A stretch of DNA of 40,208 bases from Pseudomonadota bacterium (GTDB lineage: Bacteria; Pseudomonadota; Alphaproteobacteria; SP197). The stretch is taken from NCBI GenBank assembly GCA_039028155.1, contig JBCCIS010000048.1, forward strand, positions 1-40,208. The letters are read 5' to 3'. A model generated the notes under the pieces. That model was not told where the DNA came from. It saw only the letters and a list, made by a program, of their open reading frames with translations, and made no database searches. Of this stretch, positions 1 through 40,208 are shown one piece after another. The translations under genes and the position numbers were made by a program. Numbering within the stretch: position 1 is the first letter of the stretch; the number at the start of each line of letters is the position of its first letter.

Positions 1-501
1 CGATGTCAGCGCGTCGGCCAGGATTGCCGGCACGTCGTCCGCGCCGGCGACAGTCACGGCGGTCGGCAGATCGCGCGCGACATCGGCGGCGAAGGACGGG
101 CCGCTCAAGGCGGCGATGCGTGCCTCAGGCAATTCGTCGGCGGCAATGCCGGTCATCAGTTCGCCGGTCGCCAGCTCGATCCCCTTCGTGCAGACGCAGG
201 CGATGGCGCCTGGCTTCAGCGCGCCGGCGAGTCCGTGGGCGACGGTGCGGAAGTGGGCAGACGGCATGACCAGCAGCACGATGTCGCGCTCGGCCAGCCC
301 GCTCAAATCGGCGGTTGCCCGGATGGCGGGATCCAGCGCGATGCCGGGCAGGAAGACGGGGTTCTCGTGATCGTCATTAATCGACGCGACGGTGTCGGCC
401 TCATGGGCCCACAGAAGAACATCGCACCCGGCGCGCCGTGCGTTGATGGCGAGCGCCGTGCCCCAGGCGCCGCCGCCGACAATGCCGATCGAGCCGGTCA
501 T
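1..501 (-). CDS. gpsA: Glycerol-3-phosphate dehydrogenase [NAD(P)+], C-terminus beyond window
   Basis: GpsA reduces dihydroxyacetone phosphate to sn-glycerol-3-phosphate, the backbone for phospholipid synthesis, in the cytosol. Only the first 167 codons are in the window; the rest lies beyond base 1. The translation opens [19 protein letters not shown], with the Rossmann GxGxxG dinucleotide loop right at the N-terminus. It continues with [26 protein letters not shown], the substrate-side segment typical of GpsA, and later CVCTKGIE and [12 protein letters not shown], the family's conserved lysine region and SGPSFA motif. The ATG overlaps the stop codon of the upstream tsaD gene (ATGA at 498-501), so the two are probably translationally coupled. 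Identification is firm; the missing C-terminal half cannot be judged. Confidence 0.95.
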
Positions 502-1544
502 GCTTTCGCTCCGGCCGCCGACGCCGCGTCGGGATCCAGCGGCCAGCGGGCCCGTGCCGGGATGTCCAGCGCATCGATGTCACCCAGGCGAAGGCGCTCC
601 AGGCCGGCCCAGGCGATCATCACCGCGTTGTCGGTGCACAACCGCGGCGGCGGCGCGACCAAGGTCATCGCATGCGCCGCGGCAGTCGTCTCCAGGGCTT
701 GGCGCAGCGCCTTGTTGGCCGCTACGCCGCCGGCGACGACCAGGGTCGATGCGCCCGGATGGATGGCGTGGAACATCTGGATCGCGTTTGCCGTCCGGTC
801 GGTAATGGTGTCGACAACCGCCTGTTGGAACGAGGCGGCGAGGTCGGCGCGGTCACCATCGTTCATGGCTTCTTCCGCCTCCATGACATGGCGCACGGCG
901 GTCTTCAGACCGGAGAACGAGAAGTCGCAGCCGTCCCGGCCCAGCATCGGACGCGGAAGAGAAAAGCGTTTTGAATCAGCGCTTTGTGCTGCCTTTTCAA
1001 CCGCCGGGCCGCCGGGAAAGCCGAGGCCCAACAGCTTGGCCGTCTTATCGAAGGCCTCGCCGACCGCATCGTCCACGGTGGTGCCCAGACGCTGGTAGCG
1101 GCCGACGCCATCGACGATTAGAAGCTGGCAATGGCCGCCGGAGATCAGCAGCAGGAGATAGGGAAAGTCGACGCCGTCGGTCAGGCGCGCGGTCAACGCG
1201 TGGCCTTCCAGATGGTTGACGGCGACCAACGGCAGGTGGTGGGCCGCGGCGATCGCCTTGGCCTCCATCAGTCCGACGATGACGCCACCGATCAGGCCCG
1301 GTCCGGCGGTGACCGCGATGGCGTCGAGGTCGGACCAGGCGAGCTTTGCCTCATCCATCGCCCGCCCGATCAGGGGGTCCAGGTGATCGATATGGCTGCG
1401 CGCGGCAATCTCCGGCACCACGCCGCCATAGGGCGCATGCTCGTCGATCTGTGACAACACGAGATCGGCCAGAACATCGCCTTCGTCATTGACGACGGCG
1501 ACCGCCGTCTCGTCGCAACTCGTCTCGATACCCAACACGTTCAT
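498..1544 (-). CDS. tsaD: tRNA N6-threonylcarbamoyladenosine transferase TsaD
   Basis: TsaD (Gcp/Kae1/Qri7 family) transfers threonylcarbamoyl from TC-AMP to A37 of ANN-decoding tRNAs, working with TsaB and TsaE. The 348-residue product starts [18 protein letters not shown], the family signature. The metal-binding histidines are visible in VNHLEGH (about H111 and H115), [12 protein letters not shown] is the phosphate-binding segment, and the C-terminal metal Asp lies in [12 protein letters not shown] (about D305). The frame extends upstream to 1610, but the extra 22 residues look like non-family sequence, so the ATG at 1544 is chosen. It is divergent from hemC with 96 bases between, which must hold both promoters. 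The tsaD-gpsA order is common in Alphaproteobacteria. Confidence 0.95.
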
Positions 1545-1640
1545 GGCGCCAATGTAGGGTGCCGGGCCTGCCTTGCCTACCGCCGGGGCGGCGATCTCCG
1601 CTGTCGACATGGCGGCACCAGGAGCCTAAAGCTTGGCGCC

Positions 1641-2558
1641 ATGACGGCGATCAAACTCGGCACGCGCGGCAGCAAGCTGGCGCTCTGGCAGGCCCATGCG
1701 GCGCGTGATGCGCTGATGGCCGCTTTTCCGGACGATCCGGAGCCGGAGATCGCCGTCATCAAGACAACCGGGGACCGGGTGCGTGACCGCCCGTTGTCGG
1801 AGATCGGCGGCAAGGGCCTCTTCACCAAGGAGATCGACAAAGCGTTGTTCGAGGGCCGCATCGATGCGGCGGTACACTCCATGAAGGATGTCGAGACCTG
1901 GCTTACCGACGGTACGGCGCTGGTCTCGTTCCTGCCGCGTGAAGACCCGCGCGAGGCCTTTCTTTCCACATCCGCGACATCGCTCGACGGCTTGCCCCAG
2001 GGCGCCAGCGTCGGCACCGCGTCGATCCGGCGGACCGCGCAAGTGCTGGCGCGCCGGCCGGATCTGGAAATCGTCATGCTGCGCGGCAACGTGGACACGC
2101 GTCTCGCCAAGCTGCAGGCCGGCGAGATGGCCGCGACCCTGCTGGCGATCGCCGGTCTGAAACGCCTGGGCCGCGACAGCGAAGCAGCCGCGGTCCTCGA
2201 TCCCGCCGACATGCTGCCCGCCGCCGGCCAGGGTGCGATCGGGTTTGTCTGCCGCGCCGACGACACGCGGACGCGCGAGCGGCTTGAGGCCATCAACGAC
2301 ATCGCCGCCGCATCCGAGGTAACCGCCGAACGCGCGGTGCTGGCCAGGCTCGACGGCTCATGCCACACGCCGATCGCCGCGCTCGCCCGCGTCAATGGCG
2401 AGAGCCTCCATCTCGACGCCATGGTGCTCTCGACGGACGGCCGCCAGCAGATCGCCGCCGCGTCGGCGGGGCCGCTGAGCGACCCCGCCGGCCTCGGCGA
2501 CGCGCTCGGCCAGGACCTGCTGGAGCAGGGCGCGCGGGCTCTCCTGGCTGGCACCTAG
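1641..2558 (+). CDS. hemC: Porphobilinogen deaminase (hydroxymethylbilane synthase)
   Basis: HemC polymerises four porphobilinogens into hydroxymethylbilane, the linear tetrapyrrole precursor of haem, sirohaem and cobalamin. The 305-residue protein has the family's usual length. It starts IKLGTRGSKLALWQA, carries the catalytic DPM-binding stretch RIDAAVHSMKDVE, GTASIRRTAQ and LRGNVDTRL (cofactor-binding arginines), AAGQGAIG, and the cofactor-attachment cysteine in LDGSCHTPIAA (about C241). It is first in a plus-strand run hemC-hemD-Mic60-HemY. hemD begins on the base after its stop (2558/2559), implying coupled expression. Confidence 0.96.
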   Translation: MTAIKLGTRGSKLALWQAHAARDALMAAFPDDPEPEIAVIKTTGDRVRDRPLSEIGGKGLFTKEIDKALFEGRIDAAVHSMKDVETWLTDGTALVSFLPREDPREAFLSTSATSLDGLPQGASVGTASIRRTAQVLARRPDLEIVMLRGNVDTRLAKLQAGEMAATLLAIAGLKRLGRDSEAAAVLDPADMLPAAGQGAIGFVCRADDTRTRERLEAINDIAAASEVTAERAVLARLDGSCHTPIAALARVNGESLHLDAMVLSTDGRQQIAAASAGPLSDPAGLGDALGQDLLEQGARALLAGT

Positions 2559-3275
2559 ATGCGCCTACTCGTCACGCGCCCCGAAGCAGACGCCCGGGCG
2601 TTTGCCGAAAGGCTCGCCGAACGTGGTGTCGAGAGCGTCATCGCACCGGTCATGACCGTGGTCTTCGACGACCACCTGGATGTCGGCCTCGACGGCGTGC
2701 AGGCTGTGCTCCTGACCAGCGCCAATGGCGCCCGGGCCCTGGCGCGCTGCACCGAACGGCGGGATCTCAGCGTTGTGGCCGTTGGGCCGGCCACGGCCGA
2801 GGAGGCGCGAGAGCTTGGGTTCGGCTCGGTCGCGACCGCCGGCGGCGATGTCGAGAAACTGGCGGATCTCGCGATTGAGCGCCTACGCCCTGCCGCCGGA
2901 CCCTTGCTGCACGTCGCGGGCAGTGTGACGGCGGGCGATCTCGCGGGACGGCTGAAAACGGCGGGTTTTGCCGTGGAACGCGCAGTTGCCTACAGGGCGC
3001 AGGTGTTTGCCAGCTTGCCGGCGGCAGCCCATGAGGCACTTACCCACGATGCCGTCCAGGGCGCGGTATTTTTCTCGCCGCGTACGGTGGCCGTCTTTGT
3101 TAAGCTGGCCCGCGCGGCGGGTGTCGAGGACCGGCTTCAGGGGCTTCAGGCCTTCTGTTTGAGCCAGGCTGTCGCCGAAGCGAGCCAATCGGCCGCTTGG
3201 CGGGAGGTTCTCGTTGCCGCGCAACCTGACGGCGGGGCGCTGATCGATCTGATATGCTCTGCCCTGACCGACTAA
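2559..3275 (+). CDS. hemD: Uroporphyrinogen-III synthase
   Basis: HemD closes hydroxymethylbilane with inversion of ring D to make uroporphyrinogen III. The 238-residue product shows the weakly conserved but recognisable pattern: MRLLVTRPEADARAFAERL at the N-terminus, LTSANGARALA after the first half, VAVGPATAEEARELG, LLHVAGSVTAGDLAGRLKTAGF in the second lobe, and AVFFSPRTVAVFVKL near the C-terminus. Position directly after hemC, with no gap, is strong supporting evidence. The next gene starts 16 bases after its stop. Confidence 0.93.
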   Translation: MRLLVTRPEADARAFAERLAERGVESVIAPVMTVVFDDHLDVGLDGVQAVLLTSANGARALARCTERRDLSVVAVGPATAEEARELGFGSVATAGGDVEKLADLAIERLRPAAGPLLHVAGSVTAGDLAGRLKTAGFAVERAVAYRAQVFASLPAAAHEALTHDAVQGAVFFSPRTVAVFVKLARAAGVEDRLQGLQAFCLSQAVAEASQSAAWREVLVAAQPDGGALIDLICSALTD

Positions 3276-3291
3276 CTGACGGGCGCAAGCC

Positions 3292-4767
3292 ATGCAGGAC
3301 AAGGACAAGAAGACCGACAAGCCTGAGGCAGACGACATCAAACCTGATGATGACGCGCCCGGCTCGGTCAAGCCCGATACAGACGACGGAACGCCGGCGG
3401 ATCAATCGGATATCCAGGTTGACGGCGATGATGCGGTCGACCCCGAGACGATGACCGATGTAACGGATGTCGCGGAGGAAACCGACGGCAAGGCGGACGA
3501 GGCCACCGACGAAGCCGAGCAGACCGACGAGACAGCGACGACCGACGGAACATTGAACAACGACGCGGAGCCTGTGGCGCAGGAGCCGCCGCCTGAGCAT
3601 AAGCGCGGCTCATCGTTTGGCGGCATTCTTGGCATTATCGTGCTGGTGGTGATCGTGGCCGGTGCCGTCGCGTGGTTCGGGCCGCGCCTGTTCCCGAACG
3701 AGGCGGCGACGCTGAGTTCCGACGTTGAACAGAAGCTCGCCGAACTTGAAGCCGATGTCGGCAATCTGGGCGGCCTCGGCGATCGTGTCTCAAAACTTGA
3801 GAACGATGTGTCGTCGGCTGTCTCATCGACTGACGCGTCCAGCGATCTCACGGATCAGGTCAGCGATCTCGGCGACCGCGTTACCGAGCTGGAGACGACG
3901 GCGAGTACAGCGTCGACCACGACATCCGGCACGACATCGGGCACCGGCGATACGCCTGATATCTCGGCGCTGGAGGATCAGGTCAAGAAGCTGGAAGCCT
4001 CCGTCGCCGCCCTGTCGTCGGCATCCACCAGCCAAGGCACGGGCGACGACGGCGCGCTCAGCCAATCGGTGACGGCGCTGCAGCAGCAGGTCGAGGCGAC
4101 GTCCCAGGCGGTCAGCGATCTGAAGGACCAGATCGCCAAGCTCGATACGCTTTCCGGCGATGTCACGACCCTCTCCGGTGATGTCACCAGCCTGACCAGC
4201 CAGGTTAATCAGCTGGCGGGACGCAGTGTCGACCCGAAGGCGGCCTTTGTTGTCGCCGTCGGCCAGTTGCGCGAGGCGGCGATGAGCTCGGGCGCGTTCG
4301 ATCAGCAGCTTTCGGCGGCCAGCGCCGTCGCGCCCGATGACAGCGACGCGAAGGCGGCGCTCGCCAAGCTTGAGCCATTGGCCGCGACCGGCGTCCCGTC
4401 GATCGCAAGCCTGCAGGCCGATTTCGGCGCGACCGCCGATGCGGTGGTGGCGGCGTCGCATGCCGGCGGCGGCTGGATCGATCAGACCTTGTCGAGTCTG
4501 GAGGGACTGGTGTCGATCCGCAGGGTCGGCAGTAATGTCGAAGGGGATACGCCGGAGGCGCTGGTCGCCCGCGCCGAGGCCGCGCTCGATGCCGGCGACC
4601 TCAGCACCGCGGTCAACGACGTGTCGAGCCTGACCGGCGATGCGGCGACCGCCGCTGCCGACTGGCTCGCCCAGGCGCGTGACCGGCTGGATGTCGATCA
4701 GGCGGTTCAGACCTTGAGCGAGCGCGCCTCCGCGCTCGTCACCGGCGCCACCGAGAGCGGCAGCTAA
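3292..4767 (+). CDS. Mitofilin/Mic60-like inner-membrane protein
   Basis: The 491-residue protein has a very acidic, Asp/Thr-rich cytoplasmic N-terminus (residues 1-105), one membrane segment (about 109-129, GGILGIIVLVVIVAGAVAWFG), and a long periplasmic coiled-coil region with repeated VSDLGDRVTELE-type heptads and low-complexity Ser/Thr (about 140-305). It ends in a helical C-terminal domain starting near RSVDPKAAFVVAVGQLREA, which matches the mitofilin domain layout. Alphaproteobacterial Mic60 homologues are known to sit between hemD and a HemY-domain gene, exactly as here, and the mitochondrial protein shapes crista junctions. A role in curving intracytoplasmic or inner membrane is inferred. 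The identification rests on architecture plus gene order, because the sequence itself is low in complexity. Confidence 0.82.
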   Translation: MQDKDKKTDKPEADDIKPDDDAPGSVKPDTDDGTPADQSDIQVDGDDAVDPETMTDVTDVAEETDGKADEATDEAEQTDETATTDGTLNNDAEPVAQEPPPEHKRGSSFGGILGIIVLVVIVAGAVAWFGPRLFPNEAATLSSDVEQKLAELEADVGNLGGLGDRVSKLENDVSSAVSSTDASSDLTDQVSDLGDRVTELETTASTASTTTSGTTSGTGDTPDISALEDQVKKLEASVAALSSASTSQGTGDDGALSQSVTALQQQVEATSQAVSDLKDQIAKLDTLSGDVTTLSGDVTSLTSQVNQLAGRSVDPKAAFVVAVGQLREAAMSSGAFDQQLSAASAVAPDDSDAKAALAKLEPLAATGVPSIASLQADFGATADAVVAASHAGGGWIDQTLSSLEGLVSIRRVGSNVEGDTPEALVARAEAALDAGDLSTAVNDVSSLTGDAATAAADWLAQARDRLDVDQAVQTLSERASALVTGATESGS

Positions 4768-4770
4768 GCC

Positions 4771-6102
4771 ATGCGGCGTCTGGTTTTCTATGTGCTCGGC
4801 CTGGCGATCTTGATCGCCATCGCGGTCTGGCTCGCTGACCGTCCTGGCAATGTCGAAATTCAATGGGGCGACTATCTGATCACCACCTCCGTGGCGGTTC
4901 TGGTCCTGATCATCGCCATCTTGGCCGTGGTCGTCGCGATCCTCTATCGCGGGTGGATTTGGCTCAAGAAAGGGCCGGGACGGTGGCGCAAGTCGCTGCA
5001 CCAGAATCGTCGAGAGAGAGGGTACGAATCACTGACGCGCGGCCTGGTGGCGCTTGCCGCTGGCGATTCCAGCGAGGCCCGGCGCTACGCGCGGCGCGCC
5101 GACGATATGCTCGACCGGCCGCCGCTGACCCTGCTGTTGTCGGCGCAGGCGGCCCAGCTGGACGGCGATGACAAGGCGGCGACCGAGACCTTTGAGGCCA
5201 TGTTGGAGCGCCCGGAAACCGAGTTCCTTGGGCTGCGCGGCCTGATGGTCGAGGCGCTACGGCGCGGCGACTATGAGGCGGCCCGGGAGTACGCTCGGCG
5301 CGCCCACCAACTGCGCCCCGATGCCGCCTGGGCGGCCGAGGCTTTGTTCGAGTTGGAGACCCGCGACGGCGATTGGCAGGCAGCGCAGCGCACGCTTGAA
5401 TCGGCCGTCGATCGGCGCGCCGTGGGCAAGCCCGTCAGCAAGCGGCGGCGCGCCGTCGTGCTGGTCGAGCGCGCGCGCGCGGCGCTTAAGGATCTCAAGC
5501 GGTCGGAGGCCATCAAGTTCGCCCGCGAGGCCCATGCCGAGGCGCCGGAGTTGGTGCCCGCCGCGATCCTGCTCGCCGACCTTCTGGTCGACGAGCAGAA
5601 GTTCAGACCGGCGGCGAAGACCCTTGAGCAGACCTGGGCCGTCGATCCGCATCCCGATCTGGCAAAGGCCTACCGGCGTGCCGCACGGGATGAAGATGCC
5701 ATTGCCACCTATCGGCGCATGGAAAAGCTAGTCAAGGCGGCGCCGAATTCGGTCGAGTCGCACGTGGCGTCAGCCCGTGCGGCGCTCGATGCCGGGCTGA
5801 CCGGCGAAGCTCGGCGGCACCTGGACGACGCGGCCAAGATCGAGATGAGCCACAGAATCGCCCAGCTCTACGTCGCGCTGGAGGAGAAAGAGGGCAACGA
5901 CGACGCGGCCCAGGAGTGGTTGCGCAAGGCGGCCGATGCGGACGTCGACAAAGGTTGGCAATGCGAGCGCTGCGGCCATGTCGCGGACACGTGGGCGCCG
6001 GTTTGCCCGCACTGCGGCACCTTCGATTCCCTCGCCTGGACCAAGCCGCATGCCGTCGCACCAGCCGTCACAGGCCGCGCTTTGACCCCTTTGGCGTCAT
6101 AA
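4771..6102 (+). CDS. hemY: HemY-domain TPR membrane protein with C-terminal zinc ribbon
   Basis: This 443-residue protein has two N-terminal membrane segments (about 4-21 and 37-60), the HemY_N arrangement, followed by tetratricopeptide-type helical repeats (about 85-380; for example GDSSEARRYARRADDML and GDYEAAREYARRAHQLRP). The C-terminus carries a CxxC...CxxC knuckle, WQCERCGHVADTWAPVCPHCGTFDSLAW, that looks like a rubredoxin-like zinc ribbon. Despite the name, this family is not the protoporphyrinogen oxidase also called HemY; its exact role in haem synthesis or membrane organisation is unsettled. It begins three bases after the Mic60-like stop and closes the hem operon. Confidence 0.85.
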   Translation: MRRLVFYVLGLAILIAIAVWLADRPGNVEIQWGDYLITTSVAVLVLIIAILAVVVAILYRGWIWLKKGPGRWRKSLHQNRRERGYESLTRGLVALAAGDSSEARRYARRADDMLDRPPLTLLLSAQAAQLDGDDKAATETFEAMLERPETEFLGLRGLMVEALRRGDYEAAREYARRAHQLRPDAAWAAEALFELETRDGDWQAAQRTLESAVDRRAVGKPVSKRRRAVVLVERARAALKDLKRSEAIKFAREAHAEAPELVPAAILLADLLVDEQKFRPAAKTLEQTWAVDPHPDLAKAYRRAARDEDAIATYRRMEKLVKAAPNSVESHVASARAALDAGLTGEARRHLDDAAKIEMSHRIAQLYVALEEKEGNDDAAQEWLRKAADADVDKGWQCERCGHVADTWAPVCPHCGTFDSLAWTKPHAVAPAVTGRALTPLAS

Positions 6103-6161
6103 TTCGGCCCTAGCGTAGGGCCATTCAAACGACCCCCATCGACCCTCAGGAGGCGCTCGCC

Positions 6162-8192
6162 ATGCGCACACTCTCCGTAGTCGCCTGTTTCGTTCTGTTG
6201 CTCGCGGCGCCCGCCGTCGCGCGCGCTGCTGATGAGGACCTGACGCTGAAACGCGCGGTGCTGTCGACCGGTGGCGTCGGCTACTTCGAATACGAGGCCA
6301 CGGTCGATGGTGACCAGACGCTGCGCTTCGATGTCCGGCTCGATCAGGTCGATGACGTCTTGAAGAGCCTGGTGGTGTTCGATGGCGCCGGCGGCGTGGG
6401 CTCCGTCAGCTTGCCCGGCCGCGCCGGGCTCGCCGACCTGTTCCGCGACCTGCCGTTCGACGGCGCGGCCCTGCAGTCCCCGGCGACTTTGTTGCGCGCG
6501 CTGACCGGCTCGGAGGTCACCATCGAGGGTCCGTCGCGGATATCCGGAAGGATCTTGAGCGTCGTGCCGGAAGTCACGCAGTTGGATGACGGCACCACCA
6601 TCACGCGTCACCGGCTGACCGTTATGGGCGAGGACGGTCTGGCCCAGGCGATCCTGGAAGACGCCAACGAGATCACGTTCGCCGATGCCGAGCTTGAGGA
6701 GCAGATCGCCGATGCACTCGCCGATCTCGCCCAGCACCGGGTGCAGGACCGCCGCACGCTGGAGGTCAAGGTCTCCGGCGAGGGCGAGCGCCTGGTCCGC
6801 GTCGGCTATGTGGTCGAAGCGCCGCTTTGGAAGACCAGCTACCGCCTCGCCCTGGGCGATGACGGCAAGGCGCTGCTCCAGGGTTGGGCGGTCTTGGAGA
6901 ACATGAGCGGTCAGGACTGGGAGGCCGTCGACCTGACACTGGTCAGCGGCAATCCCGTCACGTTCCGGCAGGCGCTTTATCAGGCCTATTACGTGGCGCG
7001 TCCTGAAGTGCCGGTCGACGTTGCCGGCCAAGTCTTGCCGCCGGTTGATAGCGGCACTGTCGGTGGCCGGGCCCGCACCGAGGAGGCAGAAGCCGACTTT
7101 GGTGCCGCCGTCTATGCCGCTGAGGAGATGATGCTGGAGTCGGCCGTCATGGCCGATGTTGCCGTGCCGGCGCCTGTCGAGGAACCCGGCTATGCGACCC
7201 TTACGGCGGCGACATCAGAGGATGCGGCCACCCAGGTCGTCTTCCGTGTCCCGCAGCCCGTTACCGTCGATCGCGGCCAGTCGTTGATGGTGCCGCTGGT
7301 CGACCAGGACGTCGACGTCGCGCACGTCGCGCTTTATTCGCCGAACGTCCAGGCGCGTCATCCGCTGGCGGCGGTCGAGTTGACCAATAACACCGCCATC
7401 GGTCTGCCGCCTGGTGTCGTCACGATCTACGAGAAGTCAACGGTCAGCGGCGGTGAGACCTTTGTTGGCGACGCGCGGCTGCCCGCGCTGCAGGCCGGCG
7501 ACAGCCGTCTGATCGCCTACGCGGTCGACCAGAAGACCTTGATCGATCGCGAGAACGACTACACCGCAACCATTTCCCGCGCGACCATCGATCGCGGCGT
7601 GCTGCACGTCTCCCATACGCAGACGCAAACCACGACCTACACCATCGAGGCGCCGGTAGGCGAAGCGCGAGAGGTCATTCTGGAGCACCCGCGCGTTTTC
7701 GGCTGGGACCTCGTCTCGCCGTCCGGCGATGTCGAGAAGACCGACACCGCCTATCGCATTCCGGTCAGCGTGCCGGCCGGGCAGACGGTCACGATGAAGG
7801 TCGTCATGGAGCAGCCCCAGGCAGAAAGCCTCAATCTCCTGACCATGGCCGATCCGCAGGTCGTCTATTTCGCTGAAGACAGCGAGATCCCCGCTGACGT
7901 GCGCGATGCCTTCAAACGTCTGGCCGAACTGAAGGGCGCGGTCGGCGAAACCGAACGCAAGATCGCCGAGACCGAACGGGAACGCCAGGTGCTCCTGGAG
8001 GAGCAGGAGAGGTTGCGCGACAACCTGGACACGGTGCCGCGCGAAAGTGATCTCCACACCCGCTATATGAACAAGCTCGGCGAGCAGGAAGACGCCATCG
8101 AAAGCTTGTTGCTGACGATGGACGATTTGCGCAACGAGCTGACGGCTCGTCGCAAGGCGCTCACCGACTATGTCAAGGGCCTGACGATATAG
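6162..8192 (+). CDS. Secreted DUF4139-domain protein
   Basis: The 676-residue product has a clear Sec signal peptide (MRTLSVVACFVLLLAAPAVARA, cleavage near residue 22), so it is periplasmic or envelope-associated. The segment VRVGYVVEAPLWKTSYRLALGDDGKALLQGWAVLENMSGQDWEAVDLTLVSGNP (about 220-270) is the DUF4139 signature. This beta-rich domain seems to run to about 575, after which a heptad-rich coiled coil (about 590-665, ELKGAVGETERKIAETERERQVL) ends the protein. A strong ribosome site (AGGAGG at 6149-6154) precedes the ATG. Function of the family is unknown. It stands alone 59 bases after the hem operon and may have its own promoter. Confidence 0.75.
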   Translation: MRTLSVVACFVLLLAAPAVARAADEDLTLKRAVLSTGGVGYFEYEATVDGDQTLRFDVRLDQVDDVLKSLVVFDGAGGVGSVSLPGRAGLADLFRDLPFDGAALQSPATLLRALTGSEVTIEGPSRISGRILSVVPEVTQLDDGTTITRHRLTVMGEDGLAQAILEDANEITFADAELEEQIADALADLAQHRVQDRRTLEVKVSGEGERLVRVGYVVEAPLWKTSYRLALGDDGKALLQGWAVLENMSGQDWEAVDLTLVSGNPVTFRQALYQAYYVARPEVPVDVAGQVLPPVDSGTVGGRARTEEAEADFGAAVYAAEEMMLESAVMADVAVPAPVEEPGYATLTAATSEDAATQVVFRVPQPVTVDRGQSLMVPLVDQDVDVAHVALYSPNVQARHPLAAVELTNNTAIGLPPGVVTIYEKSTVSGGETFVGDARLPALQAGDSRLIAYAVDQKTLIDRENDYTATISRATIDRGVLHVSHTQTQTTTYTIEAPVGEAREVILEHPRVFGWDLVSPSGDVEKTDTAYRIPVSVPAGQTVTMKVVMEQPQAESLNLLTMADPQVVYFAEDSEIPADVRDAFKRLAELKGAVGETERKIAETERERQVLLEEQERLRDNLDTVPRESDLHTRYMNKLGEQEDAIESLLLTMDDLRNELTARRKALTDYVKGLTI

Positions 8193-8307
8193 GCCCTGCC
8201 CGTTGTCGGAAGACGCGTGCACAGCGGCCGACCTTCAGTCTGACGCATTGCGTGGCGTTGGTGCGCCAGCGCTGACAGTTGGCGTTCCGGATAGAGCCGA
8301 AGCTTGT

Positions 8308-9147
8308 TCAGGGCCGATCACGCCACGCGATCGCTTCCCCCCATGTGATCGTCATGAAGGCGTCGGGGTGGGTGGCCCACTCGTCGAATGCGCGCCCTAT
8401 CTCCTCCATGTCGGCCCGGCTTGCCCAGCCCATCTCCTCGGCAGTGCTCGCGATCTTCGGGCCCGAGAACTCCTCGGTCATGACGGATGAGATCAGTCTG
8501 GTGCGTTCGGGTGTCGCCCAGGTTTCGCTGGAGGCCGCACCCGTAGCGCCAACGAAACCTGTTTCGTGCAACAGGCCGCGTAGCCGGCGACCCATGAACG
8601 CGTCGCCACCGCAGTGCTCACGATACTTGCGCCAAATCTCATGGCCGGCGGCAAGCCGGCCGTCATCCGGCGAGATGATCGTGCCACCTAAGTCAATGCA
8701 TCGGATTGCCGCCAGGCCACCGGGTTTCAGCACTCGGTGCATTTCCGCGAGAGCCGGTGAGGGGTCGGACAGGTGCTCGATCATGGCGTGGCTGAACACC
8801 GCATCAAATCGCGCGTTCTCAAAAGGAAGGTCGCGTGCATCGCCAACCTCGAATGCGACGTTGGCGCAACCGCGATCAGATGCAAACTTGCGGGCGCGCG
8901 TTACCTGGCTTTCCGAGATATCGATCCCGGTGACCGATCCGTTCGTCAGGACATCGGCCAATCCGACGGTAATCGAGCCGGGTCCGCAACCACAGTCCAG
9001 GATATCCATGTCAGCATGCAGGTAAGGAGCCAGAAAGGCCGCGTGAACGGCGGCCGTCCGGCTGGCGATAACCTGTTCGGTCAGCGCCCCGTCGTAGTCA
9101 TGGACGTAAGCGTCAGTCTGGTCTGGGTTCACGGTCGTCTTTTGCAC
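8308..9147 (-). CDS. Class I SAM-dependent methyltransferase
   Basis: The 279-residue protein carries the class I methyltransferase signature: motif I MDILDCGCGPGSITVGLA (about residues 48-65), the acidic end of beta-2 in VTGIDISESQVTRARKFA, motif II/III FEVGDARDLPFENARFDAVFSHAMIEHLSDPSPALAEMHRVLKPGGLAA, all in the expected order. This resembles UbiE/ArsM-like small-molecule methyltransferases. The substrate cannot be told. It is transcribed against its neighbours and seems monocistronic. The 115 bases after the DUF4139 gene hold nothing I recognise. Confidence 0.8.
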   Translation of the reverse strand: MQKTTVNPDQTDAYVHDYDGALTEQVIASRTAAVHAAFLAPYLHADMDILDCGCGPGSITVGLADVLTNGSVTGIDISESQVTRARKFASDRGCANVAFEVGDARDLPFENARFDAVFSHAMIEHLSDPSPALAEMHRVLKPGGLAAIRCIDLGGTIISPDDGRLAAGHEIWRKYREHCGGDAFMGRRLRGLLHETGFVGATGAASSETWATPERTRLISSVMTEEFSGPKIASTAEEMGWASRADMEEIGRAFDEWATHPDAFMTITWGEAIAWRDRP

Positions 9148-9305
9148 TCACTTGCTCCGGCATGTCGCAACGGGACCAAGACGTAACTCGCTCACGCTGG
9201 AACACCTGCCTCGGATCGTGTTCTTGGCCCATCGTGAGGTCGATGATGCTCGGTCATCGCGTGACGCCGGTAAATGGCAAAAGCATCACCGCTGCGCTTC
9301 TCAAG

Positions 9306-9336
9306 CCTGGTGACCGGCTCACATGACCAGGTGAGC
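9306..9336. promoter_or_regulatory. Overlapping dyad symmetries between divergent genes
   Basis: Two interleaved inverted repeats lie in the 262-base gap between the divergent methyltransferase and amidohydrolase genes: CCTGGT (9306-9311) with ACCAGG (9326-9331), and GCTCAC (9317-9322) with GTGAGC (9331-9336). They could be an operator or alternative RNA stems. No cognate regulator is visible nearby. Each arm is only six bases, so chance is possible. Confidence 0.25.
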
Positions 9337-9409
9337 TTTGTCTGAAGGTTCCATCCGAGCACGATCCACTTTACCCTCCCGCACGCTAGAGATGTGACGG
9401 GAAGGCGGT

Positions 9410-11035
9410 ATGGCGGTCGACGGTAAGGCTGATCTGGTTCTCAAAGGTGGCCGCGTGTGGTGCGGTCTGGACCTGGGCGCGGCCGAGGCGCTTGCGGTGA
9501 AGGACGGCCGTGTCATGGCGGCTGGCCTCGAAAGCGAGATAGAGGTGCTTGTCGGCCCGGCGACCGAGGTGATCGACCTGCGCGGCAGGCTCGCCATGCC
9601 GGGGTTCTACGATGCTCACATGCATTTGATGTCCTTGGGCCGCGCCGCCCAGCACATCAATCTGCGGGCATCCGAGGTCAACACGCTCGACGGCCTGCTC
9701 GAACGCGTCGCCGCGCGGGCCGCTCAGACGCCGCCCGGCGATTGGTTCGAGGGGCGCGGCTACGACCACACGGTGTTTGCCGAGAGCCGGCATCCCCAAC
9801 GCCACGAACTCGACCAGGTGGCGCCCGACAATCCGGTCTGGCTCGGCCGCTGTTGTGGCCATATGGGGGTCGCCAATTCGGCGGCGCTCAAGCTCGCCGG
9901 CATCGACCGCGATACGCCGCAGCCTGATGGCGGCGTGATCGAGAAGGTCAACGGCGAGCCGACCGGCCTGCTTCAGGAACGCGCCCAGGTGCTTGTCAGA
10001 TCGAAGATCCCGACGCCGTCTCTGGAAGATCTGATGGCGGCGGTCCAGTCGGCAGGCGAGCGATGCCTTTCCTATGGTATCACCTCGGTCATGGACGCGT
10101 GTGTCGGTGCCCATGGCGGCTGGCGCGATGTCGAGGCTTACGAGGAAGCCGCCGCAACGGGGCGCTTGCCCGTGCGCATGTACATGGGCATAGCCGGCGG
10201 ACCGGACGGTATCGCCGATCAGGCCTATGCCAAGGGCCGTCTGACCGGCACCGGCAACGGGCGGTTGACGGTCGGTCCGATAAAATTCTTCACCGACGGC
10301 AGCGCTGGCGGCTGTACCGCCGCCATGCGCAAGCCCTATTCGAACGGCGCCGACGGGGTCCTGATCCTGGAAGACCGCGATCTCGACGACATGGTCGCGC
10401 ACTATCACGACCGCGGCTATCAGATCGCGATCCACGCGATCGGCGATGCGGCGGTCGACCAGACCATTCAGGCGCTTGACCGCGCGCTCGCACGACTGCC
10501 GCGCGACAATCACCGGCACCGTATCGAACACTGCGGCTGGGTCGACGACGCGAACATCCAGCGCATGATCGACCTTGGCCTGACGCCGGCGCCACAACCA
10601 ATCTTCATGCGCGACTTCGGTGACAGCTACCTCAACGTACTCGGCGAAGAACGCTCGGCCTGGGCGTACCCCATGGCGCATTGGCAACGTGTCGGCCTCA
10701 AACCGGCCATGAGCTCTGATACGCCGGTGTCTGACGTTAACCCGTTCGTCAATCTCTATGCGGCGCTTACCCGCGAAACATCGTCGGGTCATGTCATCGG
10801 CGGCGATCAGGCGCTGACGCTCGAAGAGGCGCTCAGCGCCTATACGGAGAACGGCGCGCACGCGGGCTTTGCCGAGAACCACCGCGGCCGATTGTCGACC
10901 GGCATGGCGGCCGACATCGCCATCGTCGACCGGGATATCTTCGAGCGCCCGGCAGAAGAACTGTTCGAGACAGAGGTCGACGGCACCTTGATGGACGGCG
11001 CCTTCGTCTTCGATCGGCACCAGGAGTTCCGCTAA
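9410..11035 (+). CDS. Amidohydrolase family 3 (YtcJ-like) metal-dependent hydrolase
   Basis: The 541-residue protein belongs to the YtcJ/NfdA type of amidohydrolases, which act on N-acyl or amide substrates. Visible marks are the N-terminal beta-sandwich LVLKGGRVWCG, the metal-binding DAHMHL (about residue 68), FTDGSAGGCTAAM, the metal-proximal HAIGDAAVD (about 344), HRIEHCGWV, and SSDTPVSDVNPF (catalytic Asp, about 436). The C-terminus returns to the sandwich with GRLSTGMAADIAIVDRDIFE. GGAAGG (9400-9405) is the ribosome site. The downstream MBL gene begins 37 bases later on the same strand, so the two may be cotranscribed. The natural substrate is not deducible. Confidence 0.88.
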   Translation: MAVDGKADLVLKGGRVWCGLDLGAAEALAVKDGRVMAAGLESEIEVLVGPATEVIDLRGRLAMPGFYDAHMHLMSLGRAAQHINLRASEVNTLDGLLERVAARAAQTPPGDWFEGRGYDHTVFAESRHPQRHELDQVAPDNPVWLGRCCGHMGVANSAALKLAGIDRDTPQPDGGVIEKVNGEPTGLLQERAQVLVRSKIPTPSLEDLMAAVQSAGERCLSYGITSVMDACVGAHGGWRDVEAYEEAAATGRLPVRMYMGIAGGPDGIADQAYAKGRLTGTGNGRLTVGPIKFFTDGSAGGCTAAMRKPYSNGADGVLILEDRDLDDMVAHYHDRGYQIAIHAIGDAAVDQTIQALDRALARLPRDNHRHRIEHCGWVDDANIQRMIDLGLTPAPQPIFMRDFGDSYLNVLGEERSAWAYPMAHWQRVGLKPAMSSDTPVSDVNPFVNLYAALTRETSSGHVIGGDQALTLEEALSAYTENGAHAGFAENHRGRLSTGMAADIAIVDRDIFERPAEELFETEVDGTLMDGAFVFDRHQEFR

Positions 11036-11072
11036 CCCCCTTCACCCAATCAGGAAAGACGTTCCGCCGCCC

Positions 11073-11933
11073 ATGAACCCCAACGTCACGACCTTCTTCG
11101 ACCCGCGCACATCGTCGCTCACCTATGTCGTCGCCGAGCCGGACGGCCCGGCCTGTGCGATTATTGATTCAGTGCTGGACTATGATGCGCCGTCCGGCCA
11201 CACCGCGACCGAAAGCGCCGACAAACTCATCGCCTTTGTCGAGGCGGAGGGTTTGAAGGTCGCGTGGATCCTCGACACCCATACCCACGCCGATCACATG
11301 ACGGCGATGGCTTACCTGAAGGACCGCTTTGGCGCGCTGACCGGCATCGGCGCCGGCGTCGCGCAGGTGCAAGGCAACTTCGTCAAGCTCTACGACATCG
11401 CCGACCAAGTGACGGCCGACGGTAGCCAGTTCGACCATCTGTTCGCCGATAACGAGACGTTCATGATCGGCGCCATGCAGGCGCGCGTCATGGCGACACC
11501 CGGCCACACACCGGGCTGCATCACCTATGTGATCGGCGATGCCGCATTTATTGGCGACACGATGTTCATGCCCGACAGTGGCACGGCGCGCTGCGACTTT
11601 CCTGATGGCGATGCGGCAGAGCTATACGCTTCGATCCGCCGCATCCTTGAACTGCCAGCGGAGACCCGTTTGTTCGTCTGCCACGACTATCAGCCCAACG
11701 GGCGCGAGCTCGCCTATGAAGCCAGCGTCGCCGACCACCGCCGTGAGAACATCCACGTCAATGACACGATTGACGAGGCCGGGTTCGTCACCATGCGCAC
11801 GACCCGCGACGCGACGCTCTCGGCGCCCGCGCTGATCCTGCCGGCGGTGCAGGTCAACATTCGCGCCGGCCACGTGCCGGCGCCGGAAGCCAACGGCGTC
11901 TCCTATCTCAAGATCCCCATCGACACGTTCTGA
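11073..11933 (+). CDS. MBL-fold hydrolase, persulfide dioxygenase-like
   Basis: The 286-residue protein has the metallo-beta-lactamase motif THTHADHM (about residues 70-77), with TPGHTPG and a downstream CHDYQPNGRE metal histidine. The segment GDTMFMPDSGTARCDFPDGDAAELYASI is characteristic of the ETHE1/Blh group of mononuclear-iron persulfide dioxygenases, where GTxRxDF lies near the active site. Such enzymes oxidise glutathione persulfide to sulfite. That reaction is inferred from the motif; glyoxalase II-like activity is a weaker alternative. The C-terminal extension LILPAVQVNIRAGHVP agrees with the longer Blh-type members. The next gene starts 13 bases downstream. Confidence 0.8.
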   Translation: MNPNVTTFFDPRTSSLTYVVAEPDGPACAIIDSVLDYDAPSGHTATESADKLIAFVEAEGLKVAWILDTHTHADHMTAMAYLKDRFGALTGIGAGVAQVQGNFVKLYDIADQVTADGSQFDHLFADNETFMIGAMQARVMATPGHTPGCITYVIGDAAFIGDTMFMPDSGTARCDFPDGDAAELYASIRRILELPAETRLFVCHDYQPNGRELAYEASVADHRRENIHVNDTIDEAGFVTMRTTRDATLSAPALILPAVQVNIRAGHVPAPEANGVSYLKIPIDTF

Positions 11934-11946
11934 CGAAAGGCAGGTC

Positions 11947-12399
11947 GTGGGTAATTCCGAACATGGCTTTCGCGCGAAGCTGGAACGCCATCAACCGGAC
12001 CTGCCGATCTATCTGATGGTGCCGGCGGATGTCGTCTCTTCGTTGGGGGCCGCCGCGACATTTGTTGTCGAGGTCTCGGTCAACGCCATCGCGATTGGTC
12101 GTCGCTCAATCAAACCTTGGGGCGACGGACAGCGCTGGTTCATGGAACTGACCAAACCGCAATGCGGCCGGCTGAGGGTGGACGAGGGCGACGAGGTTGA
12201 TGTGACGGTCTCGGATGCACCGCAGACGCCGCCAGCACTGGAAGCGGCGTTGGCGGAAAACAAGTTGGCAGACCGCTGGGCCAGAATGAACGCGTCTGAC
12301 CGCCGGATGATCTCCGAACATATCTTCGACGCCAAGAAAGACGCGACCAGAGCCGCGCGCGTCGATCGCACGATCGCGAAGCTTCAGGAGAGCAGCTAA
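11947..12399 (+). CDS. DUF1905/YdeI-like small protein
   Basis: This 150-residue cytosolic protein begins with a DUF1905-like beta domain (FRAKLERHQPDLPIYLMVPADV, then VEVSVNAIAIGRRSIKPWGDGQRWFMELTKPQCGRLRVDEGDEVDVTV). It ends in the helical YdeI/OmpD-associated tail (ALAENKLADRWARMNASDRRMISEHIFDAKKDATRAARVDRTIAKL). The function of such proteins is poorly defined. The start is a GTG, 13 bases after the MBL stop. Its TAA overlaps the stop of the convergent ThDP gene by four bases (12396-12399), leaving no room for a conventional terminator. Confidence 0.75.
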   Translation: MGNSEHGFRAKLERHQPDLPIYLMVPADVVSSLGAAATFVVEVSVNAIAIGRRSIKPWGDGQRWFMELTKPQCGRLRVDEGDEVDVTVSDAPQTPPALEAALAENKLADRWARMNASDRRMISEHIFDAKKDATRAARVDRTIAKLQESS

Positions 12400-14081
12400 C
12401 CGCCGCGCGTCGCCTTGTGGTGCGCGACGAAGTGGGGCGGGTAATCGTGCTTCTCGATGGTGATGTCGAGGAGAAAGGGAACACCCTTCTTGTTTGCCGC
12501 AACCGCGCGTTGAAGCGCCGGCTCGACATCGCCGGGGTCCTCGACATGTTCGCTTTCGCAGCCCTGGGCCGCCGCGATCGCCGTGAGGTCGGCGCCGACC
12601 AGGAAGTTGGTCGCGACCTCCTGTTTACCGGTCAGCACCTGGGAATACTGCGGCCAGCCGAAGGCCTTGTTGTTTAGGACGACCCAGGTCACGCCAAGCT
12701 TCTGTTCGGCGGCGGTGGCAAGCTCCATCATCGCCATCTGCATGGCGCCGTCGCCGGTGACGCAGACGATGTTCTTGTCGGGGGCTGAGAGCTTGGCGCC
12801 GATGGTCCCGATCACGCCCATGCCCATGGCCGTCTGCTCGCCCATGGGGATCGAACAGCCGGCATCGAGGACCTTGTAGTAGGGCCAGTAGTAGGACCAC
12901 AGGTCCGCGCCGCCGTTCTCGTGCACGATGACGGTCTCCTTGCCAAAGACCCGATTCAGCGCCTGCATGACTTGCCGTGTGCGGATCGGCGTTCTCGGTT
13001 CTGCGCTGTCCGCTTCGGTCTCTGCCAGATAGGTAGCGCGCGACGTCTCGACCGCCGTGACGCGGGCCTCGCGTCGGTCTCGATCGATTGACGGTAGGGC
13101 GGCCAGGATGTCCGCCAGGCCAAGCGCCGCGTCACCGGCAAGCGCGATGTCCGGGCGTTTGTTGAGCGCGATCGCCTCCGGCGCGATGTCGAGCTGGATG
13201 TGTTGGACGCCGTCCGGCCAGTAGCGCCAGCCGCCGGTCGAAAAATCCTCAAGCCGCGTGCCGATGGTGAAGAAGAGATCGGCGTTGTCGTGATAGGCCT
13301 TGCCGGCCTCCGTGAAGTAAAGGCCGGTCTGGCCGAGCGACAGGGGATGGTCCTCGGCGATGATGCCGCGTCCGCCCGGCGTCGTCATGACGGGCGCGCC
13401 CAGGGTCTCGGCAAGCGTTTGGACCTGATCGAAGGCGCCCGACGATACCGCGCCGCTGCCGCACCAGATCAGCGGGCGCTTCGCTTCGGCGAGCACCGAG
13501 GCCGCAGCCGCGACGTCCGACCCGTCGGGTCGGCTCAGGTGGCGGCCGAGCGCCTTCTGATAGGCCGGCATGGCAACGGGTTTGAGGCCGATATCCGACG
13601 GCACCTCGATGAACACCGGCCCGGGCCTGCCGTTCACCGCGACGTCGAAGGCGCGCGCGATAACCCAAGGGGTCGTTAGGGGATCTGTGATGCGCACCGC
13701 CCACTTGGTCACCGGCTTCAAATGCGCGATGGCGTCAAGCTCCTGGAACGCGCCCTGGCCGTCACTTCCCAGCGGTACGCCGTTGGCAAGCGCGATCACC
13801 GGCAGCGACGCCGAATGGGCTTCCAAAAGGCCCGTCGCCAGGTTGGTGATGCCGGGCCCCGGGTTGCCAAAGCAGATCTCCGGGCGGCCGGTCAGGCGCG
13901 CGGCGGCAAAGGCGCAGGCGACGCCGGAGTGCTCGTGGCGGGTCAGGACGATGTCTATGCCCGTATGCTCGGCAATATCGGCGACCAGATGCAGGGGGTT
14001 GCCGGGCATGCCGTAGAGCCGCTCGACCCCTTCGGCGGCCAGCGCCTCGGCGATCGCCTGCCACGGGCTCTTGTTTTCCAT
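12396..14081 (-). CDS. Thiamine diphosphate-dependent enzyme (acetolactate synthase/benzoylformate decarboxylase-like)
   Basis: The 561-residue protein has the three domains of the POX/AHAS superfamily. The N-terminal PYR domain has LYGMPGNPLHLVADIAEHTGIDIVLTRHEHSGVACAFAAARLTG, whose Glu in RHEH would activate the cofactor. A central dehydrogenase-like domain follows (ADAKRP-like LAEAKRPLIWCGSGAV, about 200). The C-terminal PP domain carries GDGAMQMAMMELATAAEQKLGVTWVVLNN, the GDG...NN ThDP/Mg motif. GGAGAGGGA lies just upstream of the ATG. Substrate cannot be assigned: acetolactate synthase, oxalyl-CoA decarboxylase-like and benzoylformate decarboxylase-like members share these marks. No small regulatory AHAS subunit is adjacent, which argues against a biosynthetic IlvB. 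Confidence 0.85.
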   Translation of the reverse strand: MENKSPWQAIAEALAAEGVERLYGMPGNPLHLVADIAEHTGIDIVLTRHEHSGVACAFAAARLTGRPEICFGNPGPGITNLATGLLEAHSASLPVIALANGVPLGSDGQGAFQELDAIAHLKPVTKWAVRITDPLTTPWVIARAFDVAVNGRPGPVFIEVPSDIGLKPVAMPAYQKALGRHLSRPDGSDVAAAASVLAEAKRPLIWCGSGAVSSGAFDQVQTLAETLGAPVMTTPGGRGIIAEDHPLSLGQTGLYFTEAGKAYHDNADLFFTIGTRLEDFSTGGWRYWPDGVQHIQLDIAPEAIALNKRPDIALAGDAALGLADILAALPSIDRDRREARVTAVETSRATYLAETEADSAEPRTPIRTRQVMQALNRVFGKETVIVHENGGADLWSYYWPYYKVLDAGCSIPMGEQTAMGMGVIGTIGAKLSAPDKNIVCVTGDGAMQMAMMELATAAEQKLGVTWVVLNNKAFGWPQYSQVLTGKQEVATNFLVGADLTAIAAAQGCESEHVEDPGDVEPALQRAVAANKKGVPFLLDITIEKHDYPPHFVAHHKATRGG

Positions 14082-14196
14082 CGTTCCCTCTCCGACCGGT
14101 TGTGGGACGCAAGCCTAGAGCAGACCGTCCGCCGGGGGCACCCGCCGAGACGTTTCACCGCCCCATTGACGCCCGGGAAGCGAAACACTAGCTTCC

Positions 14197-14293
<97 letters not shown>

Positions 14294-14424
14294 TTCTTCG
14301 ACCCCGTGAAAAGATGCCGCGCCTCAAAAGTCCTCGGCGCCGTGTTGTGCTAGACAGCCGGATCCAGCCTGCTGACAGATCGAGATAGAGACCACGCTCG
14401 GAAGACCGCAGGAACCGTTCGACT

Positions 14425-15036
14425 ATGGTAGCGTCCATCTTGGCAGGTGTCGGTTTCTCGGCGCTTCTCGTGACCGTCTCCTATGGCGTCTATCATCGCC
14501 TGCTCGGCCCGGGTCGGCCCATTCGGTACTACGACCTCGCGTTGACTGCTGCGGCCGTATTCCTTCTGGCGATCCTCTCGGAGATTGTTGTCAATGCGGT
14601 CTACCAGTGGTTGGTCGGCGCGTTGCTATGGGAGTACCGCGTTCTGCCGCTGCATGATCGAAGCGTTTCCGCTTTAGGCATCTTGATTTGGCCAGCCTTT
14701 GGCTGCCACGTTTATCTCATCCAGCGAGTCCAGGACCATCGTTTGCCACCGCTTTTGCGAAGCACATTTGGCAAGGCTTTGATCCTCGGCCTGGAAGCGC
14801 CCTTGGTGTGGGAAGTGGCCGGCAATCTCTATTTCCTGGTCACACTCCGGCAGTACTACGCCTACTACAATCCGCCCGACCTCTGGCATCTCACGTCGAT
14901 CCAGGTCGTGCCGATATACATCGTCACGATTTATGCCGGCCTGCTGGTGTTGCAGGCGCTTCAGCGTATGGGGCGGCACCGGGCCTTGCCGGTGGTCTTG
15001 TTTCTTGCCGGTATTGGACTTGTTGTCTTGGGCTGA
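14425..15036 (+). CDS. Hypothetical polytopic membrane protein
   Basis: I do not recognise this 203-residue protein. It is highly hydrophobic, with about five or six membrane segments (roughly residues 3-23, 38-65, 79-100, 115-138, 160-180, 185-202), and aromatic-rich loops (YYDLAL, LRQYYAYYNPPDLWHL). It has no signal peptide beyond the first membrane helix. It lies between the intact tRNA-Thr and its decayed copy, convergent with the MpaB-like gene, so the pair may have arrived together. GGAA at 14411 is a modest ribosome site. A haem or lipid-related membrane role is possible but unsupported. Confidence 0.7.
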   Translation: MVASILAGVGFSALLVTVSYGVYHRLLGPGRPIRYYDLALTAAAVFLLAILSEIVVNAVYQWLVGALLWEYRVLPLHDRSVSALGILIWPAFGCHVYLIQRVQDHRLPPLLRSTFGKALILGLEAPLVWEVAGNLYFLVTLRQYYAYYNPPDLWHLTSIQVVPIYIVTIYAGLLVLQALQRMGRHRALPVVLFLAGIGLVVLG

Positions 15037-15064
15037 GTCGGCTGAGGGCACGAAGCGCGGCAAC

Positions 15065-15082
15065 GGTCCGCCACAGCGGACC
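15065..15082. terminator. Hairpin between convergent genes, possible bidirectional terminator
   Basis: GGTCCGC (15065-15071) and GCGGACC (15076-15082) form a perfect seven-base stem with loop CACA, in the 52-base gap between two convergent genes. Neither side has a good T-tract, so it may be a transcript-end stabiliser rather than a full intrinsic terminator. Confidence 0.45.
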
Positions 15083-15088
15083 AGCCCT

Positions 15089-16300
15089 TCAGAATGTTCT
15101 CAAATGATCGGGCAGCTCGAAGGCGCGTCCGTTCTCGCTCGACGGGAGAGCTGCGAGTTTGGACAGCAGATGGCGCGCAACATACTCGCAGGCATGGGGA
15201 TGGCGTGACTGTCCCGCGATCGGCAAGCGATACCGACGATTAAGCAGATGGGCCATTTGGAGGGGAAGCACATTCCAGAGCCGGGCTATTCGACTGGCCG
15301 TTCCCAATCCCAAGAACGCGCAGTCGTCCTCGCCCATCAGATCGAATGTGATTTGCCGGGGAATGGTGCGCAGGTACCAGGGCAACAGGCTTTCGGTAAA
15401 GCGCAGCAGGGACCGCTCCAGCTGGCTGCCGTGCGCGGTCTGCGCCCTCTGGCGCTGCTTCAGAAGCGTAAATAGGTCGCGCGCCTGATCGACATCGTTG
15501 GGCAGTAGATCATCGTCAATGCCCAGAAGGTGCCCCACCACGCTCCACGTGTGAATGTAGTCGTCTTGCTGTTGTTTCGTGAGGTCGACGCCCAGTTGCG
15601 TCAAGCCGCGTATGATCACGTAAGAAAAGGTCTGCAGCGTCAGGGCCATGACACACTGGTTGATGGGGCTGGTCTCGCCATAGCGCCCGGATATCAGGCG
15701 CTTGGCGAGTTGGTGGTGGGACGCTGACGCGTCCGCTGCCTGCCGTTGACGGATGAGGTGTCGGATCGCCGCGTGCATTAGCCTGATCTTGTGAATATCC
15801 AGCACGCCCGGCCGTTCGGTGCCGGTAAGACTCCCGGGCGTCATGATCAATATGAAGAACTGCAGCGTTTCGATGATGCGGCGATGCGCATCGTCGTCCA
15901 TACGGTGAGTCACACCCAGGATGGAAGCGATGTCCCGGCTGATGTAGCACTCTGGCAGGGTCGCGCCGGCCATGACGATATAGGTCGTGAACTGGTGCTC
16001 CCGAAACACGTCGGCTGCGTCGTCAATTCGCGCGGTGTCTGCCCAGGACGGAAGTTGCGCGGCGTTGGCGTTCTCGAAGTAAGCATGAAGCTCGGCCAGA
16101 AGGGGTGCGGGCAGATCGCACGTCTCCGCCGACAGGCGCGTGATGTCGCTGTACCCCGCACATGCCTGAAGGATGTGGCTCACCGCTCGCAGGCTGTGGG
16201 TCTCGAAGATACGGGTGATCAGCGCATCGGCCATCGAGTCGACCGGCCACACATGCTCCAGCTGATCGAGTGTCTCGGCCGTTGGTAGGTGCTGCATCAT
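15089..16300 (-). CDS. Oxygenase MpaB family (DUF2236) protein
   Basis: The product (403 residues from the ATG at 16300) resembles the DUF2236/MpaB/latex-clearing-protein superfamily, whose characterised members are haem-dependent oxygenases. Supporting stretches are HKIRLMHAAIRHLIRQR (basic helix with a conserved His), INQCVMALTLQTFSYVIIRGLTQLGVDLTKQQQDDYIHTWSVVGHLLGIDDDLLP, which follows the family order, and a C-terminal hydrophobic-aromatic region. The frame is open to a GTG at 16384, which would add 28 residues; the tandem ATGs at 16300/16297 seem likelier. There is no signal peptide. The substrate is unknown. It lies in the insert bounded by the two tRNA-Thr copies, facing the membrane-protein gene. 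Confidence 0.68.
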   Translation of the reverse strand: MMQHLPTAETLDQLEHVWPVDSMADALITRIFETHSLRAVSHILQACAGYSDITRLSAETCDLPAPLLAELHAYFENANAAQLPSWADTARIDDAADVFREHQFTTYIVMAGATLPECYISRDIASILGVTHRMDDDAHRRIIETLQFFILIMTPGSLTGTERPGVLDIHKIRLMHAAIRHLIRQRQAADASASHHQLAKRLISGRYGETSPINQCVMALTLQTFSYVIIRGLTQLGVDLTKQQQDDYIHTWSVVGHLLGIDDDLLPNDVDQARDLFTLLKQRQRAQTAHGSQLERSLLRFTESLLPWYLRTIPRQITFDLMGEDDCAFLGLGTASRIARLWNVLPLQMAHLLNRRYRLPIAGQSRHPHACEYVARHLLSKLAALPSSENGRAFELPDHLRTF

Positions 16301-16508
16301 CGATGAGAATCCAGAACGTGCTTCGCGCGGAAGGGCTGGGAACCAGAGCGGACCCACCACACCCCGCGACAGGCGATGTCCCACATGCGGGCGTCATGCT
16401 CAAGCCCGGCCCTTTGTGCTGCGTGCCGGCCTTTGCCTGCCAATGGTGACCGGGAATGATGAACGACAGGGGCATTGGCGGCATGTGCGCTCATCAACAC
16501 ATCGGTTT
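16301..16508. other. Gene-free leader of the MpaB-like gene
   Basis: Together with 16584-16752 and the decayed tRNA this makes a 452-base stretch without a convincing gene. The part next to 16300 should hold the promoter of the minus-strand MpaB-like gene; no strong -35/-10 pair is evident. Bases 16487-16508 match the 22 bases upstream of the intact tRNA-Thr at 17 of 22 positions. Confidence 0.5.
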
Positions 16509-16583
16509 GCCGAATTAGCCCAGGGCCATCGCAGGTGAATCGTCATCGATAGATCGGGTGCTCGATTCTCCCCTTCGGCACCA
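16487..16583 (+). repeat. Direct repeat copy 2 (decayed tRNA-Thr locus)
   Basis: Partner of 14197-14293 in the same orientation. It marks the right edge of the putative insert. No integrase gene or transposase is visible between the copies. Confidence 0.8.
16509..16583 (+). pseudogene. Decayed tRNA-Thr(CGT) copy
   Basis: This 75-base segment aligns without gaps to the intact tRNA-Thr at 14219-14293, by my count 58 of 75 identical. The last 17 bases, including CTTCGGC, the discriminator A and CCA, are perfectly kept, as is CGT at the anticodon position. The D stem (GCCC against TCGC) no longer pairs, the T stem has a T-T mismatch, acceptor pair 7 is broken, and several anticodon-stem pairs are lost. 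It is therefore unlikely to be functional. Similarity continues 22 bases upstream (17 of 22) and slightly downstream, so this is a duplicated locus and not only a 3' attachment-site remnant. Confidence 0.85.
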
Positions 16584-16752
16584 TCCTCCGCCGCCGCGTG
16601 GCCGGCTGCCAGCGGACTTCCCCAACCGTAGAGTTCGCCCTATACCAAAGAGTTAGCCCTTTCGGGGGCGGCGTGATCGCTGTCACAGGGGGTGACGTTT
16701 ACGCTGTCCGGTATTTGACGTAATCTAAGAAAAATTTCCGGGATGAACAGAC

Positions 16753-17166
16753 ATGACAAACCAGTCAGCACCGGCAAAGCCGGGCAAGAAACCGGAGCGC
16801 AGTTCGACACCTTATCTTATCGGTATATTTGGCGCTGCCATGACAATACTCATGGTTGTCATGATTGGCTCCATCAAAGACTTAAGAACTGATCTTACCG
16901 TTCTTGATTCGTCGTTAATTGTACTTCAGGAAGAGATGGTCGCCAACCGCGTTGCTGTGGTCAGCGAGGTCGCCGGCATCGACGATGACATAACCAGTTC
17001 GATAGGCGAGTTGCGGACGGATATCGCCGTCACCAATCAGCAACTCCTGGGCATCGACCTGCATCTGTCGGCCTTGCGCCAGGAGATGACCCCGCCGGCC
17101 ACGGATTTCTCGCGTGACGCCGAAACGGTCGCGCCGGTCAACAACCGCGGTAACCACGACAAGTAA
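16753..17166 (+). CDS. Hypothetical single-pass membrane protein
   Basis: I do not recognise this 137-residue protein. It has a basic N-terminus (KPGKKPERSSTP), one membrane helix (about residues 21-42, YLIGIFGAAMTILMVVMIGSI), and a C-terminal region with heptad-like leucine and isoleucine spacing (LRTDLTVLDSSLIVLQEEMV, IDDDITSSIGELRTDIAVTNQQLLGIDLHLSALRQEM) that suggests a short periplasmic coiled coil. The upstream DNA and first codons are more AT-rich than their surroundings. It is isolated, 102 bases before the convergent fcl stop. A link to MCP-like or scaffold proteins cannot be made. Confidence 0.65.
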   Translation: MTNQSAPAKPGKKPERSSTPYLIGIFGAAMTILMVVMIGSIKDLRTDLTVLDSSLIVLQEEMVANRVAVVSEVAGIDDDITSSIGELRTDIAVTNQQLLGIDLHLSALRQEMTPPATDFSRDAETVAPVNNRGNHDK

Positions 17167-17269
17167 GCGATGGTCACGCGGGCACGAGAGCGGATCGCAA
17201 GCAAATTAGATAGAAGGCGATCTGCTCTAAGGTGTTCGCGATAGCTGACATCACGAGCCCGCTCCCGTA

Positions 17270-18205
17270 CTAGCCGTCGTCCAGCAGGGCGGCGGCTTCT
17301 TCGTAGGTGCGCGCGATGCCGGCCTTGAGCGGTATCTGCGCCTGCCAGCCAAGGGCGCTCAGACGTCCGACGTCGAGCAGCTTCCGGGGCGTGCCGTCTG
17401 GCTTGTCGCTGTCGTAGACGATTGTTCCCTTGAACCCCGCGATCTCGCCGATCAACGCGGCGAGATCGGCGATCGAGATATCCTTGCCGGTGCCAATGTT
17501 GATGATGTCGGGCTCGTCGTAGGTCTTCATCAGGAAAAGACAGGCATCGGCCAAGTCGTCGACGTGGATGAACTCACGCTGCGGCCGGCCGGTACCCCAA
17601 ACCGTCACTGTCTCGTCGCCGCGCCGGACGGCTTCGTGGAACTTGCGGATCAGGGCCGCCAACACGTGGCTGGTTTCCGGATCATAGTTATCGCCCGGGC
17701 CGAACACGTTGGTCGGCTGGGTGCAGATGGCGTTGAAGCCATGCTGCTGGCGATAGGCCTGGCACATCTTGATACCGGCGATCTTGGCGATGGCGTACCA
17801 CTGGTTGGTCGGCTCCAGGGGGCCGGTCAGGAGATAGTCCTCGCGGATCGGCTGGGCAGCGTCGCGCGGATAGATGCAGGACGAGCCGAGGAACAGCAAT
17901 TTTTGGGCGCCGCTGCGCCAGGCCGCGTCAATCACGTTGGTCTGGATCGCCAGGTTGTCGCGGATGAAATCGGCGGGATAGCTGTCATTGGCCAGGATGC
18001 CGCCGACCTTGGCGGCGGCCAGAAACACGTGGCTCGGCCGTTCGGCCTCGAAGAACGCTCTGACCGCCGCCTGATCGGTCAGATCGAGTTCGCCATGGGT
18101 CCGGGTGATCGGTGCGGCATAACCTTCGGCCTCGAGGCGGCGCACGATCGCCTGGCCGACCATGCCGCGATGGCCGGCGACGTAGATACGGGCGTCCTTA
18201 TCCAT
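17270..18205 (-). CDS. fcl: GDP-L-fucose synthase
   Basis: Fcl (WcaG) epimerises and reduces GDP-4-keto-6-deoxy-D-mannose to GDP-L-fucose using NADPH. The 311-residue short-chain dehydrogenase begins [18 protein letters not shown] (Rossmann GxxGxxG), then LGSSCIYP with the catalytic Ser/Cys, and the YxxxK pair in [23 protein letters not shown]. The sequence [25 protein letters not shown] is the family's substrate segment. The ATG overlaps the end of gmd by eight bases (18198-18205), so the two enzymes of the pathway are coupled. The product feeds surface polysaccharide or LPS decoration. Confidence 0.94.
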
Positions 18206-19259
18206 GAAGGGCGGTCAGGCCCTCGCCGAGGCCGGCGTCGACCAGGGTGCGTTCGCGTCGTGCCAGTTCGTGGTCGGCCTCGGCCATCATGGCGACCAGG
18301 GCGTTGAAGTCGGTCGTCGCGGTCCAGCCCAGCTTTTCCGTGGCCTTGGCAGCGTCGCCTTCCAGATGATCGACTTCGGTAGGGCGCAGATAACGCTCGT
18401 CGAATTCGACATGATCCTGCCAATTGAGGCCGGACTGCTCGAAAGCGGCTTCCAGAAAGTCGCGCACTGAATGGGACTGACCGGTCGCGACGACAAAGTC
18501 GTCCGGCGTGTTGTGCTGCAGCATGCGCCACATGGCATCGACATAATCGCCGGCGAAACCCCAGTCGCGCCGGGCATCCAGATTGCCGAGGTAAAGCTTG
18601 TCCTGAAGGCCTTCGCGAATGCGCCCGACGGCACGCGTGATCTTGCGGGTGACGAAGGTCTCGCCGCGCCTGGGTGACTCGTGGTTGAACAAAATGCCGT
18701 TGGCGACGAACAGGCCATAGGCCTCGCGATAGTTCCGCGCGTGCTCATGCGCCGCCACCTTGGCGGTGGCGTAGGGACTGCGCGGCTGGAACGGTGTTGC
18801 TTCATTCTGGCGCGGCGGCGCGTCGCCAAACATTTCCGATGATCCCGCCTGGTACATGCGGACATCGCGGCCGGTGCGCGCGACATAATCGCGCAGGCAT
18901 TCCAACAGCCGCAACGCACCCATGGCGACCACGTCGGCGGTGTATTCGGGCTCGTCGAACGAGACGCGGACATGGGATTGGGCGGCGAGGTTGTAGATCT
19001 CGTCCGGCTCCACCGCCTCGATGATCCGGCGCAGCGCGGTGCCGTCGGTCATGTCGCCGTAATGGCCGAACAGGCGCGCTTCCGGGTCGTGGGGGTCGCG
19101 GTAAAGGTGCTCGATACGGCCGGTATTGAACATGCTGGCGCGGCGGATGATGCCGTGGACGTCATAACCCTTGGCGATCAGCAATTCGCTGAGGTATGAG
19201 CCGTCCTGGCCCGTAATCCCGGTGATAAGAGCGCGGCGTCTACGCTCGGCTTCGGCCAT
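18198..19259 (-). CDS. gmd: GDP-mannose 4,6-dehydratase
   Basis: Gmd converts GDP-D-mannose to GDP-4-keto-6-deoxy-D-mannose with bound NADP. The 353-residue protein opens [43 protein letters not shown], an almost invariant family signature. It keeps [13 protein letters not shown], the catalytic region [11 protein letters not shown], YxxxK in [22 protein letters not shown], and [23 protein letters not shown] two codons upstream (19265) is an alternative start; GGGAG (in minus orientation) is placed 10 bases before the ATG and 4 before the GTG, favouring ATG. It is the first gene of a two-gene minus-strand operon, divergent from the heptose genes. Confidence 0.95.
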
Positions 19260-19453
19260 GGTCACATGTCTCCCGGCATTCCCGATACGGGGTCCCCTTG
19301 CGAGGCCGATGAACGCTGTTTCCCCGCCCTTGTCAAGCGGTCACCGGGAGAAAGCGCCGGCGATTGCGGGCAGGCCCATGGTGAGGCGCGTCTACCCACC
19401 ACGGAGGGGGCCGATTGCTCGTCGGCGCCGCAGGACCTATATCTCCCCCTGCT

Positions 19454-20218
19454 ATGCTGCGAACCTTGTTTCGATCGTCAAACAAGGCCGTGGAGCCGAC
19501 CGCCGCGCCCGCTGATACGGCGATCTACGCGATCGGGGACATTCACGGCTGTCCGGACCTCCTGGACACCCTGCATGGCCGGATCCTCGATCATGCGGCC
19601 ACGCTGGGGGTTTCGCGCAAGGTCGCCGTCTATCTGGGAGACTATGTCGATCGCGGCCAGGATTCGCGCGGCGTCATCGATATGCTGATCAAGGCACCGC
19701 TGCCCGACTTCGAGTGCGTCTTCCTGAAAGGCAACCACGAAGACGCCATGATGAGGTTCCTCACCGACAGCTCCGTCGGTCCAGGATGGATGGGTTTCGG
19801 CGGCGATACGACGCTGCTCAGTTACGGCGTCGATTGTCAGAGCCCGCCGGCGGCGCAAGAGGATGTGCTGGGCTTCCTGCAAAACCAGTTCGTGAGGAAT
19901 CTGCCGACCAGCCACCGCCAGTTCCTGGAGAACCTGGTGCTGAGCCACAGCGAAGGCGACTACTTCTTTGCCCACGCCGGGGTCAGGCCCGGCGTCGCGC
20001 TGGACGATCAGCGGCCCGAGGACCTGATCTGGATCCGCGAGGCGTTCCTGGAAAGCCCGCAAGCGTTTGGCAAGATGGTGGTGCACGGTCACTCCATTCG
20101 CCTGGAGCCGGAGTTCCGGCCCAACCGCATCGGCATCGATACCGGCGCGGTCTTTACCGGCGTCCTGACCTGCCTGGCGCTATGGGGCGAGGAGCGGGAT
20201 GTCCTGCAAACCGGCTGA
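19454..20218 (+). CDS. Metallophosphoesterase (PPP-type Ser/Thr phosphatase or ApaH-like)
   Basis: The 254-residue enzyme has the full PPP-family motif set: GDIHG (IYAIGDIHGC), GDYVDRG (YLGDYVDRGQDSRGV), GNHE (KGNHEDAMM), and the later metal histidines in YFFAHAGVRPG and VVHGHS. These bind two metals for phosphoester hydrolysis. The frame opens at a TTG at 19415 with a good GGAGG eight bases upstream, giving 13 more residues; the ATG at 19454 matches the MLRxLF-type N-terminus I expect for alphaproteobacterial relatives but has no clear ribosome site. It leads the heptose run, and its end overlaps gmhB by 20 bases. Its substrate is unknown. Confidence 0.85.
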   Translation: MLRTLFRSSNKAVEPTAAPADTAIYAIGDIHGCPDLLDTLHGRILDHAATLGVSRKVAVYLGDYVDRGQDSRGVIDMLIKAPLPDFECVFLKGNHEDAMMRFLTDSSVGPGWMGFGGDTTLLSYGVDCQSPPAAQEDVLGFLQNQFVRNLPTSHRQFLENLVLSHSEGDYFFAHAGVRPGVALDDQRPEDLIWIREAFLESPQAFGKMVVHGHSIRLEPEFRPNRIGIDTGAVFTGVLTCLALWGEERDVLQTG

Positions 20219-20864
20219 CACGCGCGTCTGCGACGATGGCATCTGGCGCGATCTGCGCGTTGAGGCCGGCGGCCTGCGCGATCGGCCTGTCCTGTTTCTG
20301 GACCGTGACGGTGTCATTGTCGAGGAAGTGACCTATCTGCATCGTCCGGGCGACGTTCGGCTGATTGATGGTGTCGTCGGCTTGATCACACGGGCATCGC
20401 AGGCTGGCGCGGGCGTCGTCGTCGTCACCAATCAATCCGGTGTCGGGCGCGGCCTTTATGGCTGGTCCGATCTGGCGGCGGTCGAGGACGAGATCGCGCG
20501 GCAGTTGGGTGACGACAAGGCGGCGGTGCAGGCGGTCTTCGCTTGCCCGTTCCACGCCGACGCCCGTCCGCCCTTTGACTCCGCCGATCACCCCGCACGC
20601 AAACCCAATCCCGGCATGCTGTTGATGACGGCGGACCTTTTGGGCGCCGACCTCGCGCGATCGTGGATCATCGGTGACCGCGCGACGGATCTCATGGCCG
20701 CCAGCCGGGCTGGTCTGGCGGGCGGCCTGCTGCTGGGCGAAGGGTATGACGAGGGCGAGGCCGAACGCGCCCTGTCCCTGGCCGGTGACCAGTTTCAGGC
20801 GCGGCGGATCGAACGCCTGGATGAGGCCGACGAGCACATCGCTTGGTTGGGCGCATCGGCTTGA
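20199..20864 (+). CDS. gmhB: HAD phosphatase, GmhB-like (heptose bisphosphate phosphatase)
   Basis: GmhB removes the 7-phosphate from D-glycero-D-manno-heptose 1,7-bisphosphate in ADP-heptose synthesis. HAD motif I is LFLDRDGVIVEE (Asp 35 nucleophile and Asp 37), motif II is VVVTNQSGVGRGLY, the motif III lysine is in RKPNPGML, and motif IV is WIIGDRATDLMAA, all in histidinol-phosphatase/GmhB order. The zinc loop, usually CPxH...CxC, reads ACPFHADARPPFDSADHPARKP: the first Cys and His remain but the CxC pair is missing. The first 29 residues are an extension upstream of motif I. It overlaps the phosphoesterase gene by 20 bases and is followed by gmhA, which supports the heptose assignment. Confidence 0.82.
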   Translation: MSCKPADTRVCDDGIWRDLRVEAGGLRDRPVLFLDRDGVIVEEVTYLHRPGDVRLIDGVVGLITRASQAGAGVVVVTNQSGVGRGLYGWSDLAAVEDEIARQLGDDKAAVQAVFACPFHADARPPFDSADHPARKPNPGMLLMTADLLGADLARSWIIGDRATDLMAASRAGLAGGLLLGEGYDEGEAERALSLAGDQFQARRIERLDEADEHIAWLGASA

Positions 20865-20916
20865 CCGGCTCCCTTCCGGGGTCTATGCGGGAAGCACCGG
20901 GAAGGGACAGCGGTTC

Positions 20917-21510
20917 ATGGACATCGAGCGGTTTTTCGACGCCGAGCTGGCGCAGCACAAGGAGGTCGCCGCGGCGACCGGCGCCGAACTAGCCGCGCCG
21001 TTCCGGCGTCTGGTCGATATCGCCGTTGCCAGCATCAAGGCCGATGGCAAGCTGCTCTTCTTCGGCAATGGCGGCAGCGCGGCCGACGCCCAGCACCTGG
21101 CGACCGAATTGACCGTTCGTTACGTCGACAACCGCACGGCCATCGCCGCGATCGCGCTGACGACTGACACCTCCGCGTTGACCGCAATCGGCAACGACCT
21201 GGGTTTCGAATACCTGTTCGCCCGCCAGATCGAAGCGCTTGGCCGCGCCGGCGACGTCGCCATCGGTATCTCGACGTCAGGCCGCAGCGCCAACATCAAA
21301 CTGGCACTGCGCCAAGCCCAGGACATGGGGTTGACCGCGGCCGCTCTTACAGGTGGTGGCGGTGGTGAATTGGTCGGCCTGGCCGATCCTCTGCTGATGG
21401 TGCCGTCGACGGTCACAGCGCGCGTACAGGAGATGCACATCATGCTGGGCCAGATGCTGTGTGGTGCGCTGGAGATCGAACTTGGCTTGGCCGAGGACCC
21501 GCACTCGTGA
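20917..21510 (+). CDS. gmhA: Phosphoheptose isomerase
   Basis: GmhA isomerises sedoheptulose 7-phosphate to D-glycero-D-manno-heptose 7-phosphate, the first step of inner-core LPS heptose synthesis. The 197-residue protein is a single SIS domain with LLFFGNGGSAADAQHLATELTVRY and VAIGISTSGRSANIKLAL, the two phosphosugar-binding loops, and VPSTVTARVQEMHIMLGQMLC, containing the active-site Glu/His region. The open frame extends upstream to 20674, but that part shadows gmhB; the ATG at 20917 with GGGA ahead and family length fits. It overlaps the GTG of hldD by four bases. Confidence 0.94.
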   Translation: MDIERFFDAELAQHKEVAAATGAELAAPFRRLVDIAVASIKADGKLLFFGNGGSAADAQHLATELTVRYVDNRTAIAAIALTTDTSALTAIGNDLGFEYLFARQIEALGRAGDVAIGISTSGRSANIKLALRQAQDMGLTAAALTGGGGGELVGLADPLLMVPSTVTARVQEMHIMLGQMLCGALEIELGLAEDPHS

Positions 21511-22486
21511 TCCTGGTGACGGGCGGTGCCGGTTTCATCGGCTCGAACATTGTCGCGGACCTCACGGCGACGACCAACAGCCCGATCGCGGTCGCCGATT
21601 CGGTCAATGACGACCACCGGCGCGCCAACATCGCCAAGCACAATGTCGCAGAGATCGTTGAGCCCGACCAGATCGTGTCGTGGCTGAAGGGCCGCGGCGA
21701 CCTCGAGGCGATCATCCATATGGGCGCGGTGTCGTCGACGACGGAAACCGACGTCGATCTGATCCTGCGCTCCAATGTGTGGTTGTCGCTTTTCCTGTGG
21801 GACTGGTGCGCCGACCATGACGTCCCGTTGATCTACGCCTCGTCGGCCCAGGTTTATGGCGACGGCGAGCAGGGCTTTGTCGACGACGAATCGACGGGCG
21901 CGCTAGAGCGGCTCCGGGCGATCACGCCCTATGGCGCCAGCAAGTTGTTGTTCGACCAGTTGGTCATGCGCGAAGTCGGCATGGGCCGCAAGACGCCGCC
22001 GCAATGGGCCGGTCTGCGTTTCTTCAACGTCTATGGCCCGAACGAGTACCACAAGGGCGACCAGCGCAGCGTCATCGTCAAGGCCTATCCGGATCTGGCG
22101 GCGGGCGGTCCAATGCGGCTCTTCAAATCTTATCGTGACGACTATCCCGATGGCGGTCAGACCCGCGACTTCATCCATGTCGCCGATTGTGTCGATGTCG
22201 TCGCGTGGTTGCTTAAGCACTCCGATGTCAGCGGCCTCTTTAACGTCGGAACCGGCCAGGCGCGCACATGGCTGGATTTAGCGCATGCCATGTTTGCCGC
22301 GATCGGGCACGAGCCCCGGATCGAGTTCATCGAGATGCCTGATATCCTGCGCGGTTGCTATCAATACGCGACCGAGGCTGACATGACGAAGCTGCGCGAT
22401 GCCGGCTACACCAAGCCGTTCACCAGTCTTGAAGAAGGTGTTGGCGATTACGTCAAAAACTATCTAGCCGCCGACGGTGCTTACCG

Positions 22487-22490
<4 letters not shown>
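21507..22490 (+). CDS. hldD: ADP-L-glycero-D-manno-heptose 6-epimerase
   Basis: HldD (RfaD) epimerises ADP-D-glycero-D-manno-heptose at C6 to give the ADP-L,D-heptose used in LPS. The 327-residue SDR enzyme starts [19 protein letters not shown] from a GTG whose last bases overlap the gmhA stop (GTGA, 21507-21510). The substrate stretch [22 protein letters not shown] is the HldD hallmark, with the catalytic tyrosine in [11 protein letters not shown]. The bifunctional kinase/adenylyltransferase HldE needed between GmhB and HldD is not in this window. The stop overlaps the glpK ATG (ATGA). Confidence 0.94.
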
Positions 22491-23974
<1,484 letters not shown>

Positions 23975-24005
23975 TCACCAAGAACATCAACAGGAGAGTG
24001 CGGCC

Positions 24006-24923
24006 ATGACCCGTCCAGCCCCGGAGAACGTCACCAAAATCACCTGCGTCGGTTCCGGCACCATCGGCAGCGGCTGGGCCGCCTGGTTCCTGGCCCAGGG
24101 CAGGGACGTCACCATGACCGATCCGGCGCCGGACGCTGAAGCCAAGGCGCGCGTCAACGTCGATCAGGCCTGGCCTTATCTGGAGGAACTCGGCCTGAAG
24201 CCGGGCGCTAGCCGCGAGAGGCTTTCTTTCGAGCCGGATCTCGCCAAAGCCGTCGCCGATGCCGAGTTCATCCAGGAAAGCGCGCCCGACCGCGAACAGC
24301 TCAAGATCGACCTGTTCGCCGAAATCGATGCCGCCGCGCCCGCCGACACGGTGATCGCCAGCTCCAGCTCTGCCTTCCTGCCGACCAGCCTGCAGTCAAA
24401 GTGCGGGCGCCCCGAGCGGGCTATCATCGGCCACCCTTTCGTACCGTCTTATCTGGTTCCGCTGGTTGAAGTGGTCGGCGGTGAAAAGACGGCGCCGGAG
24501 GTGCTGACCTGGTCGCATGCGTTCTATGAGGCCGTCGGCAAGAAGGCGATGACGCTGAAGAAGGAGATCGAAGCCTACGTCGCCAACCGGCTGCAGCATG
24601 TCATCTTCGAGGAAGCATCAAGCCTGGTCGCCCAGGGCATATGCGACTTCGAGGATATCGATACGGCGATGAGCTACGGTCCCGGCATGCGCTGGGCTTT
24701 TGCCGGCCCGGTCATGTGTTATCACCTGGGCGGCGGCAAGGGCGGTGTGCGCCACATGATCGACCACTTCGGCTGGACCGGCAAAGAGGAAGACAAACAG
24801 GCGCTGATTGCCTCGGTCGATGCCATGGTCGGCGACGCATCGGTCGAGACGTTGGAGGCATGGCGCGACGCCAATTTGGTGGCGATGCTCAAGGCCTTTC
24901 AGCCGTCACCGAAATCCGACTGA
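24006..24923 (+). CDS. 3-hydroxyacyl-CoA dehydrogenase-family enzyme, L-carnitine dehydrogenase-like
   Basis: The 305-residue NAD-dependent dehydrogenase has an N-terminal Rossmann motif, ITCVGSGTIGSGWAAWFLAQG (residues about 11-31), FIQESAPDREQLKIDLFAEID, and ASSSSAFLPTSLQSKCGRPERAIIGHPFVPSYLVPLVEVVGG, where GHPF(x)PxYL(x)PLVEV matches the carnitine 3-dehydrogenase type rather than fatty-acid FadB. The C-terminal helical domain (VANRLQHVIFEEASSLV) completes the fold. AGGAGA is a good ribosome site. A close relative such as another 3-hydroxy-acid dehydrogenase is possible. It is followed directly by the APH-type kinase. Confidence 0.72.
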   Translation: MTRPAPENVTKITCVGSGTIGSGWAAWFLAQGRDVTMTDPAPDAEAKARVNVDQAWPYLEELGLKPGASRERLSFEPDLAKAVADAEFIQESAPDREQLKIDLFAEIDAAAPADTVIASSSSAFLPTSLQSKCGRPERAIIGHPFVPSYLVPLVEVVGGEKTAPEVLTWSHAFYEAVGKKAMTLKKEIEAYVANRLQHVIFEEASSLVAQGICDFEDIDTAMSYGPGMRWAFAGPVMCYHLGGGKGGVRHMIDHFGWTGKEEDKQALIASVDAMVGDASVETLEAWRDANLVAMLKAFQPSPKSD

Positions 24924-24934
24924 CACCGCCTGCT

Positions 24935-25948
24935 TTGTCGGACGACGGCGACCACGCGCTAAGGCAGTCCTGGCAGCGCGGTACGCCTGCGCTGGAGGTG
25001 GATGACGCCCGGCTTGCCGACGCCATCGCCGCGATTGTTCCCGGCGCGCGGCTGCGTTCGGTCACGCCGTTATCCGGTGGCTTGGCCAACACAAACCTTC
25101 ATCTATCGTTTGCCGGCGAACCCGGCGATCTGGTCTTGCGTCTATACCAGCGCGATCCCGGGCAGATGATGAAGGAAGCAGCGATCGCGGCACGTTTGGA
25201 TGGACGGGTTCCTCTCGCCGACTATCTGCATGTCGAGCCCGATCCCGAGCGGCTGGGGGCGCCGTTCGCCCTGTTGCGCTGGATCGACGGCGTCACGCTG
25301 GACAGTATGTTGCCGCAACTTGAGCAATCCGAGCTCGATGCCCTCGGCGAGACACTCGGTCGACTGCTGGCGACGATGCATGGCGTGCGCTTCGGCCAAT
25401 CTGGATTCCTCGATGGCGATCTCAAGGTCGTCGAAGCCTTTTCGCCCGGGGGCGCGGGCCTGATCGCCTTTTGCGCCGCAAATCTGGCCGACGAGTTGGT
25501 TGGAAAACGTCTGGGGAAGGCCCGATGCCGCGAACTCATGGCCTATGTCGAACGACACGCGGGCAGGCTGGACCACTGGCAAGGGCCGGCATGCCTGACC
25601 CATGCGGATTTCGGTGGTTCGAACATCCTGATCAAGCAGACGGACGGTACGTTCGACGTTGCTGCCATACTGGACTGGGAGTTTGCCTTTGCCGGTTCGC
25701 CGTTCTTCGATCTCGGCAACCTGACTCGCCCTCCACTGGATGGGCGTCCATCGTTTCTGGTGTCTCTGGAGCGGGGCTACCGGACCATCGACAGCAGCCT
25801 GCCCGATGACTGGCAGGCGTTGTCGCGTCTAGTCGATCTGACCGCCTGGATCGACTTCGCGGGCCGCCCGGCCGTAAGCCAAGCCGTGCTCGACGACGCC
25901 ATCGCCACGATCGACCGCACAATCTGTGCTGTTCAGGGAAGTCTGTAG
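24935..25948 (+). CDS. APH-family phosphotransferase (choline/aminoglycoside kinase-like)
   Basis: The product has the eukaryotic-like kinase fold of APH proteins: N-lobe VTPLSGGLANTNLHLSFAGEPGDLVLRLY, the catalytic loop LTHADFGGSNILI (Brenner motif HxDxxxxN), and the metal aspartate in AAILDWEFAFAGSPFFDLGNL. The frame has no ATG before the N-lobe. A TTG at 24935, a GTG at 24998, or even a CTG overlapping the previous stop (24920) are candidates, so the start is uncertain. Substrate is unknown: similar kinases phosphorylate choline, ethanolamine, fructosamine or homoserine. Its 3' end overlaps the convergent MBL gene by 16 bases. Confidence 0.75.
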   Translation: MSDDGDHALRQSWQRGTPALEVDDARLADAIAAIVPGARLRSVTPLSGGLANTNLHLSFAGEPGDLVLRLYQRDPGQMMKEAAIAARLDGRVPLADYLHVEPDPERLGAPFALLRWIDGVTLDSMLPQLEQSELDALGETLGRLLATMHGVRFGQSGFLDGDLKVVEAFSPGGAGLIAFCAANLADELVGKRLGKARCRELMAYVERHAGRLDHWQGPACLTHADFGGSNILIKQTDGTFDVAAILDWEFAFAGSPFFDLGNLTRPPLDGRPSFLVSLERGYRTIDSSLPDDWQALSRLVDLTAWIDFAGRPAVSQAVLDDAIATIDRTICAVQGSL

Positions 25949-26832
25949 ACCGACGTCTCCTCCGGCGGACCGTCGGTCACCACGCGTCCAGTCTCGGCCA
26001 TGTGGATCAGGTGGGCCAGCACGGAACGTCGCGCGGCCGGATGTAGGCGTGGATGCACATCGGCGTACATGGCCTCCACCATGTCGGCGATGGTGTGGGT
26101 GCCCGCCTCGATCTGCGCTATGATCTGGGCCTCGCGCGCCTGGCGATGATCGATCAGGGCCCGGACATGGGTCTCAGGGTCGGTGATGGCGGGTCCGTGG
26201 GTCGGGTAATAGACCCGATCGTCGCGGCTTAGCAGCAGATCCAGGCTCTTCATGTAAGCCGCCATGTCGCCGTCCGGCGGCGAGACGACGGTGGTTGACC
26301 AGCCCATCACGTGGTCGCCGCAAAACAGCGCGCTTTCCTCGCGTAGACAGAAGCTCATGTGGTTCGACGTGTGGCCCGGCGTGAAGACGGCCTCAGTCGA
26401 CCAGCCGGCGCCTTCGATGACATCGCCATGGCGGACCTTATGGTCCGGGGCGAAGTCGTGATCGGCGCCTTCCTCAATGACGATGCCGGGTTCCGGCCGC
26501 CCGGAACCGTGCGGGCCGAAGGCCCAGGTCTCGGCGCCCGTCGCCTGTTTCAAGAGCGCCGCCCCCGGCGAATGGTCCATATGGGTGTGGGTGACCAGCT
26601 GGTGGGTAACGGTCTCGCCGTCGAGCGCCGTCAAAACGGCATCAATGTGCTTGGGATCGGCGGGTCCAGCGTCGACGACGGCGACCTCGCCGCGGCCAAT
26701 GATGTAGGTGCCGGTGCCGTGATAGGTGAAGGCCGAGGCGTTGTCGGCGACGACGCGGCGTATCTGGGGCGAGCACGACGTCACCGCGCGATAGGTGACG
26801 GTCTCTTCATGGACAAACGGTATGGTCGACAT
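25933..26832 (-). CDS. MBL-fold metallo-hydrolase (LACTB2-like)
   Basis: The 299-residue protein carries the MBL signature VTHTHMDHSPGA (about residues 79-90), GRGEVAVVDAGP as the preceding beta-strand/Asp motif, FTPGHTSNHMSF and GDHVMGWSTTVVSPPDGDMAAYMKSLDLL, and the metal-binding YPTHGPAI. A winged-helix-like C-terminal domain (LIDHRQAREAQIIAQIEAGTHTIADMVEAMYADVHPRLHPAARRSVLAHLIHMAE) is the LACTB2 arrangement, whose human member is an endoribonuclease; many bacterial relatives are uncharacterised. It is transcribed away from the b561 gene, with about 100 bases between. Confidence 0.84.
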   Translation of the reverse strand: MSTIPFVHEETVTYRAVTSCSPQIRRVVADNASAFTYHGTGTYIIGRGEVAVVDAGPADPKHIDAVLTALDGETVTHQLVTHTHMDHSPGAALLKQATGAETWAFGPHGSGRPEPGIVIEEGADHDFAPDHKVRHGDVIEGAGWSTEAVFTPGHTSNHMSFCLREESALFCGDHVMGWSTTVVSPPDGDMAAYMKSLDLLLSRDDRVYYPTHGPAITDPETHVRALIDHRQAREAQIIAQIEAGTHTIADMVEAMYADVHPRLHPAARRSVLAHLIHMAETGRVVTDGPPEETSVYRLP

Positions 26833-26932
26833 GGGAAGAGACTAGTCGCCTGAGCCCGGCTTCGCCATCCCGCGACGGCGGCTTCTCGTCAAACCCCAGT
26901 GGCGAACCTAACCGGCGAGCACCGTTGGATCG

Positions 26933-28147
26933 TCATTCCCCCGACTTCGTCGCCTCCAGGATGATCTCGATCTCGACATCGGGTCCCACCATGCCGCCGC
27001 TGGGACCGATGCCGAAGGCCAGCCTGTCGGTTGTCGTCACACCCTCGGCAAAGGCGCGCCCATCTCGGATCTCCAAGGAAAAGGGCAATGTCAATGGCTG
27101 CTCTTGTCCCGCGAGTGACAGCAAACCGCGCGCCTCAAAAGCGTTCTCGCCGGTCTTGACGAAGTCGTCGGATGTGAAGGTGGCAAAGGGGTGTCCGGCC
27201 GCGTTCAGGTAGTCCGGCGAAATCGCCTGCTCGGTCACGCTGCCGATGGTGAGACTGCCGATATCGATCGTGACGACGACGTTCGCAGCCTCGAGATCGT
27301 CCGGGTCAAACGTGATCGCCGCGTCCCAGTTCCCGAACGTCCCGTTCAGCGGCGATCCCTGCATCGTGGGCCGGATGTTGATCTGGCTCGATTGCATGTC
27401 GACGATCCACCCCGTCTCCGCGGCGTCAACTTGACCGATGTCGGCCACCACCGAATCCGTGCTGCGTTCACCGATTTCGTAGACAAGAACAACAGCGGCA
27501 GCGAGAACCAGGAACGACAACGCCGCCAGCAACGCGGGACGCCGCGCAACCGGTGTTTCCGGAATGTCTTCGGCACTGGCTTTGTACATGCCGGGGATCA
27601 TGCGCCGCAGTGTGCCGTCGCGATCGACAACGGCGTGCTTCAACGCGCCGCCGATATGCAGCACGAGCGCGAGGCCCAACAGGATCACGGTGCAGGTGTG
27701 GGCGACGCCAAAGAAGGATGCGAGATCCGGATCCTTGGGAATGAAGGGCAGGTCTTGTGAGAATGGCCACCAGATGGGCGCAAGGCCTTCGGTCGCCGCG
27801 TGGTACAGCCAGCCTGTAACGGGCATGACGATGATGGCGCCGTACAGGATCCAATGGACGGTTTGGGCGGCAAAGGCCTCTAGCTTCTTGTCGGCGTTGA
27901 GCAGGCGCGGGTGCGGCTGAACGCTGGCCCAGATCACCCGGATCACGGCGAGGACGAACAGAGTGATCCCTACCGTCTTGTGCAGAGAATAGACAATGAG
28001 CTTCCTGTCTGCTTGTGCTACCGAGTCTTCAGGCAGCTCCTGCATGAGCAGACCAAGTGGAATGAGCGCCAGGATCAGAACGGCAATCGACCAGTGAAGG
28101 AGCTGCGCGACGAGACCGTAGGAAGCTCTCGTGTTGTTCAGCATCAT
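26933..28147 (-). CDS. Cytochrome b561-YceI fusion protein
   Basis: The 404-residue protein joins two domains. Residues about 1-180 are a four-helix cytochrome b561 domain, with haem-ligand histidines in LVAQLLHWSIAVLILALIPLG, IVYSLHKTVGITLFVLAVIRVIW, FAAQTVHWILYGAIIVMPVTGWLYH and LVLHIGGALKHAVVDRDGTLRRMIPG. A fifth membrane helix follows (about 205-225), then a periplasmic YceI lipocalin-like domain. The frame extends upstream to 28207, but a hairpin lies there and AGGTGA precedes the tandem ATG at 28147/28144. YceJ-YceI are usually separate genes; here they are fused, and a second YceI gene lies upstream. A role moving quinone electrons or isoprenoid ligands is inferred. Confidence 0.88.
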   Translation of the reverse strand: MMLNNTRASYGLVAQLLHWSIAVLILALIPLGLLMQELPEDSVAQADRKLIVYSLHKTVGITLFVLAVIRVIWASVQPHPRLLNADKKLEAFAAQTVHWILYGAIIVMPVTGWLYHAATEGLAPIWWPFSQDLPFIPKDPDLASFFGVAHTCTVILLGLALVLHIGGALKHAVVDRDGTLRRMIPGMYKASAEDIPETPVARRPALLAALSFLVLAAAVVLVYEIGERSTDSVVADIGQVDAAETGWIVDMQSSQINIRPTMQGSPLNGTFGNWDAAITFDPDDLEAANVVVTIDIGSLTIGSVTEQAISPDYLNAAGHPFATFTSDDFVKTGENAFEARGLLSLAGQEQPLTLPFSLEIRDGRAFAEGVTTTDRLAFGIGPSGGMVGPDVEIEIILEATKSGE

Positions 28148-28199
28148 GGCGTCACCTGCCATCGAAAAACGGCGGCCGAGCATGGCGATACGGCCGGAC

Positions 28200-28226
28200 G
28201 CCGACACCTCGATCAGAGGTGTCGGC
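28200..28226. terminator. Eleven-base perfect hairpin between yceI and the b561-YceI gene
   Basis: GCCGACACCTC and GAGGTGTCGGC (arms 28200-28210 and 28216-28226) form a perfect stem with loop GATCA in the 128-base gap between the two minus-strand genes. No T-tract follows on the minus strand, so it may act as an attenuator or protect the upstream mRNA 3' end, giving unequal expression of the two genes. Confidence 0.5.
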
Positions 28227-28275
28227 GATCTCTACACGTATACACGTTGCGAAGCGAACGGCAACGCGACGGTGA

Positions 28276-28872
28276 TCAGTTGCTTGCCTTCATTTCGGTA
28301 TCAATCCAGATGGAGATCGGACCGGTCGAGAACTCGCCAACCCCGAACTCCATGTGGTCGATCTCTGTCACGGCACTGAAGGCGATCCACTCACCACCGT
28401 AGTAGTCCATGAATTCGCCAAGCGGATGCGCGCCCAGATGTGTGAGTGTGGTTGTCAAAGTTACCGGCTTGGTCACGCCGTGGATGGTCAGGTTGCCCTC
28501 CACATCGGCTGTGTTCTCGCTGGTCTGCGTGATCTTCGTGCTTTCGAACGTGATCTCCGGATAGGTGTCGACCCCCAGGAAATCGCCGCTGCGAAGATGG
28601 TCGTCAAGGTCGGTAACGCCGGTCGAGACGCTCGACGCGTCAATCGTCACGGAGACACTGGACGCCTCGACATCGTCGGGATCGAGAACGACTGTCGCGT
28701 CGACGGTCGTAAACTCGCCGTGCTGGTTCGAGACGCCGACATGGCTCCAGCCGAAACGAACTTCCGTGTGGCCGGGATCTGCTTCATAGGTTTGTTCGGC
28801 CAACGCCGATACCGCCGGAAAAGCAACGACGAACGAAAGGGCCGCAAGACCCAAATCTCGAGATACCTTCAT
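28276..28872 (-). CDS. Periplasmic YceI family protein
   Basis: The 198-residue protein has a Sec signal peptide (MKVSRDLGLAALSFVVAFPAVSALAEQ, cleavage after about residue 25) and a single YceI domain. Family marks are YEADPGHTEVRFGWSHVGVSNQHGEF, VTIDASSVSTGVTDLDDHLRSGDFLGVDTYPEITFES, and VEGNLTIHGVTKPVTL. YceI proteins are beta-barrels binding long isoprenoid chains such as ubiquinone precursors. GGGAGG precedes the ATG. It is likely cotranscribed with the b561-YceI fusion, with a hairpin in between. Confidence 0.93.
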   Translation of the reverse strand: MKVSRDLGLAALSFVVAFPAVSALAEQTYEADPGHTEVRFGWSHVGVSNQHGEFTTVDATVVLDPDDVEASSVSVTIDASSVSTGVTDLDDHLRSGDFLGVDTYPEITFESTKITQTSENTADVEGNLTIHGVTKPVTLTTTLTHLGAHPLGEFMDYYGGEWIAFSAVTEIDHMEFGVGEFSTGPISIWIDTEMKASN

Positions 28873-29202
28873 TCTAACCTCCCAATTTCAAACGTTGATC
28901 TGCTACGCACCGATGACGTTCTTCGCCACCCAGGCAATTCAGCGCTCGGCGTCGCGCCGGTATCGGCACCTCTTCGCGAACGGTTTGCGTGGTGCGTTCC
29001 ACTCCTCCTGTTTGGAGCGAATGCGAAGACCGTTGATCACCAAGCTCACAGGGTGCGGAAGACTTCCGTTCGCATATCTGGCCTCGAAATCAAGACCATG
29101 AACCCTTGGGATCCCTAACAATCTGCAATCGGCAGCATCCTAGGCGGGCCCAGTTGGCGGTCGAGTAACATGATGGTGAGGCCGCGTGAACGGCGATGGC
29201 GA
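28873..29202. other. Gene-free stretch upstream of yceI
   Basis: These 330 bases lie between the diheme cytochrome stop and the YceI start, both on the minus strand. No open frame here looks like a real protein. A seven-base inverted repeat (ATGCGAA near 29026, TTCGCAT near 29074) is the only structure I noticed. The promoter for yceI and the b561 gene should be here. Confidence 0.4.
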
Positions 29203-30108
29203 TCAGGGCTCGCCGCGCACGGGCCTGTTGTCGATGGGTGGAATGTTGGCGAGATAGGCGATCAGCGCGGCCGCATCTTCGTCGCTAAGCGCCCTGGTAG
29301 AGTTGCGCACGACCTCGGCCATGTCGCTGCCGACCGCGTCGCCGTCCGGCAGCAACCCCGCGCGCAGCAGCAGCATCATGTCGAGCTCTGACCATGACCC
29401 GATGCCGGTCTCGATGTTCGGCGTGATGTTGGGCACTAGGTCGCCGTCGGGCCCGTTCCCGTTGCCCGCCAGATAGAGGTCGGTGTCCGTGCCGCCCAGC
29501 CAGGTGCGCGGCGTGTGGCAGGCGCCGCAATGACCGAGTGCATCGACCAGGTAGCGCCCACGATGCCAGGTCTCGTCGCGCTCTGGATCGGCGGCTTCGG
29601 GCCCAGGTTCGAAATAGAGCATGCGCCAGAAGAACAGCAGAAAGCGCATGTCGAAGGGGAAGTTCAGATCGTGCTCGCTGACCGCGTTGTCGCTGGCCGG
29701 CTGCGCCATCAGGTAGGCATAGAGGTCGGCGACATCCTGGTCCTCCATGCCGGTGAAGTAGTCATAGGGAAACGACGGGTAATAGGTCGTACCGTCCGGC
29801 CCGATACCGTCGCGCAGCGCGCGATCGAACTCGGCAAGCGTCCAGCCGCCGATGCCGTGTTCGGGGTCGGGGGTAATGTTTGGCGTCACGAACGAACCGA
29901 AATCGGTGTTCAAGATACGCCCGCCCGCCAAGGGCGCCCCGTCATTGGCGGAGTCCGTGTGGCAGCCCAGGCAGCCGGCCAGTTGGAAGACATACTCGCC
30001 GCGCTCGGCATCGCCCTCGGGCAGATCCTGCGCCCATGCAGCTGGGCCGGCGATTACCAGGGAAATCCAGAAGACGAAAGCGACCCCGCGTGGCCGCCCG
30101 CGTCCCAC
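29203..30108 (-). CDS. Periplasmic diheme c-type cytochrome
   Basis: The protein (301 residues from the GTG at 30108) has a signal peptide (VGRGRPRGVAFVFWISLVIAGPAAWAQ) and two haem-binding motifs: CLGCH in the first domain and CGACH in the second. Each is followed by the GG(R/L)...TPNITPD-type stretch (FVTPNITPDPEHGIGGW, LVPNITPNIETGIGSW) carrying a likely methionine-ligand region. This duplicated layout is that of the cytochrome subunits of alcohol and aldehyde dehydrogenases and related electron carriers. The frame stays open to an ATG at 30168, which overlaps the cytochrome c' gene; the GTG gives a cleaner signal peptide. It is probably in an operon with cytochrome c'. No dehydrogenase partner is adjacent. 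Confidence 0.88.
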   Translation of the reverse strand: MGRGRPRGVAFVFWISLVIAGPAAWAQDLPEGDAERGEYVFQLAGCLGCHTDSANDGAPLAGGRILNTDFGSFVTPNITPDPEHGIGGWTLAEFDRALRDGIGPDGTTYYPSFPYDYFTGMEDQDVADLYAYLMAQPASDNAVSEHDLNFPFDMRFLLFFWRMLYFEPGPEAADPERDETWHRGRYLVDALGHCGACHTPRTWLGGTDTDLYLAGNGNGPDGDLVPNITPNIETGIGSWSELDMMLLLRAGLLPDGDAVGSDMAEVVRNSTRALSDEDAAALIAYLANIPPIDNRPVRGEP

Positions 30109-30127
30109 GCACTTACGCAACGATGAG

Positions 30128-30616
30128 CTAATCCAGCTTTTGGCGGAATGTCTGATGACACCCTCCACAACCTACGGTGCTGAGGACCTCAAACTGGGCG
30201 CTAATCGCGTCTCCATTGCCGTTATCGGCGAGTTCCTTGAGCTTTAGCGCCTCGAATTCCAACGCATCGGCTTCGCCGAGAAACTCATTCCACTTCTCCC
30301 AGATTACCGGCTTGGCACCGGTCTCGGGATCTGTGATATCGGTCAGGCTGGTGCCTTGGGGGTAGAGATCAGGGATGTCGATGGCGTGCTGGGCCAGCGT
30401 GGCGGCGGCTGCGGAGACGTCTTCCAGGGTGCCGACGCCGGCTTGAGCATATCCGCCAATTGTCCTCATCGCGGTGCCGTTCTCTTTCATCCTTGCCTGG
30501 CGTTCCTCGATGATGGCACCGGGGTCCTGAGCTTGCGATATCTCTCCTGCCAAAACCAGACTCCCAGCCGCGAGCACGGCAGCAACGGACAGCATTCCGA
30601 ACGAGCGAAATCGCAT
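30128..30616 (-). CDS. Cytochrome c' / c-556 family protein
   Basis: The 162-residue protein has a signal peptide (MRFRSFGMLSVAAVLAAGSLVLAGEISQAQ) and a helical body ending in the C-terminal haem motif VGCGGCHQTFRQK, which is where cytochrome c' puts its CxxCH and the trailing basic residue. The opening EERQARMKENGTAMRTIGGYAQ matches the first helix of the four-helix bundle. Cytochrome c' proteins bind NO or act as electron carriers. GGGGAGG precedes the ATG by nine bases. The diheme cytochrome follows 19 bases later. Confidence 0.92.
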   Translation of the reverse strand: MRFRSFGMLSVAAVLAAGSLVLAGEISQAQDPGAIIEERQARMKENGTAMRTIGGYAQAGVGTLEDVSAAAATLAQHAIDIPDLYPQGTSLTDITDPETGAKPVIWEKWNEFLGEADALEFEALKLKELADNGNGDAISAQFEVLSTVGCGGCHQTFRQKLD

Positions 30617-30944
30617 GGTCTAATCCTCCCCGGATCGAGCGCATTTTATTGGTGTAGGCCGACTTTCAGGTTACGTGTGCCAAGGCGGTAAAGCTATCAC
30701 GTTGGCGTGAAAGCGGTTGATTACGCCGGACCGATCATGGGGCGGACGATCGAAACGAGGATGCCGCTTGGATTAGAATTTCTAGGGATGGTTACGATTA
30801 TTCCTCATTTGCGAGATCGCCTGGTGATGCCTAGGTTAAGCGTACTCCGCCGATTCCATGATGTGCTTAGTGCGACCGCGAATGCCGCCTCGCGATGCCT
30901 AAGATAAACGAAACTAGGAATACGGCAGTCGAGGACACTCAGTT
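30617..30944. other. Divergent promoter region between cytochromes and sulfite reductase operon
   Basis: This 328-base gap separates the divergent cytochrome c' and DUF2849 genes and contains no convincing gene. It is more AT-rich than its flanks, as expected for promoters in both directions. An imperfect direct repeat (GATGCCTA at about 30825 and 30894, each followed by a similar TTAA/ATAA stretch) and a short dyad TCACG-TTGG-CGTGA (about 30697-30710) are present. I assign no specific regulator. Confidence 0.4.
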
Positions 30945-31256
30945 ATGACGACACAGATCGTCACCGCCAACCGTCTGGATGACGGTGCGGTGGTCTATTT
31001 GAGCGCCGACGGACGATGGACCGAGACGGTCGGTTGTGCCCGGGTTGGAAACGGTTCGGACGAGGCCGAGGACTTGCTCGCTATCGCCGGCCACGCGGTC
31101 GCCGACGGCCTGATTGTCGAGGCCTATCTGATACCGGTGACGGTTGAGAATGGCGTCGTTTGCCCGGTCCACATCAAGGAAGTGATCCGCGCCAACGGGC
31201 CGACGACCCGATTGGATTTGGGCAAGCAGGCGAGCACGCAGACGGCCGCGGCTTAA
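30945..31256 (+). CDS. DUF2849 protein of the sulfite reductase operon
   Basis: The 103-residue protein shows the DUF2849 pattern: IVTANRLDDGAVVYLSADGRWTETV, then EDLLAIAGHAVADGLIVEAYLIPVTVENGVVCPVHIKEVIRANGPTTRLDLG. It is typically encoded just before the ferredoxin-type sulfite/nitrite reductase in Alphaproteobacteria. Its role is unknown; an accessory function in sulfite reduction is inferred from the location. cysI follows 24 bases later with a good ribosome site. Confidence 0.88.
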   Translation: MTTQIVTANRLDDGAVVYLSADGRWTETVGCARVGNGSDEAEDLLAIAGHAVADGLIVEAYLIPVTVENGVVCPVHIKEVIRANGPTTRLDLGKQASTQTAAA

Positions 31257-31280
31257 GACAACCGTAGACAGGGAGCGGCA

Positions 31281-32936
31281 ATGTACCGCTACGACGAATT
31301 CGACCACACGCTGGTGGCGGAACGGGTCAGCCAGTTCCGTGGCCAGGTTGCGCGCAGGGTCGCCGGTGAATTGACGGAAGAGGAGTTCAAGCCGCTCAGG
31401 CTGATGAACGGCCTCTATCTGCAGCTCCACGCCTATATGCTGCGCGTCGCCATTCCCTATGGCGTCTTATCGTCGCTGCAGATGCGCAAGCTCGCCCATA
31501 TCGCGCGGGTCTATGATAAGGGCTACGGTCACTTCACCACGCGCCAGAACATCCAGTACAACTGGCCCAAGCTGCCCGACGTGCCGGACATCCTGGACGA
31601 GTTGGCCGAGGTCGAGATGCACGCCATCCAGACCAGCGGCAACTGCATCCGCAATGTCACGGCCGACCAGTATGCCGGCGTCGCCGGCGACGAGATCGAG
31701 GACCCGCGCATCTATGCGGAGATCATGCGCCAGTGGTCGACGCTGCATCCGGAGTTCTCGTTCCTGCCGCGCAAGTTCAAGATTGCGATCACCGGCGCGC
31801 CCAACGACCGGGCCGCGGTAAAGGTGCACGACATCGGCCTGCGCATGGTGCGCAACGAGGCCGGCGAGCCGGGCTTCGAGGTGCTGGTCGGCGGCGGTCA
31901 GGGCCGCACGCCGATGATCGCGCATACGGTGCGCGACTTCCTGCCCATCCGTCACCTGCTGAGTTATCTGGAAGCCATCCTGCGCGTCTATAACCAGCTC
32001 GGCCGGCGCGACAACAAGTACAAGGCGCGCATCAAGATCTTGGTCCATGAGACCGGCGCCGAAAAGTTCACGGCGATGGTCGAGGACGAGTGGGCGCAGA
32101 TCAAGGACACGCCGCTGGCGTTGCCGGAAAGCGAAGTCGCGCGCATCAAGGCCTATTTCGCGCCACCGGAGTACGACACGCTGGATGACAACTCGCCGGA
32201 GTTCGACGCCTGGCGCGGCGGCGATCGCGACTTCGATCTGTGGGTGCGCGCCAATGTCGCCGAACACAAGGTGCCGGGTTACGCGATCGCCAACATTTCG
32301 CTGAAGCCCATCGGCGGCACGCCCGGCGACGCGACGGCGGATCAAATGGAGGCCGTCGCGGATCTGGCGGACAGGTTTTCGCTCGGCGAAATCCGCGTCA
32401 GCCATGAACAGAACCTGGTTCTGGGCGACGTCAAGAAGCGCGACCTCTATGCGCTGTGGCAGGCGCTTAAGACGCACGATCTAGCGACGGCCAACATCGG
32501 CTTGATCTCCGACATGATCACGTGCCCCGGCCTCGACTACTGCTCGCTTGCCAACGCACGTTCAATCCCGATCGCGCAGGAAATAAGCGAGCGGTTTGCC
32601 GATCTGGAACGCCAACACGACATCGGTGAGTTGAAGCTCAAGATCTCTGGCTGCATCAACGCCTGCGGCCATCATCATGTCGGCCACATCGGTATTCTGG
32701 GTGTCGACAAGAAAGGCGTCGAACACTACCAGATCACCCTTGGCGGTAACGCCGACCAGAACGCGGCCATTGGCAAGATCGTCGGACCGGCATTCTCCGG
32801 TGACGACGTGACCGACGCGGTCGAGACCATCGTCGAGACCTATCTGGACATTCGCGCCGACGGTGAGAGTTTCCTGGATACCTATCAGCGCGCCGGCCTG
32901 GAGCCGTTCAAGGAGAGGCTCTATGCCGCTCATTAA
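31281..32936 (+). CDS. cysI: Assimilatory sulfite reductase (ferredoxin-type sirohaem protein)
   Basis: The 551-residue protein reduces sulfite to sulfide using a sirohaem coupled to a [4Fe-4S] cluster. The cluster cysteines are CPGLDYC (about C415 and C421) and CINAC (about C458 and C462), the expected Cx5C...Cx3C. N-terminal marks RLMNGLYLQLHAYMLRVAIPYGVLSSLQMRKLAHIA and GHFTTRQNIQYNWPKL are the ferrodoxin-like half domains, and NCIRNVTADQYAGV is the sirohaem-binding region. There is no flavoprotein subunit (CysJ), so electrons probably come from ferredoxin. A nitrite reductase is the main alternative; the DUF2849/DUF934 neighbours favour sulfite. The next gene starts inside its 3' end (14-base overlap). 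Confidence 0.94.
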   Translation: MYRYDEFDHTLVAERVSQFRGQVARRVAGELTEEEFKPLRLMNGLYLQLHAYMLRVAIPYGVLSSLQMRKLAHIARVYDKGYGHFTTRQNIQYNWPKLPDVPDILDELAEVEMHAIQTSGNCIRNVTADQYAGVAGDEIEDPRIYAEIMRQWSTLHPEFSFLPRKFKIAITGAPNDRAAVKVHDIGLRMVRNEAGEPGFEVLVGGGQGRTPMIAHTVRDFLPIRHLLSYLEAILRVYNQLGRRDNKYKARIKILVHETGAEKFTAMVEDEWAQIKDTPLALPESEVARIKAYFAPPEYDTLDDNSPEFDAWRGGDRDFDLWVRANVAEHKVPGYAIANISLKPIGGTPGDATADQMEAVADLADRFSLGEIRVSHEQNLVLGDVKKRDLYALWQALKTHDLATANIGLISDMITCPGLDYCSLANARSIPIAQEISERFADLERQHDIGELKLKISGCINACGHHHVGHIGILGVDKKGVEHYQITLGGNADQNAAIGKIVGPAFSGDDVTDAVETIVETYLDIRADGESFLDTYQRAGLEPFKERLYAAH

Positions 32937-33408
32937 GGACGGTGAACTGATCGACGACCCTTGGCTCCGGGTGGCCGACGATCAGGACCTGCCCGATGGT
33001 CCCGTGATCGTCTCGCTCGAACGCTGGCAGGCGGCCGGCGATGACGTGGCGGCGCACAACGGCCCGCTCGGTGTTGTGCTGGCGAGCGATCAGTCGCCGG
33101 ATCTGATCGGTGATGACCTCGGTCGCTTCGATCTCGTCGCGCTGGACTTTCCGGCGTTCACGGACGGGCGCGCCTATTCCTATGCGCGTCTGCTGCGCGA
33201 GCGCTTGGGCTTCAAGGGTGAAGTCCGCGCCGTCGGCAACGTGTTGCGTGACCAGGTCGCGTTCATGGTGCGCTGTGGTTTCGATGCCTTCGACATGGCC
33301 GACGTCAATGCGGCCGAGGCGTTCAGGCAGGCTCTCGCGGAGGTCTCCGTCACCTACCAGCCGGCTGGCGACGCGCGCCGTCCCGCCATGGCGCTGCGTC
33401 AGAGCTAG
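32923..33408 (+). CDS. DUF934 protein (sulfite reductase-associated)
   Basis: The 161-residue protein matches DUF934: PLIKDGELIDDPWLRVADDQDLPDGPVIVSLERW at the N-terminus, GVVLASDQSPDLIGDDLGRFDLVALDFPAFTDGRAYSYARLLRERLGFKGEVRAVGNVLRDQVAFMVRCGFDAFDM in the middle. Genes of this family follow cysI in many proteobacteria, and a role in sulfite reduction is presumed. It is the last gene of the operon; the PAPS reductase CysH that often accompanies it is not present downstream. The convergent RNase T2 gene ends 26 bases later. Confidence 0.9.
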   Translation: MPLIKDGELIDDPWLRVADDQDLPDGPVIVSLERWQAAGDDVAAHNGPLGVVLASDQSPDLIGDDLGRFDLVALDFPAFTDGRAYSYARLLRERLGFKGEVRAVGNVLRDQVAFMVRCGFDAFDMADVNAAEAFRQALAEVSVTYQPAGDARRPAMALRQS

Positions 33409-33434
33409 ATGATATCGCCGTTTGGCGTCTGTCT

Positions 33435-34295
33435 CTAAGGCGACGGAGCCGCAGGAAGCAGAACGTCAGCGGGGCAACGTGAGTGCTCGGGAACCTCGTC
33501 GGCCGGGCAGTCGACGGGATCAAAGCTGCCGGGCTTCAGACACAGCCACAAGCCGTTCAGATTAGTGCTGTTCTTGTCCTTGTCGTACGTACAACTGAGC
33601 GCCGGTGTTGCACCATAAGCTTGGCTGACTGCGTTGCTGACCGACGACGCGGTGATTGTGGCTGTGCTATCGGGAACGATGCCTGCCGCGTCGAGTACCT
33701 TGCCGATGTCATACCTGTCGTAGAGGCTGAGTGCTTGCGCGAAGTAGTCATGCTGGGAGCCAATGTTGGTGTCGCAGACCGTCGCGCAGATGCCGTGTTT
33801 TTCCCACTCGTAACGCCAGAAGGAGTAGTCGTTGTCGACAGCGCTCTTGGCGTCGGCACTGGTTGATCGAGCAACCCCAAGGTTCGGCCAGGCAGCGGTC
33901 AGCTGAGGAAGCAGTCCGGCGAGCGCGTCGCGTGAAAAGTCTGCGCCTTTGCAGTGCCGTGGGTAACCGCCAGGAGTCAGGCTGCTGGGCCACAAACCGT
34001 GAATGCTCCAGGCATTGTCAGGTTTTGCCTCAAGGCACGTGTCTTGTGCATCGGATTTTAGCGTTAAGCACTGCGATTCAGGCCAGGTCTGCGCAAGAAT
34101 GTAGACATCGAAGCTCCCACATTGCGATGCCGCTGCCACCCTCTCGCTCATCAAGGCCGTGACTGCGATCGCTAAGGCGGTCACGGCCAGCATGCGGGCA
34201 ACCGGGAGACTTGCGGGCGACAGATGCCAGTTGGTTCGGGTGCCGGGCCGGCCCTGTCGGAAAGTTCCAAAAACGTTCAATACTCTCTTTGTCAT
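33435..34295 (-). CDS. Secreted ribonuclease T2
   Basis: RNase T2 enzymes cleave single-stranded RNA via 2',3'-cyclic phosphates outside the cytoplasm. The 286-residue protein has both catalytic segments: CAS I in WSIHGLWPSS (about H99) and CAS II in FWRYEWEKHGIC (about E163, H167). CAS II normally reads FWxHEWxKHG, so a His to Tyr change is present at position 162. Several Cys pairs (C59, C76, C87, C115, C170 and others) fit the disulfide pattern. The signal sequence is the hydrophobic stretch MLAVTALAIAVTALMSERVAAA (residues 35-56); the true start may be that internal ATG at 34193. It is divergent from the RT-associated membrane gene. Confidence 0.88.
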   Translation of the reverse strand: MTKRVLNVFGTFRQGRPGTRTNWHLSPASLPVARMLAVTALAIAVTALMSERVAAASQCGSFDVYILAQTWPESQCLTLKSDAQDTCLEAKPDNAWSIHGLWPSSLTPGGYPRHCKGADFSRDALAGLLPQLTAAWPNLGVARSTSADAKSAVDNDYSFWRYEWEKHGICATVCDTNIGSQHDYFAQALSLYDRYDIGKVLDAAGIVPDSTATITASSVSNAVSQAYGATPALSCTYDKDKNSTNLNGLWLCLKPGSFDPVDCPADEVPEHSRCPADVLLPAAPSP

Positions 34296-34363
34296 GCGAT
34301 AGACCAGTCTTTGGCCGTGTTTGCCAGATTGCGATAGACTAACCTGAAACAGTGGGGTTCTCG

Positions 34364-34382
34364 AAGCGCGACGATCGCGCTT
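34364..34382. promoter_or_regulatory. Perfect inverted repeat upstream of the RT operon
   Basis: AAGCGCGA and TCGCGCTT (34364-34371, 34375-34382) form a perfect eight-base dyad with spacer CGA, 66 bases before the membrane-protein ATG and within the divergent gap to RNase T2. It could be an operator or a leader hairpin. The same gap contains GCGATAGAC twice (34296-34304 and 34331-34339), spaced by 35 bases. Confidence 0.4.
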
Positions 34383-34448
34383 AGCGTCGTGGGAGGCACG
34401 TGGTCTTTGTCTGACCTGCAGCGTTCATGACTGGGAGTAGGTCAGTCA

Positions 34449-36536
34449 ATGCAGAGGATTGAGCGTTGGTTCGCATCGGCGGCCGAAAAACAGGAGCGCA
34501 TGGTAACGCTCTACCCCTGCCTTCTTCGCAATAGACTCCTTCCTTACTTCATCTTCCGTCTTCGCTATCTCTTCACACTGCGCGTCATCTCGTTCGCCGT
34601 TCATGTCGCGGAGTTCTTGGTGCTGCTCTCCTATGCGCCAAAACTAGCGGTGATCATTGTCGTCGTGCTGCGTGCGGGATCGCCGCTGGTCCGCGGGGCG
34701 TGGTGGGGCGCGATGGAAGTATTGCGCGAAAAGCTGCGTGACCTCTCCGGACACAGGCACAAGACGGAGGCCGAACAGGCGATCGCCAACTGGCTTGTTC
34801 TTTCCGTGATCTTGGCGGCACTGGTTATGTTGGCGGGGTTGGCCTGGTTGACCTGGTCGCTGTCGCAAGCGTCCGCCAGCGACCATGTTGTTGACATCTA
34901 CATCGTCTTGATCGTGGCAGAGCTGGCCTTACGCATTCCGGTTCTGACACTGCACTCCGGCATCTATGCGACGCGCCGGGTCTACCGGCCCCTGATCTCC
35001 ATTCTACTGCCGACGCTGTTGCAGGCCGCGATCATTGCCGCCCTTTTTGGGCCCCTGAAAGAAGGCTCTTTGATCGTCGCCATCATTGCTGGCTCGGGTT
35101 TTTCGCTGGTCATCAGCTATATCTACATCAAGAGAATGTACGAGATCGTCGATCTCAGACCGACACTTCAACAAGGCTTACGGCATTTCGGGCGCTTTCT
35201 CGCCGGTTTGCCCGTGGCCACGCTGATGTGGTCGACGGCGGCTGGTTTTCTCATCCGCATCGACAGTCTTCTGGTTCTGATCTTGGTCGGGCTCGAGGAT
35301 ATCGCCGGCAACACGATCGACCTGACTGCCGGTCATCCGGAATGGAACACCCCCGATCTTGCGGTGCTTCTCTATATTATTCTGCCGGCCATCCGCGGAT
35401 CATATGAGTGGTCGATTTTGTTTTACTTCGATCTCGTGCGACTGCGCCGCGCCATCGCGCTGCACAATCTTGCCCATGTCTTCATGGCCAAGCTTGTCTT
35501 CGCCGCAGCGATCGTCGGGCTCTTCTTCTGGCTTCTCGCGGCCATCGTCTTTGTTCTCGGCTTCCAAGACATACCCATCGCATTTCTTGTTGCGATGCTG
35601 CCATTCTTCTTGGTTCGTTCATGGCTTGCGGTGTACCAGGTGAGAGCCTATGCCGACCATCGGTATGCGACGGTTTGCATCAGCATGATCGTCATTCTGG
35701 CTGGCGTTGTTCTCATTGGCACCGGAGAGTTGGCCGACATCGGGAGTTTCGCCGAACTCAAGATCTGCTTTCTGATCTCGCTGATCGTCCTGATCATCGC
35801 CCAACTCTGGTATGACAGGCGGGAGATCAAGCTCGCTCCGCTTCTGTCACTTGGAGACTGGTGCAAAAGGCTGACACACGAACCCGGCGAGGTCACCGCC
35901 GGCACCCTGGAGATCGCGAGGTCGGCGAGCGATCGCGACAGACTGAAGCTTCGGGATATGCTGACGGAAAGCCTGGAAGATAGTGGGCATGGCGCTTGGC
36001 GTGATAAGCACTGTCTCGTTTACTTCTATCGTCACGGCGCCGAGGCTTCCAACCGGTTTGATCCCCGCACGTTGCTCGACGAGGCCGCTGGTCTTGTGAA
36101 CCGCCTGCGGTCGACAGGCGAGATACCGGTCAAGGGAAGGCGCGCTCTCGCCATCATGCGTGAACGTGGCCTTTTGCCATCCGAACCGGATGCCAGACTT
36201 GATACATCGGGCCTGGTGGCGGCGTTTCAGGAGATGTTTGAGAGTAAAGGTGGTCTCATGATCGACTTGTCATCGCCCTCGCGGGCCAAGCTCTCCGCTG
36301 ATTTGGACAGGGAAACCACGTCATCGGCCATTCCGACGGCAGTGCGCGCGTTGGGTTCGGGAGCGACCTCGTCGCTGTGCGGATCCTATCGTCTGTACCC
36401 CGCCTTTCTTGATCAAAAGCTTCACGCCTTGTTCTTCGTGCCCGGCGACACCAAACCGGACGTCCTCAACTCATGGAAAGAGAGGATGAACGACTGGTCG
36501 TTGTCTCAATCAAAGAGAGATGCCAGGGATTCGTAG
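34449..36536 (+). CDS. Polytopic membrane protein of the reverse transcriptase operon
   Basis: I do not recognise this 695-residue protein as a named family. Residues about 40-455 hold some 11 or 12 hydrophobic membrane segments, for example 44-62, 112-137, 148-168, 181-202, 207-227, 252-282, 345-372, 375-395, 408-425 and 436-455. This topology recalls the MOP/Wzx-type flippases, but I see no diagnostic motif. Residues about 456-695 form a soluble, charged C-terminal domain of about 240 residues (AGTLEIARSASDRDRLKLRDMLTESLED, HCLVYFYRHGAEASNRFDPRTLLDEAAGLV). The RT gene starts two bases after its stop, so the two products are probably made together. Base composition looks less GC-rich than in flanking genes, consistent with acquired DNA. 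Confidence 0.85.
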   Translation: MQRIERWFASAAEKQERMVTLYPCLLRNRLLPYFIFRLRYLFTLRVISFAVHVAEFLVLLSYAPKLAVIIVVVLRAGSPLVRGAWWGAMEVLREKLRDLSGHRHKTEAEQAIANWLVLSVILAALVMLAGLAWLTWSLSQASASDHVVDIYIVLIVAELALRIPVLTLHSGIYATRRVYRPLISILLPTLLQAAIIAALFGPLKEGSLIVAIIAGSGFSLVISYIYIKRMYEIVDLRPTLQQGLRHFGRFLAGLPVATLMWSTAAGFLIRIDSLLVLILVGLEDIAGNTIDLTAGHPEWNTPDLAVLLYIILPAIRGSYEWSILFYFDLVRLRRAIALHNLAHVFMAKLVFAAAIVGLFFWLLAAIVFVLGFQDIPIAFLVAMLPFFLVRSWLAVYQVRAYADHRYATVCISMIVILAGVVLIGTGELADIGSFAELKICFLISLIVLIIAQLWYDRREIKLAPLLSLGDWCKRLTHEPGEVTAGTLEIARSASDRDRLKLRDMLTESLEDSGHGAWRDKHCLVYFYRHGAEASNRFDPRTLLDEAAGLVNRLRSTGEIPVKGRRALAIMRERGLLPSEPDARLDTSGLVAAFQEMFESKGGLMIDLSSPSRAKLSADLDRETTSSAIPTAVRALGSGATSSLCGSYRLYPAFLDQKLHALFFVPGDTKPDVLNSWKERMNDWSLSQSKRDARDS

Positions 36537-36538
36537 AG

Positions 36539-37873
36539 ATGGACAAGCGAGCACTCAATCTCGACGACATCATCGGCGACCCGGACTTTTACGCTGACGC
36601 CATCAAGAAGATCTTCAACAAGAAGAACGAACGCAATCAGGCCTTCATGGAAGCGCAGGACGGGGTCAGCTACATCGGAACCTTTATCCTTCATCGTGGT
36701 TTGTCGCGCGCGCTCGCTAAGACGGTCAGCAAAGGCGAATACCGCTTCTCTCCGGTCAATCTCTGGTCTCTAAGACTCGGCAACAAAACGCGTCAAGCTC
36801 ATCGGTCCAAGTTCACCGACCAGATTGTCGGGTCGGTCGTCTATCGCGTCGTCTCGAACAACGCACAAGTGATGGGCATGCCGGGCCTCTACTCCTATCT
36901 GCCAGGTACCAGCAACTACGCGGCCATGAGGGACTTTGCCCGTTACGTCCGCGACCATCGGCGTGACAGGAAGGACCCACGCCAGCGTGGCTTGTTCGTC
37001 CTGCAGTCGGACTTTGAGAAGTACGGCGATAACCTTCCGGTTCATCCCGACGCCTACATCTGGACTGTACTGCGCGATGTTCTGGGCATTGACGGCAACG
37101 ACGACATATCTGACACCGCGTGGAGTCTGGTCGAGGATCTTGTCCGACCGACCGTTCGCGATAGCGATGGTTTCGACTTCACGCGTCTTTACGGTATTCC
37201 GATGGGCGTGCCGATTGTCCCAATCGTCAACAATCTGGCGGCATCGCCGCTCGACGAGCTCTTCTCGCAATGGGACGGCGCCTTCTATGCAAGGTTCAAC
37301 GACGATTTTCTCTTTGCGCATCCGGATCGATCGGTCTTGTCGGAGGCTGACGAAAAGGTCGAAGAGCTGCTGGAACCTTTGGGTGTTCGTCGCAACAGGA
37401 AAAAGAACATCTTGAGCTACTTCAATGGCGCGGGCCGACAGTGCCTCACAGACCCTCAGTTCCGTGGATGTAGCCGTATCGACTTTCTTGGTCTTTCCGT
37501 CTCGTTTGACGGCACGATAGGACCGGGTCCCAAGCGCATTGCGCGGCTCATGACAGAGGTTTGCAAGCGCCTCGATCGAACGGGTCGCGTCCTGGACGGA
37601 TTGCCGCTGGACGATCGAACACGTCACCTGGTGAATGTGACCAACAATATGCTGGCGCCGGATCATGTGTTGTCCGTGCTCAGCGTAAAGGGCATCTTGC
37701 GCGACACGACAGATCGCAATTGCCTGCGGCAAATTGACCACCGCATCGCGATGAAGCTTGTGCAGGTCGCCACGGGCCGAACTGGTGCAAGGGGGTTCAG
37801 ACAATTGCCCACCCGAATGCTGCGGCAGCGGTACGGATTGACGTCCCTCGTCCAGCGGCGAAACGCCATGTAA
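36539..37873 (+). CDS. Divergent reverse transcriptase (unassigned group)
   Basis: This 444-residue protein is a reverse transcriptase by its ordered motifs. NLWSLRLGNKTRQAHRSKFTDQIVGSVVYRVV (about residues 74-105) matches motifs 0-2. LYSYLPGTSNYAAMRDFARYVRD leads to motif A, FVLQSDFEKYGDNLPV (Asp 158). Motif B is GIPMGVPIVPIVNNLAASPLDELF (219-242). The catalytic motif C is ARFNDDFLFAHP (D255, D256), with Phe-Asn in place of the usual Tyr-x. LLEPLGVRRNRKKN is motif D and RIDFLGLSVSFDGTIGPGPKRI is motif E. A C-terminal helical thumb follows. There is no HNH or maturase domain. The frame extends to an ATG at 36473 overlapping the membrane gene; 36539 is preferred because it follows TAG by two bases. 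Confidence 0.9.
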   Translation: MDKRALNLDDIIGDPDFYADAIKKIFNKKNERNQAFMEAQDGVSYIGTFILHRGLSRALAKTVSKGEYRFSPVNLWSLRLGNKTRQAHRSKFTDQIVGSVVYRVVSNNAQVMGMPGLYSYLPGTSNYAAMRDFARYVRDHRRDRKDPRQRGLFVLQSDFEKYGDNLPVHPDAYIWTVLRDVLGIDGNDDISDTAWSLVEDLVRPTVRDSDGFDFTRLYGIPMGVPIVPIVNNLAASPLDELFSQWDGAFYARFNDDFLFAHPDRSVLSEADEKVEELLEPLGVRRNRKKNILSYFNGAGRQCLTDPQFRGCSRIDFLGLSVSFDGTIGPGPKRIARLMTEVCKRLDRTGRVLDGLPLDDRTRHLVNVTNNMLAPDHVLSVLSVKGILRDTTDRNCLRQIDHRIAMKLVQVATGRTGARGFRQLPTRMLRQRYGLTSLVQRRNAM

Positions 37874-38169
37874 CGTCATGTCCTGCGTTCGACCGTTCCC
37901 GTATGGCACGCGAATGGTGGAAGGTACTGGCCCTAACCAGATCAGCCTTTGCACATGGACATGATCTGTTGGGCAGCATTGGTTCTCTCGTCTTCGGACG
38001 CAGAACAGTCTGGCGCAATGCTGGGTTGGTGCGGTCACAGCACGGCTGGTGCGATCCGTCAATCAGGCACGCCGTTTCAGTCGTTGAGAGGCTTTGAACA
38101 CAGCGACCAGGCGGCGCCGTCGGCGCTCACCTTGCTTCACAGAAAGACCGACCTCGTGATAATGATCAA

Positions 38170-38276
38170 GGGGAAAGGGTGCAGACCCTGCTTTACCAGC
38201 AGTTCGGACCTCGTTGTTCAAAGGGGCTGCGGCCCTCGAAGAACGATTTTCTTTTTACTACCTGCACCCTTTCTCC
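38170..38276. repeat. Long-range inverted repeat (15-base arms)
   Basis: The arms are GGGGAAAGGGTGCAG (38170-38184) and CTGCACCCTTTCTCC (38262-38276). They are complementary over 15 bases with one G-T pair, across a 77-base interior that contains two further hairpins. The right arm lies after the T-tract, so the full stem forms only in read-through RNA or at the DNA level. Confidence 0.7.
38211..38256 (+). terminator. Rho-independent terminator-like hairpin of the RT operon
   Basis: TCGTTGTTC (38211-38219) pairs with GAAGAACGA (38238-38246) with one mismatch, enclosing an inner GGGC-TGCG-GCCC stem (38224-38235). It is followed at once by TTTTCTTTTT (38247-38256). This is the most convincing intrinsic terminator in the window. 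It would end the membrane-protein/RT transcript about 340-380 bases past the RT stop, leaving a long structured 3' region. Confidence 0.6.
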
Positions 38277-38280
38277 ATCT

Positions 38281-38526
38281 TTCGCGAAGCGTTCCGCACA
38301 AGCTGTCGCGGTATTCAGGCCGCAACGGCAAGCGCCATGATTTCAGACCTGTATTGCTCCGCCATGGTGCCCGGTCAGGATCAGTGACGACGTCCGGGCT
38401 CGGTGCGAAGAAACGCGCCAAACGGCCTGGAAGACGTTTCAATGACTCAGGTTGGAGCTGTGTCGACGCTCACATATCGCTCGCCGCCGAATAGGTTATA
38501 TTAATCATTCCATCGGCTTGGGGATC
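38281..38526. other. Gene-free leader before the glycosyltransferase
   Basis: Completes the 653-base stretch without genes that starts at 37874. Open frames here are short and do not resemble known proteins. The AT-rich part near 38494-38506 (GGTTATATTAATC) could be a -10 region for the glycosyltransferase gene, with its start 20-30 bases later. Confidence 0.35.
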
Positions 38527-39474
38527 ATGGTGGGGCGCGATATGGACCAGACGTCGCCGCGGGTCGCGGTGCTGATACCGTGCTACAACGAAGAGGTTGC
38601 CATTGGCAGCGTGGTCGACGACTTCCGCGCCGCGTTGCCGGATGCGGCGATCTATGTCTACGACAACAACTCAACGGACCGCACTGTTGACATCGCGCGA
38701 GAGCATGGCGCGGTCGTCCGTTCAGAAACCCGTCAGGGCAAGGGCCATGTCGTCCGGCGCATGTTCTCTGATGTTGAGGCGGACATCTATGTGCTGGTCG
38801 ACGGTGACGCGACCTATGATGCCGCGAGCGCGCCGGAACTCGTCGCGAAACTTCTAGGCGACGGCCTCGACATGGTGTCGGCGTCCAGACGCCAAGTCTC
38901 CGAGGAGGCCTACCGGCGCGGCCACGTCTTCGGCAACAGGATTCTCACCGGCCTCGTCGCTCTGCTGTTCGGCGCGCGCCTTAAGGACATGCTCTCGGGA
39001 TATCGCGTTTTCTCACGCCGCTTCGTAAAGAGTTTCCCCGCCCTTGCGCGCGGTTTCGAAATCGAGACCGAGCTGACGGTACACGCGTTGTCGCTACGCA
39101 TGCCGATGGCGGAAGTCGAGACGCCCTACCGCGAACGCCAGGAAGGTTCTGACAGTAAGCTCAATACGTGGCGCGACGGTTTCCGCATTCTCATGACGAT
39201 CTTCCAGTTGGTGAAGGAAGAGCGTCCTTTGCCGTTCTTCCTGTTGACCGGCCTTGCCCTGGTCGTGCTCTCACTGATCATCGGCTCGCCGGTTGTCGCT
39301 GAATTCTTGAGATCCGGAACCGTTCCCAAACTGCCCAGTGCCATTCTTGCTACGGGCTTGATGTTGCTGGGTTTTTTGGGTTTCACCTGCGGCATGATTT
39401 TGGACACGGTGACCCATGGGCGGTTGGAGATTAAGCGTCTTGCCTATCTGCGGTACCCCGGGCCGCAGAATTGA
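38527..39474 (+). CDS. GT2 glycosyltransferase (polyprenyl-phosphate sugar synthase-like)
   Basis: The product (315 residues) is a GT-A family 2 enzyme: VAVLIPCYNEEVAIGSVVDDFRAALPDAAIYVYDNNSTDRT at the N-terminus, metal-binding DxD in VLVDGDATYDA, then FGNRILTGLVALLFGARLKDMLSGYRVFSRRFVKSFP, similar to dolichol-phosphate mannose/undecaprenyl-phosphate glycosyltransferases. The C-terminus has two membrane helices (about 237-260 and 273-297), as in GtrB-like proteins. ATG at 38527 is used; ATG at 38542 (MDQTSPRVAV) is an alternative, and the frame extends further upstream without a ribosome site. The downstream GtrA-like gene overlaps its stop, so the pair likely makes and flips a lipid-linked sugar. 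Confidence 0.9.
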   Translation: MVGRDMDQTSPRVAVLIPCYNEEVAIGSVVDDFRAALPDAAIYVYDNNSTDRTVDIAREHGAVVRSETRQGKGHVVRRMFSDVEADIYVLVDGDATYDAASAPELVAKLLGDGLDMVSASRRQVSEEAYRRGHVFGNRILTGLVALLFGARLKDMLSGYRVFSRRFVKSFPALARGFEIETELTVHALSLRMPMAEVETPYRERQEGSDSKLNTWRDGFRILMTIFQLVKEERPLPFFLLTGLALVVLSLIIGSPVVAEFLRSGTVPKLPSAILATGLMLLGFLGFTCGMILDTVTHGRLEIKRLAYLRYPGPQN

Positions 39475-39887
39475 CTGATCGCTCGATGCCGACCGCCGCT
39501 CTGTCCGGCCAGTTCCTGCGCTTTTGCCTGGTCGGCGGCATCGGGTTTGTCGTCGACGCCGGCAGTTTGTGGTTGCTGATCGACTATGGCGGCATGGGTT
39601 TGCTGAGCGGGCGCGTCGTCTCCTATCTGATCGCCGCGACGGTGACGTGGGCGTTGCATCGGCACTTTACGTTTCCTCATGGGCGCAACAGCCCAAAGGG
39701 ACGTCAGTGGGTCCGCTTTGTCGTGGTGAACGCTGTCGGCGCCGGTATCAACTATGGCGTCTATGCCTTGCTTGTCCTGAACATCGCTGCCTTTGCGCAG
39801 TGGCCGGTGCTGGCGGTCGCTGCGGGGTCGGTCGTGGCGCTTGCGTTTAACTTCCTGGCCTCGCGGCATTTCGTGTTTCGTGTCTGA
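39471..39887 (+). CDS. GtrA-like membrane protein
   Basis: The 138-residue protein has four membrane helices and the GtrA-family pattern: FLRFCLVGGIGFVVDAGSLWLLI, VSYLIAATVTWALHRHFTFPHG, RQWVRFVVVNAVGAGINYGVYALLV, and VAAGSVVALAFNFLASRHFVFR at the C-terminus. GtrA proteins are proposed flippases for polyprenyl-phosphate sugars, consistent with its position after a GtrB-like GT2. The frame starts at a TTG overlapping the previous stop (TTGA, 39471-39474), with an ATG at 39486 as an alternative; overlap with coupling favours the TTG, but neither start is certain. Confidence 0.9.
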   Translation: MTDRSMPTAALSGQFLRFCLVGGIGFVVDAGSLWLLIDYGGMGLLSGRVVSYLIAATVTWALHRHFTFPHGRNSPKGRQWVRFVVVNAVGAGINYGVYALLVLNIAAFAQWPVLAVAAGSVVALAFNFLASRHFVFRV

Positions 39888-40208
39888 TCGGCTGACCATC
39901 ACCGTGGCAGGCCTTCTGCCGTTGGTCTTCTTCGGCGTCTTGCTGGCTTTTGGTGGGCTTCAGGTGCTGGACGGTGTGCTGGCGGACTCCGATTGTTATG
40001 TCCGCTTGATGCGGATCACGCGGCTGGTCGAGACCGGTGCCTGGTACGATGGCTTTGAGCCGCTGTTGAACGCGCCCGATGGCCTGGTCATGCATTGGAC
40101 CCGGCCTTTCGACGTCTTGATGCTGGCGGGCACGTTGCCCGGCATGCTGGTCACCGACTTCCAGACATCGCTGTTTTGGTGGGGCGTGGTGATCAGTCCG
40201 GTGTTCGC
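39880..40208 (+). CDS. GT-C-like membrane protein, N-terminal part
   Basis: The window ends inside this gene; 109 codons are present. It seems to start at a GTG overlapping the GtrA stop. After a first membrane helix (about residues 6-30, ITVAGLLPLVFFGVLLAFGGL), it reads DGVLADSDCYVRLMRITRLVETGAWYDGFEPLLNAPDGLVMHWTRPFDVLMLAGTLP. This DxD-containing first loop with the WYD...NAPDG...HWTRPFD pattern resembles the acceptor/metal loop of STT3/PMT-like GT-C glycosyltransferases. It is probably the enzyme that uses the lipid-linked sugar made by the two upstream genes. Confidence 0.7.
   Translation, partial: MSDRLTITVAGLLPLVFFGVLLAFGGLQVLDGVLADSDCYVRLMRITRLVETGAWYDGFEPLLNAPDGLVMHWTRPFDVLMLAGTLPGMLVTDFQTSLFWWGVVISPVF

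What the first reader, a model, noticed from the sequence alone, without database searches (positions are those of the whole stretch)
34449..37873. Operon of a divergent reverse transcriptase and a polytopic membrane protein
A clear RT gene, with all core motifs in order, follows a 695-residue membrane protein by two bases and is not in any mobile-element context I can see: no intron RNA, HNH, integrase or DGR repeats. Bacterial RTs outside introns, retrons and DGRs are mostly defence-type (UG/Abi/DRT groups). Pairing with a protein of about 12 membrane segments plus a soluble C-terminal domain suggests a sensor-effector or membrane-acting arrangement. Defence function is inferred from the RT class in general, not shown by the sequence. 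I cannot tell whether it falls in a catalogued UG clade.
Basis: partly seen in the sequence, partly recalled or inferred. Interest (0 to 1): 0.88.

Follow-up and report, generated by a model that had tools for sequence, protein, structure and literature searches.

The report
Reverse transcriptase cassette with exported RNase
A rare 5-kb genetic cassette, shared between distantly related bacteria, combines a reverse transcriptase, its own structured RNA, a transporter-like membrane protein and an RNA-cutting enzyme predicted to be exported; it looks like a new kind of reverse-transcriptase immune system, although its function has not been tested.

Summary
In detail: a reverse transcriptase (RT; ATG at 36539, stop ending at 37873) starts two bases after a 695-residue membrane protein gene. 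That is half of the unit. A model built from mycobacterial-family RNAs alone finds both other copies. In 401 genomes of that family RNase T2 occurs in five, the same five as this RT. A genus mate has a 60-bp site where the window has 5.04 kb holding just these four parts. The RT forms its own clade, far below the curated cut-offs or member scores of DRT/UG, retron and group II models. Best reading: a mobile, ncRNA-dependent RT immunity system resembling DRT10, with a new effector arm. Linkage, RNA and absence in the genus mate are shown; templating, defence and effector action are inferred. Library searches found no paper naming RNase T2 together with phage-defence RTs.

The parts
33409..38448 (.). 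Segment of 5.04 kb absent from genus mate G385, where 60 bp lie between the same two flanks; taken as an inserted cassette
   Evidence: G+C 57.5% against 63.8% for the rest of the contig
33435..34295 (-). RNase T2 with N-terminal hydrophobic (signal-like) segment and both catalytic motifs (HGLWP, EWEKHGIC)
   Evidence: PF00445 157.2 bits, cut-off 26; motifs and hydrophobic segment in 16 of 16 T2 genes of 15 loci
34449..36536 (+). Membrane protein, 695 aa: MOP-superfamily-like fold (residues ~16-463) and C-terminal alpha/beta soluble domain (~464-695)
   Evidence: AF2 mean pLDDT 80.1; WzxE/MATE/MurJ Z up to 22.8, Foldseek best 1.4e-4 to a MOP transporter; no Pfam match for the window protein
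36539..37873 (+). Reverse transcriptase, 444 aa, [YF]NDD active site
38170..38276 (+). Structured non-coding RNA: three-way junction, P1 38170-38184/38262-38276, P2 38188-38192/38198-38202, P3 38212-38245 with conserved tip CAAAGGGGCTGCGGCCCTC
   Evidence: fold z -5.17; covariation in 13 of 24 pairs of 15 sequences; found by a model without alphaproteobacterial rows, E 2.7e-9; one match in the genome
38246..38261 (+). U-rich joint between P3 and P1: candidate template (AUUUUCUUUUUACUAC)
   Evidence: sequence and position; repeat test only suggestive; templating is inference

Best explanation
A horizontally mobile four-part RT system, most likely anti-phage. Shown: the RNase T2, MOP-like membrane protein, RT and a covarying three-way-junction RNA occur together across two phyla. 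Inferred: the RT binds the RNA and copies the U-rich joint next to hairpin P3 into short repetitive cDNA, as DRT9 and DRT10 copy theirs; infection changes this complex or its product; the signal reaches the C-terminal soluble domain (presumably cytosolic) of the membrane protein, whose gene is coupled to that of the RT; the membrane protein then changes the envelope (a flux, flipping or leak), and the RNase T2 kept outside the cytoplasm is the killing or clearing arm, reaching RNA when the membrane is opened. The last two steps are the least certain.
For: 15 of 15 loci have T2, membrane gene, RT and RNA. Membrane and RT genes overlap by 11 nt in 10 of the 11 loci L011-L021, by 17 in L015, suggesting translational coupling. 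T2 and RT each occur in 5 of 401 genomes, the same five, Fisher p 1.2e-11 without correction for relatedness. The module's T2 is the only one in 12 of 13 genomes and in the two further genomes G519 and G674. RNA: 96.4% of cells paired, 13 of 24 pairs with double changes, 0 of 500 shuffles as high on either measure; a model without alphaproteobacterial rows finds L010 and the window at 2.3e-10 and 2.7e-9 and nothing else at E up to 1 in 101 kb. Mobility: site without the cassette, lower G+C, few shared flanks, patchy occurrence. RT fold near group II, DGR, G2L4 and DRT9 RTs. One locus abuts a Wadjet JetC gene and one is followed by a GmrSD-domain gene. Precedent: DRT10 needs RT, membrane protein and ncRNA (PMC12632851, passages).
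Against: No functional data. Of 90 flank ORFs scanned, few match defence models and many match ordinary metabolism (lists capped at 25 families); no enrichment was computed. The A-B-A' repeat of a DRT10-type template is not firm: shuffle p 0.025 to 0.71 over nine distinct segments, two of them under 0.05, and L015 has only UUU. In L010 the RNA lies between two T2 genes, not after the RT. No family member in phage, plasmid or viral-contig scans. MOP proteins usually move small molecules or lipid-linked sugars, not proteins or nucleic acids (recalled).
Confidence: 0.5

Rival explanations
1. Envelope/nutrient system: the exported RNase T2 cuts environmental RNA, the MOP-like protein moves the products, and the RT uses or senses them; not immunity.
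For: T2 is predicted outside the cytoplasm in 15 of 15 loci (hydropathy); the MOP fold is a transporter fold.
Against: Needs no RT or structured RNA, yet the four parts occur together in 15 of 15 loci; patchy distribution and unlike flanks do not suggest housekeeping metabolism.
Confidence: 0.12
2. Toxin-antitoxin or interbacterial conflict cassette: T2 is a toxin, the membrane protein its immunity or release factor, and the RT-RNA part controls it, like a tripartite retron toxin-antitoxin.
For: Catalytic motifs of the RNase conserved in 16 of 16 genes; divergent arrangement; retrons as tripartite toxin/antitoxins are in print (title in a reference list).
Against: T2 seems to carry its own export signal; the RT is not retron-like by models.
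Confidence: 0.15
3. Domesticated group II-like RT in DNA repair (as G2L4), with accidental neighbours.
For: VIA-align Z 24.5 to G2L4 and 25.8 to GsI-IIC; AU test does not reject group II kinship, p 0.199.
Against: Neighbours are not accidental: the same parts in 15 of 15 loci whose flanks mostly differ; G2L4 has no such partners (recalled).
Confidence: 0.06
4. The RNA is a transcription terminator or cis-regulator of the operon rather than a template or RT cofactor.
For: P3 is followed by a U tract, as in an intrinsic terminator, and in 14 of 15 loci it follows the RT gene.
Against: The P3 tip and the long-range stem P1, which closes after the U tract, are conserved across phyla; in L010 it lies between the T2 genes, away from the RT end.
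Confidence: 0.15

Closest known systems
DRT10 (UG17 RT + SLATT membrane protein + ncRNA)
   Same: RT beside a membrane protein and a structured RNA whose candidate template follows a stem-loop (PMC12632851 passages)
   Different: Membrane partner is a large MOP-fold protein, not SLATT; RNase T2 added; UG17 model scores only 25.7 bits; RNA downstream of the RT in 14 of 15 loci; A-B-A' pattern not established
DRT9 (UG28, number recalled)
   Same: Best specific PADLOC hit of the window RT, 43.5 bits; DRT9 has an ncRNA with a poly-U template (passage); fold Z 22.5
   Different: A reference Drt9 scores 582.6 bits; DRT9 is described as two-component, RT and ncRNA (abstract start)
Group II intron RT and G2L4
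   Same: Closest folds; the five plasmid hits at E up to 1e-5 are about 25% identical, four of them annotated as group II RTs
   Different: No group II RNA found by Rfam; TIGR04416 33.3 bits against cut-off 300; active site NDD instead of the usual ADD of group II RTs (recalled)
Retrons
   Same: RT, RNA with paired ends, accessory proteins (retron side recalled)
   Different: Retron models far below cut-off; the RNA has no Rfam match; T2 and MOP proteins are not retron effectors that I know of (recalled)
MOP superfamily (MATE, WzxE, MurJ)
   Same: Fold over residues ~16-463, Z up to 22.8
   Different: None of 13 members matches a Pfam transporter family at E up to 1; extra ~230-residue soluble domain without a convincing PDB sequence match

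Membership tests
Catalogued DRT/UG group (PADLOC 2.0.0 models) | Score to one group model like that of its members | tested here: not met
   Window: best specific 43.5 bits (Drt9), generic RT 50.5; best Drt9 E over 13 members 2e-17. Twelve reference RTs taken here as UG4, Drt2, Drt9 or UG5 scored 170-628 bits with their own model
DRT10 | UG17 RT with SLATT partner | tested here: not met
   UG17 25.7 bits; partner has MOP fold
DRT10 | ncRNA with A-B-A' template just after a stable stem-loop | tested here: inconclusive
   The joint follows P3; repeats such as UUUUUC-GGCG-UUUUUC, UUUA-GGCG-UUUA, UUUUUC-G-UUUUUC are present, but shuffle p is 0.025-0.71 and L015 has only UUU
Group II intron | Intron RNA around the RT and group II RT/maturase model | tested here: not met
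   Rfam: none in 33000-40208; TIGR04416 33.3 of 300 bits
Retron | Retron RT model over cut-off | tested here: not met
   NCBIfam St85 24.4 of 235, Ec67 12.3 of 450
Diversity-generating retroelement | Template/variable repeat pair | not tested
   No dedicated repeat search; fold is similar (Z 24.6)
RNase T2 | Family domain and both catalytic motifs | tested here: met
   157.2 bits, cut-off 26; both motifs in 16 of 16 genes of 15 loci
MOP superfamily | MOP fold | tested here: met
   Foldseek and VIA-align on an AF2 model; model-based only
MOP superfamily | Sequence-profile membership | tested here: not met
   0 of 13 members match a Pfam transporter family at E up to 1
Anti-phage defence system | Lowers phage plating | not testable with these tools
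   needs an experiment

The most novel reading that the evidence does not exclude
A new class of RT immunity in which RNA-templated repetitive cDNA made in the cytoplasm gates an envelope MOP-type protein, which either lets an exported RNase T2 act on cellular or phage RNA, or carries nucleic acid across the membrane: it would be the first RT system known to me whose effector arm spans, and lies outside, the inner membrane.
Probability: 0.27. Interest if true: 0.95.

Novelty: new variant of a known kind. Interest (0 to 1): 0.88.

Why it matters
RT-based immunity is known to use ncRNA templates and varied effectors. This adds an RT clade outside the groups modelled in PADLOC 2.0.0, an RNA without a match in Rfam 15, and two partners (a MOP-fold membrane protein and an RNase T2 predicted outside the cytoplasm) that the library searches made here did not show linked with defence RTs. 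It puts a nuclease outside the cytoplasm into an otherwise cytoplasmic RT pathway, a topological puzzle that a few mutants could settle. The 5-kb, four-part cassette is compact enough to move into laboratory hosts whole.

Tried and rejected
Rfam RT-3 match inside the membrane gene (20.4 bits, gathering 40.5): no RT-3 match at E up to 1 in L010, L011, L045 or L046, treated as chance. ORF 37949-38494 (181 aa): overlaps the RNA; its only tblastn echo, in L010, lies over the L010 RNA, so it is not taken as a gene.

Deep RT placement: the best tree joins the family to UG5 at 92/81 (not starred); AU tests do not reject union with group II (0.199), DRT9 (0.426), UG4 (0.314), retron (0.16) or DRT2 (0.163); the test with DGR-like phage RTs did not finish. 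The tree holds 9 of 15 family members and 28 other RTs. Of the RTs at hand, L070 was dropped (truncated at a record end, motif C at residue 72), L008 and L042 were not used (a stop inside), nor was L063, nor the loci L080 and L081 that came later. No kinship is claimed.

C-terminal domain of the membrane protein: the profile against the PDB gives one chain, an AroA(G) fragment at E 0.023; the single sequence a GNAT at 0.48 and a Fab at 0.84; not believed.

The A-B-A' template idea was tested and is only suggestive. A change of C to A in both copies is seen in L013, L014 and L016, possibly one event; L015 goes against it.

Alignment A6 includes a sixteenth, chance row (L019 12976-13013, E 0.87); the counts quoted are those of A5, whose structure came from the same alignment and in which P2 of the window and L010 is misaligned by one column. 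tblastn with the window T2 found it in 10 of 12 loci; Pfam and motif scans found it in the other two, L013 and L014.

In one search, 13 of 401 genomes passed E 0.001; 8 of these are weak partial matches (23-33 bits) and were not counted as family. In one search, 6 genomes besides the own one had such weak matches, two. One search's 401 genomes are taken to be one search's because request, number and the listed handles agree; full lists were not shown. These searches score only candidates of a first look, so weak members can be missed. The genome-contig scan finds only relatives sharing an exact short peptide.

Flank comparison: at E 1e-20, seven pairs of flanks share DNA: L014/L016 left (1.65 kb), and L017, L018, L020 left with each other and with L011 right (1.1-1.25 kb). 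L020 has no right flank. So the sites are mostly, not wholly, unlike.

Export of T2 rests on a hydropathy scan; no signal-peptide predictor was run. That the window's genome is alphaproteobacterial is inferred from L010 and from its sulfite reductase: the 12 listed plasmid hits (of 105) are from genera that I know as Alphaproteobacteria.
Full report
What is there. The window (all of contig C48 of genome G000) carries an RT gene two bases after a 695-residue membrane protein gene, as reported. Pfam and NCBIfam see only sub-threshold RT matches, PADLOC a generic RT and weak group matches.

Relatives. A scan of a collection of 84,980 species genomes with the RT gave 12 loci: one alphaproteobacterial MAG (65% identity) and 11 mycobacteria (45-47%). 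A profile search of 401 genomes of the family of L011's genome gave five strong matches, two of them new (L045, L046); 394 genomes of its class gave three strong matches, none new. None of 384 other genomes of the window's class gave a strong match. With the window this makes 15 loci. Phage, plasmid and viral-contig searches found no member.

A four-part unit. The membrane gene precedes the RT in 15 of 15; the two genes overlap in L010-L021 and are two bases apart in the window. A divergent RNase T2 gene is present in 15 of 15, with both catalytic motifs and an N-terminal hydrophobic segment in 16 of 16 genes (L010 has two). It is the sole T2 gene in 12 of the 13 genomes (G396 has three) and in G519 and G674. 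In 401 genomes of L011's family, T2 occurs in five, the same five as the RT (Fisher p 1.2e-11; relatedness not corrected for).

A structured RNA. Comparing the stretches after the RT showed a conserved element: outer stem P1, hairpin P2, hairpin P3 with a conserved tip, then a U-rich joint before P1 closes. Over 15 sequences and 24 pairs, 96.4% of cells pair and 13 pairs show double changes; none of 500 shuffles and no slid version is as high on these two measures. I spotted the window copy by eye and the L010 copy by its tip motif, so I tested this with a model built from the other 13 RNAs only: it finds L010 (47.6 bits) and the window (43.7 bits) and nothing else at E up to 1 in 101 kb. G-U pairs favour the + strand. 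The window genome has one match, and 288 other genomes of its class none, with strict filters. Rfam has no match to it in the window, L010, L011, L045 or L046. In L010 it sits between the two T2 genes, which argues against a mere terminator of the RT gene.

Mobility. In genus mate G385 the two flanks of the window (up to 33408 and from 38449) are 60 bp apart. The window thus has 5.04 kb more, holding T2, membrane gene, RT and RNA and no other gene that I recognise, at 57.5% G+C against 63.8%. Loss in G385 is not formally excluded, but none of 95 other relatives searched has the membrane gene. The printed junctions show no obvious target repeats; I did not test for them systematically. Flanks of the other loci mostly share no DNA.

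Proteins. The RT model (pLDDT 84.8) fits group II GsI-IIC (Z 25.8), DGR (24.6), G2L4 (24.5) and DRT9 (22.5) RTs. In a 37-row tree the family is a 100/99 clade on a stem of 1.49 changes per column; its deeper place is unresolved. The membrane protein model (pLDDT 80.1) has a MOP fold: WzxE 22.8, MATE 22.6, MurJ 19.5, followed by an alpha/beta domain without convincing relatives.

How it may work. The closest working model that I saw is DRT10: RT, membrane protein and ncRNA, all required for defence, with a template just after a stem-loop (PMC12632851, a preprint, passages only). Here the U-rich joint after P3 is in the same place. The repeat pattern that DRT10 needs is visible in several copies but is not statistically firm. 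From this I infer RNA-templated cDNA, sensed by the membrane protein's soluble domain, with the exported RNase T2 and the membrane protein as effector arm. One locus abuts a JetC gene of Wadjet and another is followed by a GmrSD-domain gene, but many neighbours are metabolic, so defence rests mainly on analogy.

Literature. RNase T2 with reverse transcriptase and phage defense: 0 papers; with defense-associated reverse transcriptase: 0; with abortive infection: 3, none on this by title or abstract start; a looser five-term search: 526 papers, of which I saw 15 in the listing, none on such a link; reverse transcriptase, MATE, flippase and phage defense: 4, none relevant by title. For myRT (PMC8934634) I saw passages and term counts: no RNase T2, transmembrane or flippase in the main text. 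The library lacks most subscription papers, so the novelty claim is limited to it.

Noticed in passing
L019 1680-5033 (+): JetC (Wadjet condensin-like, 2100 bits) ends within 15 bases of the 3' end of the module's RNase T2 gene.
   Followed up: partly
L017 9641-11788 (+): GmrSD N-terminal domain protein starting about 170 bases after the module's RNA.
   Followed up: partly
L010 3871-4740 and 4979-5809 (-): Two tandem RNase T2 genes with the RNA between them on the opposite strand; a third T2 elsewhere in that genome.
   Followed up: partly
L017, L018, L020 left flanks and L011 right flank: About 1.1-1.25 kb of shared DNA next to the module, on opposite sides in L011 and the others; possibly an insertion hot spot or companion element.
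   Followed up: no
L062 2707-3717, L063 1569-2576, L072 1507-2337: UG4-type RTs on plasmids; in L063 and L072 they follow fimbrial genes.
   Followed up: no
L011 1595-1705 (+): SAM-IV riboswitch, 73 bits.
   Followed up: no
window 35912-36041 (+): Sub-threshold Rfam RT-3 RNA match inside the membrane gene; taken as chance.
   Followed up: yes
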